DNA of 64,000 bases, taken from Bradyrhizobium sp. ISRA430. Its GTDB lineage: Bacteria > Pseudomonadota > Alphaproteobacteria > Rhizobiales > Xanthobacteraceae. The DNA lies in the NCBI RefSeq assembly GCF_029909975.1, contig NZ_CP094516.1, forward strand, positions 3,286,001 to 3,350,000, in the 5' to 3' direction. This document shows positions 1 to 64,000 of the stretch, one piece after another. The translations under genes and the position numbers were made by a program. Under the pieces are notes generated by a model. It did not search any database. It was given only the letters and a program-made list of their open reading frames with translations, and was not told where the DNA came from. How positions within the stretch are numbered: position 1 is the first letter of the stretch; the number at the start of each line of letters is the position of its first letter.

Positions 1-297
1 CAGACCTGGGTGCTGCTCAACAACGTGCTGCCGGTCGCCAAGGAAAAATACGGCAGCTTCGAGCCCGAGGCGGTGCGCAAGGCCGCGCTCGACGTCGACA
101 TCCCCGCCGGCGGCACCATCCAGGGCTACGGTGTCAAGTTCTTCCCGCCAGGCACCCCGCTGTCCGGCCAGAACGAGCGCTCGACGCCAGTCGTAATGCA
201 GAACGCCGGCGAGCACATCTCGGTGGTGTGGCCAACGAATATCCGGACGCAGGACCCGGTGTTCCCGCTGCCGAAGGGCTCGACTTACGGGGCTTAG
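1..297 (+). CDS. Branched-chain amino-acid-type ABC transporter substrate-binding protein, C-terminal part
   Basis: Only the last 98 codons are in the window; the gene begins upstream of the left edge. The reading frame is open from base 1 to a TAG at 295-297. The protein closely matches the C-terminus of the complete binding protein at 43798-45108: both share a stretch with RKAALD-DIP-GGT, then GVKF, then a GQNERS motif and a final LPKG-TY. This places it in the type I periplasmic (Leu/Ile/Val-binding-like) family, which captures amino acids or related acids for an ABC importer. The rest of its transporter should lie to the left. Substrate cannot be told. Confidence 0.85.
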   Translation, partial: QTWVLLNNVLPVAKEKYGSFEPEAVRKAALDVDIPAGGTIQGYGVKFFPPGTPLSGQNERSTPVVMQNAGEHISVVWPTNIRTQDPVFPLPKGSTYGA

Positions 298-318
298 GAT
301 TTCGGACGAACGGGCGGT

Positions 319-491
319 GCACCCTCTCCCCTTGTGGGAGAGGGTGGCTCGCCGCACTAGCGGCGAGCCGGGTGATGGGTCTCTCTCCACGAGCGGACGT
401 TTGAATTCGCGGAGAGAGACCCCTCATCCGGCGCTTCGCGCCACCTTCTCCCACAAGGGGAGAAGGATTGGCTGCGTGCACGCGGCTAACC
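319..491. repeat. Intergenic palindromic repeat, copy 1
   Basis: About 173 bp, starting with a CCCTCTCCCC tract and ending in CGCGGCTAACC. A second copy in the same orientation lies at 1248-1418. Inside is a 12-bp perfect inverted repeat (377-388 and 411-422) and an outer pair built from the CTCCCC/GGGGAG tracts. It contains the GGCGCTTCGCGCC mini-hairpin. Such short palindromic units are common between genes in Bradyrhizobium; the outer arms may also end transcription of the upstream binding-protein gene. Confidence 0.75.
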
Positions 492-814
492 AATCAGCAC
501 CGCAACGATCTACAACGCTGGCGGCGTTGCAGCCGACCGTGCTTGCATCCAGCGGTAAGTCATTTCGCGCTGTAGTTGGATTTTTCGCCGCGGGGCCGCG
601 CTCTCAGGTTGTCCGACGAAGTTTTGCTGAAACACGAGCCTGCTACAGTAGGGTTTAGGTAATTGGCCCTGCTCCTTCTGCGCATACAAGCCAGTCAACC
701 ATTCGCGTATGAGCTTTGGGACTGGCGCAGTCGGCCAAGAGGCTCGCATTGGTGAGCCATCCAAGCGGGGCTCGGGAATTTCTAAAATAGTGACAGTCAA
801 CGATGGGGGTGACC

Positions 815-1000
815 ATGCCCGCCATATTCGAACTGCTCTATCGCGAATATTGCCGCGCCCGTCTCTCTGAAATGCGGAGACAGCTTCTGATCAGGGCTAA
901 GAGTCCTGAAGTCTTGCAAGCGGATTGCGCCCCTGTTGATCGGAGTAGCGATGGCCGGACGGACACGCAGGGCGAAATCCGCCACGACGTGCCGAATTGA
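815..1000 (+). CDS. Small hypothetical protein (candidate gene)
   Basis: A 61-codon frame in the lower-GC stretch between two repeat copies. The N-terminal half (PAIFELLYREYCRARLSEMR) looks like a natural amphipathic helix rich in Arg, Glu and Leu; the C-terminal half is less protein-like. The ATG at 815 has a GGGGGTGACC sequence just upstream that could be a ribosome site; an ATG at 803 is in the same frame. I do not recognise a family. It could be chance, and the support is only the start context and residue make-up. Confidence 0.3.
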   Translation: MPAIFELLYREYCRARLSEMRRQLLIRAKSPEVLQADCAPVDRSSDGRTDTQGEIRHDVPN

Positions 1001-1247
1001 ATCGCGCCACGAAACGGGGGGCTCTCCTCGCCGCAGCAGCAATCAAGAACGCGGCAACAGCTCGGGAGACAACATTGAATACGCCCGAATTCTATACTGC
1101 ATCGATCGCTTGCGTCTCGTGCCTGACCATTTTTGTTTTAATAGCTGTCGGGGCTTGGTAGGCGACGGCAAGGCCACGGCGCCCTGCGAACGTGGCCAAT
1201 CAATGCACTTGCGATGACGTGCAACACCACCCGCCACGGCGACGCCG

Positions 1248-1418
1248 CACCCTCTCCCCTTGTTGTGGGAGAGAGTGGCTCGCCAGGTGAGCGGCGAGCC
1301 GTGTGAGGGGTTCTCTCCGCGGGTGAAGCTCTCGACATTTGAAATTCGTGGAGAGAACCCCTCATCCGGCGCTTCGCGCCACCTTCTCGAAGGATTTGCT
1401 GCGAACGCGCGGCTAACC
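1248..1418. repeat. Intergenic palindromic repeat, copy 2
   Basis: Same orientation and overall sequence as 319-491. Its central inverted repeat (1306-1318 and 1350-1362, 13 bp perfect) differs from that of copy 1, yet both arms differ together so pairing is kept. The copy has lost part of the terminal CTCCCAC.AAGGGGAG arm. It lies just downstream of the oxidoreductase gene at 1427-2596 (transcribed leftwards), so it may act as that gene's 3' hairpin. Confidence 0.75.
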
Positions 1419-1426
1419 TGACAGCG

Positions 1427-2596
1427 CTACAACACCACCCGCCGTCCCTCCTCCGCCGCCCAATAGCCCGCGTAGTTGACCTTGATCGTCTCATACGCCA
1501 GCGCCAGGTCCGAGAGCGGCTGCCGTCCCGTCGCGGCGCACTCCATGAAATCCTGGATCTCCTGCAGATAGCCGCGCGTCCACTCCTCCTCGAGGCAGAC
1601 ATATTGCCAGCCGGTCTTGCGGTCGACTTTTTCGGTGATGTAGACGCTCGCGAGCTTCTCCTCGCTCGTCTGATAGCTCATCAGATGCGTGTTCGGCGTG
1701 ATGTTGGCGAACAGTGAACCGCCGGAGGTATAGGTCTCGATCAGGTTGCGCACGCCGCCCATGATCATGTCGCCGGAGAACACGGTGGCCTTGGTGCCGT
1801 CGGAGAAGGTCGCGGTCAGCGTGCCCCAGTCCTCGACGTCGACGGGGTTGGCCTTGATGTAGGTGCGCTCCTCGGGTCTGAGGCTAGCTGTGACGTTGCC
1901 GACATCGCCGGTGACACTGGCGACGCGAATGGTCTCGCCGCGCGCCTTGGCCTCGACCTGTTTGAGATAAAGCGCGGCCGAGAGTGGATGGCAGCCCATG
2001 CGGATCAGCGAGCCGCCGCCCGTCATCGCCCACTGCGCGGCGTGGACGGCGTGCGAGCCGGAATGGCTCTCTTCGCCCTTCATGAACAGGATCTTGTCCC
2101 TGGTCGCCGTGATGATCTCTGCGATCTTGGTCACCGCGGGCGCGTAGATCCAGTCCTCGGCATACATGAAGAGCTTCCCGGTGCGCTCGATCGCAACGCG
2201 CGTCGCGTCCATCTCTTCCAGCACACGCTCATACATCAGTGCCTTCGGCACGTGCCTGCCGATCGGCTGCGTGTCGCCTTCACGGCCGAAATAGCCGGCG
2301 AACGGCTTTTCGCAGATGACGTGCTTGCCGGCCTGCATGGCGGCTACGATCATTTCGGCGTGGAGATTGGGCGGCGTGCAGATGTCGACGACGTCGAGCT
2401 CGCGGTCCGCGATCAGGTCGGCAAAGCTGCGATAGAAGCGCGGGATGTGATGGCTCCGGGCAAATTCGACGACACGTTCGCCGCGCGCGGCGACCGCCGC
2501 GACCTCGACGTCAACGCCGTAAACGCGGCGAAACGCATACATGTGCAGCTCTGACACGAAGCCGCAGCCCACCATTCCCACCCTGATCTTTGTCAT
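1427..2596 (-). CDS. Gfo/Idh/MocA family oxidoreductase
   Basis: 389 aa. NAD(P)-dependent dehydrogenase of the glucose-fructose oxidoreductase/inositol dehydrogenase family, which acts on sugars, inositols or similar polyols in the cytoplasm. The N-terminal Rossmann motif GCGFVS is at residues 10-15, and the family's EKP signature (catalytic Lys) is at 96-98. Length is normal. The middle holds a C-terminal alpha/beta domain with the usual GSHAVH-type stretch and H-P-L near the substrate site. ATG at 2596 follows a weak GGGGCAA ribosome site. It stands alone, between repeats, so context does not reveal the substrate. Confidence 0.88.
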   Translation of the reverse strand: MTKIRVGMVGCGFVSELHMYAFRRVYGVDVEVAAVAARGERVVEFARSHHIPRFYRSFADLIADRELDVVDICTPPNLHAEMIVAAMQAGKHVICEKPFAGYFGREGDTQPIGRHVPKALMYERVLEEMDATRVAIERTGKLFMYAEDWIYAPAVTKIAEIITATRDKILFMKGEESHSGSHAVHAAQWAMTGGGSLIRMGCHPLSAALYLKQVEAKARGETIRVASVTGDVGNVTASLRPEERTYIKANPVDVEDWGTLTATFSDGTKATVFSGDMIMGGVRNLIETYTSGGSLFANITPNTHLMSYQTSEEKLASVYITEKVDRKTGWQYVCLEEEWTRGYLQEIQDFMECAATGRQPLSDLALAYETIKVNYAGYWAAEEGRRVVL

Positions 2597-2686
2597 CGCG
2601 AATTGCCCCCGCTTGTCGTTGAGGAAGCACTATAGCGAATTCGGGCGGGGTGCGATCGCGATTTTGCCAAAGCCCGTGCGGCCGCC

Positions 2687-2812
2687 CCTCATCCCTGCAC
2701 CACGGCGAAGCCGTTGTCGCTGGGAGCGCGGAACGCGCGTCTCGAAGGGCCCGGCTCTCGGCCTCGCCCTTCGAGACGCCGCGCAAGAGCGCGGCTCCTC
2801 AGGGTGAGGAGC
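2687..2812. repeat. Dispersed intergenic repeat with 14-bp inverted arms
   Basis: Contains a perfect 14-bp inverted repeat, 2737-2750 (GCGTCTCGAAGGGC) and 2766-2779, followed by GGCTCCTCAGGGTGAGGAGC, itself palindromic. Related units occur at 13382, 29545 and 56566. It fills most of the 245-bp gap upstream of the oxidoreductase gene. Confidence 0.65.
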
Positions 2813-2841
2813 ACCAGCGTCGTTCGCGGCAGTATGGAAGC

Positions 2842-3153
2842 TTAGTCCACCGAGACCCGCACCACGCCGGCGCTCATCATGCCGAGCGCGCGGGCGGCGG
2901 GGACGGAGAGATCGACGATGCGGCCGCGGATGAAGGGGCCGCGATCATTGACGCGGCACTGGATCGAACGTCCACCATAGGACACTGTGAGCACGCTGCC
3001 AAAGGGACGCGTCCGGTGCGCGCAGGTCATTCCGCCGCTTCTGGCGGATCTTCCGTATCCGTAGTATGAAGCAAGTCCGCTTTCGGCATGAGCCAGAGAA
3101 AGACTGGAAAGACTAAAGGCAAGACAAAAGAATAGCGTCGTCAGCGCTCGCAC
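2842..3153 (-). CDS. RlpA-like double-psi beta-barrel protein, secreted
   Basis: 103 aa from the GTG at 3153, chosen because GGGAG lies 8-9 bases upstream and because the frame then begins directly with a signal peptide (hydrophobic ALTTLFFCLAFSLSSLSLAHA). The mature part is a minimal RlpA barrel: GLASYYG, then CAHRTRPFGS, then the family hallmark VNDRGPF and a final ALGM. RlpA proteins are septal lytic transglycosylases or peptidoglycan binders in the periplasm; this one has no SPOR domain. A longer frame back to 3216 exists but adds an unlikely Arg-rich leader. A second RlpA-like gene is at 20578-21117. Confidence 0.85.
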   Translation of the reverse strand: MRALTTLFFCLAFSLSSLSLAHAESGLASYYGYGRSARSGGMTCAHRTRPFGSVLTVSYGGRSIQCRVNDRGPFIRGRIVDLSVPAARALGMMSAGVVRVSVD

Positions 3154-3256
3154 GACACCGCTCCCGGTTAGCCCTGCCCGGTGCTGCAAACGTCGACTTG
3201 TTCCCTGAGTTCCCAAAACACTGCCGGGCTGAGCCCGGCAGCGTCGTCAAACATTG

Positions 3257-4102
3257 TTACCGATTGTGAAAGACAAGTGTGCGCAACTCGATGCTCTCGC
3301 GCGGCGGTGCGTCGGCCGGCGTGGTCGGGTCGACGAAGGCGGTGTGCGGCCCGAAGCGGGTGCGGCCGTCGGTTGCGGAGTCGTAGCACTTCAGCAACAA
3401 CGCCTCGTCCGGCGTCATCTCGGGGAAATAGAACCAGCGGTGGTTCGGATTGTATTTCACCGAATAGGTCTCGCCGCTGCGGTTGGGATAGATCAGATCA
3501 GACGCGACGAGATCGTCGGGAGCCACCGTCGTGCCGTCGGCCATCGCGAGCGGTGAATCGCGCAAGGGGCCGCGGATCGGTCGCCACAGATTGATCACCT
3601 GCACACGCCCCTTGAGCAGCTCCTCGGCTTCGTCAGGCAGATGCTCGCGCACGCGGTTGGCGCCGGAGGTAATAGTCTGGTCGACGTGAACGCGCGTTGC
3701 GGGCTGGCGCGGCCCGGCGCCGCGAATGTCGGCAGCGCCATCGACGCGCTTGCGCACGGTGTGATCGAAGATGACGACGCGGTCGGCCTTCAGCGTCGCA
3801 CGCAGGAAGGCCTCGACGACGGGATAGTAGACTGCCCTCACCTCTTCATCGTTGTAGAAATCCTTGACCCGCGTCGGATGGCGGACCAGCGCAAAACCCT
3901 CGCGGTCGAGCGAGAAGTGCTCGGCGATCAGGCGTGCATCGAAGATCGGGACCTGATGCGGCTCGGGCAGCGCCGTGCTCTTCGGCTCACCCGGCGGCGG
4001 ATCGAAGGCGTAGGTGCGAGGCTTGGCCGTTGTCGGCGCGAGGTAGTTGAGTTCGGCGGTGACGAAGGGAAGCGATTCGATTTTTGTTTCTTGCAGGCCC
4101 AT
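3257..4102 (-). CDS. CmcJ/NvfI family oxidoreductase-like protein
   Basis: 281 aa from ATG 4102, preceded by a GGGAGACC ribosome site; the frame stays open further upstream but that part is not protein-like. The sequence matches the CmcJ/NvfI family, relatives of Fe(II)/2-oxoglutarate enzymes: a THVDQT-like segment (here RVHVDQT) around the middle, an INLWRPI motif, a region with KYNPNHRWFYFPEM, then LLKCYDS and a terminal FHTAF-like HTAFVDP motif. Members hydroxylate, methoxylate or halogenate small molecules, or have unknown roles. The His-X-Asp pair HVD and the later His in GPHTAF are candidate iron ligands. Substrate unknown. Confidence 0.75.
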   Translation of the reverse strand: MGLQETKIESLPFVTAELNYLAPTTAKPRTYAFDPPPGEPKSTALPEPHQVPIFDARLIAEHFSLDREGFALVRHPTRVKDFYNDEEVRAVYYPVVEAFLRATLKADRVVIFDHTVRKRVDGAADIRGAGPRQPATRVHVDQTITSGANRVREHLPDEAEELLKGRVQVINLWRPIRGPLRDSPLAMADGTTVAPDDLVASDLIYPNRSGETYSVKYNPNHRWFYFPEMTPDEALLLKCYDSATDGRTRFGPHTAFVDPTTPADAPPRESIELRTLVFHNR

Positions 4103-4490
4103 GGCCGGTCTCCCGATTTGCTCGTCTTCCTGATTTTTGACGGGGCGTAGTGCGCTGCAAGTGTGATGATGCAAATAGCAATGTGGCTGTTGCTGGAACA
4201 GGAGAATGCAGGAGGATCGTTTCGACGATGGCAGCCGGATGAGAAACGTCCTTCTCGCCTCACGGATGCTTGATGAAGCTGTGAGGTATCGTGCCCCGGA
4301 CGCAGCGCAACGCTTCTTCAGCGATGCGCTGCAAAGCCGGAGGCCCACTGAACGGGCGTGGCGAGATGCGCGGGCTTTCTCTCAAGGCCGGCCCGCTTCA
4401 TCTCGCCGCGATCGTGCTCGCCCATCTGGCCTGTATGAGCCTAATCGTGTGGTCTCGCTCTAGCCGGCTCAGCATGTGCGACCAGCAGCC
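4103..4490. other. Gene-free stretch
   Basis: Divergent intergenic region between the CmcJ-like gene and the catalase-like gene. Short frames here (for example 4206-4463) have no ribosome site and arginine-rich translations. I see no RNA gene. The right end leads into the operator array at 4491. Confidence 0.6.
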
Positions 4491-4556
4491 TTAAGAAAAA
4501 GATCAGGACAACATAAGGGACACATAAGGACTTTGGGCGCGCCGTCGCACTAGCCT
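4491..4556 (+). promoter_or_regulatory. Direct-repeat operator array and promoter of the catalase-like gene
   Basis: Four direct repeats start exactly 11 bp apart at 4492 (TAAGA), 4503 (TCAGG), 4514 (TAAGG) and 4525 (TAAGG). Twenty-two bp after the start of the last repeat is GCACTAGCCT, which can serve as an extended -10 region. The same arrangement, including the 22-bp offset to GCACTAGC, recurs at 8930-8995; about 41 of 66 positions match. An 11-bp repeat period is the signature of OmpR/PhoB-type winged-helix factors binding head to tail and replacing the -35 contact. The natural candidate is the regulator encoded at 5830-8901. Confidence 0.72.
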
Positions 4557-4725
4557 ACAGGCTGAGATTTCGCCGGTAACGCGATGCCTCGCTCACGGCG
4601 CGGCCGGACCACCGGGACTGGCTCTCCGGTTGCCCATGTTGCGCTTACGGGCTTACAATGGAACCTGCCCAGCGGCCGCAAGCGTGCGCAATGGGAAGGC
4701 GACCTTCGGGCTGGAGATCAGCGCC

Positions 4726-5823
4726 ATGTCAGCCGCTCAGTATCTGCGTTATGATCCGTCCGTCGAACAAGTCCGGCCGGACGAAGCGGAAGCCGTCGCT
4801 GCGATCGTTGCCTCGATCAAGCGGACCAGCGACTTCACCAGCAGCAAAGACGGACACCGGACCCGGCAGCAGCACGCTAAAGGCGTCGGCTTTCTCCGGG
4901 GCGAGCTCATCGTCTACGACGATTTGCCGGATCATCTGCGCCAGGGCCTGTTCGAAAAGGCAGGCACCTATCCGATCATCGTCCGCCTCTCCACCGCATT
5001 CAACAAGAGCGATCGCGTTCGTTCACCGAGAGGGTTCGCCATCAAGGTCCTGGGCGTGAGCGGCCCGCGGGCGCTCGATGACGATCACTCGACGAACCAG
5101 GATATCCTGCTCGTCAATCACACCAGCTATTTCGCGGATACCAAGGCCTATCTCGACGGCGCACAGCGCAATTTCGAGCGCAGCCTGATCCTTCCGGATT
5201 TCCTGTTCAGAGCGGGCGGATTCTTCTCGCGTATCGCGGTCGCCTTGGCGGACAAAACGGGCATTCACATCCCGATGCTCTTAAGGGCACTCGGCGATCC
5301 CGGCAACAACATCCTCGGAGAAACCTTTCACACCGAAGGTGCGCTGCGCTTCGGCGACCATGTCGCAAGGCTCCGCGTCGTACCGATGTCGGAATCGCTT
5401 CGCAAGCTCACCGGTCAACCCTGCCACGATGGCGACGATGTCGTGCTCAAATCCGTCGTTTCCTTCTTCAGCGACAATTCGGCCGAGTATGAACTGCGTG
5501 CACAGCTCTGCACCGACCTGAAGCGAACGCCGATCGAGGACGCCTCGATCGATTGGCCGGAGGACGTCTCGCCGCCGCAAGCCCTCGGCAAGATCGCTCT
5601 CCCACGCCAGGCCGCCGACAGTCCCGCGCGTCGCCTCTATGCCGATGAGGTGCTGTCGTTCGATCCGTGGCGATGCTTGGCGGCGCATCGGCCGCTCGGG
5701 TCGATCATGCGGGTGCGCAGGGATGCCTACCGCATGTCCCGCGCGCTTCGACAGCAGCACAACCAAGGCATCGCCAAGCAGCCGCCCGGAGAGCCGCAAC
5801 AGATCGCGGACTTGCCGGATTGA
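4726..5823 (+). CDS. Catalase-like heme-family protein (y4iL type)
   Basis: 365 aa from ATG 4726 (GGAG ten bases upstream); a TTG at 4630 would add an unlikely leader. It belongs to the catalase-related proteins like y4iL of rhizobial plasmids. Catalase landmarks visible: distal His50 in QQHAKGVG, the VRLST plus SPRGFAIK block (residues 86-107), and Asn131 in LLVNHTSYF. The proximal heme-ligand motif R-x-x-x-Y of true catalases is not seen; the matching place reads SFDPWRCLAAHRPLG. It may be a peroxidase or lipid-peroxide enzyme rather than a catalase. The operator array at 4491 lies about 170 bp upstream. It meets the regulator gene tail to tail with only 6 bp between stops. Confidence 0.82.
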   Translation: MSAAQYLRYDPSVEQVRPDEAEAVAAIVASIKRTSDFTSSKDGHRTRQQHAKGVGFLRGELIVYDDLPDHLRQGLFEKAGTYPIIVRLSTAFNKSDRVRSPRGFAIKVLGVSGPRALDDDHSTNQDILLVNHTSYFADTKAYLDGAQRNFERSLILPDFLFRAGGFFSRIAVALADKTGIHIPMLLRALGDPGNNILGETFHTEGALRFGDHVARLRVVPMSESLRKLTGQPCHDGDDVVLKSVVSFFSDNSAEYELRAQLCTDLKRTPIEDASIDWPEDVSPPQALGKIALPRQAADSPARRLYADEVLSFDPWRCLAAHRPLGSIMRVRRDAYRMSRALRQQHNQGIAKQPPGEPQQIADLPD

Positions 5824-5829
5824 GCCCGA

Positions 5830-8800
5830 TCACGTCCGTCCCGTGGTTTTGGTCCCGACGTCCCGGCTGGCGTCGAAAAGCGCCGCCGACAGCAACGGAT
5901 CTCCCGGATCGAGCGACTGGGCCAGCGACGCGATCACCCGGCCGGCGCGGTCTTGCCACTTGGCTGCCTTTTGCGCGTGCCCGAGGCTCTCATAGAGCAC
6001 CGCGGACGTGCGGTAGGCGCGCCACGCAGCGTTCGGCAGCCTGCCACGACGGACGATCGAAATCGCCGCCGACAGATGGTCTCTGGCCGTCTGCGTGTCG
6101 TGCTTCAGCAGCGCAATTCTCGCCATCGCGTCGTGAGACAGCACGAGAAACGGCCGGTCGGGCGCAGCGCTCGTCACCGCATGAAGCTGGCTGGCCCAAC
6201 TCTGGGCGCGATCCAGATCGCCGATCGCGATCCAGTAGTCGCAGCAGGTCAAGAGATACTGAGGAATGACCAGCGATTCCATCGGAACGTGGTCTACCTC
6301 CATTCGCCGCTCCAGGGCATCGAGATGCTGCCGCGCCACGGCTAAGTTGCGCATCCTGACGTGGGCGCGCGCGAGCAGGTTCCTGCCGACGAAGAAGGTG
6401 AACGGATTTGCCTCGATCATCGGGCCGAGCGCCTCCTCCCCGCGTCGCGCCGCGCTGCCATATTCCTCGGCCTCGGAATGCAGCCACCCGATCGTGAGCT
6501 GACATAGTGCGATGGCCTGCGGATTTGCATTCCGCTCCGAGATGGTCAATGTAGCGGCGACGCTCCTTTGCATCCGCCCCCATTCGCCGAGATAGATCTG
6601 CGCAAAGGCCTCGACGGATTCATAGAGCGCGAACAGGTAGACGTCGCCGAGCAGCCGCGCGAGCTCCTTCCCCCTGGTCGTCGCTTCGCAGCAGGCCGGG
6701 TAGTTCGATCGCAGGAACTCCAGCACCATCTCCATCGAGCAGCGCCGGAGCCGCATGCTCAGATCCTGCGAGTCCGTGATCAGCCTTGATGCGCGCTCGG
6801 AAAGCTCCGCATTCTCGCGGTCCCAGCCGCGCAGCATCAGCTTCAAATTGGCGAAGTTGCCCTGGACCAGCGCGCCGAACGCGGCGTCGTCAATCGCACG
6901 GCTCTTCGCCAGGGCCTGTTCGGCGAACGGTAGGCTCTGGCGCCGGTCGACGTAAAGACAGAACCTGCTGAGATCGACCAGCGCGTTCACCTCTTCACGC
7001 ACGAGTCCGTTCTCCGCCGCGTGTGCGACCACCGCGCCGAGGTCCTGGAGCGAATTCAGGAAATCGCCACCGGCGCGCCAGGCCCACGCTCGCTGGAGCA
7101 GCAGCTTCAGACGCGTCGCCACCTGAAATTCGGGCGGCAGATGCGGCACCAGCTCCAAGGCCCGAGACAAATAGTTCGCGGCCTCGCGCGTGCTGAACCG
7201 CCGCGCCGAGCCCTCGGCAGCCATTCCCAGATACTGCATCGCCTTGGGGAAATCGCGGCCCAATTCGAAGTGGCGCGCGAGCACGGCAGCGATCTCCCGC
7301 GCCTGCGGCCCATATCCCCGTTCGAGGCCTGCCCCGAGGCTCGCATGGGTTTTGGTGCGGCGCGCGGGCGCAAGCCGCTGATACAGCGTCTCCTGGTAAA
7401 GCGCGTGCTGGAAGGCATAACGCCCGGAGACCTCTCCGTTCGGCCATTCGGTGATGCCATCGACGACGATGATGCGGCCGGCCCGCGCGAGGTCCTCGCA
7501 CATTTGCTCGACCTCCAGCACGGGGCGGTCCAGCACGCCGGAAACCTGGAGCGCTGAAAACTCCGCACCCGCCGCGCTTGCGACCTCGAGCAGACTGCGC
7601 TCCTCCGCCGTGAGGTGATCGATCTGCTGCGTGATCATGCCTTCCAGATCACGCGGCATGCTGTCGTGCAAGGCGGCCTCTTCGCGGACCAGCCGCCATC
7701 CTGCGTCGTCCTCGACGAGCGCACCTTGCGCCACGAGATGATCGACGAGCGACGTTACGAACAACGGCTGTCCGCCGGTCCGCGCGAAAATGCGCTCGAC
7801 AAGGTCCCTGGCAAAATCGGTAGAGTTGAAGCGCAAGGCAAGATAGCGCTCGACGTCGACGCCGGTCAGCCGATCGAGCGCGAGCTCGGCGGCGTGCCCG
7901 TGAATCCGCAAGTCCTGGTGAACGGCACGGACGGGATGCCCGCCGACCGCGACTTCCATGGGCCGATAGGTCGCCAGGACAAGGATCGCCGCCTTCCGAT
8001 CCCGGCGCGCGAGCCGCGAAAGCACGTCGACGGTTGCGAAATCGCTCCAATGCAGGTCTTCGAGAATGATCACCCATGGGCGCACGGCGGCGAGGCTTTC
8101 CATGAGATCGGCGAATTCGCGCAGCATGCGCTCGCGCGTTGCGCCAAAGACTTCGTGCTGGAAGGCGGCGCGATCTGCTTCGCCGAGGAATCCGGGCATC
8201 TGCGCGAGCCAGGTCGGCGCGTGGTCGCGTATGGACGCAAGCAACGACGCACCTTCAGTGCCGCGGCAGCGCTCGTTCAGCGCTTCGATGAGCGGCAGAA
8301 ACGCCTCGTGGGTGCCAAACAGCTCGTTGCAGTTACAATGCAGCACGCCAAGTCCCTGCCGCTCGATCCTGTCGAGCGTCATTTGAACGAGTGTCGTTTT
8401 GCCGATTCCCGCCTCGCCGGTGATGAAGACGACCTGACGCTGCCCGGTCCGCGCGAGTTGCAACGCCTTGTCCAGCGTCTCGAGCGCGGCAGCACGCCCT
8501 ACTCGCCATTGCCGGCGTCGATCGACGATCTGCTCGGCGGCGGAAGCCCCTTCCTCGACCACCTGTTCGACTGCAACCCGCTCGGCGGTCGTGACCGCTG
8601 CAATGAAGCGATAGCCGCGTCGCGTGACCGTCTCGATGTAGTTGGGAGACTGCCTGTCATCGCCGAGCGCCGAGCGCAGCGCGTTCATGGCGACGGCAAG
8701 GCTCGACTCGCTGACGTGCAGGTCGGACCAGACCGAATCGAGCAGCTCTTCCTTGGTGACGAGCTCGCCGGGGCGGCCGACCAGACAGCAAAGAACCTCG

Positions 8801-8901
8801 AACGGCTTCGGCGCCAGCGCGATCCGCTCCCGTCCTCGCCACAATAGCGCGTTCGCCCGATCGAGCCGAAATTCACCAAAGGCAAGCGCGTCCGTACGCA
8901 T
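5830..8901 (-). CDS. Winged-helix transcriptional regulator with ATPase and TPR-like domains
   Basis: 1023 aa. Residues about 6-102 are an OmpR/CadC-type DNA-binding winged helix (FGEFRLD, then LAPKPFEVLCCLV, then TRRGYRFI). Residues about 135-400 are an AAA/STAND-type ATPase with Walker A GEAGIGKT at 162-169 and a hydrophobic WVIILEDLHW Walker B. The C-terminal 500 residues are helical and TPR-like (many Ala/Leu/Arg pairs), likely the signal-sensing part. There is no membrane segment. ATG 8901 is chosen because GGAGGTCGGAG precedes it; the upstream TTG at 8949 lies inside the operator array. Such proteins switch on target genes on ligand binding. The array at 8930 sits 30 bp from its start, suggesting autoregulation as well as control of 4726 and 9106. 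Confidence 0.88.
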   Translation of the reverse strand: MRTDALAFGEFRLDRANALLWRGRERIALAPKPFEVLCCLVGRPGELVTKEELLDSVWSDLHVSESSLAVAMNALRSALGDDRQSPNYIETVTRRGYRFIAAVTTAERVAVEQVVEEGASAAEQIVDRRRQWRVGRAAALETLDKALQLARTGQRQVVFITGEAGIGKTTLVQMTLDRIERQGLGVLHCNCNELFGTHEAFLPLIEALNERCRGTEGASLLASIRDHAPTWLAQMPGFLGEADRAAFQHEVFGATRERMLREFADLMESLAAVRPWVIILEDLHWSDFATVDVLSRLARRDRKAAILVLATYRPMEVAVGGHPVRAVHQDLRIHGHAAELALDRLTGVDVERYLALRFNSTDFARDLVERIFARTGGQPLFVTSLVDHLVAQGALVEDDAGWRLVREEAALHDSMPRDLEGMITQQIDHLTAEERSLLEVASAAGAEFSALQVSGVLDRPVLEVEQMCEDLARAGRIIVVDGITEWPNGEVSGRYAFQHALYQETLYQRLAPARRTKTHASLGAGLERGYGPQAREIAAVLARHFELGRDFPKAMQYLGMAAEGSARRFSTREAANYLSRALELVPHLPPEFQVATRLKLLLQRAWAWRAGGDFLNSLQDLGAVVAHAAENGLVREEVNALVDLSRFCLYVDRRQSLPFAEQALAKSRAIDDAAFGALVQGNFANLKLMLRGWDRENAELSERASRLITDSQDLSMRLRRCSMEMVLEFLRSNYPACCEATTRGKELARLLGDVYLFALYESVEAFAQIYLGEWGRMQRSVAATLTISERNANPQAIALCQLTIGWLHSEAEEYGSAARRGEEALGPMIEANPFTFFVGRNLLARAHVRMRNLAVARQHLDALERRMEVDHVPMESLVIPQYLLTCCDYWIAIGDLDRAQSWASQLHAVTSAAPDRPFLVLSHDAMARIALLKHDTQTARDHLSAAISIVRRGRLPNAAWRAYRTSAVLYESLGHAQKAAKWQDRAGRVIASLAQSLDPGDPLLSAALFDASRDVGTKTTGRT

Positions 8902-8929
8902 CGCTCCGACCTCCGGATGGTCCCCAATC

Positions 8930-8995
8930 TTAAGGGAAAGCTCAGCCAAATGTAAGGACGCGCTAAAGACCTGCTCCCCGCGCTGGCACTAGCAT
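8930..8995 (+). promoter_or_regulatory. Second direct-repeat operator array and promoter
   Basis: Repeats at 8931 (TAAGG), 8942 (TCAGC), 8953 (TAAGG) and 8964 (TAAAG), all 11 bp apart, then GCACTAGCAT at 8986, 22 bp after the last repeat start. It faces rightwards towards the small membrane-protein genes at 9106 and 9282, in the same orientation relative to them as the 4491 array is to the catalase-like gene. It also lies in the start region of the divergent regulator gene. Confidence 0.72.
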
Positions 8996-9105
8996 CGCGT
9001 GTGGTCATTTTGAGGGACGCCGGCAAGGCGCCGAACGGCCTTTCATCAAGCTGTCATTTCAGTCGGCGGGCGGTCGATGCCCGGATTTTTGGCAAGGAGT
9101 GGGCC

Positions 9106-9285
9106 ATGAGCATTTTAAAACGCCAGGCGATTCCGCCTTTCGCATTCGTTATTCGCCATTACGACATCAAGGTCATGGTGGGCGTCGCCATCCTCAGCCG
9201 TATTTTCCTGATTGCGATCTATTTTGCGTCAGTTGGCCCCGGTCTGTCCGAAGCCGACCTCTCAACCGCGATCGCGCTGCCATGA
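9106..9285 (+). CDS. Small single-pass membrane protein
   Basis: 59 aa from ATG 9106 with AAGGAG seven bases upstream, a strong start. The middle (residues about 24-44) is a clear membrane span (VMVGVAILSRIFLIAIYF), with a basic N-terminal side (KR, R, K) suggesting a cytoplasmic N-terminus. I do not recognise the family. It is the first gene after the 8930 operator array and overlaps the next gene by ATGA, so it probably forms a two-gene operon controlled by the winged-helix regulator. Confidence 0.62.
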   Translation: MSILKRQAIPPFAFVIRHYDIKVMVGVAILSRIFLIAIYFASVGPGLSEADLSTAIALP

Positions 9286-9521
9286 GCTCCGGACCCGTGG
9301 AATGGTGCATCGATATTGCGATCATTGCCGCAATCTGCATCGGGATTTTCATGGGCGCGCATGCCCGCTTCACCGCGTCCGATCACGGATTCCGGCGCGC
9401 GCCTTCCGATCGGGCCACCTGCTTTCAGCGGTCCGCGACTAACGCGGACACCGGAGCGCTCCGCAAGGCGGGCACCCTATTTGACCCGGGTGCCTTGCCG
9501 GCGCGGTTCGATCACCAATAG
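9282..9521 (+). CDS. Small membrane-anchored protein
   Basis: 79 aa. The ATG overlaps the stop of the preceding gene (ATGA at 9282-9285), so translation is probably coupled. Residues about 9-26 (CIDIAIIAAICIGIFMGA) form a membrane anchor; the rest is short, basic and likely extracytoplasmic or disordered. No family recognised. Its last 10 bases overlap the tail of the convergent gene at 9512. It may be a partner of the 59-aa protein. Confidence 0.5.
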   Translation: MSSGPVEWCIDIAIIAAICIGIFMGAHARFTASDHGFRRAPSDRATCFQRSATNADTGALRKAGTLFDPGALPARFDHQ

Positions 9522-9952
9522 GCGCGGTAATAGGGACGAGGATAGGCGCGCCAGGGCCGGGCGTAGCCGTAGTAATATGGACGGTAGGGGCGATAGCTGT
9601 AGTAGCGGCGGTAGCCGTAATAGCCGCCATAGGCCGGCGCGTAGCCATAGTAGGCCGGAGCGTAGCCATAATACGGGCCCGGATACCCGTAACCGCCGTA
9701 ATACGGACCGCCATAATAGCCGTAAGGCGCGGTGCTGGCGGCGATGGCGCCGCCGATGATGGCGCCGGCCGCGAGGCCGCCGAGGCCCCATCCCCAGCCG
9801 CCGCGCCAATACACCTGCGTGGTGTCATTGCCGGCCACGGCCTTCATGGCTGCGACATTGGTCGGCATCGGCGCCGCCGATGCCTGCTCCAACTGACCGG
9901 CGATCACCGTGACCGCCAGAGAGCCGGCAATTGCCGTTTTCCAGATACTCAT
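9512..9952 (-). CDS. Tyr/Gly-rich exported protein
   Basis: 146 aa from ATG 9952. Signal peptide at residues 1-26 ending ASA-AP. After a Gly-rich hydrophobic stretch (GLGGLAAGAIIGGAIAAS, which resembles a glycine-zipper) the last 75 residues are dominated by Tyr, Gly, Pro and Arg in imperfect YGY/YRPY repeats. Proteins of this make-up are frequent in Bradyrhizobium and are probably secreted or outer-membrane associated; no function is established. There is no membrane anchor other than the zipper region. Confidence 0.75.
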   Translation of the reverse strand: MSIWKTAIAGSLAVTVIAGQLEQASAAPMPTNVAAMKAVAGNDTTQVYWRGGWGWGLGGLAAGAIIGGAIAASTAPYGYYGGPYYGGYGYPGPYYGYAPAYYGYAPAYGGYYGYRRYYSYRPYRPYYYGYARPWRAYPRPYYRAYW

Positions 9953-10336
9953 CGTCTTAACTCCCTGTTTGACGTTTCGCTTGGAAAAGGATGACCCGCG
10001 ATGATCGGGCATCTTTGCGCTGAGTCAAAGCCTCGATTTCGCGTGCAGCGCACAAGACACCCACACTTGCCTGAATCGTGATCAGGCCTCGCCGCAGACG
10101 TCGCGCCTTTCCGAGCCTCGATCAACACCTCTGTTTCCGCGCGCGGACATGACACGGCTGCAACAGGGGGCCCGCAGCAAGAGGCCAAAGCATTAAGCTT
10201 CCCGCGCGGTCGCAACCAACGACTACCTTTCCGATTTACTATTCGTACCGCTACTATCGGTTCCAATGGCGCCGGGCCGACAGGCTCCTCGCGACAAAAG
10301 GCCTCGGCCCGCGCCAGACGTCAGTGGGAGGATGAC
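9953..10336. other. Divergent intergenic region
   Basis: Separates the Tyr/Gly-rich protein gene (leftwards) and glgC (rightwards), so both promoters should be here. I see no convincing repeat, RNA gene or operator. Local composition is less GC-rich near 10230-10260. Confidence 0.5.
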
Positions 10337-11596
10337 ATGAATGCCGTGGGAAATGAGCCGCTCGCCCGTCAGGCGCTGGCATTCGTCCTGGCCGGCGGAC
10401 GGGGAAGCCGGCTGCTAGAGTTGACCGACCGGCGCGCCAAGCCCGCGGTCTATTTCGGCGGCAAGTCGCGCATCATCGATTTCACCCTGTCGAACGCAGT
10501 GAACTCCGGCATCCGCCGCATCGCGGTCGCGACCCAGTACAAGGCGCACAGCCTGATCCGGCATTTGCAGATGGGCTGGAACTTCTTCCGCCCCGAGCGC
10601 AACGAGAGTTTTGACATCCTCCCCGCAAGCCAGCGCGTCTCGGAGACCATGTGGTATGTCGGCACGGCCGACGCGGTCTACCAGAACATCGACATCATCG
10701 AGTCGCACAACGCCCGCTTCATCGTGGTGCTGGCCGGCGATCACATCTACAAGATGGATTACGAGGTGATGCTGCGCCAGCACGTCGAGAGCGGCGCCGA
10801 CGTCACGGTCGGCTGCCTCGAAATGCCGCGCGCGGAATCTTCCGGCTTCGGCATCATGCATGTCGACGAGAACGGCTGGATCAAGTCGTTCCTCGAGAAG
10901 CCCGCCGATCCGCCACCGATGCCGGGCAAGCCGGACGTCTCGCTCGCCAGCATGGGCATCTACGTCTTCAACGCAAAATTCCTGTTCGACGAGCTCAAGC
11001 GCGACGCCGAGGATCCGAACTCGAACCACGATTTCGGCAAGGACATCATTCCCTACATCGTCAAGAACGGCCGCGCGATCGCGCATCAGTTCTCAACCTC
11101 CTGCGTCCGCTCCGGCAACGGTCGGGCCTACTGGCGCGATGCCGGTACGGTCGATGCCTATTGGGCCGCCAATATTGACCTCACCGACGTGGTGCCGGAG
11201 CTCGACCTGTTCGACCGCGCCTGGCCGATCTGGTCCTATGCCGAGATCACCCCGCCCGCCAAATTCGTCCACGACGAGGAGAGCCGGCGCGGCCAGGCCG
11301 TGAGCTCGCTGGTCTCGGGCGGTTGCATCATCTCAGGCGCGTCGCTGCGCCGCTCGCTGCTGTTCACCGGTGTGCGCGTCAATTCCTACGCCAATGTCGA
11401 GAACGCCGTTATCATGCCTTACGTGAATGTTGGCCGTGGCGCACGGCTGAAGAACGTCGTGATCGACCGCGGCGTCGAGATCCCCGAGGGGCTCGTCGTC
11501 GGCGAGGATTCGGAGTTCGACGCCAAGCGCTTCCGCACCACCGAGCAGGGCATCTCGCTCATCACCCAGCCGATGATCGACAGGCTCAATACATGA
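10337..11596 (+). CDS. glgC: Glucose-1-phosphate adenylyltransferase
   Basis: 419 aa. Makes ADP-glucose from ATP and glucose-1-phosphate, the committed step of bacterial glycogen synthesis. The nucleotide-binding signature LAGGRGSRL with downstream KPAVYFGGK is at residues about 16-41; the C-terminal part is a left-handed beta-helix (allosteric domain). The length is typical. The start ATG 10337 follows GGGAGG. Its stop overlaps the glgA start (ATGA at 11593), so the two are coupled. The substrate-binding FLEKP motif is at about residue 184-188. Confidence 0.96.
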
Positions 11597-13050
11597 CGCC
11601 TGTTCGCGTTCTCGCGGTCGCCTCTGAAGTCTACCCCATCGTCAAGACCGGCGGCCTCGCGGATGTCGCCGGCGCACTGCCGGTCGCGCTGAAGTCGCAT
11701 GGCGTCGAGATGCGCACGCTGATGCCGGGCTATCCCGACGTGATGCGGATGCTCACGGGCGCGGAGGAAATCCGGCGCTGGCCGGACTATTTCGGCGGAC
11801 CGGGCCGCCTGCTTGCAGCCTCCCGCGACGGGCTCGATCTGTTCGTGCTCGATGTGCCGCATCTCTACGAGCGGCCCGGTAACCCTTACGTCACGGCCGA
11901 GGGCGTCGACTGGCCGGACAACGGCGTGCGCTTCGCGGCGCTGTCGCGCATCGCCGCCGACATCGGCCACGGTCTCGTCCCGGCCTTCGTGCCCGACGTG
12001 GTGCACGCCCACGACTGGCAAGCCGGGCTCGCACCCGCCTATCTGCACTATGACAACCGGCCGCGGCCCGGCACCGTGATGACCATTCACAACATGGCCT
12101 ATCAGGGCAAGTTCGACCGCGAGCTGATCGGCGCCATCGGCCTGCCCTGGGCGTCGTTCAACGTTCACGCCGTTGAATATTTCGGCGGCATCAGCTTCCT
12201 GAAAGCCGGCCTGCAATTCGCCGATCGCATCACCACGGTGTCGCCGACCTATGCGCATGAGATCCAGAGCGACGAGGGCGGCATGGGGCTCGGCGGTCTC
12301 TTGCGCGAACGCGCAAGCGTGCTGAGCGGCGTTCTCAACGGCATCGACACCTCGGTCTGGAATCCTGAGACTGATCCGCACATCGCCTATCGCTTCAGCG
12401 CGCAGGAGCTGGCATTTCGGGCCGCGAACAAGGCCGCGCTGCAGCAGCAGTTCAATCTGGATTCCGCTGCGGAGACGCCGTTGCTCGGCGTCATCAGCCG
12501 GCTGTCATGGCAGAAGGGTCTCGATCTTCTGCTCGAGGCGATCCCGACCATCCTCGGCGAAGGCATGCAGCTTGCGTTGCTCGGCAGCGGCGACCGCGAC
12601 CTCCAGGATCGCTATCAGGCCGCCGCGCGCGCGAATCCGGGACGGATCGCGGTCGTGATCGGCTATGACGAGATCCTGGCGCATCTGATCCAGGCCGGTT
12701 CGGACGCGCTCATCGTGCCGTCACGGTTCGAGCCATGCGGCCTGACCCAGCTCTGCGCGTTGCGCTATGGCGCCGTGCCCATCGTCTCCCGTGTCGGCGG
12801 TCTTGAGGATACCATCGTCGATATCGGCGAGGCCGACGCATCCGGCCACGATGCCACCGGCTTCAAATTCGCACCCGTGACAGCGGACGCCCTCGCACGC
12901 GCGCTGCGCAAGGCCAATATCGCCTTCCATGACAAGCTGACGTGGCGACGGCTGCAACTGAGCGGCCTTTCCACCGACGTCTCATGGCGCAACCGGGCGG
13001 GCGACTATGCCGCGCTCTACCGCGATCTCATCGCCAAGCGACATCCGTGA
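11593..13050 (+). CDS. glgA: Glycogen synthase (ADP-glucose)
   Basis: 485 aa, family GT5. Extends the alpha-1,4-glucan using ADP-glucose. The N-terminal ADP-glucose-binding KTGGLADV loop is at residues 16-23, HDWQAG is near 138, and the catalytic E-X7-E region reads [11 protein letters not shown] near 375. The start is the ATG in the 4-base overlap with glgC; the frame is open further upstream within glgC but that is a shadow. The pair forms a minimal glycogen-synthesis operon; branching and debranching genes are not in the window. Confidence 0.96.
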
Positions 13051-13102
13051 TGCATTTCAAACTGACGCATCACCACCGTCGAATCCGTGCTATAGAGCCG
13101 GC

Positions 13103-13363
13103 ATGGAACCGCTCGCCATCAAGCTGCTTGGCTTTGCCGCCGCAACCTGCACCACCGTCGCCTATGCGCCGCAATTCATCAAAGTTTGGAAGACCCGCTC
13201 GGCCCGGGACATCTCACTCGGCATGTTCCTGGTGATGGTGCTGGGCTTGGCGCTTTGGCTCGTCTACGGCCTCCTCAGCGGCGACGCCCCGCTGGTCGCC
13301 GCGAATGCCATCACCATGCTGCTCGCCGGCGGCATATTGTTCATGAAGCTGAAATACGGTTAG
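13103..13363 (+). CDS. SemiSWEET-type sugar transporter
   Basis: 86 aa, three predicted membrane spans, the size of bacterial SemiSWEETs, which dimerise to move sugars down their gradient. The PQ-loop signature is visible as AYAPQFIKVW (residues about 18-27), followed by SARDISLGMF, both typical of the family. ATG 13103 has GAGCCGGC upstream, a weak ribosome site. It lies 52 bp after glgA and may be co-transcribed, which would fit a role in sugar movement beside glycogen metabolism. Confidence 0.85.
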   Translation: MEPLAIKLLGFAAATCTTVAYAPQFIKVWKTRSARDISLGMFLVMVLGLALWLVYGLLSGDAPLVAANAITMLLAGGILFMKLKYG

Positions 13364-13381
13364 TGCGGCCTCCTCGTTGCC

Positions 13382-13489
13382 CATCCTTCGAGACGTCCGC
13401 CATAGCGGGCTCCTCAGGACGAGGTCGCGATTCGCGGCGGAATCTTAGACCCTCATGGTGAGGAGCGCCGGCGCGTCTCCGGACCATGC
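13382..13489. repeat. Dispersed intergenic repeat
   Basis: Contains CCTTCGAGACG, CTCCTCAGGACGAGG and CCCTCATGGTGAGGAGCGC followed by GCGCGTCTC, all shared with the repeats at 2687, 29545 and 56566. It occupies the gap between two convergent genes and could form the 3' hairpins of both. Confidence 0.55.
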
Positions 13490-13572
13490 TTTGCATCGCC
13501 AGGCGAACCATGAGGCCGAGGATTTTAGGACCACATGCGATAGCCTTCCCCGCAAGCGGGAGAGGGCGAAGA

Positions 13573-14367
13573 TCATCCGAACACGTACGACGCCATCGCG
13601 ACGCTTGCGACCTCGTCGAGGAGCAGACGCTGGCCGACGTCGCTGCCGGCGGCACCGGCCGCCACCATCAGCGGCAGCAAATGATCCTCGCGGGGATGGG
13701 CAAGCCGCGCACTCGGTGCGTTCTGCCAATCGACCAGCATGGCGTTGCGGCGCGCCGCATCGGGTTGGCTGATCGCATCATTCAGATAGGCTTCGAACTC
13801 GTACGAGACCGGTTTCGACTCCGGCCGCCCGAAGCCGCGCATGTTGTGATAGGTGAGCCCGCTGCCGATGATCAGAATGCCTGCGTCGCGCAGCGACGCG
13901 ATCGCCTGCCCGACCCTGACATGTTCAGCCGCGTCATAGCCGGATTTCAGCGACAACAGCACGATCGGCATATCGGCGTTCGGATACATTAAGCCGAGCG
14001 GCACGAAGGTGCCGTGATCAAAACCCTGATTGGCATCTTCGCGGCAATCGAGGCCGGCGCGCGCGAGCAACGCCTTCACCTCGGCAGCGAGCTCGGGCTG
14101 GCCAGGCGCCGGATATTTCAGATGATAGGTGTGCTCGGGGAAACCGTAATAGTCATATACCATCGGTGGATGCGCGGACGTCGACACGGTGAACGCATCG
14201 GCCTCCCAATGGCCGGTGATGACGAGCACCGCCTTCGGCCTTGCCGGCAGAAGCTGCGGCAGGTGGCCGAACACCTCGGCGGTCTTCGCATATTGCACCC
14301 GCCTGTCCTCCATGAACGGCCAGGGGCCGCCGCCATGCGACAGGAAGAAGGTCGGAAATCGCATCAT
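13573..14367 (-). CDS. DODA/LigB-type extradiol dioxygenase
   Basis: 264 aa from ATG 14367; further upstream codons read as non-protein. This is a class III (LigB superfamily) ring-opening dioxygenase of the YgiD/4,5-DOPA dioxygenase group, which cleaves catechol-like compounds with non-haem iron. Likely metal-site residues visible are His in LSHGGGPW, His in ITGHWEAD, and His in GLTYHNMRGF; NQGFDHGTF holds the conserved catalytic His. Length is normal. No ring-degradation genes are next to it, so the substrate is open. Confidence 0.87.
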   Translation of the reverse strand: MMRFPTFFLSHGGGPWPFMEDRRVQYAKTAEVFGHLPQLLPARPKAVLVITGHWEADAFTVSTSAHPPMVYDYYGFPEHTYHLKYPAPGQPELAAEVKALLARAGLDCREDANQGFDHGTFVPLGLMYPNADMPIVLLSLKSGYDAAEHVRVGQAIASLRDAGILIIGSGLTYHNMRGFGRPESKPVSYEFEAYLNDAISQPDAARRNAMLVDWQNAPSARLAHPREDHLLPLMVAAGAAGSDVGQRLLLDEVASVAMASYVFG

Positions 14368-14526
14368 GGATGTCGGCTCGTCTGTTTGGCAACATGCGCG
14401 TGCGTTTGCCGCGCCACCGGCGGGGAGCATAGGCAAACCCGTATGGTTAGCAAGTCGTTAACGATTTGCCGCCCAAAATCCGTACCGTGGCCGAAGCACT
14501 CGGCCAGAAGACAAGCAGGACGGAAG

Positions 14527-14706
14527 ATGAGGAAGTTTTCGCTGGGGGACGTCGTCAACAGTGACAAGGGCCGCCGCGGCGTGGTACGCGCAGCCTTCAA
14601 GTCGAAGGAAGGTCAGCAGTTCTATGCCGTCGAGAAAGACGGCGCGATGGACTACCTGGAGGAAGACCGCCTGACGCCGGCGCCCCGCGTCGAACTCGCG
14701 GCATAA
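14527..14706 (+). CDS. Small conserved-type hypothetical protein
   Basis: 59 aa from ATG 14527, with a GGAAG ribosome site close upstream. The sequence looks like a small SH3-like beta-barrel (SLGDVV, then RRGVVRAAF, then QQFYAVEK and a terminal DYLEEDRL), resembling proteins that regulate or bind nucleic acid, but I cannot name a family. It is convergent with the esterase gene with 22 bp between stops. Confidence 0.65.
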   Translation: MRKFSLGDVVNSDKGRRGVVRAAFKSKEGQQFYAVEKDGAMDYLEEDRLTPAPRVELAA

Positions 14707-14728
14707 CTTCAAATCTCCTCTCAAATCT

Positions 14729-16198
14729 CTATCGCGTGATCCGGTCCAGCCGCTCCTGCCAGGGATCCTCGCCGCTCGTGATGCGATCATTCGTGATCAG
14801 CAGCAGACGGTCGCGACCCGCGGCCGAATCCCAATGCGGCAGGTCCGGGCCGTTGGGATCACCGGATCTGGCGAAGTTGATCCAGTAGGCGCGCAGGCGA
14901 CGCGCGACCTCGCGGTCTTGCCGCGAGAAGATTCCCGCGCCCGGTACGCCTTCCACGCCGAAGATGAACTGCAGCTCGCGGCCGTGCCCCTCCTCGGAAC
15001 TTCCGCGCCGGGCTTTGGGAATGTAGGCGAAGCGATAGCGGAAAGTCGGCGCGCCACTCGCGGCATGCAGGCGCGACAGCAATCTCACGGGCTCGGAGTA
15101 GACCTTGTCGGTGTAGAAGCGCGCCGCGAGGTCCGGCGGCTTGGCCACATCAGGATAGAGCTTGCGCAGCTCGTCGCTGCCGGTGCCCGAGGATGCAAGC
15201 TCATCTTTCACATCGCGCTCGCTGTCGAAACGCGTCTCGTCGTCGTTCGAGCCGATGATCAGGGGAATGCGGCTTTCATGGCCGGCCGCAAACCCCGCCG
15301 CGATATCTTCCGCCGCCAGGACTCCATCGGCGATCGGCGCAAAGCCGTGCGCAGATTTTGCGAGCAGGCGTTTTGCGGCGGCAAGCAGGCGTCCGGGCTC
15401 GATCGCGCGCGGATCGGTCTCCCTGCCATCCTGCCCGAGCGCGGTAACGAACCGTCGGCCCAGGGTCTCCGCCTCCTGCTGTGAGCGCAGGCGCGCACGG
15501 CCCGGCACTGATTGAAGAATGGCTCTCTGGAACAGATCGCGCGCCTCTCTGCACAGCATCAGAAGCGCGATCGATGTCGCGCCCGCGCCGGAGCCGAACA
15601 GGGTGACGTTGGCTGGATCACCGCCGAACGCCGCGATGTTGTCGTGGACCCAATGCAGCGCCGCGATCTGGTCCATCAGTCCAAAATTGCCGGAGCCACC
15701 TTCCGACAGCGCGGGATGAGTGAGCCAGCCGAGCGCGCCGAGGCGATAATTCACGGTCACAACGATGAGCCCGGCCTGCGCGAGCCTTGCACCGTCGAAC
15801 AGCGGATCGTTGGCGGTGCCTGAGACGAACGCGCCGCCATGGATGAACACCATCACCGGCAGCGGGCCGTCGACCCCGAAGGGACGAAACACGTTGAGCG
15901 TGAGGCAATCCTCGCTCGCGCCCGGCAGCGACGGCTGCAGACAAGGCGCAGCGTAGTCGTAGGCGGTGCGCATCTCCGAGCTTTCCGCCGTTGCCTCCGG
16001 CGGACGCCAGCGCAGCGGGCCGACCGGCGGCGCGGCGTAGGCAAGTCCCTTGAAGGAGGCCACCTCGCCTTCCACGGCGCCAAGCATCTGTCCTTCGCGC
16101 GTCAGGGCAAACGGAAACTGGCCGACCGGCTGAGCCGCGGCGAGGCCGGCGCAGCACAGGATTGCGGAAGCCAGAGCGAGCGCAAGCAAGGACCGCAT
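14729..16198 (-). CDS. Type-B carboxylesterase-like protein with altered nucleophile elbow
   Basis: 489 aa, exported (signal peptide to about residue 22, AAAQP). It matches carboxylesterase type B along its length: oxyanion HGGAFVSG near 120-127, SEDCLTLNV at 95-103, acidic residue in GSNDDET, and the His of GHGRELQF. The nucleophile elbow is GSGAG at 202-206 instead of GESAG, so the catalytic serine is Gly204 (codon at 15587-15589). The same change is known in eukaryotic neuroligins, which are not enzymes. It may therefore be inactive, or Ser203 may act. It is transcribed alone. Confidence 0.85.
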   Translation of the reverse strand: MRSLLALALASAILCCAGLAAAQPVGQFPFALTREGQMLGAVEGEVASFKGLAYAAPPVGPLRWRPPEATAESSEMRTAYDYAAPCLQPSLPGASEDCLTLNVFRPFGVDGPLPVMVFIHGGAFVSGTANDPLFDGARLAQAGLIVVTVNYRLGALGWLTHPALSEGGSGNFGLMDQIAALHWVHDNIAAFGGDPANVTLFGSGAGATSIALLMLCREARDLFQRAILQSVPGRARLRSQQEAETLGRRFVTALGQDGRETDPRAIEPGRLLAAAKRLLAKSAHGFAPIADGVLAAEDIAAGFAAGHESRIPLIIGSNDDETRFDSERDVKDELASSGTGSDELRKLYPDVAKPPDLAARFYTDKVYSEPVRLLSRLHAASGAPTFRYRFAYIPKARRGSSEEGHGRELQFIFGVEGVPGAGIFSRQDREVARRLRAYWINFARSGDPNGPDLPHWDSAAGRDRLLLITNDRITSGEDPWQERLDRITR

Positions 16199-16284
16199 CT
16201 TCGGGAGATCTCGATGCGCGGAATGGTTCCCCGAGAAGTTACGTCCGCGGCGGGCAGCGAGGCAAGCCCGGCGCGATGTCGTGC

Positions 16285-16494
16285 CTAGTTGCTCTTGCCG
16301 GTGAGCTCCGCGAGTGCGCGCCGGGCGACGATGCCGAGTTCACCGAGCGTTGCGTGCCCGGATTGGGCTGCCTTGATCAGGTGCTCGGCGATGAATCTGC
16401 GACTGTCGTGATCGCCGCCATGCGGCAATTGGCGGCACGTCTCCTCCAGGACGACGTCCATATTGGCTTTGGTTCGCTCACTCAATTCTGTCAT
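16285..16494 (-). CDS. Small conserved-type hypothetical protein
   Basis: 69 aa from ATG 16494; the frame upstream is not protein-like. Mostly helical and charged, with the pattern MTELSERTKANMDVVLEE followed by CRQLPHGGDHDSRRFIAEHL. It looks like the small helical proteins common in Bradyrhizobium with no assigned role. It is convergent to nothing and lies between the esterase and the monooxygenase gene. Confidence 0.65.
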   Translation of the reverse strand: MTELSERTKANMDVVLEETCRQLPHGGDHDSRRFIAEHLIKAAQSGHATLGELGIVARRALAELTGKSN

Positions 16495-16665
16495 GGCGCT
16501 GATCAATACGCATGGGTAACGAAAAGCGCAGCATACACAGAAGCTATCCGCCTGATTAGTCCGGAAAATCACGCATATGGCGCTGTTATGCGCCGCGATG
16601 CGTGTGTCGCGACGACATTCGCGTTGCCACTGTAACGCCGCAAACGGCTACCGAAGATTGAATTT

Positions 16666-16681
16666 GTCCTGATGACAGGAC
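16666..16681. promoter_or_regulatory. Palindromic operator candidate upstream of the monooxygenase gene
   Basis: GTCCTG-ATGA-CAGGAC, two perfect 6-bp arms with a 4-bp spacer, centred about 60 bp before the monooxygenase ATG. A possible promoter overlaps it (TTGAAT at 16658, GATAGCCT near 16693). The arrangement fits a repressor such as a TetR-type protein, none of which is encoded next to it. Confidence 0.45.
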
Positions 16682-16732
16682 GGGCCTGCGGCGATAGCCT
16701 GCCGGCAAAAGAAAACGCACGGGAGGAATGCT

Positions 16733-19423
16733 ATGCCTGATGCAGTGGTCGCTGCACGTGCTCCTGACGCCGCGAGCGGAGCCATCCAGCAGGTCGATGT
16801 CGCCGTGGTCGGCGCCGGCTTTGCCGGCCTCTATCTCCTGCATCGCCTGCGCAAGGCCGGCTTCTCGACGGTCGCCCTGGAAGAGGCCGGCGATGTCGGC
16901 GGCACCTGGTACTGGAACCGCTATCCCGGCGCGCGCTGCGACATCCAGACCATCGACTACAGCTACACTTTCGATCCCGATCTCGAGACCGCCTGGACCT
17001 GGTCGGAGAAATACGCGACCCAGCCCGAGATCCTGCGCTATCTCGGCTTCGTCGCCGACCGTTACGATCTGCGCCGCGACATCCGCTTCAAGACCAAGGT
17101 CACGGAAGCCAAATGGGACGAAGCGACCGAGCGCTGGCACCTCACCACCGACGACGGCGCATCCGTCGCCTGCCGCTATTACATCATGGCGACCGGCTGC
17201 CTCTCGGCACCCAAGCCGCCGGAGATCGACGGCGTCAAGGATTTTCAGGGCGAGATCTATTTCACCGGGCGCTGGCCGCATGAGGGAGTCAACCTTGCCG
17301 GCAAGCGCGTTGCGGTGATCGGCACGGGCTCCTCCGGCATCCAGTCGATCCCACTGATCGCCGAACAGGCCGCGCATCTCACCGTGTTCCAGCGCACGCC
17401 GAATTTTGCGCTGCCCGCACATAACGGGCCGGCGCCGGTCGACCGCATGAGCCTGTTGCAAGGCGACCGTGCCGCCTATCGCGAGCAGGCGCGCCAATCG
17501 ATGACGGGCGTACCCTATCCGCAGCAGATGGCCGTGAGCTGGCAATTGAGCGATGCAGAGCGTCGCGCGCGCTTTGAGGAGGCATGGAGCAAGGGCGATC
17601 TCGTCTACATCCTGACGCAGCTCTGGGCCGATCAGGGCGCCGACCTTGACGGCAACAACATCGTCTCGGACCTGATCCGCGAGAAGATCCGCGCCGCGGT
17701 CAAGGACCCCGAAACCGCCGCAGCGCTGACGCCGCACGATCATCCCTTCGGCGCAAAACGTCCCTGCCTCGACACCAATTACTACGCGACCTACAACCGG
17801 CCGAACGTCACGCTGGTCAATCTGCGCCAGGAGCCGATCAAGGCGATCAGCGCCAACGCCATCAGCACCGACAAGCGCAGCTTCGACGTCGACGTGATCG
17901 TATTCGCGACCGGCTTCGACGCCATGACCGGCGCGATCCGCGCGGTGCATCCGATCACCGGACGCAGCGGCAAGTCGCTGTCCGACGTCTGGGCACAGGG
18001 GCCGCAAACCTATCTCGGGCTGACGGTCGCGGGCTTCCCGAACTTCTTCATGATCACCGGGCCCGGCAGCCCGTCGGTGCTGTCGAACATGGCGGTGTCG
18101 ATCGAGCAGCATGTCGACTGGGTGGTCGACCGGCTCGCCGCACTTCGCGACGCCGGCTTCTCCACCATCGAGGCCACCGAGACGGCGCAGGCCGGCTGGG
18201 GCCGGCATATGGCCGACTGTTCGATGCTGACGCTGCACCGGCTCGCCAACACCTGGTACACGGGCGCCAACGTGCCCGGCAAGGTACATGCGCTGATGCC
18301 CTATACCGGCGGCGTCGGCCCCTATCGCAGCATCTGCGACGAGGTCATCGGCCGCGGCATGCTCGGCTTCCGCCTCACCGGCCCGAACCTCGCCGCACAG
18401 TGCAATGACGGCGAGATCGTGCGCCTGCAACCGGACGTGCGGCTGGTGCTGAACCTGCTCACGCAGTTGAACCTGCCGCCGATCGAGTCGATGGGCGCGC
18501 TCGGCGCGCGCGCCTTCGTCAGCGAGTTCAACAAGAGCCGGCCTGCGGGCCGGCCGATCGGCGAAATCGTCGACGGCACCCTGCCCGGCAGCGACGGCCC
18601 GCTGCCCTATCGGCTGTATCGGCCGGCGACGCCCGGGCCGCATCCGATCGTGGTCTACTTCCATGGCGGCGGCTGGGTACTCGGCGACGAGCAATCCGAC
18701 GATCCGTTCTGCCGCGACATGGTGCGGCGGACCGGCATGATCTTCGTCAGCGTCGACTATCGCCACGCGCCCGAGCATCGCTTCCCGGCCGCAGCCGAGG
18801 ACGGTTATGCGGCTACGCGCTGGATTGCCGAGCACGCCGCCGAGCTCGGCGGCACGCCCGATCCCGTGCTGGTCGCGGGCTGGAGCGCCGGCGGCAACGT
18901 CGCCGCCGTCACCTGCCAGCTCGCGCGCGACCGGGGCGGCCCGGAGATCGCCGGCCAGCTCCTGGTGTGCCCGGTCACCGATTGCAGCTTCGACCGGCCG
19001 TCCTACAACGACAATGCGACCGGCTATTTCCTGACGCGGTCGCTGATGTACTGGTTCTGGGACCTCTACTGCTCGCCGGCAGACCGCACCGATCCGCGCG
19101 CCTCGCCGCTGCGCGGCAAGGTCGCAGGCCTGCCGCCGGCCTTCATCGTAACGTGCGAGTTCGATCCCCTGCGTGACGAGGGCATCGCCTATGCCGAGGC
19201 GCTCGCCGCCGCCGGCGTTCCGGTCGAGCAGCTCAAGGCGCGCGGCCATTTCCACTCGTCCTTCACGATGGTCGATGTGGTGATCACCGGCGTGCCCGGC
19301 CGCGTACAGATGGCCGAGGCGTTGCGGCGCTTCGCGGGACTTCCGCCGGAGGTACGACGCGGCGACGAGACCAGCAATGGTGAGGCCAGGCCGGGGCAGA
19401 GAATCGCGGCGGCAGCGAGCTAA
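16733..19423 (+). CDS. Flavin monooxygenase (Baeyer-Villiger type) fused to an alpha/beta-hydrolase
   Basis: 896 aa, two enzymes in one chain. Residues 1-about 560 are a class B flavin monooxygenase: FAD site GAGFAG at 27-32, [11 protein letters not shown] at 56-66, NADPH site GTGSSG at 197-202. The Baeyer-Villiger fingerprint FxGxxxHxxxWP is present at 171-182 but its His is Phe177. Residues about 600-896 are a hormone-sensitive-lipase-type esterase: HGGGW near 643, GWSAGG with Ser718, an Asp in EFDPLRDEG, and His in RGHFHSS. A ketone could be turned into an ester and cut in one protein. Start ATG 16733 has GGGAGG upstream. Confidence 0.9.
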
Positions 19424-19506
19424 CCGGCGATGGCCCGCCGGGAACCATTTTCCGGCAGCCACGTTGGTAACTCGTGGCATTGAGATGCAGCGATAGGGTG
19501 TGTTGG

Positions 19507-19542
19507 CCCCGGCACGCAAGTACGCGTGCTGGGGTTCTTTTT
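19507..19542 (+). terminator. Strong hairpin with T-tract just before the next gene (terminator or attenuator)
   Basis: An 11-bp stem (19507-19517 with 19524-19534, one G-T pair), a 6-base loop, and TTCTTTTT. This is a classic intrinsic terminator, but it ends only 17 bases before the ATG at 19560. Either it ends the monooxygenase transcript and the next gene has an unseen promoter, or it regulates the gene at 19560 as an attenuator in its leader. A promoter-like GATAGGGT lies at about 19492. Confidence 0.7.
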
Positions 19543-19559
19543 GCGTGAAGGGGAAGAAC

Positions 19560-19835
19560 ATGGGAGACGCATCTACCAGGGCTTCCAAGATCGATTTCGG
19601 TGCAGCCGCCGTGCTGCTCAAATGGCCTTCGCTCGGAAACCAGCGGCGACCTGATCGTACCTCCTACCAGGTGATCGAGGGCACGCTCGACCAGTGCATC
19701 TCGGCCTTCATGGGCAAGCCCGCCGCGACGCGTCATCTCTATGAGATCCGCGCCACGCCGCAGCCGCCGCTGGTCACGGCAATCCTGTCGCCCGAGCACA
19801 TCGCAGAACTGTCGCGCTTGCGGGAATTTCTCTGA
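19560..19835 (+). CDS. Conserved-type hypothetical protein
   Basis: 91 aa from ATG 19560, preceded by AAGGGGAAG. No family recognised. Sequence is globular in look, with a KWPSLGNQRR loop, a GTLDQCISAFM helix and a terminal LSRLREFL. It is separated from the start by the hairpin at 19507. GC content and codon use are like the neighbours, so it does not look foreign. Confidence 0.65.
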   Translation: MGDASTRASKIDFGAAAVLLKWPSLGNQRRPDRTSYQVIEGTLDQCISAFMGKPAATRHLYEIRATPQPPLVTAILSPEHIAELSRLREFL

Positions 19836-19936
19836 CCGCGCGCGGCAGGTCTCGTCTTCACGCGCACGACAAGTTGTAGGAACCCTCTGCCGGATTTTCC
19901 CGTTATCGGTCATCAGAAACGGCGTGAGTGCCTGCG

Positions 19937-20242
19937 ATGCCTGAAGCGGGTCTATCATCCCCGATCGTGCCTTATGGCGCAGATCAGACCCTGTTCGTCG
20001 TAATCGATCGCCTCGACGACGCGACTGAAATCCGCGTCGAGCGAAACGACATCGAAGCTACGATCGACGAACTCGTCGCCGGCTGCTTCCACGATCCGAT
20101 CTGCGTGATTTCATTCAACACGCTCGAACATTGGACGAGAGACATCTCGACCGAGATCGTCGGCGAAATCCGGGCGCGCTGCGATATCGATGGGGTGACG
20201 CTGCCCGACTATCTCAGCGACTTCGTCGAGAGCCACACCTGA
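19937..20242 (+). CDS. Conserved-type hypothetical protein
   Basis: 101 aa from ATG 19937; a GTG at 19928 is in frame and adds three residues. Acidic and compact: TLFVVIDRLDDATEIRVE, then a helix with DELVAGCF and FNTLEHWTRDIS. It resembles small cytoplasmic Bradyrhizobium proteins without known role. A bidirectional terminator follows at 20261. Confidence 0.65.
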   Translation: MPEAGLSSPIVPYGADQTLFVVIDRLDDATEIRVERNDIEATIDELVAGCFHDPICVISFNTLEHWTRDISTEIVGEIRARCDIDGVTLPDYLSDFVESHT

Positions 20243-20260
20243 TCTTACTTCCGCAAGCAC

Positions 20261-20288
20261 AAAAAAGCGCCGCATCCGCGGTGTTTTT
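20261..20288. terminator. Bidirectional intrinsic terminator
   Basis: A6 - GCGCCGC - ATCC - GCGGTGT - T5: a 6 to 7-bp GC-rich stem flanked by A and T tracts, so it works for both strands. It sits between two convergent genes (19937 and 20321), exactly where one is expected. Confidence 0.75.
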
Positions 20289-20320
20289 CGTGTGGCAACT
20301 CAGAGCATGGTTTGGGAGCG

Positions 20321-20476
20321 TTATGCGCGCTGGTATCTGCCGGCGATGACCTCGATCTCGCGGCGGCGTTCACCGGCGAAAGTCAGGAGCTGTTCGATCG
20401 TCCGCGTATCAGTGATCCGTTTGGCCAGCCGCTCGGCGCGCGCGGCCTGATCTTCGAGATACTGGATCGTGTTCAA
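20321..20476 (-). CDS. Small helical hypothetical protein, TTG start
   Basis: 51 aa, with start TTG at 20474-20476 and GGGGAGG seven bases upstream, an excellent ribosome site that decides the start. The protein is one continuous charged helix (NTIQYLEDQAARAERLAKR, then TRTIEQLLTFAGERRREIEV), the pattern of a small family frequent in Bradyrhizobium and its relatives. No function assigned. It ends near the bidirectional terminator at 20261. Confidence 0.7.
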   Translation of the reverse strand: MNTIQYLEDQAARAERLAKRITDTRTIEQLLTFAGERRREIEVIAGRYQRA

Positions 20477-20577
20477 GCGCCGCCTCCCCGAGAGCCCCGA
20501 TTTGTTTGGGCACCCATGGTGCGCCAGAGCGGCTAACAGCCGGTTAAGCGCGACGCTTCGATGTCGATCGACCGGCC

Positions 20578-21117
20578 TTAATGCACGACGTCGAGCCTGA
20601 CGTTGACGATGCCCTTGTCCACCATGCCGAGCGCCTCGGCGGCGGAATGGGAAACGTCGACAACGCGCCCGCGGACATAGGGTCCGCGATCGTTGACCCT
20701 GACGGTGACGGAACGGCCGCTGGAGACATCGGTGACGCGCAGGCGCGTGCCGAACGGCAGGGTCGGATGCGCTGCGGTCAATTCGTTCTTGTCGTACTTC
20801 TCGCCGCTCGCGGTCTCCGTGTCCGAGTAGAAGCTGGCAACGCCGTGCGAGCGGGCTTGTGCGGTGTTGCCTCTACCGTCCGGCGCGCGCGCCCGCCTGA
20901 TCGGTCGCGGATGCAGGGCTGCAACCTTGTGAGGCCGCTCGACCGCGGCCTGACGGCTGGCCCCGCCAAATCCGGAGGCCGCCTGGCGGCCGGCCGGCGA
21001 TTGCGCACATGCGGCGAGCGAGGCGGCCCCGATCGCGACGAACAGGAAGCGGGCCGGTTGGCGGCATGAGATTGCGTGGGAAATCCGGGCACTTTCGGCA
21101 CGTGCAAAGCGAGACAT
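20578..21117 (-). CDS. rlpA: Septal ring lytic transglycosylase RlpA-like lipoprotein
   Basis: 179 aa from ATG 21117 (AGGGG seven bases upstream). A signal sequence runs to a lipobox ending LAAC (residues about 34-37), so it should be lipid-anchored and reach the outer membrane or periplasm. The C-terminal half is the RlpA double-psi barrel: GVASFYSD, AHPTLPFGT, VRVNDRGPYV, and AALGM-like EALGM. RlpA cleaves or binds denuded glycan at division sites. The SPOR domain of classical RlpA is absent. It is the longer paralog of the protein at 2842. Confidence 0.88.
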   Translation of the reverse strand: MSRFARAESARISHAISCRQPARFLFVAIGAASLAACAQSPAGRQAASGFGGASRQAAVERPHKVAALHPRPIRRARAPDGRGNTAQARSHGVASFYSDTETASGEKYDKNELTAAHPTLPFGTRLRVTDVSSGRSVTVRVNDRGPYVRGRVVDVSHSAAEALGMVDKGIVNVRLDVVH

Positions 21118-21279
21118 GATACGCCCCTCCGAACAACCTTAAGTTCGGTCGGCAATGGGGGCAGAACCTTGGCGGAAGGAAAGCAGGCCTGCGGCGACAG
21201 CCGTTTCACGCTGGCTGTGACGATTCCACCACAGTTAATGTCCTGAATCGGGACAGATCCGCGCCGGATCGGCCCTAAA

Positions 21280-21444
21280 TCAGCGCGAGACGATGCGCAA
21301 CGTCACCGTGCGGTCGCCCAGCCGGGGCTTATCGGCCCGCACGTCCTCCTTGAGAATCCGTGCGAGCTCGCGCCAGTAGAGCCACTGCCAGCGCGTCGTC
21401 AGGCTGGCCAGAAAGTCGAGGTCTCGTTGTGTCAGTGTGCACAT
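21280..21444 (-). CDS. Small hypothetical protein
   Basis: 54 aa from ATG 21444; a GTG at 21468 would add eight residues and begin 10 bp after the stop of the DUF1501 gene. The sequence (TLTQRDLDFLASLTTRWQWLYWRELARILKED) is helical and aromatic-rich. Family unknown. It may be carried on the DUF1800-DUF1501 transcript. Confidence 0.5.
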   Translation of the reverse strand: MCTLTQRDLDFLASLTTRWQWLYWRELARILKEDVRADKPRLGDRTVTLRIVSR

Positions 21445-21477
21445 GACGAACCTGATCCGGTTGGACACGTTACGCGG

Positions 21478-22731
21478 TCAGCCGACGAGACCTCCCATCG
21501 GCCTGACATCTGCGCTGTCGGGGAAGACGGCGCTGGCGAGCAGATTCTCCTCGACGCGCAGATGATCCCTGAGCAGGCCCTTCAGCACGGCGCGCAAGTC
21601 GACAGTGGGCTTGAGGTCGCGATCCTCGAAGAGCTGCGCCGGCTTCAGTCCCGGCCAGTCTGCAATCACACGGCCAGCGGCGAGCGCGCCGCCGGCGAGG
21701 AAGGCGACCGTGCCGGTGCCGTGGTCCGTCCCCTGCGTGCCGTTGATGCGCGCGGTGCGCCCGAATTCGGTGACGACGGCGACCACGGTCTCGTGCCAGG
21801 TCTCGCCCATGTTGCTCTCGATTGCGGCCAGCGCGCCGTCGAGCGCGCCGAGGAGATTGAAAAGCTGGCCCGAGGCCGCGCCTTCGGCGATGTGCGTGTC
21901 CCAGCCGACGAAGCCCATGGCGCCGACACGCGGGCCGTCCGGCTTGGCGAGATAACGCGCGGCAGTGCCGGCGGCATCTGCAAAATAGGCGCGCACGCGC
22001 GCGATGCCGGGCGGCGCCAGCGTCGGATCGTCCGACATTGGATCGCCCATCGCGGGCGTACCATCGAGCGAGGCGAGCTTCATACGCGCCTGGAGTACGC
22101 TCGCAAGCTTCGGGTCGGTGTGCCGGTAGAGATCGAGCAGGCGGTTCTGCGTATCCGCGCTCGCGGGCAACAGCTTCTGTGGCACCCATGTCATCACGGG
22201 TGCCGCGCCACGCACCACGAGCGGCGTCACCGAACCGATGCCGAGCGCGCGGCTGCCGTGCGGGTCGACGCGGCCGCCCGATTCCAGTGCGAGCAATGCG
22301 CGATTGAGCCATCCCGAACCGGTCGCGCCAGGTCTGGCGATGCCGCTTTCCAGCACGTCCTGGCCGTCGAAATGCGAGCGCTCGCGATAGGGCGTCGCCG
22401 TCGCATGCACGATCGAGGCCTGCTTGCTCTTGTAAAGCCGATGCAGGTTCGGCATCGCCGGATTGAGCGCGAACAAGGAATCGAGCGGCAGCGCGGGCGT
22501 CTTGCCGTCGAGCACCAGCGCACGATCGCCGCGCAGGGAGATCCAGTCGGGATCGCCGACCGGTGCGACCGCACCAAGCCCGTCGAGCGCGCCGCGCAGG
22601 ATGATGACGAGCAGGCGCGGATCGCGCCCCTCGGCGCGCGCAAGCCGCGGCATCTGGCTCCAGGCGAACAGCGCACCGGAGCCGACCAGGAGCTCGCGCC
22701 GCGTGGGCAGGTGGATGATGCTCATGCTCAC
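21478..22731 (-). CDS. DUF1501 domain-containing protein
   Basis: 417 aa. DUF1501 proteins are exported, alkaline-phosphatase-fold-like, and often paired with DUF1800; their role is unknown. A twin-arginine-type signal is visible (TRRELLVGSGALFAW, residues 10-24). A metal-binding pattern GWDTHIAEGAA and FGRTARINGTQGTDHGTGT occur in the C-terminal half, both conserved in the family. Translation overlaps the DUF1800 gene by ATGA (22728-22731). It is downstream of the operator candidate at 24285. Confidence 0.88.
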   Translation of the reverse strand: MSMSIIHLPTRRELLVGSGALFAWSQMPRLARAEGRDPRLLVIILRGALDGLGAVAPVGDPDWISLRGDRALVLDGKTPALPLDSLFALNPAMPNLHRLYKSKQASIVHATATPYRERSHFDGQDVLESGIARPGATGSGWLNRALLALESGGRVDPHGSRALGIGSVTPLVVRGAAPVMTWVPQKLLPASADTQNRLLDLYRHTDPKLASVLQARMKLASLDGTPAMGDPMSDDPTLAPPGIARVRAYFADAAGTAARYLAKPDGPRVGAMGFVGWDTHIAEGAASGQLFNLLGALDGALAAIESNMGETWHETVVAVVTEFGRTARINGTQGTDHGTGTVAFLAGGALAAGRVIADWPGLKPAQLFEDRDLKPTVDLRAVLKGLLRDHLRVEENLLASAVFPDSADVRPMGGLVG

Positions 22732-24215
22732 CTCCTCTGAAAATCCGCCGACATGAACAACAGCGCCAGCGCCTGCTGCCGGCTCTCGGCGCGCCCGACC
22801 GCTTGCTTCACCTCGGGTGAGATCTCGGACGCGAAGACGTTATCGATGATTGCCTGAGGGTCTGTGATGCCCGTCACGCGCTCGGCAAAATAGTTGGCGA
22901 CGTCGAGCCGCCGTCCGACGCCGTCGATCCAGCTTGCCTCGTCGTCCGGATAGCCCTTGGGCGCGAACGGACGCCACAACCCCTCGCCGAGGAGATCCTG
23001 GCCCCCGGTATAGCGTACCGGATCGACCTGCGTGATGCCGGTCGCGCGCACCATGCCGACGACCCACTCGCCGGGGCGCTTGAGTTTTGACGGCGGCCCG
23101 CGCCAAGCTTCGTCGGAGGACACCATCGCGATCGCGACCTGCTTGAGATCGCCTTCGGTGTTACGGAAGGCCTTCGCCATCTGTTCGACCAGCGCCGGCG
23201 GCGGCTCGTCGGCGACGAAATGGCGCGCGAGCTTGGTCGCGACATGGGTCGCGGTCGCCGGATGCGCGGCAAGGTCGCGCAACACGGCCCGGCCCTGCTC
23301 AACATCCTCCTGCTCGTAGCGTTTGCCGAGCACGGTCTGCCCGCCGGGCTCGTGCAGCCGCGGATTGAAAGTGAACTCGCCACCGTGCTGGGGATCCGCA
23401 CCCGGCGGCACCAGCGTCCAGCCGGTCAGGATGTTGGCGAAGCTGATGACGTCGTCCTGGGTGTAGCCGGTGCGTACGCCCAGCGTGTGCAGCTCCACGA
23501 TCTCGCGCGCGAAGTTCTCGTTGAGGCCGCGGCTGCGATTGATGCCGGCAGTCGAGTTCGCACCCATCGACTCGAGATTGTCGAGATAGAACAGCATCGC
23601 GGGATGGCCCTCGGCCGCCTGGAGCATATCGACGAAACGACCGAACGCATTGGCGCGAATGACCTCGCGCTCATAGGCGCCGGACATGCTCTGGATTTTG
23701 TTGGCCGAGACACAGAAATGGTTGGACCAGAACCACACCAGGCGCTCGGCGAACCCGATATCGGCGGCAAGCGCGGCCTCGGTGCGCAGCTTGGCCTCCT
23801 GCAAGTAGATCGGCCGTCCCGGATCAGGAATGGCTTCGGCCGCCTTCTTCGCCGCCATCTCGGCGGCATCCTTCGCCTCGCTCTGACCCTGCGCCTGCCC
23901 CTGGATTTGCGTTTGGGCTTGCGCTTGAGTCTGATCTTCCGCCATGGCGGGCACCGCAGCCATCTGCTGCTTCTTCGCTTGCTGCTGGGCCTGCTTGGCG
24001 CGCGCGGTTCGCCGCGCATTGGCGTCGGCTACCGTGCGGAAGGCCTTGGCGCTGGACGGAAGGGTGGCCGCGGCAGCCAGTGCGAGCGGTCGGTCGAGCT
24101 CGGCGATCAGGGCGCCGCGCGGGTCAGTCCCGACAGCCGCAATCGATCCAGGTCGCGGCCCCATCCCGAAGCGATGAAGGGCCAGCACAGCTTCGGCCTT
24201 TGCAGAATTGCTCAT
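22728..24215 (-). CDS. DUF1800 domain-containing protein
   Basis: 495 aa from ATG 24215. Family PF08811, no known function. The N-terminal HRFGMGPRPG motif (residues 14-23) is the usual opening. A strongly biased segment at about residues 70-130 is rich in Ala, Gln and Lys and looks like a coiled or disordered linker. The rest has helical family motifs, including WFWSNHFCVS, NENFAREIVELHTLGV and FHPGLHEPG-like FNPRLHEPG. No clear signal peptide. It forms an operon with DUF1501 (4-base overlap), a pairing widespread in bacteria. Confidence 0.88.
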   Translation of the reverse strand: MSNSAKAEAVLALHRFGMGPRPGSIAAVGTDPRGALIAELDRPLALAAAATLPSSAKAFRTVADANARRTARAKQAQQQAKKQQMAAVPAMAEDQTQAQAQTQIQGQAQGQSEAKDAAEMAAKKAAEAIPDPGRPIYLQEAKLRTEAALAADIGFAERLVWFWSNHFCVSANKIQSMSGAYEREVIRANAFGRFVDMLQAAEGHPAMLFYLDNLESMGANSTAGINRSRGLNENFAREIVELHTLGVRTGYTQDDVISFANILTGWTLVPPGADPQHGGEFTFNPRLHEPGGQTVLGKRYEQEDVEQGRAVLRDLAAHPATATHVATKLARHFVADEPPPALVEQMAKAFRNTEGDLKQVAIAMVSSDEAWRGPPSKLKRPGEWVVGMVRATGITQVDPVRYTGGQDLLGEGLWRPFAPKGYPDDEASWIDGVGRRLDVANYFAERVTGITDPQAIIDNVFASEISPEVKQAVGRAESRQQALALLFMSADFQRR

Positions 24216-24284
24216 GGCGAACGCCCAATTCTCGGAGGCTATCGGACGGGCGGCGTAGGAGCCGCCCGTCGGAAGTTACGAACC

Positions 24285-24308
24285 GTAATGCTACAGATCG
24301 TAACATTA
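24285..24308 (-). promoter_or_regulatory. BlaI-type operator candidate before the DUF1800-DUF1501 operon
   Basis: TAATGCTAC-AGATC-GTAACATTA (24286-24308) is a near-perfect dyad. Its 22-bp core from 24285 matches 18 of 22 bases of 27339-27360, just upstream of blaI, in the same orientation. The TAC...GTA pattern is what BlaI/MecI-type repressors recognise. It is about 70 bp upstream of the DUF1800 start, so BlaI probably controls this operon too. Confidence 0.65.
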
Positions 24309-24396
24309 GGTCTGTGGCCTCGCAAGCAGAGATTGAGACATCACAGTCAAGAAATCGGGAGCCGCCCGCCCGATTGACGGGCGGGCGGCGCAGCCC

Positions 24397-26919
24397 CTAG
24401 TAATTCGGCCCGAGCGCGATCTTCGTGATCGTGCCGTTCCGGACGCCGATGCGCCATTCCGCCGCGCCGTTGGCGAACTGGGCGATGTAGATGTCGCTGT
24501 CGAGCGCGGTGACGCCGCGGAACGAGACCGCGCGCAGCGCCCCGAGCCGCGCCAGGATCGCTTGGTCGAATGGAAGCTGCTGACGCGTGATATTTGCAAC
24601 CTCAGTGGTCATGTGGTCGTAGTCGGGCTCACCTTTGCCGACCCCCTCGATGTAGCGCCGCAGCATCTCCTCACCATTGGCGATCGGAACGGCACGACGC
24701 GCGGCGCGCCCCGGCTTCGCTCCCACTGTCGAGGCCTCGACATTGTGGAAGCGCGTCTGCCGGCCCGGAAGCAGGATCTCCAGGCATCGCCCCGACTTGT
24801 CGGCAATGACCCACGGACTGTTCACCGTGGTCATGTGGGCCCACGACATGTTGGCCCTGACGGGGCTCTCCGTCCTGCGATTGCCATCAGCATCGAGATT
24901 GAAGACCTGAATGTCGTCGCCCATTTCGTTATAGACCATGATCCTGATCGGCGACCTACCGGCGCGGCCGCGCACACTTGCCTCTTCCGAACAGGCGACG
25001 ATGCCGCCGAGCTCGTCATTGCCGTCAGGACGGAAGAGCACGTCGGCCGCCTTGCCGTCGGGCTCGAGCAGTAGGCGGAATTCCGCCGTGCCGTTCTCGA
25101 ATTTCGCACCATAGATGTCGTAGCCGCCAGGACCGACGCCGCGGAAGAAGATCGACTCCACCGCGCCGAGCGCCAGGAACGTCGCGTGCAGCTCGTCGAG
25201 TTGCAGATGGATCTTCGCCGCAAGCGGCGCGCTCATGCGATCGTAGTTCGGCGTACCGCGGCGCATGTCCTCGATCCCGCGCAGGATCACCTCCTTGCCG
25301 CCGGCGGCGGGGACCTGCTCCCGGAAGCGATCCGGCACCTCGGCGATCCGGCGCGCGAAGTCCGCTTCGATCGCCCTGGCGACAGCGGCGTCGATCCGCG
25401 GCGCGAGGCGGGCGCCGGAAACCGTGTTCTGGAGCAGCACGCGCGTCACCTTCGCCTGCCCGTCACGCAGGAAGATCAGGAGATTGTCGCCCCGGATGGA
25501 GAATGCGTCAGCGCCTTCCGCGAGAAGCGCGGATCGGCCCAGTACGGTTTCCTGCACCTGAAGCCCATCGCCATCGCGCTGGACCGTGAGCACCCGGTTC
25601 GGCGCGAGCCGGTACCAGCCGACATATTGATCGAGCGGCGCCGCATCGGAGGCCGATGTCGGCATCTCCGCAATGCGGGAAGCGCGCACGTCGCGGCCGT
25701 TGAAATGCAGCATCAATTCGGACGATCGGCGTTCCGCATCGATCGGGAACGTAATCTCGCCAAACGTAGCCGGGTAGGATGCCGTGCCGTCGCTGGCAAC
25801 CGTCAGCCGCAGCTTGCGCTGCCCGGTGATCTGTCCGTACAGCTCATCGCCCTCCCGGAAGATCGCAAATACCGAGGCGGGGCCCATGGCGTAGAAATTG
25901 ACGAAGGGACGGTAGTGCTGCGCCGGCGCCTCGCCGAGGTCGGCGACAGCAGGCACCGGATCCTGCGTGCGATAGGCGATCATCCCGATCGACACGATCA
26001 CGGCCGGCGCGATCGCGGCCGCGATCCACAGCCGTTTGAGCCAGCCGACCGCCGCCGGCAGCGCCGCCGCCGCGATGATGCGCTCGACACGGGCGCGCAC
26101 GGTCGAGGCCCGCGCCATCGCGAGCTCCACCGGCCGCGGCTTCACGCTCGTTGCGACATCGAGCAGGATTTCGGCGTAGGACAGCCGGTCGTCGATGACT
26201 TCGATCGCCTGGGCGTCGCTGATGATCTCGGCAAGCTCGGCGAGGTGCGCGAGCTGCCACCACGCGAACGGGCTGAACCAGAACACCGCACGGTTGAGCG
26301 CGGCGAGCAGCAGGACGTAGAAATCGCGATTGGCGACATGCGCGCTCTCGTGCGCCAGCACCGCGAGGCGCTTTTTCGCATCCCAGCCGGCGAATTGCGG
26401 CGGCACAAGGATGGTCGATCCAAAGGTGACAGGACCGCCGACGTCGCGGCTGATGCGCACGTCGGCATCGATTCTCTGCGGACAGCCCATCGGCTTCGCC
26501 GCGCGCGCCAGCCGCCAGGTCAGGCAGAGGCCGATGGCAAGCCGTAGCAAGAGCAGGCCGGCGACGCCGGCATAGACAATCGTCGCCACCAGCCACCAGT
26601 CGACCGACGGACCGCTCCTCGGCGGCAGTACGACGGGAGTGCCGGTCGCGACCGGCAGGGCCGGCTGCGGCGTTTCCAGCATCGAGATGTCAGCGGGCCA
26701 GAGATCGTCCGGCATCACCGCCACGGACATGGGCAACCGCGCGATGGTGAGCGTCGGCCAGTGCATGACGAAGGGCATCGCCAGCGATGCCAGGAGCACG
26801 ACGACCCAGGCCGTCATGTGGACGTGCGGATTGTGCGCACGAAACAGGTTGAGACCGAACCAGACGACGCCTCCAAGCACGAAGGAGCGGAGTGCCGCCT
26901 CTGCCAGAGTTGCGATCAT
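24397..26919 (-). CDS. BlaR1-like M56 family membrane metallopeptidase
   Basis: 840 aa from ATG 26919, overlapping blaI by ATGA. N-terminal membrane spans (several within residues 1-240) carry the zinc protease motif HESAH at 190-194, then a further span near 210-230. A transmembrane segment near residue 330 precedes a long periplasmic part. This lacks the penicillin-binding domain of classical BlaR1. Instead there are barrel-like domains and, at the end, two copies of a module of about 85 residues. In BlaR1 systems the protease cleaves the BlaI repressor on sensing a signal; here the signal is unknown. Confidence 0.88.
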   Translation of the reverse strand: MIATLAEAALRSFVLGGVVWFGLNLFRAHNPHVHMTAWVVVLLASLAMPFVMHWPTLTIARLPMSVAVMPDDLWPADISMLETPQPALPVATGTPVVLPPRSGPSVDWWLVATIVYAGVAGLLLLRLAIGLCLTWRLARAAKPMGCPQRIDADVRISRDVGGPVTFGSTILVPPQFAGWDAKKRLAVLAHESAHVANRDFYVLLLAALNRAVFWFSPFAWWQLAHLAELAEIISDAQAIEVIDDRLSYAEILLDVATSVKPRPVELAMARASTVRARVERIIAAAALPAAVGWLKRLWIAAAIAPAVIVSIGMIAYRTQDPVPAVADLGEAPAQHYRPFVNFYAMGPASVFAIFREGDELYGQITGQRKLRLTVASDGTASYPATFGEITFPIDAERRSSELMLHFNGRDVRASRIAEMPTSASDAAPLDQYVGWYRLAPNRVLTVQRDGDGLQVQETVLGRSALLAEGADAFSIRGDNLLIFLRDGQAKVTRVLLQNTVSGARLAPRIDAAVARAIEADFARRIAEVPDRFREQVPAAGGKEVILRGIEDMRRGTPNYDRMSAPLAAKIHLQLDELHATFLALGAVESIFFRGVGPGGYDIYGAKFENGTAEFRLLLEPDGKAADVLFRPDGNDELGGIVACSEEASVRGRAGRSPIRIMVYNEMGDDIQVFNLDADGNRRTESPVRANMSWAHMTTVNSPWVIADKSGRCLEILLPGRQTRFHNVEASTVGAKPGRAARRAVPIANGEEMLRRYIEGVGKGEPDYDHMTTEVANITRQQLPFDQAILARLGALRAVSFRGVTALDSDIYIAQFANGAAEWRIGVRNGTITKIALGPNY

Positions 26920-27308
26920 TCTTTCTTCACTCCCCTCGCCTTCTTCGCCTTGGCCACCTGGTCCGCCAACGTGCGCAGTTGTTGCTGGTCGAGCATCGCG
27001 TTGTCCACCATGCCGACGAGGACCTCCTCGATCGAGCCGTTGCAGAACCAGTCGACGATGCGCTGCACGGCCTTGGCGGCCACGCGCGCGCGCGGCTCGG
27101 CGGCGTGATAGACGTAGGTGCGTCCGTCCACCGTGTGCCGCGCATAGCCCTTCTCCTCCAGCCGGCGCAGCACGGTGCGCACGGTCGATTCCTTCAGACG
27201 CCGCGACAGCCGCTCGCGCACGACCTCGGCCGTCACCGGACCGTGGGCCCAAACCAATTGCATGACCTCGCGCTCGAGGTCGCCCAGTTCGGGCAAACGA
27301 TCGTCCAT
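26916..27308 (-). CDS. blaI: BlaI/MecI/CopY family transcriptional repressor
   Basis: 130 aa. Winged-helix repressor: LGDLEREVMQLVW, then VTAEVVRERL and a recognition part STVRTVLRRLEEKGYA, all typical. BlaI dimers sit on TACA-type dyads until cut by the partner metallopeptidase. The gene overlaps the M56 gene by 4 bases, the usual pair. A dyad operator lies 31 bp upstream of its ATG (27339), so it should repress itself. Confidence 0.92.
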   Translation of the reverse strand: MDDRLPELGDLEREVMQLVWAHGPVTAEVVRERLSRRLKESTVRTVLRRLEEKGYARHTVDGRTYVYHAAEPRARVAAKAVQRIVDWFCNGSIEEVLVGMVDNAMLDQQQLRTLADQVAKAKKARGVKKE

Positions 27309-27338
27309 GGTGCCTGACCTTGCGGTTGGAAGTTTCTT

Positions 27339-27360
27339 GTAACGCTACAGACCGTCGCAT
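27339..27360 (-). promoter_or_regulatory. BlaI operator candidate at the blaI promoter
   Basis: GTAACGCTACAGACCGTCGCAT, with a TGTA-ACGC-TACA dyad at 27338-27349. It lies 31 bp before the blaI ATG. The same 22-bp element, 18 of 22 identical, occurs before the DUF1800 gene at 24285. Confidence 0.65.
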
Positions 27361-27472
27361 ATACGGACGCGCGGCGCAACGGCGATTCCACCTGAAATGG
27401 TATCGCCGTGCTGACCTAACCGCAGGCCGCCAGGGGCCGGCGTGATCACGCTATGCGAAACTTCAGGAGGTC

Positions 27473-27567
27473 GTCATGCCCGGGCTTGCTGTCTTCGCTG
27501 AAGCTTCGCCGGCCCAACATCGAAGGCCCGGCGAAGCCGTGGCGGAGCCGGGTCCCGGGCATCCACG
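27473..27567. repeat. Intergenic palindromic repeat (CATGCCCGGG type)
   Basis: Starts GTCATGCCCGGG, ends CCCGGGCATCCACG, with an internal GCTTCGCCGG..CCGGCGAAGC inverted pair. Similar ends are in the elements at 36781, 57336, 61394 and 62539. The rest of the 413-bp gap (27309-27721) holds the blaI operator and nothing else I can support. Confidence 0.6.
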
Positions 27568-27721
27568 TTCTTTGCGCCGCGCGGAAGGCGAGGATGGCCG
27601 AGGCGAGCGGAAGCGACGCCGTCCTTCAGACGGCTCTGCCTGGCCATGAAGATCGCGGAAGCGTCAGCACACTAAGTGAGTGCCCGCGTCACATGCGATT
27701 GCGCGACCGGGGCCGGGCCGC

Positions 27722-29377
27722 TCAGTAATGCGGCTCGTACATCTGGGAGGTGACCTGGCCCATCAGGTCGTTGGGCGCGGGTCCATCCGCCAGCCCGCGC
27801 TGGTAGGCCACTTGCGCGACGGCGGCGGCGATGCGCGCCGAGACCTCGCGGATGCGGGGCAGCGCCGGATAGAGGCTGCCCTGTGCGAGGTCCTCCTTGC
27901 CGACGCAATCGGCGAGCGAATGCGCAGCCGCCATGAACATCTCGTCCGTTACCAACCGCGATCCGCTGGCGATGACGCCAAGCCCGACGCCGGGGAAGAT
28001 GTAGGAGTTGTTGCCTTGGCGCGGCACGAAGGTGCGGCCGCTGAGCGTCACGGGATCATAGGGGCTGCCGCAGGCGAACAGCACGCGGCCTTCGGTATAG
28101 CGATAGGCGTCCTCCGCCGAGCATTCGGCCTTCGAGGTCGGGTTGGAGAGCGCGAACACGATCGGCTTTTCGTTGAGCTCAGCCATCGCCTTGAGCACGT
28201 CGGGCGTGAAGGCGCCGCCGACCGCGGCAACGCCGATGATCGTCGTCGGCTTCAGCGTCCTGATCGCGGTGAGGAAGTCGGCGATCGGCGCCTGGTCGGC
28301 ATGGGCATAGCGCAGCTTATGGCCGGAGAGCCCTGCGCGGCCGTTGACGACGAGGCCGCGGGAATCCACCAGCCAGTTGCGCCTGAGCGCTTCGGCTTCC
28401 GAAGCGCCCTCCGCCATCATGGCCGAGACAACGAGATCGGCGATCCCGGTCGCCGCCTCGCCTGCGCCGAGGAACAGGATCTTCTGGTCCCTGAGCTTGC
28501 CGCCAGAGACCTTCAGCGCCGAAAACAGGCCGGCAAGCGCGACCGCCGCGGTGCCCTGGATGTCATCGTTGAAGACGCAGGCTTCGTCGCGATATTTGTG
28601 CAGCAGCTTGAACGCCGAGTGGTTGGCGAAATCCTCGAACTGGATCAGCACGCCCGGGAACGTATTCCGTGCCGCCTGCATGAACTCGTCGACGAAGCTG
28701 TCATAGGCCTCGCCCGTGAGCCGCCGCTCGCGCAGGCCGAGATAATAGGGATCGTTCAGGAGCTCTTCATTGTTAGTGCCGACGTCGAGCACGATCGGCA
28801 GGCACTGCTCCGGATGCACGCCGGCGCAGGCCGAATAGAGCGAGAGCTTGCCGACCGGAATGCCCATTCCGTTGGCGCCGAGATCGCCGAGGCCGAGGAT
28901 GCGTTCGCCGTCGGTCACGACGATCAGCTTCGCCGGATAGGGCCAGTTCTTCAGGATCTCGGCGATCTGGCCGCGATCGCGCGAGGAGATGAACATGCCG
29001 CGCGGCCGCTGGAAGATCAGGCCGTATTTCTGGCAGGCGAGTCCGACCGTCGGTGTGTAGATGATCGGCTGGATCTCGTCGATGTTGTCGCAGACGACGC
29101 GGAAGAACAGCGTCTCGTTGCGATCATGCAGCGCGTTCAGCGCGACGTATTTCTCGAGGTCGGTCGGCAGCGTGCGCAGATTTGTAAGCACCCGCTCGGC
29201 CTGCGTTTCCATGGTCAGCACGCAGGGCGGCAGCAAACCGCGCAAACCGAGCGCGCCGCGTTCCGCTTCCGTGAAGGCGGTGCCCTTGTTGAGCAAGGGA
29301 TCGCGCAAGAGCGTCATGCCATGCAGCGCGGTGGAAGATGATGTCGAGTGGGCACTGACCCGGTTAGGTCTATTCAC
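27722..29377 (-). CDS. NAD-dependent malic enzyme
   Basis: 551 aa from GTG 29377, selected because GGGGGAATTC precedes it; the longer frame to 29506 lies over intergenic sequence. Oxidatively decarboxylates malate to pyruvate, important for feeding the TCA cycle. Length and motifs match the SfcA/NAD-malic type: IIYTPTVG with the catalytic Tyr, GLGDLGANGMGIPVGK, FEDFANHSAF, VFNDDIQGTAAV, and the NAD site FLGAGEAATGIADL. There is no phosphotransacetylase domain as in the MaeB type. Confidence 0.93.
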   Translation of the reverse strand: MNRPNRVSAHSTSSSTALHGMTLLRDPLLNKGTAFTEAERGALGLRGLLPPCVLTMETQAERVLTNLRTLPTDLEKYVALNALHDRNETLFFRVVCDNIDEIQPIIYTPTVGLACQKYGLIFQRPRGMFISSRDRGQIAEILKNWPYPAKLIVVTDGERILGLGDLGANGMGIPVGKLSLYSACAGVHPEQCLPIVLDVGTNNEELLNDPYYLGLRERRLTGEAYDSFVDEFMQAARNTFPGVLIQFEDFANHSAFKLLHKYRDEACVFNDDIQGTAAVALAGLFSALKVSGGKLRDQKILFLGAGEAATGIADLVVSAMMAEGASEAEALRRNWLVDSRGLVVNGRAGLSGHKLRYAHADQAPIADFLTAIRTLKPTTIIGVAAVGGAFTPDVLKAMAELNEKPIVFALSNPTSKAECSAEDAYRYTEGRVLFACGSPYDPVTLSGRTFVPRQGNNSYIFPGVGLGVIASGSRLVTDEMFMAAAHSLADCVGKEDLAQGSLYPALPRIREVSARIAAAVAQVAYQRGLADGPAPNDLMGQVTSQMYEPHY

Positions 29378-29544
29378 GAATTCCCCCAGGGAGTTTCTTA
29401 TTGGACCGCAAACATTGTCGGCCAGCACCGCATGGAGATCAAGGATGTTGCCACGTATGCACGATTGTGATCTCGCACCGCAGCGAGATCTCCGTAAATA
29501 CCGCAAATCGCGTGCGGCGAAAAGTTCGCCGCGAAGCTCCCACC

Positions 29545-29640
29545 CCTCATGGTGAAGAGCGCAGAACGCGCGTCTCGAACCATGAGGCCCCGATCTCGCC
29601 CGCGGCCATCCTTGGAGACGCCCGTGTGCATTGGATCAAC
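29545..29640. repeat. Dispersed intergenic repeat
   Basis: CCTCATGGT (29545-29553) pairs with ACCATGAGG (29579-29587); between them is GCGCGTCTCGAAC, as in the repeat at 2687. The right half (CCTTGGAGACGCCCG) also matches that family. It lies upstream of the malic enzyme gene. Confidence 0.6.
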
Positions 29641-29653
29641 GCCGTCCTGTGCC

Positions 29654-29950
29654 TCACGAACCGATGCCCCCCGCTTCACCAATCCGGTTAAGCGGCTGCT
29701 TCGGTTCTCTTGCCGGATATGCCACGTCAAATCTCCACAGGCAGAATCCGAAGGCTCCACCTAGGACTGCGCCAGCGATTGCGCTCGCGGCAACGAAATG
29801 AAGGTGGTTTTGTGGGTGTACGAAGAAGATCAATTGAGTGACGAACCTAACGTAGGTGGTCAATGCTCCTAAGAGAGTCGGTTTAAGCGAATAACACAGT
29901 CCACTAGCGCGCAAGTGGTTGGCTGCACTTAGTCGAAGCGTCGCGCTCAT
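29654..29950 (-). CDS. Small membrane protein overlapping the repeat-protein gene
   Basis: 98 aa. The ATG at 29950 lies 47 bases inside the end of the 916-aa protein gene, in another frame, so it is probably coupled to it. A hydrophobic helix is likely at residues 50-72 (HFVAASAIAGAVLGGAFGFCLW) and another at about 27-45. Composition is lower in GC than the chromosome, like the upstream gene. I do not recognise it. The translated region could be chance, but it has a coherent membrane span. Confidence 0.45.
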   Translation of the reverse strand: MSATLRLSAANHLRASGLCYSLKPTLLGALTTYVRFVTQLIFFVHPQNHLHFVAASAIAGAVLGGAFGFCLWRFDVAYPAREPKQPLNRIGEAGGIGS

Positions 29951-32654
29951 TTAGCTCGAATAGCAATGGCCCGCCACTAGGTCCTTTCGCGATCATGCGA
30001 CCGAGCCGTGGAAATGCCGCAAGGCCCGATACACCACGGGCAGAGTTAAAGTCTTCAATGATTTTCAGAGTTGCTCCGTCGAATGAATAACCTCCGAGTG
30101 ACGTTTCGATGATGTTGAGCCCGGCGAATTTCGAAGCAACAATCTGGCGCACTGAACCGACAACTTCGTCAGAACCGTTAGCCACTTGCTCCACGCCGAG
30201 AGAGTCTTTTCGCACTACGAACAAACCTTCGTCGCCACCTGCCAAGATACCTTGATCTCCCTGTGCCTCGGCGAACGCTCTGATGGAACGCATTGGACCA
30301 TGAATATCGTCTAGTCTTCTCGCTTGCCCTTGCTGACTGACTGAGTAGATACCGAGGTTAGTCCCGAACAGAACGTCGCCAGTTTCCGGTTCGAATGTCG
30401 TGAGCACAATTGCTTCCCGCGGCAGTCCCGCGACAGATCGCCAACGCCTGTCCGGCGTGATCATGAACCATCCATCGTTCCACACATAGACCGTCTGGAA
30501 GCGGCGGACGGAAAAAAAGCTTTTTGCCCCATAGGTGTGCGTCCGGTTTGAAAAATGGAAAATCCCAGGAAAATATTGCTTGATGCCCTCCGCGTCGAAG
30601 GGAGCCAGAGCGCCATCGTGCCGCATCAAGAACAGCCCGTGCCAATTCCCAACGATCGGACCTCCAAACCAAGGCGCATCAACGATCGCTTCAATGTTGC
30701 TCCTTCTAACCGGGGTATCCGTCCGGCGATAGCTGGTTCCCTCCATGTGGATCATTTTGATCGGCCCCCCGGAGTTGCCGTCCACAACCAGGACGGATTC
30801 TATCGACGGAAAGACCCCGAGAATCTCGCTGTACTGAAGGGTCGCTAGTTGCTGGACCGATAGATCTGAACTGATAACGCTTTCCAATGTCCCGCCGGCG
30901 ACTACGCCCCCAGACCATGGCAATTGAACGAGATCGCGCGTGAACTGGCCGCCCCGACTTTCTAGTTGCCTGATTGTATCGTCCGGACCGAGAGAGAAGA
31001 GACCTTTCACAGTGTCGAACAACAATTGACGACCATCCGGCGCCTCGATCATCCGGCCCAGAGCGAAGCCGATCGACTCCCCGTCGGTGCCTGATATCGG
31101 CCTCAAGCAAAGGTTTGATCGCGAAATCTTGCTTTCGAGCTCTTGCTGATCACGACAGATATGGTCTCGACTGTGCTGGGAGTCGACCGCAAGAAACAGG
31201 CCGTATCGCCCTGTCAGGATCATTTCGCCGGTTGCAGGATTTGCTCCGTTGGAAAATCCCAGCCAGCCCAGGCCAATATGATCTCCACCGGCAACCGGCG
31301 TGGCGTTGAGGTTCGCATCCAGGCTGAACAGACCGGCGCGCGTGGAAACCAGTGCCACGGCGGATTCCGGCCAATCCGCGATTTCAGCCATTGGCAAACC
31401 CTCGACCGGAAAGGGCATTGAGAGCGCGACCATGTTTCCCTCTGGCCGCAGTTCGAACCATCCGGATCTCGTGACGACCAAGACCCGCTTGATCGACGGT
31501 AGATCGTACACGCGTGGCAAATCACCAAGTCGATCTCGGCCGCCATCCACTACCGGCCTTATTGCCTTTCCGTCGTAGAGGAAAAAACCTTCAGGAGCTT
31601 CAATGAGACTTCGACCAATGGTTGGAAGATCTTGTATTCGCCCATACCTGAAGAGATCGGGCCGAGGTAACCCGAGGCGTCCTCCCGGAACGTCTTCGAG
31701 TTGTCCATCACGCGCGAAGCGCCGCCAGCGCATCTTTGCATCGAACCACCCGCCGGCGGCGTAGGTCAGGATTTGCCCGAACAGGCGAGATTCGGAGAAA
31801 GACAATCCGGCGCCGTTTGAACTGGTGGTTGCCAGAACCTCAGCCGAGAATTGCGGATCTCCCGTACTCACGTTTTTGCGGATCGCAACAACGGATTTTT
31901 GCGCTATGAGCAAGGCCACGCCGGCCGCTTCAATGAGACGTCCGTAGTCGTCCTTGCCGATGCTCCCGACGTCCTGCCATCGGCCGTCGTCGGTGACGAT
32001 ATGGATCTTCCGGTCGAGATCAAGGATGACGGCAGCCGAAAGCAAGGGTGCATCATGAATGCTATAGATTCCGCGTATTCCATGAGCAGTCATTTGTTCT
32101 TCCGACATCCAGGTGCGGAGCGATCGGTCTTCCACGACCTTCGGTAATCCTTGGCCGGAGACGACGACCGTCAGCTTTTGCCGCGGCAACAGAAACAGAC
32201 CTAGACTTGCTTGGTCAGAGCGAGGGTTATCGTCCTCGATGGGAGCGAACTGCTCAGTATCCGGACGAAGGACCGAAATTCCGCCTACGTGGCTAACCGC
32301 TACGACTCGCCGGCTCCACGGCTCAATGACAAACCGCCCCTTATCAAGAAAGTTGTGCGGAAAGGCGCCATGATATGGCACCAGCCTGCGCTCAGCATTG
32401 ATCGTCCATTGTCCGCCCCGATTGACTGGAGTGAAGACAGGTCCAGGAAGACCTGGAATGAGAAATACATCTTCGCTTATTCGCCAGGCTTCATTGGCGT
32501 CCTTCTCTGTGGGAGCACCGTCCCTCACGGGGACGACGCAGAAACGGTCACTTGGCTGCGCCAGGGTAGCTCCCATTGGACAAGCGAGAATTAGCGCGGT
32601 GAGCAGGCCAGCCGCTCCACTCTTGTGACGATCTCTATGTGTCCTGCCGAGCAT
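29904..32654 (-). CDS. Large exported repeat protein, probable beta-propeller
   Basis: 916 aa, with a signal peptide (residues about 13-33, LTALILACPMGATLAQP). A short motif returns about ten times, usually as glycine, aromatic or Leu, Phe/Tyr, then beta residues: EGFFLYDG, SGWFELRPEG, AGLFSLDAN, YGLFLAVDS, KGLFSLGPD, HGLFLMRHDG, DGWFMITPD, LGIYSVSQQ, EGLFVVRKD and LGGYSFDG. Spacing of 45 to 70 residues suggests propeller blades. No catalytic domain is seen. The stretch is clearly lower in GC than its surroundings, which suggests transfer. No close relative comes to mind. Confidence 0.75.
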   Translation of the reverse strand: MLGRTHRDRHKSGAAGLLTALILACPMGATLAQPSDRFCVVPVRDGAPTEKDANEAWRISEDVFLIPGLPGPVFTPVNRGGQWTINAERRLVPYHGAFPHNFLDKGRFVIEPWSRRVVAVSHVGGISVLRPDTEQFAPIEDDNPRSDQASLGLFLLPRQKLTVVVSGQGLPKVVEDRSLRTWMSEEQMTAHGIRGIYSIHDAPLLSAAVILDLDRKIHIVTDDGRWQDVGSIGKDDYGRLIEAAGVALLIAQKSVVAIRKNVSTGDPQFSAEVLATTSSNGAGLSFSESRLFGQILTYAAGGWFDAKMRWRRFARDGQLEDVPGGRLGLPRPDLFRYGRIQDLPTIGRSLIEAPEGFFLYDGKAIRPVVDGGRDRLGDLPRVYDLPSIKRVLVVTRSGWFELRPEGNMVALSMPFPVEGLPMAEIADWPESAVALVSTRAGLFSLDANLNATPVAGGDHIGLGWLGFSNGANPATGEMILTGRYGLFLAVDSQHSRDHICRDQQELESKISRSNLCLRPISGTDGESIGFALGRMIEAPDGRQLLFDTVKGLFSLGPDDTIRQLESRGGQFTRDLVQLPWSGGVVAGGTLESVISSDLSVQQLATLQYSEILGVFPSIESVLVVDGNSGGPIKMIHMEGTSYRRTDTPVRRSNIEAIVDAPWFGGPIVGNWHGLFLMRHDGALAPFDAEGIKQYFPGIFHFSNRTHTYGAKSFFSVRRFQTVYVWNDGWFMITPDRRWRSVAGLPREAIVLTTFEPETGDVLFGTNLGIYSVSQQGQARRLDDIHGPMRSIRAFAEAQGDQGILAGGDEGLFVVRKDSLGVEQVANGSDEVVGSVRQIVASKFAGLNIIETSLGGYSFDGATLKIIEDFNSARGVSGLAAFPRLGRMIAKGPSGGPLLFELNERDASTKCSQPLAR

Positions 32655-33128
32655 CTCTTAAGGCTCCTGCGCCATCAGTCACGGCTTGCCGCAGCACTCA
32701 ATGCAGAGCCCCAAGGCCCCCCAAACCGATGAAAGCACCAGCGATGCGAGAACCAAGCGGGACGGCTGCTGGGCAGGCAAGAGAAGCGCGATCTGAGCGG
32801 CATGGCGCACTAATCACTAGAGATTTCCCGGATAAGTTGCACAGTCAATCATGGGAACACGTTAACCCGATGTCAGTTCTCCACTCGTCGCGAGGAAATG
32901 GTTACCGGGTAGCTATGCCGCTGTTCGCAATGTTCTTCAAATGCGGACAAATATGCCGCCGCCCCCTGCCGCTGCTCCATCAGTTTCGGCCGACGGAGCA
33001 CAGCCGCGAAGTGGGGCTGAGCGAGACAGCGCAACTGCGGGCAATCCCGACCACGGACCAGCCGATTTCGCGACGCTTCATGGACTCGCGCCGCTAGTGC
33101 CATGTTAGCTTCGGCTTGCGCGGCGATG
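32655..33128. other. Gene-free stretch of lower GC
   Basis: Upstream of the repeat-protein gene. Frames here (for example 32639-33097) have no convincing ribosome site and no protein-like pattern. I see no terminator, RNA gene or repeat. It belongs to the same lower-GC block as 29654-32654. Confidence 0.55.
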
Positions 33129-34142
33129 CTACTCCGGCTTGATGTCCGCGGCCTTCACGACCGGCCACCATTTTTCGGTCTCGGCCTTCCGGAAGGCCGC
33201 GAGGGCTGCGGGCGATTGCTGCTCCACTGGCGGAATCTCCTGCCCCAATTCGGCGAAGCGCTGCTTGACAGACGGATCGGCAAGCGCCGCGATGATTGCC
33301 GCATTGAGTTTCGTGACAATATCTTTCGGCGTGTTCTTGGGCGTCCAGACGCCGTGCCAGTAGGAAATGTAGAGGCCGGGCAGGCCCGCCTCGTCGACGG
33401 TCGGAATGTCGGGCGCGGACGCAAGCCGCGTCGGTGACGTCACGGCGAACGCCTTGATCGCGCCGTTCTTGACCTGAGGCAGTGAATTGGTGGCCTGATC
33501 GAACATGATGTCGATCTGCCCGGCCACGAGATCGATCATGGCCGGCCCGGCGCCGCGATAGGGCACGAACTGGAAATCGGTACCGGTCTTGGTCTTGAAG
33601 AACACACCGGCGACATGCGCGCCCGTGCCGGCGCCGGCCGTCCCGGCGGTGGCCTTGCCGGGGTTTTCCTTGAGCCAGGCGATCAGCTCCTTGAGATTGT
33701 CGGCCTTGAGCGTCTTCCTGCCGACGATGAGCTGCGTCCCCATCGCGATCATCGCGACCGGCTCGAAGTCGGCGACCACGTCATAGGGCAGCTTGAAGAT
33801 CGCGCCGTTCAGCACATGCGTACCCCAATGACCGATCGTGATCGTCGTGCCGTCCGGGCTCGCGCGCGCGACGCGGGCCCCGGCGATGCTGCCGGAGGCG
33901 CCCGCCACGTTCTCGACCACGACCGTCACGTGCAGCTCGGCCGCGATCCGCTCGGACAGGATGCGCGCCAGCGTATCGGTCGGCCCGCCCGCGGCGAACG
34001 GCACGACCAGCGTGATGGGACGCGACGGAAACGGCTGGGCGCTGGCCGGCGCGGTCCACACCGCAGATCCGGTCAGCGCGCAAACGATCAACGCACAAGT
34101 GATCACTGGGCCGCGCAATCCGGCCCACAGCCCCCGCGTCAT
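33129..34142 (-). CDS. Bug family tripartite tricarboxylate transporter substrate-binding protein
   Basis: 337 aa from ATG 34142 (GGGAGAGA just before). A signal peptide ends at about residue 35 (PASAQPF). The mature protein opens with the Bug signature RPITLVVPFAAGGPTDT and carries GGVA-like and DIPTVDE-type motifs; near the end, PKDIVTKLNAAI and LGQEIPPV are typical. Bug proteins bind carboxylates (citrate, glutarate and similar) in the periplasm. The TctA/B membrane genes are not adjacent, which is normal for this family. Confidence 0.9.
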   Translation of the reverse strand: MTRGLWAGLRGPVITCALIVCALTGSAVWTAPASAQPFPSRPITLVVPFAAGGPTDTLARILSERIAAELHVTVVVENVAGASGSIAGARVARASPDGTTITIGHWGTHVLNGAIFKLPYDVVADFEPVAMIAMGTQLIVGRKTLKADNLKELIAWLKENPGKATAGTAGAGTGAHVAGVFFKTKTGTDFQFVPYRGAGPAMIDLVAGQIDIMFDQATNSLPQVKNGAIKAFAVTSPTRLASAPDIPTVDEAGLPGLYISYWHGVWTPKNTPKDIVTKLNAAIIAALADPSVKQRFAELGQEIPPVEQQSPAALAAFRKAETEKWWPVVKAADIKPE

Positions 34143-34244
34143 TCTCTCCCCCACTCTTTTTGTCGCCCGCATGTTGGCAGCAGACTAGAGCCGGAGTGAA
34201 CGCTGCCGCGTGGGCCGAGGCAAGCGGGAAATTTGACCGGGCGG

Positions 34245-36584
34245 CTATGCCGTCGCCCGGCGCGGCGTCGGATTCGCGGCCGCATCGGCCGGCGGCGCGA
34301 TCTGCATCAAAATGGTCTGGACGGGGGATGCGATCTCGATACCGGACTGCTGGAAGCGGAGCTTCATGCGGCGGTTGAATTCGCGCTGCACCGGCCAGCG
34401 ACCCGAATCCGTGCAGCGGATCTGGCCGACGATCGACACCATCGCGCCGTCAACCTTGTCGATACCCCAGAGCTCGAGATCGCCGCGGATGGCTGCGCGG
34501 TATTCCGGCTCGCGGCGCATTTCGTCGACGATCTCCTTGAGGATCTGTCCGGCGCGGTCGGTGTCTTCCTTGTAGGCGACGTTGATGCTGACCGACGCAT
34601 TGCCGGCGCCGCGGCTGGAATTGGTGATGGTCGTGACCGCACTGAACGGCACGATATGCACGGCGCCGTCGCCGGCGCGCAGGCGGATGGTGCGGATCGA
34701 GACGTTCTCGACCACGCCGGTCAGACCCGAGACGCTGACGTTGTCGCCGACCTGGACCGTATTCTCCAGCAGCAGGAACAGGCCGGTGATGAGGTCTTGC
34801 ACCAGCTTCTGGGAGCCGAAGCCGATGGCGATGCCGACGATGCCGGCGCCGGCAAGCAGTGGTGCGACGTTGACGCCGATCTCGCTCAGCGCGGTGAGAC
34901 CGACGACGGCGGCGATCAGGCACAACAGCACCGTCCGCAGCATCGGCTGGAACGTGCGCAATCGCGCGGCACGGGCGTAGTGCCCGTCCCGCGACAGCAC
35001 GTTGATCTGGCGGTCCATCAACGCATTGCTGGCCTCCCAGATTGCGGCGGCAATGACTGCGGCGATGCCGATCGTGACCACGGCCGAGATCAATCGGCTG
35101 CCGATCTGGCCGCCATAGAACCAGACGATGGCATCGACGCCCCAGACCTCGAGCACGGCCACTAAGCCAATGAAGGCGATGACGCTTGAGACGATTTTCC
35201 GCAGTAGTGGCAGATAACGGTTGGCACGAGTCTCCAGGCCGGGGAAACGCTGCAGTATCTCCGGATTGATGCGGAAGCCGCGGTCGATCAGGCTCAGCGT
35301 CACCATGGTGACGACCCGCGTGATCAGCACGACCGCGATGGTGCCGACGAAATATTGGAGCAGCAGCGAGTAGCCGTTGCGGATGTTCAGCGCCCAGACC
35401 GCCCACAGTGCGAGGTCGAGCGCGATCGCGAGATAGTGCCAGCCGCCGGCGACGCGGTTGCGCAAACGGGCCGCAAGCCCCTGCCGGTCGGCGGGCGCGC
35501 GGATGGCCTCCGCAACCTGGCGACGGCACTGCAGGATGATAACGACGATGAAGAGATGCACGATCAGCATCACCATGCGCAGCAGGGCCGCATAGCCCGC
35601 GCGATGCAGGCCGAGCAGCAGCGCCACGTTGGCAAAGGCGATGCCGGTCACCCCGACGCCGACGATGCGGCGCGCCCAGATCTCGACATAGGCCGCGGTC
35701 TCGGCGCGAACCGGAAACAGGCCGTACGGCCCCGCCAAAGCGCGGACGAGGCAGATGAGCCCGCGCGAGAACGCGTAGGCGTTGACGACCGCGAGGATAA
35801 CGAGGCGCACCGTTACAGGCTCGCCGATCTCCGTTCCCAGCAGCGCCGTGGCGAGACCGACGAAAACGCACACCGGGAGCAGTTCGAGGACCAGGCGTCC
35901 GAGCACGAAGGGCAGCCGCAGGAAGAGCTGCCAGGCCCGCGCCAGGGTGGCGCGGCGCCGGTACAGCTCAGGCGCGGCGGCGACATCGACGGCGGAGGAT
36001 GGCGGATCGGCTATAGGCAGCGCCTGCACCGGCAGGCGCGCGGTCTGCGGCACCCGCGATTCCAGGAATGCGACCGGACGCCGGATCAGCCGGAAGATCA
36101 CCCACTCGGCGCAGAAGGCGCAGCCGAACACCAACGCCAGTTTCCAGGCGATTTCGATCAGGAGATTATAGGCGGCGGGATCATTCGCCGTGCGCAAGAA
36201 CCAGTAGTAGAAGGCCGGAAAGTGCGTCAGCGTCCGCGCGATCTCGGCGACCTCGCGCGAAATATCGCCGATCTCCTCCGACACGCTCAGCAAGAGCTGC
36301 GCACCGAGCCCGTCGGCCGACAGCGGAATCGGCGATTTCTGTTCGGGCGCGGCCGGCGCGGGTTGCTGCTGGTTCGATGCACCGGCGAGCGCGCGCAGCG
36401 TGTTGATCATCTGGGCGCGCTTCTGGTCGTCCTGGAGGGTTTCCACCGCGCGCTTCGCTTCGTCCGGCGAGAGCGCCACGGCCCCGTTTGCTGCCGGCGC
36501 CGGCGGCTCGGCGCGGGCACCGGGGAAGGCCGAGATTGCAAGGAAGAGGACAGCGAGCAGCGCCGGGACGAGCTTGTGCGGCAC
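34245..36584 (-). CDS. Large MscS family mechanosensitive ion channel
   Basis: 779 aa from GTG 36584, preceded by GGGGAA. A signal peptide (ALLAVLFLAISAFPGARA) leads a periplasmic helical region, then several membrane spans, and a C-terminal MscS core. The pore helix region is Gly/Ala rich (LLAGAGIVGIAIGFGSQKLVQDLITGLFLL), followed by the beta domain with ENTVQVGD. It opens under membrane tension to release solutes. It is one of the YbdG/MscK-like large forms. It stands alone. Confidence 0.92.
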   Translation of the reverse strand: MPHKLVPALLAVLFLAISAFPGARAEPPAPAANGAVALSPDEAKRAVETLQDDQKRAQMINTLRALAGASNQQQPAPAAPEQKSPIPLSADGLGAQLLLSVSEEIGDISREVAEIARTLTHFPAFYYWFLRTANDPAAYNLLIEIAWKLALVFGCAFCAEWVIFRLIRRPVAFLESRVPQTARLPVQALPIADPPSSAVDVAAAPELYRRRATLARAWQLFLRLPFVLGRLVLELLPVCVFVGLATALLGTEIGEPVTVRLVILAVVNAYAFSRGLICLVRALAGPYGLFPVRAETAAYVEIWARRIVGVGVTGIAFANVALLLGLHRAGYAALLRMVMLIVHLFIVVIILQCRRQVAEAIRAPADRQGLAARLRNRVAGGWHYLAIALDLALWAVWALNIRNGYSLLLQYFVGTIAVVLITRVVTMVTLSLIDRGFRINPEILQRFPGLETRANRYLPLLRKIVSSVIAFIGLVAVLEVWGVDAIVWFYGGQIGSRLISAVVTIGIAAVIAAAIWEASNALMDRQINVLSRDGHYARAARLRTFQPMLRTVLLCLIAAVVGLTALSEIGVNVAPLLAGAGIVGIAIGFGSQKLVQDLITGLFLLLENTVQVGDNVSVSGLTGVVENVSIRTIRLRAGDGAVHIVPFSAVTTITNSSRGAGNASVSINVAYKEDTDRAGQILKEIVDEMRREPEYRAAIRGDLELWGIDKVDGAMVSIVGQIRCTDSGRWPVQREFNRRMKLRFQQSGIEIASPVQTILMQIAPPADAAANPTPRRATA

Positions 36585-37080
36585 GAAGATTCCCCAAGAA
36601 AAATAGCTGCGCCCGGCGGAGGCGAGAGTCGTCGCCGCCGTGGCGCATGCGTCATGTCGGGTTGTGCTATTCGCCCCGGTCCTGTGTCGGAAGTTTGCCA
36701 GCGAGACGACTTTCTCTTGGCATTTGCCGCGATGCAGGAATGGCAGCCGCTTGCCGCGCACGGGAGCAAAAGGCCGCTCCCCGTCATCCCGGGGTTCGGC
36801 CCGGGATGACGGCGAGGAGGAGAAGAGAGAGAAAGCAGATGTCGAACGCGTTGTGCGCAGGCCCCGTCACGGTCGCCCAACGCAATGAGCGGATTCCAAA
36901 ATACAGCGCCGGGAAGGTAAGGGGCTTTGCCTCACTGATGCAGCCCGCTTAAACCTTGTCCCGGCGTGCCGTTCGCGGATTTGAGCCGCTATGCGATAGT
37001 CCGAACGAGCTCCATCGCAATCAACGCGGCTGGATTTGCGGAGGTGGCGTCATAAACCTCCCCTTGCTCTTGGGTTGGAC
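36585..37080. other. Gene-free stretch
   Basis: Apart from the hairpin repeat at 36781 I see no gene. Frames here are shadows or arginine-rich chance frames without ribosome sites. It is the promoter region of the leftward channel gene and part of the leader of the broken gene at 37300. Confidence 0.55.
36781..36812. repeat. Hairpin repeat
   Basis: CCGTCATCCCGGG (36781-36793) and CCCGGGATGACGG (36800-36812), a perfect 13-bp inverted repeat with a 6-base loop. It is the minimal form of the CATCCCGGG/CCCGGGATG family also seen at 27473, 57336, 61394 and 62539. Confidence 0.7.
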
Positions 37081-37087
37081 ATTGCGC

Positions 37088-37138
37088 GTCGCAGATTTGC
37101 GACCCGGGGAATGCTCCTCCCGTGACACAAAGGTGTCA
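37088..37138 (+). promoter_or_regulatory. Tandem palindromes upstream of the metallo-beta-lactamase-fold gene
   Basis: GTCGCA-GATT-TGCGAC (37088-37103) and TGACAC-AAAG-GTGTCA (37123-37138). Each has perfect 6-bp arms and a 4-bp spacer, and their centres are 35 bp apart. They lie 160 to 210 bp before the start at 37300. The sequences of the two differ, so they may bind two regulators. No regulator gene is adjacent. Confidence 0.4.
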
Positions 37139-37299
37139 AGCGGGATCAAGGTCGCAGAGATCACATTTAAGGGCGTTTGTTCCGCAGTCGCGACGGTCCG
37201 CGACTTGATGCAGCGGAATAAAATCTTCTCCGCAGCGTTTGTCTCGACGAGGATATCCGCCTCTCGCCCGCACTCCTAATTATTCTCAGAAAGCAAAAG

Positions 37300-38190
37300 A
37301 TGAAGATATCGATTTGCCTCACCGTGCTCACCACGCTCGCTGCCGGAATTGGATCGGCTGCTGCGCAGAGTCCGCCGCAGAGCTCGACCAAAAAGGTCGA
37401 CGGCACCGAGAACGTCTACATCTTCCGCTATGGCGGTCATCAGTCGATGTTCGTGGTGACGCCGCAGGGCGTGATCGCGACAGACCCGATCTCGTATTTA
37501 CGTCCGGCAAAGCCCTATATCGACGCCATCAAGTCAGTCACCGACAAGCCGATCAAGTACGTCATCTACAGCCACCACCATTACGACCACATCGCCGGCG
37601 GGCAACCCTTCAAGGACCTCGGGGCCACCTTCATCGCCCACCGGCGGACCAAGGAGCGCTTGCTCTAGCTGAAGAAGCAGAATGCACTGCTCGCCGATGT
37701 GGTGATGCCGGACCAGGTGATCGACGACAAGAAAACCATCACGCTCGGCGGCACCACGCTGGAGCTGAACTATGTCGGTCGCAATCATTCCGACAATTCG
37801 CTGGTGATGCGGCTGCCGAAGGAGAAACTCGTCTTCGTCGTCGACTTCGCGCCGATCGAATCCGTCCAGTTCCGCAACATCCCGGACAATGCGTCGCCGC
37901 TGGAATACATCGCCTCGCTGAAGAAGCTTGCCGCGCTCGACTGGGAGCGGATGATTCCGGGCCACCCCTATGCCGGCGGCCGCCTCGGCACCAAGAAGGA
38001 CGTCGAGGACGACATCGCCTACATGGAGGACCTGTCGGCGGAGGTTAAGAAGGCGGCCGATGCCGGCAAATGCTTCGACACCGCGATGAAGGAAGTGAAG
38101 CTGCCGAAATACGAGAAATGGGCGAACTACGAAGCGAGCCTGCCCGCCAACGTGGAGCGCTTCTGCTACTGGTGGGGCCGCGGGTATTGA
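37300..38190 (+). pseudogene. Metallo-beta-lactamase-fold hydrolase interrupted by an amber codon
   Basis: Reads as one 296-codon gene except for a TAG at 37666-37668, between RRTKERLL and LKKQNALLADVV; both halves are in the same frame. A signal peptide (residues 1-22), the zinc motif HHHYDH near 88-93 and the later NHSDNSL plus GHPYAGG motifs show the MBL superfamily (the exported SdsA/quinoprotein-like type). The downstream half has a possible restart at 37699 (MVMPDQVID), but without the zinc motif. One base change would restore the gene. It could be a true recent loss or a sequencing error. Its end overlaps the convergent gene at 38166. Confidence 0.85.
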
Positions 38191-38447
38191 GAGGACATCG
38201 GCCTCACGCCGCTCCTGCGGGGAGCGGCTTGCGCGAAATACGGGTTCCTCAGACACGTCGCCGGGCGGCCCAATGCGCTCGCCTGGCACTGGGCGAAGGA
38301 GGGGAAAATGCAGTCCATCCGCTCGCCCTCCAACTCGCCGAAGACGCGCAGGCAGACCGGCGAGCCGCCAGCATAGGTCTGGGCGCGCGCGGAACCAGCC
38401 ACCAGGAGCGTGACGAGCGCGGAAATGGCGACAATCGGCTTCAACAT
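38166..38447 (-). CDS. DUF3551 family exported protein
   Basis: 93 aa with a signal peptide (residues 1-22, cleaved after ARA). The short mature chain matches DUF3551, a family largely restricted to Bradyrhizobium: YAGGSPVCLRVFGE, then MDCIFPSFAQCQASALG and ATCLRNPYF. Four cysteines suggest disulfides in the periplasm. Its function is unknown. It overlaps the end of the broken hydrolase gene by 25 bases. Confidence 0.88.
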   Translation of the reverse strand: MLKPIVAISALVTLLVAGSARAQTYAGGSPVCLRVFGELEGERMDCIFPSFAQCQASALGRPATCLRNPYFAQAAPRRSGVRPMSSQYPRPHQ

Positions 38448-38468
38448 GACGACCTCGCGACCTCGGGA

Positions 38469-39506
38469 TCAGAGAAACATGTCGGTCAAATCGACCGTAG
38501 AGGAATTGCCGATCCGGTCAAAGTTTTGGGTAAGCCAGCTTCGCGCGGCCTCGCGCCCCTCGTCACGCAGGCGGCACAAGAGGCTCCATTCAGGATGAAA
38601 CTGCGTGGCCGTTCCGAGCTGCGACATCAACTGATCATTGCCAATCCAGTGCATGAACATGCGGCTGTGCGTATTGCTGTCGAGCTCCCCATTGTCGATC
38701 AGTCGGGTGGCAAATGCAATGGCGCGCATCTCCCGCATCAGCGACGAATTGAAGCTGATCTCGTTGATGCGGTGAAGGACGTCGGCGGCGCTCCCCGGCA
38801 GCTCGTCGCGCCGGATCGCGGTGACCTGCACGATGATGACGTCGTGGCTGCCCTTGCGATAGATCAGCGGAAAAATCGCGGGATTGCCGAGATAGCCGCC
38901 GTCCCAATAGTGCTCGCCGTCGATCTCGACCGCCTGGAAGTACGGAGGCAGACAGGCCGAGGCCAGCACGGTGTCCGCACTGAGCAATGGAGTCTGGAAC
39001 ACCTTGATCTTGCCGGTACGGACGTTGGTGGCGTTCAGGAAGAGCTGCGGAGCCTCCGGCGACGAATTGAGCCGGTCGAAATCGACCACGCGTTGCAGCA
39101 CGGACCGCAGCGGATTGAAGTGGAGGGGGTTGAGCAGATTCGGCGGCAGCGTGTGCGTCAAGGTGTGGATGAAGGCATGAACCGGATGATATTCCGGAGG
39201 CAGCCTGAAGGCCTGGATCCACTGGTTGAGCGGCGAAAGCAGGTCATAGACCTGATCCATCCGCGAGACCTCGTACCAGAACGCATGCAGGTTCTGCCGG
39301 GCCGCCTCGGCCCCGCCGATGGCCATGCCCGAGGCCAGCGCCACCGCATTCATCGCACCGGCGCTGGTGGCGCTGATCGCCTCGATTGCGAGCCTGCCGT
39401 CCTCGAGCACCTGGTCCAGCACGCCCCAGACGAAGGCACCATGCGCGCCGCCGCCCTGGAGCGCGAAATTGACATTCTTTTGGTTGCCGGTCCCATCTGC
39501 GGTCAC
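38469..39506 (-). CDS. Patatin-like phospholipase
   Basis: 345 aa. Acyl hydrolase with a Ser-Asp dyad acting on membrane or storage lipids. Oxyanion loop GGGAHG at 18-23, nucleophile Ser48 in ATSAGAMN (first Gly of GXSXG is Ala), and the Asp in WDGGYLGNP. No signal peptide. It starts inside the PPK2 gene end (ATGA at 39503-39506), so it is the last gene of the Liv-PPK2-patatin operon. Length is normal for bacterial patatins linked to polyhydroxyalkanoate and lipid metabolism. Confidence 0.9.
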   Translation of the reverse strand: MTADGTGNQKNVNFALQGGGAHGAFVWGVLDQVLEDGRLAIEAISATSAGAMNAVALASGMAIGGAEAARQNLHAFWYEVSRMDQVYDLLSPLNQWIQAFRLPPEYHPVHAFIHTLTHTLPPNLLNPLHFNPLRSVLQRVVDFDRLNSSPEAPQLFLNATNVRTGKIKVFQTPLLSADTVLASACLPPYFQAVEIDGEHYWDGGYLGNPAIFPLIYRKGSHDVIIVQVTAIRRDELPGSAADVLHRINEISFNSSLMREMRAIAFATRLIDNGELDSNTHSRMFMHWIGNDQLMSQLGTATQFHPEWSLLCRLRDEGREAARSWLTQNFDRIGNSSTVDLTDMFL

Positions 39507-40432
39507 TTTGCGCGCTTCCTGCCTCCCTTCCCCTCGTTCTCGAGCGCTTCCCGCACCGCCCCGAACTCCCGCAGCGAGGCCTTGTCGGCACGCGGAAAGC
39601 GCAGGTCCAGCTTTTCAAGCGCTGCGACGATCACCGAGCCGATCACGACCCTCGCGAACCATTTGTGGTCGGCCGGCACAACATACCAAGGCGCATGAGG
39701 CGTCGCGGTATGCCGGACGATATCCTGGTAGACCGCTTGATAGCGCGGCCACAGCGCGCGCTCCTCGATATCGCCCATGGAGAACTTCCACTGCTTGGCC
39801 GGATCCTCCAGCCGGTCGAGGAAGCGCTGGCGCTGCTCTTCCTTGGAGAGATTGAGGAAGAACTTCAGCACCACCGTGCCGTTGCGCGCCAGGTACCGCT
39901 CGAAAGCGGAGATGTCCTCGAACCGCTCTCTCCAGATGTTCTTGGTGACAAGCTTTGGCGGCAGTTTTTGTTTGGCGAGGATCTCCGGATGCACGCGCGT
40001 CACCAGGCACTCCTCGTAATGGGAGCGGTTGAAGATGCCGATATGGCCGCGCTCAGGCAGCGCGAGCACATGGCGCCAGAGGAAGTCGTGGTCGAGCTCC
40101 TTGCTGCTCGGCTGCTTGAACGGATGAACCTCGCAACCCTGCGGGTTGATGCCCTCGAAGATCGCCTTGATCGCGGAGTCCTTGCCGCCGGCGTCCATGC
40201 CCTGGAGCACGATCAAGACCGACCAGCGGTCCTGGGCGTAGAGCTTCTCCTGGAAATCGATGAGGCGCTTCTTGTTGGCCTCGAGGATCTCCAGCCCCTG
40301 CTCCTTGTCGAGGCCGCCTTTCTCGTCGGTCTTGTGCGCCTTGAGGCGAAACTTGCCGGACCCGTCATGGCGGAAGGGCGTGATGTATCGGTCGAATTGT
40401 TCGGCGAGCGATTTTGACGGCTTCTTGTTCAT
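39503..40432 (-). CDS. Polyphosphate kinase 2 family protein
   Basis: 309 aa. PPK2 transfers phosphate between polyphosphate and nucleotides (AMP, ADP or GDP). Walker A GMDAGGKDS at 78-86, Walker B-like FNRSHYEE near 150, and a lid region with Arg residues (RQRFLDRLED). One-domain length of about 300 is normal. It overlaps LivM by 4 bases at 40429 and the patatin gene by 4 bases at 39503, so it is translated as part of the transporter operon. Whether it uses AMP or ADP cannot be told from sequence alone. Confidence 0.93.
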   Translation of the reverse strand: MNKKPSKSLAEQFDRYITPFRHDGSGKFRLKAHKTDEKGGLDKEQGLEILEANKKRLIDFQEKLYAQDRWSVLIVLQGMDAGGKDSAIKAIFEGINPQGCEVHPFKQPSSKELDHDFLWRHVLALPERGHIGIFNRSHYEECLVTRVHPEILAKQKLPPKLVTKNIWRERFEDISAFERYLARNGTVVLKFFLNLSKEEQRQRFLDRLEDPAKQWKFSMGDIEERALWPRYQAVYQDIVRHTATPHAPWYVVPADHKWFARVVIGSVIVAALEKLDLRFPRADKASLREFGAVREALENEGKGGRKRAK

Positions 40433-41412
40433 GAGCTCGGGGATACCTTGCGTTGCGGCTTCAATCGGTCGAGCACGCTACCAAGGATGCCCTTGGGAAG
40501 GAATATGATGAAGAGGACGAGCAGCACGCCGTAGACGAGGTTGTCCCAGCCGACTGCCTTGGTGCCGAAGCCGATCCGCAAGGTCTCCGCGAGCAGGATG
40601 GTGATGATGGCGCCGACGGTCGGACCAAGCGAGACGAAGAGGCCGCCGACGATGGCCGCGAACACCATCTGCAGCGACACCGCGATGCCGCTGACGGTGT
40701 CTGGCGTGATGAACATCTGGTATTGGCAGTAGATCGCGCCTGCGAGCGCAGTCATCAGCGCGCTGATCAGCGTGATCTTCAGCTTCTCGGCGGTAACGTC
40801 GACGCCGGCGGCCGCCGCGGCGTCCTCGTCTTCCGAGATCGCTTCCAGCGCGTAGCGGCTCATGCTGCGGTCGACCAAGTGCCATACCAGGAGGCCGGCG
40901 AGCCAGACCGCAAGCGCGATCAGGTACCAGGTCGTCTTGTCGTCGAATTGCAGCGCCAGCAGCTTGTTTGTCAAGGCGCGGTTCGGCGTATAGCCGAGCG
41001 AGCCGCCGGTATAGTCGCGCGTCGCCGTGATGACCTGGAGCACGATGCCGGAGAGCGCCAGCGTCACCAGTACGAAATAATGTCCGGTGATGCGGAAGCG
41101 GAAGCAGGGATAGCCGACGACCAGCGCCAACGCGCCGGCCGCGACCATGCTGACGGGAATGCCGATCCAGGGCGACAGGCCGAGATGATTCCAGAGCAGC
41201 GCGGTGACATAGGCGCCGATCCCCATGAAGCCGCCGTGGCCGAGCGAGACGAGGCCGAACCGCCCCATCATCGACCAGGAGGTGTAGGCGAACGACCAGA
41301 TCAGGATCAGCACGAGGATGTGCAGATGGTAGGGATCGCGATAGACGAAGGGCAGCGCGATCAGTGCCGCCAATCCGACCGTCCACGCCGCAAGCCGGCC
41401 CTGCCGCGTCAT
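40429..41412 (-). CDS. livM: LivM-type ABC transporter permease
   Basis: 327 aa from ATG 41412 in the 4-base overlap with LivH. About ten membrane spans. Family signs are GLVSLGHGGFMGIGAY (residues about 50-65) and the EAA-like loop with SRYALEAISEDEDAAAAAGVDV, the contact to the ATPases. It forms the inner-membrane channel with LivH. A longer frame reading upstream of 41412 is a shadow. Confidence 0.93.
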   Translation of the reverse strand: MTRQGRLAAWTVGLAALIALPFVYRDPYHLHILVLILIWSFAYTSWSMMGRFGLVSLGHGGFMGIGAYVTALLWNHLGLSPWIGIPVSMVAAGALALVVGYPCFRFRITGHYFVLVTLALSGIVLQVITATRDYTGGSLGYTPNRALTNKLLALQFDDKTTWYLIALAVWLAGLLVWHLVDRSMSRYALEAISEDEDAAAAAGVDVTAEKLKITLISALMTALAGAIYCQYQMFITPDTVSGIAVSLQMVFAAIVGGLFVSLGPTVGAIITILLAETLRIGFGTKAVGWDNLVYGVLLVLFIIFLPKGILGSVLDRLKPQRKVSPSS

Positions 41413-42290
41413 CGGCGCCTCGTAAGCAGGCCCGCGGGCCGGATGAACATCATGACGATGAAAAAGGCGAAGGCGAGCACATAGCCCCATTCGAGATCGG
41501 AGAACAGGCCGCCGAGCGAGATGATCTCGGCGAACACGAAGGCGGCGACGAAGCCGCCGATGAAATTGCCGAGCCCGCCGAGCACGCAGATCAGGAAGGT
41601 GATCGGCCCGAACGACAGGCCGACGAAAGGATGCACGTCGTATTGCAGCACCAGGAGGCAGGCCGCCAGCCCGGCCAGCGCGCCGCCCAGCGCCGAAGTG
41701 ATGAGATAGATCCTCTTCGCATCGACCCCCATCAGCGCCATGATCTGGCGGTCCTGGGAGATGGCGCGGATCGCGGTGCCAGTGAACGTGCGGGTCATGA
41801 ACAGATAGACCGCCACCATGCCGACCAGCGCTGCGAGGAAGGACAACAGGCGTGCGTAGCTGAAATTCATGTCGCCGAAGGCCAGCACCGGCAGGCGGAT
41901 GCCGAGATTGCGGAAATCGATGCCGAAGGCGACGGTGGCAAAGCTCTGGAGCACGAACAGCACGCCGCCGGTCGCGAGCAACTGGTTGATCGGCGGCGCA
42001 GTCAGCAGCGGTGCGATCACGAGGTAGTGCAACAAGGCGCCGAGTAGCGCAACCAGGAGGATGGTGAACGGCGCGGCGATGAAATAGCTGACGCCGTAAT
42101 ACTGCACCATGAAATACATCGCGTACATGCCGATCATCACGAGCTCGGCATAGCAGATCCACGTCACGTCGATGACGCCGAAGATCAGGTTCAACCCGAG
42201 CGCGAGCAGCGCCAGCACGCCGCCAAGCAGGATGCCGTTGATCACGGCCTCCAGCAGGTAGATGTCGAAGATATCAAGAAATGCCTGCAT
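41409..42290 (-). CDS. livH: LivH-type ABC transporter permease
   Basis: 293 aa, with about eight membrane spans. LivH signatures are visible: YLLEAVINGILLGGVLALLALGLNLIFGV at the N-terminus and the EAA loop with RAISQDRQIMALMGVD (residues about 185-200). It pairs with LivM. The start ATG 42290 is 15 bp from the LivF stop. Confidence 0.93.
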   Translation of the reverse strand: MQAFLDIFDIYLLEAVINGILLGGVLALLALGLNLIFGVIDVTWICYAELVMIGMYAMYFMVQYYGVSYFIAAPFTILLVALLGALLHYLVIAPLLTAPPINQLLATGGVLFVLQSFATVAFGIDFRNLGIRLPVLAFGDMNFSYARLLSFLAALVGMVAVYLFMTRTFTGTAIRAISQDRQIMALMGVDAKRIYLITSALGGALAGLAACLLVLQYDVHPFVGLSFGPITFLICVLGGLGNFIGGFVAAFVFAEIISLGGLFSDLEWGYVLAFAFFIVMMFIRPAGLLTRRR

Positions 42291-42305
42291 GTGCCGCGCC
42301 CACCT

Positions 42306-43010
42306 TCACACCCCGAGATACGCTTCCTTGACCGTGTCGCTTTCCAGCATCTCGGCCGACGTGCCCGAGCTGCGGATCGTACCCGCCTCGATCAGGTAGG
42401 CGCGGTCGACCACGCGCAGCACCTGCTGCACGTTCTGCTCGACGATCAGCACCGTCAGGCCGCTTGCGCGGATCCGTTTGACGAGCTCGAACACCTGCTG
42501 CACCACCACCGGTGCGAGCCCCGCCGAGGGCTCGTCGAGAAGCAGCAGCTTCGGATTCGACATCAGCGCACGGCCGATCGCGCACATCTGCTGCTCGCCA
42601 CCGGACATCGTGCCGGCCATCTGATGGCGGCGCTCCTTCAGGCGTGGAAACAGCTCGAAGACGAAATCGAGCCGCTCGGCGTATGTCCCGCGCGACGCCT
42701 TCATGAACGCGCCCATCTTCAGATTGTCGTCGACCGAAAGCCGCGGAAACAGCCGCCGGTTCTCCGGCACATGCGCAATACCGAGTCCGACGATGCGGTG
42801 TGCCGGCGTCGTCAGCACATCGACGCCCTCCATCCGGATCGATCCGCGCGAAGGGCGGATCAGGCCCGAGATCACGCGCATCAGCGTGGTCTTGCCGGCG
42901 CCGTTCGGCCCGATGACGCCGACCGCCTCGCCGGCCTTCACGTCGAGATTGACGTCGAACAGCGCCTGGAAGCTGCCATAGCCGGCATCGACGGAACGAA
43001 GCTCCAGCAT
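42306..43010 (-). CDS. livF: LivF-type ABC transporter ATP-binding protein
   Basis: 234 aa from ATG 43010; the longer frame is an Arg-rich shadow. Walker A GPNGAGKT at 34-41, ABC signature MSGGEQQM, Walker B LLLLDEPSAGLAP, and the late His-loop region give a complete ATPase. It provides energy for amino-acid uptake together with LivG. It starts 4 bp after the LivG stop. Confidence 0.94.
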   Translation of the reverse strand: MLELRSVDAGYGSFQALFDVNLDVKAGEAVGVIGPNGAGKTTLMRVISGLIRPSRGSIRMEGVDVLTTPAHRIVGLGIAHVPENRRLFPRLSVDDNLKMGAFMKASRGTYAERLDFVFELFPRLKERRHQMAGTMSGGEQQMCAIGRALMSNPKLLLLDEPSAGLAPVVVQQVFELVKRIRASGLTVLIVEQNVQQVLRVVDRAYLIEAGTIRSSGTSAEMLESDTVKEAYLGV

Positions 43011-43014
43011 CGCG

Positions 43015-43782
43015 CTACACTCCGGCCCGGCGGCGCGCCTCTGCGGCCGCCGCCTGCGTTGTCTCGGCATCGGTGCCGAGATAGACCTCGATCACGCGCG
43101 GATCGCACGCAACCGCGCTCGGCAGTCCCTCCGAGATCTTCTCGCCGTGATCGAGCACCATGACGCGGTCAACCACGCGCATCAGGACGCCCATGATATG
43201 CTCGACCCAGATGATGGTGATGCCGAGTTCGTCGCGGATCTTTCGCAGCATCTCGGCGGCCTGGTCCATCTCGGTCTCGTCGAGGCCGCCGAGGCTCTCG
43301 TCGGCGAGCAACAATTTCGGCGCGGTCGCGAGCGCCTTCGCAAGTTCGAGCTTCTTCAGGCCGGCTGCCCCTAAGCCGTCGACAGGTGCATGCCGATCGG
43401 TCGGAAGGCCGACCATCGCGAGCGCGCGCTCCGCCGCCTCCTCGGCCTTGACGCGGCTGTGGCGGCCCTGGCCGTAGAAGCCGGCGAGCGCGACGTTCTC
43501 GAAGATGGTCAGGCGACGAAACGGCCGCGGAATCTGGAAGGTGCGGCCGATGCCGCGGTTGATGATCCGGTGCGGGGCGAGGCCCGCGATCTCGTGCCCG
43601 GCGAACACGATGGATCCGGCGGTCGGAGGAAGCGTGCCGGAGAGCATGTTGAAGATCGTGCTCTTGCCCGAGCCGTTGGGCCCGATCAGGCCGAGGATCT
43701 CGCCCTGATCGACCCTGAACGACACATTGTTGACGGCCTTGAAGCCGCCGAACCGCTTCACCAGCCCGCTGACCTCCAGCAC
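43015..43782 (-). CDS. livG: LivG-type ABC transporter ATP-binding protein
   Basis: 255 aa from GTG 43782; a TTG at 43785 is directly before it and either is possible, with GGAGAG just upstream. Walker A GPNGSGKS, the LivG mark GLVKRFGGFKAVNNVSF, and Walker B LLLADESLGGLDE are present. The ABC signature place reads VDGLGAAGLKKLE instead of LSGGQ, a common divergence in this family group. It lies 15 bp after the binding-protein stop. Confidence 0.9.
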   Translation of the reverse strand: MLEVSGLVKRFGGFKAVNNVSFRVDQGEILGLIGPNGSGKSTIFNMLSGTLPPTAGSIVFAGHEIAGLAPHRIINRGIGRTFQIPRPFRRLTIFENVALAGFYGQGRHSRVKAEEAAERALAMVGLPTDRHAPVDGLGAAGLKKLELAKALATAPKLLLADESLGGLDETEMDQAAEMLRKIRDELGITIIWVEHIMGVLMRVVDRVMVLDHGEKISEGLPSAVACDPRVIEVYLGTDAETTQAAAAEARRRAGV

Positions 43783-43797
43783 CAAAGCTCTCCGCCG

Positions 43798-45108
43798 CTA
43801 CTGGTTGCTGTAGGTGGTGCCCTTGGGCAGCGGCAGCACGGCCTCGCGCTGCGCCTGGCTCTTGGGCCACACCACATAGGACTTATCGTCGAGATACTGG
43901 ATGACGACGGGGAACGATCGCTCGTTCTGGCCGGCCATCGGCGTCCCCTCCCCATAGAACTTGACGCCGAAGCCGAGCATCGTGCCGCCTTCCGGGATAT
44001 CGGTGTCGAGCGCCGCCTTGCGCAACGCATCGGGATCGACGCCGCCATACTTCTTGATCGCGCGCGGCAGCACGTCGTTCATGAAGACGTAGGTGTTGGA
44101 GGCGCCGATGCCGACATGGGCCGAGCGGATGGCGACGCCGGGCTTGATCTTGTCGAACTCCTCGCCGACCATCTTGATGACGGGCGCGAGCTTCGGGTCC
44201 ATCGTCTTCTGGTTGGCGAGCCAGATCGAGATCGGATCGGTGTTGAAGATGTAGGTGGCGTCCGCGCCGAGCCCCTCCTTCAGCTTCTCATAGACCCCGT
44301 AGCCGGCGCCATGTCCCATCAGCGCGCCGAACTTCAAGCCCTGTTCGCGGGCCTGACGCAGCAACAGCGTGATGTCGGGATTGTAGCCGGTGTGGAAGAT
44401 CACGTCGGGCCTTGCGCGCTTCAGCTTGGTCACCAGCGCCGACAGGTCCGGCGCGGTCGCCGAATAGCCTTCCTTCAGCACGACGTTGAAGCCGGCCTTC
44501 TTCGCGCCGGCCTCGTTGCCCTTGGAGACGTCGACGCCGTAGGCGCCGTCCTCGTGGATGATGGCGACGCGCAGGTCCTTCGGCTCCTTGCCGAACTTCT
44601 CCTTCGCGTTCTGCGCGATGAAGTCCATCGTCATCATGCCGAACTGGTCGCCGCTCGCCTGGGGGCGGAACACGTATTTGTAGTTCTTGTCGTTGAACAC
44701 GGCGGACGAGATGCAGGTCGTCATCCACATGAACTTCTTGAGCTGCTCGACGCGGGCGGCCACCGGCACGCATTGCGCCGAGGAGAAGAAGCCGAGCACC
44801 ATGTCGACCTTCTCTTGCTCGAGCAGGCGGACGGATTCGTTGATGGCGATGTCAGGCTTGCTCTGCGCGTCGGCGTAGACCGCCTCGACCTTGTAGCCCT
44901 CGACGCCGGTCTTGCTTAACTGGTCAAGGATGATCTTGACGCCGATATATTCGAGCTCCGACCCGCCGCCGGCGAGCGGCCCGGTCAGGTCGAAAATCAC
45001 GCCTATCTTGATCTTTTTCTCCTGGGCCTGGGCGGACACCGCCAAGCCCATTGCCGCAATCGCGACGAACAGCCCACGTACCAAGCGGGCAGCCATGCGC
45101 AGGCGCAT
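43798..45108 (-). CDS. Branched-chain amino-acid-type substrate-binding protein
   Basis: 436 aa from ATG 45108 (GGGAGG eight bases upstream). Signal peptide to about residue 28 (AVSAQAQ). Type I periplasmic fold: IGVIFDLTGPLAGGGSE at the start, then YADAQSKPDIAINE. Larger than LivJ/K, like the rhizobial amide- and urea-type members. Its C-terminus closely matches the partial gene at 1-297. It begins an operon that runs LivG, LivF, LivH, LivM, PPK2, patatin. Confidence 0.92.
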   Translation of the reverse strand: MRLRMAARLVRGLFVAIAAMGLAVSAQAQEKKIKIGVIFDLTGPLAGGGSELEYIGVKIILDQLSKTGVEGYKVEAVYADAQSKPDIAINESVRLLEQEKVDMVLGFFSSAQCVPVAARVEQLKKFMWMTTCISSAVFNDKNYKYVFRPQASGDQFGMMTMDFIAQNAKEKFGKEPKDLRVAIIHEDGAYGVDVSKGNEAGAKKAGFNVVLKEGYSATAPDLSALVTKLKRARPDVIFHTGYNPDITLLLRQAREQGLKFGALMGHGAGYGVYEKLKEGLGADATYIFNTDPISIWLANQKTMDPKLAPVIKMVGEEFDKIKPGVAIRSAHVGIGASNTYVFMNDVLPRAIKKYGGVDPDALRKAALDTDIPEGGTMLGFGVKFYGEGTPMAGQNERSFPVVIQYLDDKSYVVWPKSQAQREAVLPLPKGTTYSNQ

Positions 45109-45202
45109 CTAAACCTCCCTGGACGATTGTGCATTGCAGTCTTCTTGTTTTGCTTTTTTGCCCATCACATGGGCTGAGCGATGCGATGTCAAGCCTTGCG
45201 CG

Positions 45203-45907
45203 TCAGCGCGCGGCGAACTGCTGCTCGATAAAGGCCGTGACAAAACGCGGCATGCTCGGCGTGAGGTCACTCGTCCCGCGCACGAGATGGATGGCCGAAA
45301 GCTCGGGCTCGGCCTGATCAGCGAGATTGGCTTCGATCCGGGCGCGGACTGCCTCGCCCGGCATGTCCAGGTGGAGGATCTTCAGCATCGCAATCGCTCG
45401 CCCGGCGACCACGCAGTGCCAGTCCGCCTCCGCGTCGTAGTCGGCGGCGGTCAGGCCGGTCTCCTCCTCGATCTCGCGGACGACGCTGCCGGGGATGTCG
45501 AGCGCGCCGTCCCTGACATCGTCGAGGTCGGGCGTGCCCGAAGGGAAATAGATGCGGCCCGCATTGGCCGTATGCTGCCCCATCTCGCCCATCACGAAGG
45601 CGCCATCGGTTGCGCGGAGCGCGCCCATGCCGAAGCCGTTGAACACGCCTGCGTCGGGAAAACCCCAGTCGCGCCAGGCGAGGAAGCTGGCAAAGTCTGT
45701 CTCGAAATAGGTTGCGGCGAAATGGCCGTCCGAGAACACGGGATCGCGCCCAAGCAAGACGCGGCCGTTCCATATCTGCGGCCGCTCGCGCTGCTTGTCG
45801 GCGAAATGCGCATCGATCTCGGCGCGCCGCTCCTGCGCGAACGGCCACGGAAGCGGACGCACGGCAAGATCAAGCGTCGTGACGCGATGAATGACCAACG
45901 ATGTCAT
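45203..45907 (-). CDS. NUDIX hydrolase
   Basis: 234 aa from ATG 45907. Cleaves nucleoside diphosphates linked to another moiety. The core of the Nudix box is visible as REIEEETGL near residue 143-151, with the upstream Gly-rich strand GTPDLDDVRDGALD. Long N-terminal part (about 100 residues) before the box, as in the larger ADP-ribose-like members. Not overlapping the transporter genes on either side. Confidence 0.85.
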   Translation of the reverse strand: MTSLVIHRVTTLDLAVRPLPWPFAQERRAEIDAHFADKQRERPQIWNGRVLLGRDPVFSDGHFAATYFETDFASFLAWRDWGFPDAGVFNGFGMGALRATDGAFVMGEMGQHTANAGRIYFPSGTPDLDDVRDGALDIPGSVVREIEEETGLTAADYDAEADWHCVVAGRAIAMLKILHLDMPGEAVRARIEANLADQAEPELSAIHLVRGTSDLTPSMPRFVTAFIEQQFAAR

Positions 45908-45937
45908 GACGGATCGACTAGCACGCCTTCACGTCAG

Positions 45938-46966
45938 TTATTTGGCATTCGCTCCGGTCGTCTTCTTGGCCTGGTCGACAAACTTGTTGGTGAAGGTCTT
46001 GCTGACGTCGATCTTGGCGTTCGCCACCTCCGGCGAGCCGACGCTGAATACCGCGAGCACCGCGTCGGCGCCCTTCGGGTCCATCTTGCCGGTTTCGGAG
46101 AACATCGGGATCGTGTTCTTGAGCGCGGCGAGATAGAGATCCTTGTTCTTGCCGACCATCTCCTCCGGCATCTTCGCCATGACCTCCTCCGGCGAGTGCG
46201 AATGGATCCAGGCGAGCGTGCTCAGGATGGCATTGGTGAGCGCCTGCGTCTCCTTCTCGTGGCCGGTAACCCAGGCCGCCGTCGAGTACAGCGCGCCGCC
46301 CGGATATTCGCCGCCGAACGTCTCGAGCGTATCCTTTTGGGTGCGGGTGTCGCTGAGGATGCGCAGGTCCTTGTGGCTGCCTTGGAGCACGGTCACGGAG
46401 GGGTCGAGCATCACCGCCGCATCGATCTGCCCCTGCTCCATCGCGGCGACGGCGGTGGCGCCGAGGCCGACACCGATCACGGCGGTGCCGGCAGGATCGA
46501 GCCCGTTCTTCTTCAGGAGATACTTCAGGAAGAAGTCGGTGGAGGAACCTGGCGCGCTGACGCCGACCTTCTTGCCGGCGAGATCCTTGACCGACTTGAT
46601 TTCGTTCGTGTGCGAGGGCGCGACCACAAGCACGAGGCCGGGATAGCGGTCATAGACCACGAAGGCCTGCAGTTCCTGCTTCTTGGCCGCCAGATTGACG
46701 CAATGGTCGAAATAGCCGGAGACCACGTCGGCGCTGCCGCCGAGCACGGCCTTGAGCGCATCCGAGCCACCCTTGAGATCGACCAATTCGACATTGACCC
46801 CGGCCTTCTCGTATTCGCCGAGCTGCTTTGCCAGCACCGTCGGCAGGTAGCACAGGCAGGCACCGCCTCCGACCGCGATGGTCACCTTGCTTTGCGCTGC
46901 GGCAAGACCGGTGGTGAGCGTCAGCGCAAGCAGCGCGCCCGCGAGCCGGGCTATCGTGTTCTTCAT
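45938..46966 (-). CDS. NitT/TauT-type ABC transporter substrate-binding protein
   Basis: 342 aa from ATG 46966 (GGAGG eight bases upstream). Signal peptide to about residue 25 (GLAAAQS). It belongs to the SsuA/TauA/NMT1-like fold: LPTVLAKQLGEYEKAGVNVELVDLKGGSDAL, then a hinge with DLAGKKVGVSAPGSSTDF. These bind sulfonates, nitrate, riboflavin precursors or similar. It is downstream of its ATPase and permease (111 bp gap) and ends 30 bp from the NUDIX gene start. Confidence 0.9.
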   Translation of the reverse strand: MKNTIARLAGALLALTLTTGLAAAQSKVTIAVGGGACLCYLPTVLAKQLGEYEKAGVNVELVDLKGGSDALKAVLGGSADVVSGYFDHCVNLAAKKQELQAFVVYDRYPGLVLVVAPSHTNEIKSVKDLAGKKVGVSAPGSSTDFFLKYLLKKNGLDPAGTAVIGVGLGATAVAAMEQGQIDAAVMLDPSVTVLQGSHKDLRILSDTRTQKDTLETFGGEYPGGALYSTAAWVTGHEKETQALTNAILSTLAWIHSHSPEEVMAKMPEEMVGKNKDLYLAALKNTIPMFSETGKMDPKGADAVLAVFSVGSPEVANAKIDVSKTFTNKFVDQAKKTTGANAK

Positions 46967-47077
46967 TGGTTTCCTCCGTTCGGCTGCGGCACCATAGAGC
47001 AGCGCGACAGGCTTGAGAAGCGCCGGACGGCGCACTGTGTCCACGGCTCGCATCGATTCATTCAAGCCTTGTCACTT

Positions 47078-47866
47078 CTAGGCTCGCCCGTCCGCAGCCG
47101 CCGGCCGCCACACCAAAAGGCGTCGTTCCACCAGCGTGACGCCCATATCGATCAGGATGACGAAGGCCGACAGCACGAACATCCCGGCGAACACGCCGGC
47201 GACGTCGAACACCCCCTCGGCCTGCTGGATCAGATAGCCGAGGCCCGCCGCCGATCCCAGATATTCGCCGACCACGGCGCCGACCACGGCGAAGCCGACG
47301 GAAGTGTGCAACGAGGAGAACATCCACGACAATGCGGACGGCCAATAGACGTGCTGCATCAACTGCCGCTCGCTCATGCCGAGCATGCGGCCATTGTCGA
47401 GCACGGTGCGACTGACCTCCTTCACGCCCTGGTAGACATTGAAGAACACGATGAAGAACACGAGCGTCACGCCGAGCGCGACCTTTGACCAGATGCCGAG
47501 GCCCAGCCACAGCGCGAAGATCGGCGCCAGCACCACCCTCGGCAGCGCGTTGGCCATTTTCACGTAGGGGTCGAACACCGCGGCGACCAGCGGCTGGCGC
47601 GCAAACCAGAAGCCGACCAGGACGCCGCCGAGCGAGCCGATCACGAAGGCGAGGATGGATTCCCAGAGCGTGATTGCGAGATGCTTCCAGATCACGCCGC
47701 TCGCAAACCACTTCACGATCTGGCTGAACACGTCGACCGGGTTGGAGAAGAAGAACGGCGGCAGGAGGATCTTGCCGAACACGGGCACAGTCGACAATAC
47801 CTGCCACAGCGCGATGCAGACGATCGCGACCAGGACTTGCAGCGCCAGCAGCGTCACACGCGACAT
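47078..47866 (-). CDS. NitT/TauT-type ABC transporter permease
   Basis: 262 aa from ATG 47866, which shares one base with the stop of the ATPase gene (TGATG). Six membrane spans of the SsuC/TauC family. The EAA-type loop is seen around KEVSRTVLDNGRMLGMSERQ (residues about 155-175), and the last half has the SAAGLGYLI motif. It forms the channel of the transporter with the two neighbours. Confidence 0.92.
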   Translation of the reverse strand: MSRVTLLALQVLVAIVCIALWQVLSTVPVFGKILLPPFFFSNPVDVFSQIVKWFASGVIWKHLAITLWESILAFVIGSLGGVLVGFWFARQPLVAAVFDPYVKMANALPRVVLAPIFALWLGLGIWSKVALGVTLVFFIVFFNVYQGVKEVSRTVLDNGRMLGMSERQLMQHVYWPSALSWMFSSLHTSVGFAVVGAVVGEYLGSAAGLGYLIQQAEGVFDVAGVFAGMFVLSAFVILIDMGVTLVERRLLVWRPAAADGRA

Positions 47867-48684
47867 CAGACCGCCTCCGCCGCTTGGGTGGATTGCGCGT
47901 AGCCCTTCATCACCTCGTCCTTGAGCACGCTCCAGATCTCGCGATGGAGTGCGTGAAACTCCTTGTCCAGCCGCACCTCGAAGATGTCTCGGGGGCGCGG
48001 CAGCGTCACGCGCCAATCGCCGATGATGCGTGAGGACGGCCCCGCCGACATGATCACGACGCGGTCGGCGAGGGCGATCGCCTCTTCGAGGTCATGGGTG
48101 ACGAACAGCACGGCCTTGCGATCGGCGTTCCAGAGGTCGAGCAGCAGATTGCCCATTACCTGCCGGGTCTGAGCATCGAGCGGCCCGAACGGCTCGTCCA
48201 TCAGGAGGATTTTTGGATCACGGATCAGGACCTGCGCCAGCGCGACGCGCTTGCGCTGGCCGCCGGAGAGCATGTGCGGATAGCGGCCCGCGAACGCCCC
48301 GAGGCCGACCGATGCGAGCCATTTCTGCGCGCGCGGCAGCGCCTCAGTGCGCGGCGTGCCCTTGATCTCGAGCCCGATCGCGACGTTGTCGAGCGCCGTC
48401 TTCCAGGGGAACAGCGCATCGGCCTGGAACAGGTAGCCGGCATCGCGATTGAGGCCACCCAGCGGCCGGTCGAATATCTTGACGCTGCCGGCGGCCGGTT
48501 TCAAAAGGCCTGCCGCAACGTTGAGCAGCGTGGATTTCCCGCAGCCGGTCGGACCGACGATGGCGACGAACTCGCCCTGCGCCACGGTGAGATGGGCCTT
48601 CTCCACCGCGGTATAGACCCGCCCGTCTCCCAGCCGAAATGCAACCTTCGCATTCTCGAGCGCCACCGCCGTGGGCGTTGTCAT
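47866..48684 (-). CDS. NitT/TauT-type ABC transporter ATP-binding protein
   Basis: 272 aa from ATG 48684 (GGAGGA upstream). Walker A GPTGCGKS near 46-53, signature LSGGQRKR, Walker B ILLMDEPFGPLDA and His-loop LFVTHDLEEA match the SsuB/TauB group. First gene of the transporter operon; a longer start at 48738 is less likely. The 133-bp gap upstream is shared with a divergent osmoprotectant-type operon. Confidence 0.93.
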   Translation of the reverse strand: MTTPTAVALENAKVAFRLGDGRVYTAVEKAHLTVAQGEFVAIVGPTGCGKSTLLNVAAGLLKPAAGSVKIFDRPLGGLNRDAGYLFQADALFPWKTALDNVAIGLEIKGTPRTEALPRAQKWLASVGLGAFAGRYPHMLSGGQRKRVALAQVLIRDPKILLMDEPFGPLDAQTRQVMGNLLLDLWNADRKAVLFVTHDLEEAIALADRVVIMSAGPSSRIIGDWRVTLPRPRDIFEVRLDKEFHALHREIWSVLKDEVMKGYAQSTQAAEAV

Positions 48685-48817
48685 GTGTGTCCTCCGAACC
48701 TCGATCGATGGCTTAGCCTCTCGCGCGGCCAAGTTCAATCAAGCCGCCAGGCGTGGTACGCATAAGGCTCGTCATTCCCTCCCTTCCAGGGCGGGTTAGC
48801 GAAGCGAGTCTCGCCAG

Positions 48818-49600
48818 ATGCCCTCCAGGCCCATGATCGGCTATGCGCACGTCACCAAGAGCTTCGGCCCCGTCACCGCCGTGGACGGCGTCTCGCTCGA
48901 CATCGCCGAGGGCGAGTTGGTGGCTGTTGTCGGCAGCTCGGGCTCGGGCAAGACGACGCTGCTTCGGCTGGCCAACCGGTTGATCGATGCGAATGGTGGC
49001 ACGATCACGGTCGAGGGCGAGGATATCGGCACGGTCGATCCGGTCGCGCTGCGGCGGCGGATCGGTTACGTTTTCCAGAGCGGCGGGTTGTTCCCGCACT
49101 TGAGCGTCGCGGATAACATCGGGATCACGCCGAAACTGCTGGGCGTGTCGGCGCCGGAGATCGCATCGCGCGTCGATGAGCTGATGGGGCTCGTGCAGCT
49201 CGACCGCGGCGCCCACCGCGACCGGCTGCCCGAAGCGCTCTCCGGCGGCCAGCGCCAGCGCGTCGGCGTGGCGCGGGCGCTCGCGGCGCGGCCCCGCATC
49301 GTGCTGATGGACGAGCCGTTCGGCGCGCTCGACCCGCTGACCCGCGACGCGCTTGGCGATGACTACCGGACCCTGCATCAGAAGCTCGGGCTGACCACCG
49401 TCATGATCACCCATGACATGACGGAGGCGATCCTGCTCGCCGACCGCATCGCGGTGATGCGCGGTGGAAAGCTGCTGGCGCAGGGCACGCCAGCCGAGCT
49501 TGCCGGCAGCGGCGATGCCTATGTGCTGGAGCTCCTGCGCACGCCGCGGCGCCAGGTCGAGCGGCTAAACGCGCTGTTGCCACACGGCGGTGCGGCATGA
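48818..49600 (+). CDS. Osmoprotectant-type ABC transporter ATP-binding protein
   Basis: 260 aa from ATG 48818; an ATG at 48833 is also possible. Walker A GSSGSGKT, signature LSGGQRQR, Walker B IVLMDEPFGALDP and THDMTEA are present. It is of the OpuCA/ProV/EgtU type, but without CBS domains at the end. It overlaps the next gene by ATGA (49597), so the two are coupled. Glycine betaine, choline or another quaternary amine is a plausible substrate. Confidence 0.92.
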   Translation: MPSRPMIGYAHVTKSFGPVTAVDGVSLDIAEGELVAVVGSSGSGKTTLLRLANRLIDANGGTITVEGEDIGTVDPVALRRRIGYVFQSGGLFPHLSVADNIGITPKLLGVSAPEIASRVDELMGLVQLDRGAHRDRLPEALSGGQRQRVGVARALAARPRIVLMDEPFGALDPLTRDALGDDYRTLHQKLGLTTVMITHDMTEAILLADRIAVMRGGKLLAQGTPAELAGSGDAYVLELLRTPRRQVERLNALLPHGGAA

Positions 49601-51156
49601 GCCTGCTCACAGATCCACGCTGGGGCGAAGCGCTGTCGCATCTGCCCGACTATCTCGGCAACCACGTCCGGGTGAGCCTCGCCGCGCTGGCGCTGGGGCT
49701 GATCGTCAGCCTGCCGCTGGCGATCCTGACGCGCAACCGCCCGGCGCCGCGCGGTGTCCTGCTGGCGCTCGCCAGCATCGTGCAGACCGTACCCGGACTG
49801 GCGCTGCTGGCGCTGTTCTATCCGCTGCTGCTTGCGGCTGCCGCCGTGACGCTCGCCTGGTTCGGCGTCTCCTTCTCGGCCTTCGGCTTCCTGCCGGCGA
49901 TGCTGGCCTTGGCGCTCTATTCGATGCTTCCGGTGCTGCGCAACGGCATCACCGGGCTGAACGGCATCGACCCGGCTCTGCTAGAGGCCGCCAAGGGCGT
50001 CGGCATGACCGCGCGACAGTCCCTCGTGATGGTCGAGCTGCCGCTGGCGCTGCCGGTGATGATGGCAGGCATCCGCACCGCCGCGGTGTGGGTGATCGGG
50101 ACGGCGACGCTGTCGACCCCGATCGGACAGACCAGCCTCGGCAACTACATCTTCGCCGGGCTGCAGACCCAGAACTGGGTGTTCGTGTTGTTCGGCTGCT
50201 TTGCTTCTGCACTGCTGGCGCTCGCCGTCGACCAACTGCTCGGCCTGATCGAGAGCGGCCTGCACAACCGCAGCCGCCTGCGCGCCGGGCTCGGCGGCGT
50301 CGGCCTTGCGGCGCTGGTGGTTGCGACGCTGGTGCCGTCGATGGGGCGCTCCTCTTCGAGCTATGTCGTCGGCGCCAAGACATTCGCCGAGCAATATGTC
50401 CTGTCGGCCCTCATGAGGCAGCGCCTCGAGGCCGCAGGCCTGGCTGCGGCCTCGCGCTCCGGCCTCGGCTCGAACGTGATCTTCGAGGCGCTGAGGGCCG
50501 GCGACATCGACCTCTATGTCGACTATTCCGGCACGCTCTGGGCCAACCAGTTGCACCGGACGGATATCAAGTCGCGCGGGGAGCTGTTGTCGGAGTTGAA
50601 GACGGCGCTTGCGAGAGACAACATCACCCTGCTCGGCGAGCTCGGCTTCGAGAACGCCTATGCGCTGGTGATGCCGAGAAAGCGCGCCGAGGCGCTTCAT
50701 ATCCGCACCATCGCCGATCTCGCCGCGCATGCGCCGGCCATGTCGATCGCCGGCGATTACGAATTCTTCTCACGTCCGGAATGGGCAGCGCTGCAACAGG
50801 CTTACGGACTCACCTTCCGCGCCCAGCGCCAGATGCAGCCGGACTTCATGTACGCGGCTGTCGCAAGCGGCGAGGTCGACGTGATCGCCGGCTATACCAG
50901 CGACGGACTGATCGCGAAATACGACCTCATCACGCTCGACGATCCCAGGCATGCGATCCCGCCTTACGATGCCATCCTGTTGCTCGCACCGAAGCGCGCC
51001 GGGGACGAACGGCTCAAGGCGGCCTTGAAGCCGCTGATCGGCAAGATCGACATCGCTACGATGCGGGACGGAAACCTGCGCGCCAGCGGCAATGATGCGA
51101 ATTCGTCGCCCGAGGCGGTGGCGAAGTGGCTGTGGGAGAAAGTCGGGACGAAGTAG
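49597..51156 (+). CDS. Permease-substrate-binding protein fusion, osmoprotectant ABC transporter
   Basis: 519 aa. Residues about 20-215 are the membrane permease with the EAA loop region DPALLEAAKGVGMTARQ; a further span near 220-240 leads to a periplasmic binding domain (residues about 255-519) of the OpuC/ProX type: GAKTFAEQYVLSALM, then GSNVIFEALRAGDIDLYVDYSGTLW. Such a fusion (BusAB/EgtU style) ties each binding domain to the channel. Together with the ATPase, it makes a two-gene importer. A hairpin (51185) follows. Confidence 0.92.
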   Translation: MSLLTDPRWGEALSHLPDYLGNHVRVSLAALALGLIVSLPLAILTRNRPAPRGVLLALASIVQTVPGLALLALFYPLLLAAAAVTLAWFGVSFSAFGFLPAMLALALYSMLPVLRNGITGLNGIDPALLEAAKGVGMTARQSLVMVELPLALPVMMAGIRTAAVWVIGTATLSTPIGQTSLGNYIFAGLQTQNWVFVLFGCFASALLALAVDQLLGLIESGLHNRSRLRAGLGGVGLAALVVATLVPSMGRSSSSYVVGAKTFAEQYVLSALMRQRLEAAGLAAASRSGLGSNVIFEALRAGDIDLYVDYSGTLWANQLHRTDIKSRGELLSELKTALARDNITLLGELGFENAYALVMPRKRAEALHIRTIADLAAHAPAMSIAGDYEFFSRPEWAALQQAYGLTFRAQRQMQPDFMYAAVASGEVDVIAGYTSDGLIAKYDLITLDDPRHAIPPYDAILLLAPKRAGDERLKAALKPLIGKIDIATMRDGNLRASGNDANSSPEAVAKWLWEKVGTK

Positions 51157-51184
51157 TGTAGCCCCAAATCCAACTCTCTCCGTT

Positions 51185-51207
51185 CCCTCCCCCCTTGCGG
51201 GGGAGGG
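51185..51207. terminator. GC-rich hairpin between convergent genes
   Basis: CCCTCCCCC (51185-51193), loop CTTGC, GGGGGAGGG (51199-51207): a 9-bp perfect stem. No T-tract follows, so it may stop or stabilise transcripts rather than act as a textbook terminator. It lies between two convergent transcripts (49597 and 51293). Confidence 0.5.
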
Positions 51208-51292
51208 AGCCGCAGTGTGCTCAAGGCGCGCTTTCATCGCGGCACACTTCAATCGTGCACACAGCGTCGCAGACGGTCCGCTCCGCGCTCCC

Positions 51293-52255
51293 TCACGCCC
51301 TCACCTCCTGTCGCTGGAACAGCACGTAGCCGAATGCAAACAGCACGATGGTGCCGGCGATCAGGCCGACGGTCTGCGGCCAGGCGATCATGACGCTTTC
51401 GCCGAAAGGCAGCGGCGCACCCATGACGGCGCCACGGAGCTGGTCGAGGAAGACCGGGCCGAGCGCGCGCGTGGTCGGCGACAACACCGCGAGCATGGCC
51501 TCGCCGAACAGATCGTTGGGCGACAGGCGGAGCAGCTCCTGGGTCCAGACCGTCGTCGCCGGATCGTTCAGGCCAAGCAGCGCGTAACGCGGATCCGCCG
51601 GTGCGATCGCCTGCGCGACGGCGGGGGCGAGCATCGGCCAGAGCACGGTCAGGAACAGCCAGATACCGAGCGAGACCAGCGCCGCCGTCGCAGGCGAGCG
51701 GAACACGATCGAGAGCAGCATCGCAAGCGACAGCCAGACGCCGGCATAGAAGATCGCCACGACCAGGAACACCAGCGAGCGCGCAATCTCCTCGCCGCCG
51801 GGCGGCACGCCGAGGAAGATCAGGCCGAGACCGATCACCAGCAGCCATAATGCGGCGAGGCTGATGCCGATGGTGGCAAGGGCTGCCAAAAACTTCCCCA
51901 TCAGGAGCGCATCGCGATAGATCGGCTGCGCCAGGATGCGCGACAGCGTCCGCCGGTTGTGCTCGCTGTTGACGGCATCGAAGCCCAGCCCGATCGCCAT
52001 CAGCGGAATGAGGAATCCGAGCACGGCGACAAAGGACGGCAGCGGCGCCTGATCGATGGTGAAGAGCCGCAGCAGCAGGAAGGGATCTTCGGCGGTGTTC
52101 TGGCGCAGGCTGTTAATCGCCTCATACAGCGCGGCGAGCGCCGTGAAGACGATCAAGAGCTCCAGCATCAGCATGCGGATGCTGGAGACGTGATCGGCCA
52201 GCTCCTTGACGAACACGGTGGACAGACCCTGGAACGGAGATCCCTCACGCCGCAT
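51293..52255 (-). CDS. ABC-2 family transporter permease
   Basis: 320 aa from ATG 52255, inside the last bases of the ATPase gene (11-base overlap). Six membrane spans, with the long extracytoplasmic loop near [16 protein letters not shown] after the first span. It matches the NosY/ABC-2 permease fold. [20 protein letters not shown] is the cytoplasmic part that contacts the ATPase. It is the last gene of the NEW3-ABC operon. Its likely job is export or membrane extrusion rather than uptake. Confidence 0.88.
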
Positions 52256-53231
52256 GACGCACGTCTCCCGTGGGCTGGGCCTGGAAATAGCGTGCGTAGA
52301 TCGCTTCCAGGCTCGGCTCGTCGACCGACAATTTGCGCAAGGCTCCATCGACGGCGACGACGGCCCGCGCCGCATCCGGCCGCACGTCGCGCTCCGCGGT
52401 CATGCGGAAGCGATCGGTGGCGAGCGTCTCGACCTGGGTCACGCCGGGGATCATCGCGAGCCGCCGGGCGATGCCGAGCCCTTCGGCCTCGACTTCGACG
52501 ACAAAGCTCGCACCGAGCACCTTCACCGCGAGCTCCGGCACCGCACCCATCAGCACGATGCGACCGGCCTTGAACAGCGCAACGCGATCGCAGATGCGCT
52601 GCACCTGGTCGAGCATGTGGGACGACAGCAGCACGGTGATGCCTTCGGCCTTCAGCTCCCCGATCAATCCGAGGAATTCCTGGGTCGCCTGCGGGTCGAG
52701 CCCGGAGGTCGGCTCGTCCAGGATCGCGATCTCGGCGCGCTTCATGATGATCTCGGCCAGTCCCAGCCGCTGCCGCATGCCGCGCGAGAAAGTCGCGACC
52801 CGCCTTGAGGCAACGTCCGCAAGGCCGACGCGCCACAGCGCCTGCTCGATCCGGCGCGCGCGCTCGGTGCGCGCGAGGCCCATCAGCTTGGCGGTGTAGG
52901 CGAGGTTCTCGGCGGCGGTGAGCTGGTCATAGAAGCCGACCGCATCAGGCAGATAGCCGGCGCGCCGTTTGACCTTCAGCGGCTCGCGCGCCGGATTGAA
53001 GCCGAGCACGCTGACCTCGCCCGATGAAATTTCGGTCAGGCCGAGCATCATCAGGATGGTCGTGGTCTTGCCGGCGCCGTTCGGGCCGAGCAGGCCGAAC
53101 ACCTCGCCTCGGGCGATGTCGAGGTCGATGGCATCAACGACCGCGGTGTTGCCGTAGCGCCTGGTCAGGCTATGCGCGCGGATGACAGGAACGCGCGGCG
53201 GACTCTTGGTCTCGCTCTGTTGCTCGCTCAT
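52245..53231 (-). CDS. ABC transporter ATP-binding protein (ABC-2 partner)
   Basis: 328 aa from ATG 53231, overlapping the NEW3 protein gene by ATGA. Walker A GPNGAGKT, signature FSRGMRQRL (non-canonical LSGGQ, usual in the CcmA/NosF group), Walker [14 protein letters not shown], and [11 protein letters not shown]-terminal extra region of about 100 aa as in NosF/DrrA-type proteins. It powers the permease at 51293. Confidence 0.92.
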
Positions 53232-54394
53232 CGCCGTCCGAACCTCGCGACTGCGCCCAGCATCAACAACAGCGCGACGCCGATGACGCCGGCGCCCGCC
53301 ACGCCCCACACCGTCGAGGTGCCGACGGTGATCCGGAACTGGCTCGAAGCGTTTTCACCCTTCGAGGTGGCGCGGATGGTGGTCTGGTAATCGCCGGCCA
53401 GCGACTTTTCGCTGGGCGTGAGCAGCGCCTGCACCTCGCTGTCCTTGCCGGGGACAAGCCGATCGATCGTCGCCGGCTCGAACGTCACCTTCCATCCGCT
53501 CGGCGCGGTGCCGGCCAGCGCAATGTTCTCGGCCGGCGCCGTGCCGGTGTTGGTCACGACGATCGGGATCGAGCTCTGCTTTCCCGCGACCGCGCGCGCG
53601 CTCAACAGACCGTCGCGGCCGGAGATCTGGAGCTGCGGCTCGCCGACCACATCGAGCGCGAGTTCGGTCGAGGCCGAGGCATCCTCCGCCTTCACCGTCA
53701 CCTTCACCGGGAAATGTCCGGCGTCGACCGTGCTGGGCGGACGCACTTTCAGCTTGATGTCCTTGGACTGACCGGCATCGATCGGAATCGAGGACAGCTC
53801 CTGCGTGCCATAGGCTTCGGTGAACGAGGTCTCGAAATTGGCCGGCGCTTCGGCGGCGAAGCTCGTGACGAGGTTGCGGCCCGAATCGTTCTTGATCGAG
53901 AGCGTGTAGTCGAAATTGGATTTCGGGCTGCCGCGCAGCGACGGCAGGCTGGACTTCACGGTCAGCTTTGCGGGCAGCTCCTTGGCGAGCGACACCGCGA
54001 TCGGAAGCTCGGCGGTCGTGCCCTGCCCCTCGGCCTTGACCGTGAGCGTATGCCCGCTGAGATCGCCGCCGGCGGGAACGTCGAGCCTGAGCTGGAGTGC
54101 GACGCTGCCATCGGGCGCCGGCATCGCAGCCCCGACCGGCTGGCCGCCGCCGAGCACCGTCGCGGTCCAACCGCTCGGCACGCCTGCGACCGAAAGCTGG
54201 TAGCGCTCCGGCGCGAGACCGTAGTCCTGCAGGCGCAGCGAAATATTGGTGGTGGTCCCCGGCCGCACCGTGACCGCCGGATAGTCGGTCATGAGATAGA
54301 GGCCCTTGATGTCATGCGCCGGTTCGGCGGCATGGACGGCGGGGCCGAGCAGCATGAGGGCAAATGCAAGACGCGCAGCATCAAGCGCTCGCAT
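53228..54394 (-). CDS. NEW3 domain-containing exported membrane-anchored protein
   Basis: 388 aa from ATG 54394 (GGAG upstream). Signal peptide to about residue 22. Then about three Ig-like beta modules: residues 40-130, 150-250 and 260-360; the last includes [23 protein letters not shown], typical of the NEW3 family found with alpha-galactosidases and exporters. A C-terminal membrane span ([17 protein letters not shown]) anchors it outside the cell membrane. It starts the operon and may present or capture the transported ligand. Confidence 0.88.
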
Positions 54395-54634
54395 GGATGA
54401 TACTCCTGCAAGGAAAGGTGGACCAGGACGGACAACGCGCCGCCGAAAAGACGAAGGTGACGGCGGGTCGGATGATGGAAGCAATCGTGACAAAGTTTGG
54501 GAAACGAAGCGCCGCGCCAATTACAAGTCGGTGATTTCAGGCGCTTTCGCCTCAGACTTTAGTTTGAAATCAGGCCATGCGGCCGGCAGATTAAAATATC
54601 GTAATACGATATAATCCGCAGTGGACGCGAGGGG

Positions 54635-56347
54635 CTAGAGCCCGTGGATCATGCCGGCGTCGATCAGGAGGCGGTTGAGGCGGCGCGCCTCGGTGCCGCC
54701 ATTGCAGCCGTAGAAAAGGCCGTTGCAGCGGAGCATGATCTCTTCCTGCTCGGCAAAGGACGGTTCGAGCGGAATGCCGGCGGCCTCCTGGATCACCAGC
54801 GGCAGATACGCACCGTCGATCGTGTCCATCACGGCCTTGCTCTTCACCGGCTCGAAGTTGACGGCATCGATCGCGTAGTAGGTCGCGTAAAGACGCGGAT
54901 CATAGGCGTCGAGCTTCTTGCCGATGCCGCCTTCGTCCAGGCCGGGCTCGAGAATCTGCGGCGCGAATTCCGGCTGATGGTCGCCGTAACGCACGATCAG
55001 GAAGGGTTCGCCCGGGAACGTCTTCTTGAGGCCAGCAACGAAGGTCTTGTACTGCTCCGCGCTCATCGCCTGCCGGCGCAGATATTCGTCGATGGCCGGC
55101 GTATTGCCCGGCGCTCGCCAGTTCGGCATCAGGTCCGGACGGAAGTGCGTCTCCCAGGGGAAATGATTGGCGCCGAGATAGATGAAGGTGAACAGCGGCT
55201 TGTTCGGTGGCCGCTCGCCCATCAACTGAAGCGCCTTGTCGTAGAAGAAACTGTCGGGCTCGACGTCCCTGGCGCCGAGATCCTTCGCATCGTAGAAGCG
55301 CTCGATGCCGGTCGTAAGCTGGAAGCTGCGCGCGCTCATGAAGGCGCCGAAGGCCGGATAGAGCGACATGGTATCATAGCCGCAGCGGCGGAGCGCCAGC
55401 GGCAGGCCGCGCTCGACGCGGCCGGATGCGAGGCGGGTGACGAAGTAGGCGAACCGGCCGAACGAGCGCGAGGAGAGGCCGGCAAGCACGTTGTACTCGG
55501 TGAACCAGCTCGGCCCGCCATTGCTCTCGGCAAGGAAAGTACGCTCCTTGCCGTCATAGGATTTGAAATGGCCGCCATAGCCGGGCGGCACCTTGATGCC
55601 TTGCGCGGCACGAATGTCGAAGCTCGATTCATCATGGATCATGATGATGTTCGGCCGCCGGCCCGCGGGATGACAGGCGTCGACCAGCGGCATGTTGAGC
55701 CGCTCGCTGGTCGCGCCGGCCGACTCCATGAAGCCGTATTGGACGAAGTCGGACACAGCCGTAACGCCGGAGCGGAAGAACTTCGAGAGATAGCCGTCGT
55801 CGTAGTAACCGCGCCAGGCTTCATCGGGATGGCTGACCGAGTAGCCGACCAGTGCTGCGAGACAGGCGAGCTTGCAGGCGAGCGCCGGCAGGCGACGGAT
55901 GCGGAACGGATCGAGCCACCACAGCGCATACATCAGCGGCAGCGTGACGAGGCCGGCTCCGATCACCGACCAGCGCAGGTTCGGAAAGATCGTGAACAGG
56001 AACGCGACGGTGTCGCGGTCGATCATCATCAGGTCGATGAAGTTCACCGTCATCTGCACGACGTCGTGCTTGAGCCGTGACAGCAGCACGAGCACGACGA
56101 CCAAGGTCAGCGACAAGGCGCCCGACAGCGCGGGGCGCCGTAGCAGCGTGATCCAGAAGAAGTTGAGGATTCCCCAGGCGAGGACGAAGGAGAGCCGCGA
56201 GCCGAAATCCGACTCGGTTTCGTACATCAGCGCAAGCGCTGCGAGATGTGGAGCGGCGACCGCCAGCAGGCGCCAGATGCCGAGTGCGGCGACGCTCGCC
56301 AATACGGCAGTGGCGGCGGAAGGACCTGGATTGGGCGCGGACGCCAT
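54635..56347 (-). CDS. LtaS-like sulfatase-family membrane protein
   Basis: 570 aa from ATG 56347; the extra 32 residues to 56443 are unlikely. N-terminal half has five membrane spans (residues about 20-190). The C-terminal half is an alkaline-phosphatase-fold domain of the LTA synthase/phosphoglycerol transferase group: NIIMIHDESSFD with a Ser at the nucleophile place, YGDHQPEF, and metal-site His residues in GANHFPWE. In Gram-negatives such proteins modify periplasmic glucans or lipids with phosphoglycerol or phosphoethanolamine. The substrate is unknown. Confidence 0.85.
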   Translation of the reverse strand: MASAPNPGPSAATAVLASVAALGIWRLLAVAAPHLAALALMYETESDFGSRLSFVLAWGILNFFWITLLRRPALSGALSLTLVVVLVLLSRLKHDVVQMTVNFIDLMMIDRDTVAFLFTIFPNLRWSVIGAGLVTLPLMYALWWLDPFRIRRLPALACKLACLAALVGYSVSHPDEAWRGYYDDGYLSKFFRSGVTAVSDFVQYGFMESAGATSERLNMPLVDACHPAGRRPNIIMIHDESSFDIRAAQGIKVPPGYGGHFKSYDGKERTFLAESNGGPSWFTEYNVLAGLSSRSFGRFAYFVTRLASGRVERGLPLALRRCGYDTMSLYPAFGAFMSARSFQLTTGIERFYDAKDLGARDVEPDSFFYDKALQLMGERPPNKPLFTFIYLGANHFPWETHFRPDLMPNWRAPGNTPAIDEYLRRQAMSAEQYKTFVAGLKKTFPGEPFLIVRYGDHQPEFAPQILEPGLDEGGIGKKLDAYDPRLYATYYAIDAVNFEPVKSKAVMDTIDGAYLPLVIQEAAGIPLEPSFAEQEEIMLRCNGLFYGCNGGTEARRLNRLLIDAGMIHGL

Positions 56348-56565
56348 CGACACACGCTGAACACGGTCCGGCGCGGTGATGCCCCCTCTAGCCGGCCTGC
56401 TGACCGCCAGGGCGTCCGGCGCAGCCGGAGCGCGCCGTGTCATAAAACTGTAATGGAACGATCAGGGAGAGGCAACGCAGGCAGCCCTGCGACCTTCGCT
56501 TAATGTGAACGGGCGGCGAAGGGCCGCATACCTCGCGCGCCCGGACCCACTCTATCCCCCCGCCA

Positions 56566-56617
56566 TCCTCTCACCCTGAGGCGCCCGCGAAGCGAACGTC
56601 TCGAAGGGCGAGGCCCG
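56566..56617. repeat. Dispersed intergenic repeat, short copy
   Basis: CTCTCACCCTGAGGCGCCCGCGAAGCG with AACGTCTCGAAGGGCGAGG. It shares the CCTGAGG...CGTCTCGAAGGG core with the repeats at 2687, 13382 and 29545. Confidence 0.5.
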
Positions 56618-56702
56618 GATCGGCAGTCACGGCCTGCATGGCTCCAGCGGCGATGCGAACAGTGGGCGAAGTAGCTGATCCCGGCCGGCTAGAGCGCTCG
56701 CT

Positions 56703-56897
56703 TTACCGTCGCAGCAGGCCGAGTTGCTTGCCGATGATCTGGTCGAGCGCGCGCTTGGGCAGCGTCGCACCCATCAGGTGTCGCATCGGGTCCGGCGTGA
56801 TCTGGTATCGCACCTTGGGCCTCGCGGCGGTGAGCGCCTCAAACACGATTTCGGCGATCCGCTCGGCCGGCAGGCCGTTTTCGGCGAGCTTGCCCAA
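56703..56897 (-). pseudogene. Remnant of a short-chain dehydrogenase, C-terminal end
   Basis: A 64-codon frame whose translation matches only the last part of SDR oxidoreductases: PAERIAEIVFEALTA followed by RYQITPDPMRHLM and LPKRALDQI. The Rossmann and catalytic YxxxK parts are missing and upstream sequence (56898-57060) does not continue the frame, so this is a truncated relic. It is the only coding trace in a gap of more than 1 kb. Confidence 0.65.
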
Positions 56898-57335
56898 TCA
56901 TGCAGCGGAAAGGGAACCGGGCGCAACGCTGCCCGCCGCTGGGTGAACCGGATGCAGACCCTCGCGCGTCCGCAACCAAGACCAAGAAGCGCGATCGAAC
57001 GTCAGCTCTTAAGATGATGAGCCGCACAAAGCCGCCTTCGCGCACTTCTTGCGCACGATCACGGCGAAGATGAAGAGTCGAATCCTAGACACTGAAGTCG
57101 CTGATCTTTTAGGGATTCTAGAAGTGAGGCAAAGGCCTCGGAAACAGCGCACGACCAAGAATGTGCTTTAAGCGTCAGTTCTTGATCTTGAGGATGCGCT
57201 TCAACATCGAAGAATTTGATTGAAGCACCAGCGCTTATGCCGGGAAGGAAGCGCGAGACCGTGGTCTGCGATCTCGCGCCGGTTGTAGTCGCGAAGACTT
57301 AAGATTTGGTTTGGCGAGTGAAGCTCTTGTTTCAC
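56898..57335. other. Gene-free stretch
   Basis: Lower-GC sequence between the SDR remnant and the repeat at 57336. I find no frame with a ribosome site, no hairpin of note and no RNA gene. It may be debris of the same deletion that truncated the dehydrogenase. Confidence 0.5.
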
Positions 57336-57428
57336 CCGTCATTCCGGGCCGCGACGCAGTCGCGAACCCGGAATCTGGAGAACGTGGAGCGAGATTCCGG
57401 GCGCGCTTCGCGCCCCCGGAACGACGGC
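57336..57428. repeat. Intergenic palindromic repeat (CGTCATTCCGGG type)
   Basis: Begins CCGTCATTCCGGG and ends CCCCGGAACGACGG, so the ends are inverted. Internal GCGACGCAGTCGC and GCGCGCTTCGCGC hairpins are visible. It lies 7 bp after the ilvC stop and can serve as its 3' hairpin. Same general type as 27473, 36781, 61394 and 62539. Confidence 0.7.
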
Positions 57429-57435
57429 GTGGCCG

Positions 57436-58533
<1,098 letters not shown>

Positions 58534-58587
58534 CTAGAGCATTTTGGGGCCCCTGGGAAACCCGTTTCTGCATGGACAAGTGCGGCA

Positions 58588-59190
58588 TCATGCATCCATG
58601 AAGACAGGGTAGAGCGAAGCCAGCAGCAGGACCGCCATCAGGATGTTGAAGGCGCGAACCAGCCGCTCGGAGGTCAGGACCGGCCGCAGTGCGGTCCCGA
58701 ACAGGGCCCAGACCACCGTCGAGGCCGTGCCCACGAGCAGGCTGATCAGGGTCTGGATGGCGATGTTGAGCGGAAACTGGGCGATGGCGGCATAGGCGGT
58801 GATGGTGCCGATCACGATCACCCAGCCCTTGGCGTTGATCCACTGGAACATGGCCGCGCCCCAGAAGGTCATCGGGCCGCGACCGCTCTCCTCGCCCGGC
58901 TTGGCCGGCCCGGACAGCGCGATCGCCGCGGCGAGATAGATCAGGTAGGCAGCGCCGGCATATTTCAGGATGATTTGGAGGATCGGATAGGCCAGGAACA
59001 CGGTGCCGAGCCCGAGACCCACCGCGCCGACCATGAAGGCGAAGCCGATGGTGATGCCGGCGATGTGCGGGATGGTGCGACGGAAGCCGTAGGTCAGCCC
59101 CGACGACAACAGCATGATGTTATTCGGCCCCGGCGTGAAGAACATCACGACGGCGAAGATGATGAAGGCATAGAGCAGCGACTGGGACAT
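58588..59190 (-). CDS. LysE family exporter
   Basis: 200 aa, six membrane spans. The LysE/RhtB mark FFTPGPNNIMLLSSGLTYGF begins at residue 17. Such proteins expel amino acids or homoserine lactones. It ends 132 bp before ilvC and starts 7 bp from the EamA stop, so it is probably in one transcript with the exporter upstream. In this setting it could relieve excess branched-chain amino acids. Confidence 0.9.
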   Translation of the reverse strand: MSQSLLYAFIIFAVVMFFTPGPNNIMLLSSGLTYGFRRTIPHIAGITIGFAFMVGAVGLGLGTVFLAYPILQIILKYAGAAYLIYLAAAIALSGPAKPGEESGRGPMTFWGAAMFQWINAKGWVIVIGTITAYAAIAQFPLNIAIQTLISLLVGTASTVVWALFGTALRPVLTSERLVRAFNILMAVLLLASLYPVFMDA

Positions 59191-59197
59191 CTGCGCC

Positions 59198-60073
59198 TCA
59201 CGCTGTCTTCGGCAGATTCTGCGGACGCCCGGCCAGCAGCATCACGGCGATGCCGCCGATAACGGTAAACATGCCGGCGAGGCGCAGCGGTCCGAATGTC
59301 TCGCCGAATGCGATGCTGGAGGCCGCCGAGCCGACGAACGGCACCAGCAACGCGAACGGTACCACCTGGGCGGCGGGATAATCGCGCAGCAGCCGGCCCC
59401 ATAGCCAATAGGCGATGCTGGTGGAGATGGCGCCGACCATCAGCAGGCAGACGAGGCCGGTCAGCGACATATGAATCAACGACTGCCAGGTCGGCACCGG
59501 CCCGTTGACAACCAGGGCGAGGGCGAACAGCGGCACCGCGGAGGTGAGACACAGCCAGGCGAACAGGTCGAACATCGGCACACCGCGGGCACCACGCAGC
59601 AGGAGATTGCCAACGGCGAAACAGATCGGCGAGATCATCAGCACCGCGAAGGCACCGACGCTGAAATCATAGCCGACGGTGCCGCAGATCATCAGAAGGC
59701 CCGCCGCGGCGATGCCGACGCCAAGGGCCTGCATCGGCGTCGGCCGCTCGCCGAACGCGATCGCGGCAAAGCCGATGGTGAACAGCGCCTGGCTCTGCAC
59801 GATGACGCTGGTCAGCCCCACCGGCACGCCATGGGCGATGCCATAGGCCTGGGCAAGGAACTGGCCGAGGAACAGCGTGAAGCTGATCGCGATCAGAAGC
59901 GACCAGGCGATCTTCGGCTTACGAACGAACAGGCACGGTACCGCTGCGATGATGAAGCGCATCGCCGTCATCAATTCCGGCGAAAACTCGTCGAGCGCGA
60001 TCCGGCTCGCCAAGAAGGCAAGGCCCCAGATAATCGCCACCAGGACGGCGATGAGGATGTCGGCCGGCTTCAT
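59198..60073 (-). CDS. EamA/DMT family transporter
   Basis: 291 aa, ten predicted spans in two EamA repeats, each opening with a hydrophobic Trp/Gly pattern (IIWGLAFLASRIAL at the start; SPICFAVGNLLLRG for the second). Family members export metabolites including amino acids. It lies between the methyltransferase and the LysE gene on the same strand. Confidence 0.9.
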   Translation of the reverse strand: MKPADILIAVLVAIIWGLAFLASRIALDEFSPELMTAMRFIIAAVPCLFVRKPKIAWSLLIAISFTLFLGQFLAQAYGIAHGVPVGLTSVIVQSQALFTIGFAAIAFGERPTPMQALGVGIAAAGLLMICGTVGYDFSVGAFAVLMISPICFAVGNLLLRGARGVPMFDLFAWLCLTSAVPLFALALVVNGPVPTWQSLIHMSLTGLVCLLMVGAISTSIAYWLWGRLLRDYPAAQVVPFALLVPFVGSAASSIAFGETFGPLRLAGMFTVIGGIAVMLLAGRPQNLPKTA

Positions 60074-60134
60074 TGTTCTTGTTCTGCTCTGTCGCGCCGC
60101 TGTGTTGTGCTCGTCCAGGCTTATTCGCCGGCCA

Positions 60135-60824
60135 TTACGTAGAAGAATTGGGTTTGCTCAGGAGATAGGTGCCGTGCATGGGGGCGTGGTAGTCGGCCGA
60201 GACCAGCGTGAAGCCGACGTCGGTCAGCATCCGCTCCATGACCCAGCCGAAGGTGGAATATTCGTCGCGCATATGCGTTACCACACTCTCGCGCGAGAAA
60301 TCGTGGTTCTTGATCTGGAAGTCGGCCCATTGCTCGACGTCCCGCTCGAGCGCATCAGGCGTCGAAGCGAAGACGATGTCGCGCAGATAAAAGCTCGCGC
60401 CCGGCTTCAGTGCACGATAGATCCGCGATATCGCCACCGCCTTCCAGAAATCCGGCAAATGGTGCAGCGTGAACTCGCTGACGATCAGGTCGTAGGATTC
60501 CGGCCGGTAGGAGAAGCTGAGCAGGCCCGCCGATTGCGTCGCGACCTTTACCTTGCGGTCGCGGGCATAGATCTCGGCGAGCGCCAGCATCGCCGGCGAG
60601 ATGTCGATGGCGTCGACTTCCGCACCCATCAGCGCGGCTTCGGTCGCGAGCACGCCGTTGCCGCAGCCGATGTCGGCGATCCGCCAGCCCCGCTGTACCC
60701 CGAGCATTTTCAGCGCGGCGCGCGCGCGCAAATCGGCATCGTCATGACTGTCATAGATCGAAGCCACCGCGGGCTCGATGCCCATCCGGTTCCGCTCGTT
60801 GTAGTACCAGTCGCGCGCCAGCAT
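60135..60824 (-). CDS. Class I SAM-dependent methyltransferase
   Basis: 229 aa. SAM-binding motif I ADIGCGNGVLATE (residues about 50-62), motif II AIDISPAML (72-80), and motif ESYDLIVSEFTLHHLPD near 115-131. It methylates an unknown small molecule. It starts 3 bp after the ilvN stop (60828), so it is transcribed with ilvN. Function within isoleucine/valine synthesis is not obvious. Confidence 0.87.
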   Translation of the reverse strand: MLARDWYYNERNRMGIEPAVASIYDSHDDADLRARAALKMLGVQRGWRIADIGCGNGVLATEAALMGAEVDAIDISPAMLALAEIYARDRKVKVATQSAGLLSFSYRPESYDLIVSEFTLHHLPDFWKAVAISRIYRALKPGASFYLRDIVFASTPDALERDVEQWADFQIKNHDFSRESVVTHMRDEYSTFGWVMERMLTDVGFTLVSADYHAPMHGTYLLSKPNSST

Positions 60825-60827
60825 GGT

Positions 60828-61370
60828 TCACATCCCTTCAGGCCCGCGACCGATCGCGGCAACGCCGGTGCGCGACACCTCGACAAGGCCGAGTGGACGC
60901 ATCAGGTCGATGAATTGATTGATCTTGTCCGTGTTGCCTGTGATCTCGAACACGAAACTCTCGGTCGTCGCGTCGATCACCCGGGCGCGGAACGCGTCCG
61001 CCAGCCTGAGCGCCTCGACCCGGTGCTCGCCCTGCCCACGCACCTTCACCATCGCCAGCTCGCGCTCGATCGAGCGCTTGGTCAAGGTCATGTCGACGAC
61101 GCGATAGACCGGGATCATGCGGTCGAGCTGATGCTTGATCTGCTCGATCACCATCGGCGTGCCAGTGGTGACGATGGTGATGCGCGAGAGATGCTTCTGG
61201 CTCTCGGTCTCCGAGACCGTGAGGCTCTCGATGTTGTAGCCACGCCCCGAGAACAGGCCGATGACGCGCGCGAGCACGCCGGGCTCGTTCTGCACGAGCA
61301 CCGAGAGCGTGTGCGTCTCGTTGGGATCGTGACGATCCTCGATGAAATAGGCGGATGCGGGCTGGTTCAT
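60828..61370 (-). CDS. ilvN: Acetolactate synthase small (regulatory) subunit
   Basis: 180 aa, the IlvH/IlvN length. N-terminal ACT domain HTLSVLVQNEPGVLARVIGLF with the FSGRGYNIESLTV motif, followed by the C-terminal regulatory domain. It binds valine for feedback inhibition of the IlvB subunit, which is encoded at 62660. The two genes are separated by a threonine dehydratase gene and two repeats. Confidence 0.95.
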   Translation of the reverse strand: MNQPASAYFIEDRHDPNETHTLSVLVQNEPGVLARVIGLFSGRGYNIESLTVSETESQKHLSRITIVTTGTPMVIEQIKHQLDRMIPVYRVVDMTLTKRSIERELAMVKVRGQGEHRVEALRLADAFRARVIDATTESFVFEITGNTDKINQFIDLMRPLGLVEVSRTGVAAIGRGPEGM

Positions 61371-61393
61371 TGTCGTCCCCTCTATTCTTTCTC

Positions 61394-61502
61394 GTCATGC
61401 CCCGCGAAAGCGGGGCATCCAGTAATCACCGGCGCCAGAGATTCTCACGACCGCCGCGGCGTACTGGATCGTCCGGTCAAGCCGGACGATGACAGCGGAA
61501 TT
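61394..61502. repeat. Palindromic repeat flanking the threonine dehydratase gene, copy 1
   Basis: Opens with the CCCCGCGAAAGCGGGG hairpin, then GCATCCAGTA, and ends CTGGATCGTCCGGTCAAGCCGGACGATGACAG. It has the same orientation as the copy at 62539-62645. About 20 bp separate it from the dehydratase stop. Confidence 0.75.
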
Positions 61503-61522
61503 CCTGCTGAGTGCTCGGCTCA

Positions 61523-62506
61523 TCATGCAACCACCCTTTGGCTCGCCGTCGACTCCGCCATCACCCACCGCTGGAACAGGTCGAAATCGATATTGCCGCC
61601 CGAGAGCACGAGACCCACCCGCTTGCCCCCGAGCTTGCTCTTTTCCTGCAGCGCCGCGGCGAGCGCGGCCGCGCCGGCGCCTTCGGCGAGATTATGCGTG
61701 TCGGTCCAGTAGGCGCGGATCGCGGCGGCGACCTCGTCGTCCGTGACCTCTACGATGCGCGCGGCGCCCTTGCGGATCAGCGCCAGCGCCTCCGCATCCG
61801 GAATGCGCGTCGCCATGCCGTCGGCCAGCGTGTTGCTGGTTTCGGTCGTCACGATCGTGCCGGCTGCGAACGACAGCGCGTAGGACGGCGCTTCCGTCGA
61901 CTGCACGCCGACGATCTCGGTCTTCAGGCCTAGGAGGTCGCGGGCCATGATGCAGCCGCAGATGCCGGAGCCCTGCCCGATCGGCACGTAGAGGATGTCG
62001 AGATCAGCCGCGGCCCTGAACAGCTCGAGCGCATAGGTCGCCACGCCCAGGACCAGGTCGGCGTGGAACGACGGCACCATGTGCAGGCCGGCGAACTGCG
62101 CGCGGCGCTCGGCCTCCTCGCGCGCGGCCTGGAAGTCTTCGCCGTGCTCGACCAGCTCGGCACCGAAGGCTTTCATCGCCCGGTTCTTCTCGACCGAGTT
62201 GCCGCGCGGCACGTAGATCACGGCCGGCACGCCGTGCCGGCTTGCCGCGAACGCAAGGCTCTGGCCGTGATTGCCGCGCGTCGCCGAGATGATGCCGGGT
62301 GTATTCGGCCGTTCGCGCTTCAGCCGTTCGAGATAGACGAGGCCGCCGCGCACCTTGAAGGCGCCGATCGGCGTATGGTTCTCGTGCTTGACCACGACCG
62401 GCGTGCCGAGCCGCTGGCTAAGCAGCGGCCAGGCATGCGCCGGCGTCGCCGGCACCGCCTGTCCCACGATCGCATGTGCGCGCTCGAGCTCGCGGAGATC
62501 AAACAT
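61523..62506 (-). CDS. Threonine/serine dehydratase
   Basis: 327 aa from ATG 62506 (the extra residues up to 62623 read as repeat DNA). PLP-dependent; makes 2-oxobutyrate from threonine for isoleucine. PLP lysine in GAFKVRGG at about residue 48-55 and the tail motif SGGNID are visible. No C-terminal ACT regulatory domain, so it is of the short catabolic type. It lies between ilvB and ilvN, which use its product, and is bracketed by direct repeats. Confidence 0.9.
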   Translation of the reverse strand: MFDLRELERAHAIVGQAVPATPAHAWPLLSQRLGTPVVVKHENHTPIGAFKVRGGLVYLERLKRERPNTPGIISATRGNHGQSLAFAASRHGVPAVIYVPRGNSVEKNRAMKAFGAELVEHGEDFQAAREEAERRAQFAGLHMVPSFHADLVLGVATYALELFRAAADLDILYVPIGQGSGICGCIMARDLLGLKTEIVGVQSTEAPSYALSFAAGTIVTTETSNTLADGMATRIPDAEALALIRKGAARIVEVTDDEVAAAIRAYWTDTHNLAEGAGAAALAAALQEKSKLGGKRVGLVLSGGNIDFDLFQRWVMAESTASQRVVA

Positions 62507-62538
62507 ATTGGCTTCCCGTCGGCCTTCTCCCATTCTGG

Positions 62539-62645
62539 TCATCCCCGCGAAAGCGGGGATCCAGAATTCCAGAGACGCCCGAGATCGATCGAGACGCCGC
62601 GGCGTACTGGATCGCCCGGTCAAGCCGGGCGATGACAGCGGAATT
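62539..62645. repeat. Palindromic repeat flanking the threonine dehydratase gene, copy 2
   Basis: TCATCCCCGCGAAAGCGGGGATCCAG at the left and GCCGCGGCGTACTGGATC...CCCGGTCAAGCCGGGCGATGACAGCGG at the right, the same as 61394-61502 with small changes. In both copies the arms of the inner hairpin differ together (CCGG/CCGG versus CGGG-type), so pairing is kept. Confidence 0.75.
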
Positions 62646-62659
62646 TGTGTCAGGCCTCA

Positions 62660-64000
62660 TCACACCAGCGCCTTGCCGCCGGCGAACGCGGTCGCCGTGG
62701 CTTCGTCGTTCGCCTGCTCCGGCAACAGCATCTCGTTGTGCGCCTTGCCGGAGGGAATCATCGGGAAGCAATTCTCGAGCGCGGCGACGCGGCAGTCGAA
62801 CAGCACCGGGCGCTTGACCGAGATCATCTCCTTGATGGCTCCGTCGAGATCGGCGGGCTTGTGCGCCCGGATGCCGACGCCGCCATAGGCTTCCGCGAGC
62901 TTGACGAAATCCGGCAGCGCTTCGGAGTAGGAATGCGACAGCCGGTTGCCATGGAGGAGCTGCTGCCATTGCCGCACCATGCCCATGTACTGGTTGTTCA
63001 GGATGAAGATCTTGATCGGCAGCTCGTACTGGACCGCCGTCGACATCTCCTGGATCGTCATCTGCACCGAGGCATCGCCCGCGATGTCGATGACGAGGCT
63101 ATCCGGGTGGGCCACCTGCACGCCGACCGCAGCCGGCAGGCCGTAGCCCATGGTGCCGAGACCACCCGAGGTCATCCAGCGGTGCGGTTCCTCGAAGCCG
63201 AAGAACTGCGCCGCCCACATCTGGTGCTGGCCGACCTCGGTCGTGATGTAAGTATCCTTGCCGCGCGTCAGTTCGAACAGGCGCTGGATCGCATATTGCG
63301 GCAGGATGACGTCGTTGCTCTTCTTGTAGAACAGCGAGTTCCGGGCGCGCCACTGCGCGATCTGCTGCCACCACGCCTTGATGTCGGGCTTCTTGGCCTC
63401 AGCCTTGAACACCTGGAGGATGTCGCCGAGGATGTTGCCGCAGTCGCCGATGATCGGCACGTCGACGCGGATGTTTTTGTTGATCGAGGACGGGTCGATG
63501 TCGATGTGGATCTTCTTCGAGCCCGGCGAGAACGCATCGACGCGGCCGGTGATGCGGTCATCGAAGCGCGCGCCGACGCACAGCATGACGTCGCAATCAT
63601 GCATGGTCATGTTGGCTTCGTAAGTGCCGTGCATGCCGAGCATGCCGAGCCAGTTCTTGCCCGACGCCGGATAGGCACCGAGGCCCATCAGCGTCGAAGT
63701 GATCGGAAAGCCGGTGACCTCGACCAGCTCGCGCAGCAACTTGGTCGCCTCGGGACCGGAATTGATGACGCCGCCGCCGCTGTAGATCACGGGACGTTTG
63801 GCATTGGCGAGCAGCGCGACCGCTTTGCGGATCTGCGTCGCATCGCCCTTCACGCGCGGCGCATACGACCTGTGCACGTCGGACTTGCGCGGCGGATGAT
63901 AGGTACCGGTCGCGAACTGCACGTCCTTCGGCACGTCGACGAGCACCGGACCGGGGCGGCCGGAGGTCGCGACATAGAAGGCCTCATGCAGCACCTTTGC
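62660..64000 (-). CDS. ilvB: Acetolactate synthase large subunit, partial
   Basis: 446 codons plus stop are in the window; the N-terminal part lies beyond the right edge. Makes acetolactate or acetohydroxybutyrate from pyruvate or 2-oxobutyrate. Middle FAD/TPP parts are visible (RPGPVLVDVPKDVQ, then VGARFDDRITG), and the TPP-binding motif GDASVQMTIQEMST with NNQYMGMVRQWQ near the end. The stop is 15 bp downstream of the repeat at 62539. Its regulatory subunit is ilvN at 60828. Confidence 0.95.
   Translation of the reverse strand, partial: AKVLHEAFYVATSGRPGPVLVDVPKDVQFATGTYHPPRKSDVHRSYAPRVKGDATQIRKAVALLANAKRPVIYSGGGVINSGPEATKLLRELVEVTGFPITSTLMGLGAYPASGKNWLGMLGMHGTYEANMTMHDCDVMLCVGARFDDRITGRVDAFSPGSKKIHIDIDPSSINKNIRVDVPIIGDCGNILGDILQVFKAEAKKPDIKAWWQQIAQWRARNSLFYKKSNDVILPQYAIQRLFELTRGKDTYITTEVGQHQMWAAQFFGFEEPHRWMTSGGLGTMGYGLPAAVGVQVAHPDSLVIDIAGDASVQMTIQEMSTAVQYELPIKIFILNNQYMGMVRQWQQLLHGNRLSHSYSEALPDFVKLAEAYGGVGIRAHKPADLDGAIKEMISVKRPVLFDCRVAALENCFPMIPSGKAHNEMLLPEQANDEATATAFAGGKALV

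Follow-up and report, generated by a model that had tools for sequence, protein, structure and literature searches.

Introduction

The large SARP AfsR of Streptomyces coelicolor is described as recognizing 11-bp direct repeats that touch a poor −35 element (PMC10936776), and PhoP of Mycobacterium tuberculosis as recognizing 7-bp direct repeats separated by a 4-bp spacer (PMC4832192). Here, we describe two arrays of 11-bp direct repeats that bracket a regulator gene within a 64-kb window of a Bradyrhizobium genome (the window is the whole 64,000-nucleotide stretch that was analyzed). A literature search at the level of titles and abstracts turned up neither this locus nor arrays adjacent to regulators of this type. 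The arrays and the genes around them are as follows.

4491 to 4534, plus strand: array A, four 11-bp direct repeats starting at 4491, 4502, 4513, and 4524, with the core TAAG/TCAG
4726 to 5823, plus strand: catalase-family gene (PF00199), convergent with the regulator gene and predicted to be a target of array A
5830 to 8901, minus strand: regulator gene (Pfam, AlphaFold2 model, Foldseek)
8930 to 8973, plus strand: array B, four 11-bp direct repeats starting at 8930, 8941, 8952, and 8963
9106 to 9285, plus strand: sm1, predicted target of array B; 59 amino acids, among which a single hydrophobic stretch was recognized by eye
9282 to 9521, plus strand: sm2, a small protein of 79 amino acids whose start overlaps the sm1 stop in the sequence ATGA

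Results

Two four-repeat arrays

The repeats read, in order, TTAAGAAAAAG ATCAGGACAAC ATAAGGGACAC ATAAGGACTTT in array A and TTAAGGGAAAG CTCAGCCAAAT GTAAGGACGCG CTAAAGACCTG in array B, and in both arrays a GCACTAGC block lies 22 bp past the start of the last repeat core. From the repeats through this block, 41 of 66 positions are identical between A and B, while the next-best ungapped match on either strand of the window reaches 33/66 for A and 35/66 for B. Among lags 5 to 15, lag 11 gave the most self-matches (23/51 in A and 21/51 in B). The array coordinates, the four-fold exact 11-bp spacing, the position of the block, and the extent of identity had all been given in the preliminary description and proved exact.

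A four-repeat search pattern derived from arrays A and B themselves, with up to two mismatches allowed, matched only A and B in the strain's own 8.56-Mb genome; the reversed control matched four times. When the same genome was searched with a sequence profile, R1, built from 30 arrays of this kind, the two arrays were returned at E = 1.9e-17 and 3.8e-15, with one more match at E = 0.8. The arrays bracketing the regulator gene are the sole strong sites in the 8.56 Mb. Chance as the source of the arrays was set aside on window, genome, and genus controls, and a wider regulon in the strain's own genome was set aside because the pattern and R1 searches gave only A and B as strong sites. The match at E = 0.8 (L264, C1:6580530) is a weak array-like site directly upstream of another winged-helix gene.

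The regulator protein

The protein encoded at 5830 to 8901 is a STAND-type transcription factor. The preliminary description had placed a regulator with an OmpR/PhoB-type winged helix between the two sites, and this was borne out: Pfam Trans_reg_C (PF00486) matches residues 25 to 99 at 66.2 bits, giving an N-terminal OmpR-type winged helix that fits an 11-bp tandem mode of binding. AAA_16 matches residues 134 to 307 at 86.6 bits, a NOD/STAND NTPase, and the P-loop GEAGIGKT (residues 162 to 169) is invariant across 22 aligned proteins. The Pfam scan, at E ≤ 0.001, returned no BTA, receiver, or TPR family, and the protein scored far below the cutoffs of the NCBIfam HilA and CadC models. Domain borders were read off an AlphaFold2 model (mean pLDDT 79, pTM 0.59, with uncertainty in the linker and in parts of the NTPase), which places the winged helix at about residues 1 to 106, the NTPase at about 137 to 345, an arm at about 347 to 497, and a TPR-like superhelix at about 512 to 1013. 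Residues 108 to 138 have a pLDDT under 50, with the NTPase starting right after, and the C-terminal part forms a long superhelix of helical hairpins. The top Foldseek match was the STAND-TPR structure 6mfv (E = 1.7e-9), with poor superposition (TM 0.19 to 0.28); TPR proteins were also listed, and ToxR-DNA winged helices appeared further down.

Conservation in Bradyrhizobium

An ortholog of the regulator, at least 60% identical, is present in 17 of 195 genomes of the genus. A search of related Bradyrhizobium genomes had been proposed in the preliminary description, and in that search the array proved to be conserved ahead of the orthologous genes: when no more than one mismatch is allowed, the array motif occurs in 17/17 ortholog genomes and in 1/178 others (Fisher 1.5e-23, relatedness being ignored). 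Across the genus genomes, the motif totaled 28 sites versus 7 for a control pattern. The lone motif-bearing genome without an ortholog (G170) has its site upstream of another winged-helix regulator gene, divergent from a DUF1127 gene.

The two arrays were followed in 22 genomes, namely, the 17 ortholog genomes plus five picked because profile R1 matched them. Array B is present in all 22 (in G098, the copy has moved off the regulator and left a remnant) and array A in 19; it is absent from G179, G025, and G146 despite the presence of the catalase-like gene there. Conservation peaks at the repeat cores, the GAC of repeat 4, and the −10-like TAGCAT. The gene order of the window, with the catalase-like gene, the convergent regulator gene, sm1-sm2, and then a gene that we take to be glgC, is found in 11 loci.

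Regulators about 43% identical to this one have their own array of four 11-bp units in the same place at 8/8 loci (L075 to L082), with the units TCAAG-ATAAG-TTAAG-TTAAA. Beside the Bradyrhizobium regulators at 46 to 49% identity (five loci, L070 to L074), no site above 8 bits was found, and nothing array-like was seen at L176, L177, and L179, relatives of these regulators. Outside the orthologs, we checked ten matches (8 of the 13 at E = 0.04 to 0.1, plus L264 and L098), of which all except L152 and L156 are near a winged-helix gene; four of these eight belong to the known 43%-identical clade, so the independent count is 4/6.

Neighboring genes

The catalase-like protein matches PF00199 at 29.3 bits against a cutoff of 25, over residues 47 to 111 only, and no NCBIfam model at E ≤ 0.01. 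Of the 195 genus genomes, 22, its own included, contain a match at E ≤ 1e-40. The pairing with a catalase-like gene is not family-wide, since among the loci searched it recurs outside Bradyrhizobium only at Methylocella L173.

The sm1 protein is 56 to 75% identical in 11 of 20 loci searched, and tblastn matches to sm2 were obtained in the same 11. Shorter-range relatives of sm1, partly called by eye, were found in G017, G098, G179, and Bradyrhizobium guangdongense L178, and in more distant loci array B faces other genes, which in G017, G098, and G179 are diverged and sm1-like. In G146, array B faces a gene for a PatA/PatG-family protease (L049:12611-14617; TIGR03895, 625 bits), followed by small Cys-containing open reading frames. 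Small proteins encoded downstream of array B in two genomes (L046:13281-13643 and L048:13319-13735) have a GFPxSPHQ motif in common and no Pfam match. The minus strand of the window at 9515 to 10012 encodes a Tyr/Gly-rich protein of 166 amino acids that has no Pfam or NCBIfam match.

Promoter-like elements

The −35 elements and start sites were read from the sequence, and the promoter-like elements are as follows.

4527 to 4532, plus strand: −35-like AGGACT, within repeat 4 of array A
4551 to 4556, plus strand: −10-like TAGCCT of array A (TAGCAT in most orthologs), 18-bp spacer
8966 to 8971, plus strand: −35-like AAGACC, within repeat 4 of array B (also supported by conservation)
8990 to 8995, plus strand: −10-like TAGCAT of array B, 18-bp spacer (also supported by conservation)
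8951 to 8956, minus strand: candidate regulator −35 CTTACA, inside array B
8927 to 8932, minus strand: candidate regulator −10 TAAGAT, overlapping repeat 1 of array B, at 18-bp spacing from CTTACA

Information content at the GAC columns is higher in repeat 4 than in the three repeats before it, and the T, A, G, C, and final T of the −10-like element are each at least 90% conserved in the alignment of 30 arrays (A2). One-base spacer deletions occur in array A of L039 and array B of L046, with a sigma-70-like distance retained. Each array likely ends in a sigma-70 promoter, that of A leading to the catalase-like gene and that of B to the small-protein operon. We consider it probable that the regulator binds A and B, activates both target promoters, and represses itself at B.

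On the other strand, array B seems to cover the regulator's own promoter. The plus strand at 8951 to 8956 reads TGTAAG in 23/23 B-side rows, whereas A arrays mostly read CATAAG, and base −3, the would-be last T of the reverse −10, is A in 21 of 22 B arrays counted versus 1 of 19 A arrays. The preliminary description had suggested that the regulator might activate itself from array B, which would suit the 29 bp between the start of the array and the regulator start codon. However, the array turns its −35-like edge toward sm1, GAC[TA] was found at the divergent edge only in 25 relatives (see below), and the candidate minus-strand −35 and −10 lie under the array, so that autorepression is to be expected and self-activation appears unlikely.

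A rearrangement in G098 bears on the same site. The remnant, 28 bp from the regulator start, retains the reverse promoter TTTACA-18-TAAGAT and has lost repeat 4; the full four-repeat array, 318 bp away, faces sm1 and has no reverse −10. The two roles look split between the remnant and the moved copy, and we infer that one site would serve both sm1 activation and regulator repression. The moved array keeps AAATGTAAG in the absence of the reverse −10, so the reverse promoter cannot be the sole reason for which these bases are retained. G098 also has a third array (L157, at about 7800; E = 2.4e-5), upstream of a gene for a secreted-looking protein of 134 amino acids.

The arrays touch −35-like elements, where a bound protein could block polymerase, and the regulator might accordingly repress the catalase-like and sm1 promoters, with release by an inducer leading to expression. 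A weak −35 combined with a tandem array nevertheless fits activation in the style described for AfsR (PMC10936776), as does the maintained distance from array to −10, and we regard repression of the two targets as quite improbable.

Distant relatives

To look for an 11-bp period beside distant relatives, named genomes were scanned, which yielded 78 loci from the best 80 of 156 relatives. The 49 loci tested were those in which the match begins at residue 9 or earlier and at least 150 bp lies upstream (29 were excluded); they span several phyla, and of the Bradyrhizobium loci only some were taken, three close orthologs among them. Just upstream of the regulator gene, and in a motif-free analysis, lag 11 was the top of 16 lags in 21.9 of 49 relatives, with a mean score of 13.0 versus 10.1 to 10.8. 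A lag-11 score (S11) of at least 15 was reached in 13 of 49 relatives, compared with 0.07 on average for other lags; 36 of 49 relatives did not reach it. Not every relative has such an array. The test performs poorly on arrays like those of the window (scores of 12, 12, and 10 for the orthologs L163, L169, and L172). At the same threshold, within-locus controls gave 0/45, 1/43, and 0/44, other promoters of these loci gave 2/141, both from L194, and 11 other winged-helix genes of the strain's own genome gave one. A general 11-bp periodicity of intergenic DNA was set aside because the within-locus and other-promoter controls were near zero.

Among the 13 regulators above this threshold, identity does not exceed 67% over about 300 residues. 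Units differ between loci: GTGAG (L202), CAGTAC (L194), CTAAG (L209), CGTGGA/CGTTGA-like (L203, L214, and L227), and GGTAA/GGTTA (L198, L223, and, less clearly, L221). When 20 loci were searched for a second array spelled in the relative's own unit, only weak additional sites emerged, and in 398 genomes of the phylum, searched at E ≤ 1e-90 with two candidates scored per genome, only the strain's own genome and one other Bradyrhizobium genome were recovered. GAC[TA], first spotted by eye in the very arrays tested, lies at the divergent edge of 12/25 arrays and the regulator-side edge of 0/25, against 11.4% of random 24-mers. In several loci, an uncharacterized protein of 60 to 100 amino acids (AFVVQ...GRVEHV.SG....F.S.EELL.F) is encoded divergently from these regulators; seeds came from L204, L226, L238, L199, L194, L203, and L221, 11 further places were found in the loci, and the four members tested had no Pfam match. 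The contigs of the L209 and L223 regulators are titled as a Klebsiella pneumoniae metagenome-assembled genome, a label that looks doubtful.

Across 22 loci, which are not independent draws and in which 4 of 22 segments were set by hand, unit similarity correlated with similarity of the recognition helix (Mantel r = 0.23, permutation p = 0.0015). The correlation was 0.00 for the rest of the winged helix and 0.13 (p = 0.058) for the NTPase, and the partial r for the helix after removing the NTPase was 0.20 (p = 0.0055). With automatic segments at cutoffs of 14, 15, and 16 (N = 25, 19, and 14), r for the helix was 0.23, 0.21, and 0.30 (p = 0.001, 0.009, and 0.006) and, given the NTPase, 0.16, 0.19, and 0.36 (p = 0.025, 0.023, and 0.001); at the loosest cutoff, 14, the NTPase correlated as well (0.175, p = 0.024). 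The repeat unit thus appears modestly to track the recognition helix in distant relatives.

These comparisons also bear on which protein binds the arrays. The strain's own genome holds many other winged-helix genes (the regulator is matched 30 times there, in a fair proportion of cases through its winged helix), and another OmpR-type protein, such as an unlinked response regulator, could be the binder, the neighboring regulator being a bystander or fellow target. Against this, arrays and regulator co-occur genus-wide, and the 43%-identical clade and a share of the distant relatives have arrays at their own genes, with units correlating with the recognition helix; we therefore judge another binder to be very unlikely. 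That arrays A and B are alike merely as a copied promoter, without shared regulation today, seems extremely improbable: they do share 41/66 positions over the repeats and −10, but each keeps its own version, in 19 and 22 genomes, with conservation centered on the repeat cores.

Discussion

We favor a circuit in which the neighboring regulator acts through both arrays. In the resting state, its C-terminal helical part would keep it inactive; an inducer together with ATP would then cause it to multimerize, and the OmpR-type winged helices would line up next to one another along the four 11-bp repeats in each of A and B. Since the last repeat overlaps a weak −35, an occupied array would help sigma-70 RNA polymerase to start the catalase-like gene from A and the sm1-sm2 operon from B. 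At B, the bound protein would also cover the regulator's minus-strand promoter and shut it down, making a local, self-limiting switch. The core of the preliminary description, in which the regulator would act through the two arrays on the catalase-like gene and the small-protein operon, is well supported at the level of sequence comparison by the co-occurrence and conservation of arrays and regulator and by the modest correlation of helix and unit; its further suggestion of self-activation gave way to repression, given where array B lies.

For the family as a whole, the chances seem about even that winged-helix/STAND regulators form self-contained cassettes, each with its own upstream array that provides, at its outer edge, the −35 of a divergent and often very small gene, array and recognition helix changing together. 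If this reading is true, the family would offer a natural series for reading the code that links OmpR-type recognition helices to their repeats; should regulators throughout the family prove to be paired with an adjacent array, operators would become predictable from sequence alone, and the family would be a natural data set for change of winged-helix specificity. At the present locus, a previously uncharacterized STAND regulator gains a predicted operator, a predicted two-promoter regulon, and predicted negative feedback; two DNA probes would suffice to test all three.

Compared with known systems, the regulator has an N-terminal winged helix in common with the ToxR/CadC/HilA type, as judged by sequence matches to the solved ToxR and CadC domains and by the ToxR-DNA fold, but here a STAND-type NTPase and a long helical superhelix follow. 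OmpR/PhoB-type response regulators, such as PhoP as described (PMC4832192), likewise combine a winged helix with tandem sites of 11-bp period, whereas no receiver domain was found here, its place being taken by the NTPase and a helical, sensor-like part. STAND ATPases with a TPR sensor, represented by 6mfv (PMC6468293), are likened to the regulator by the Foldseek search and the P-loop, and they differ in overall superposition and in that a DNA-binding winged helix is fused on here. The regulator may work like AfsR as portrayed in PMC10936776: both have an OmpR-type winged helix and a nucleotide-binding oligomerization domain, AfsR has a TPR domain where the superhelix here is TPR-like, and 11-bp direct repeats lie at the −35 of the target promoter, a −35 that is predicted in our case. 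Since a search for a BTA domain after the winged helix found none, we do not class it with the AfsR-type SARPs. The repeats number four here and two for AfsR, and the afs box is centered at −29.5 (PMC10936776), whereas the array described here has its end at the −35-like element. Finally, AfsR is an actinobacterial antibiotic regulator, unlike the protein described here, whose sites bracket its own gene.
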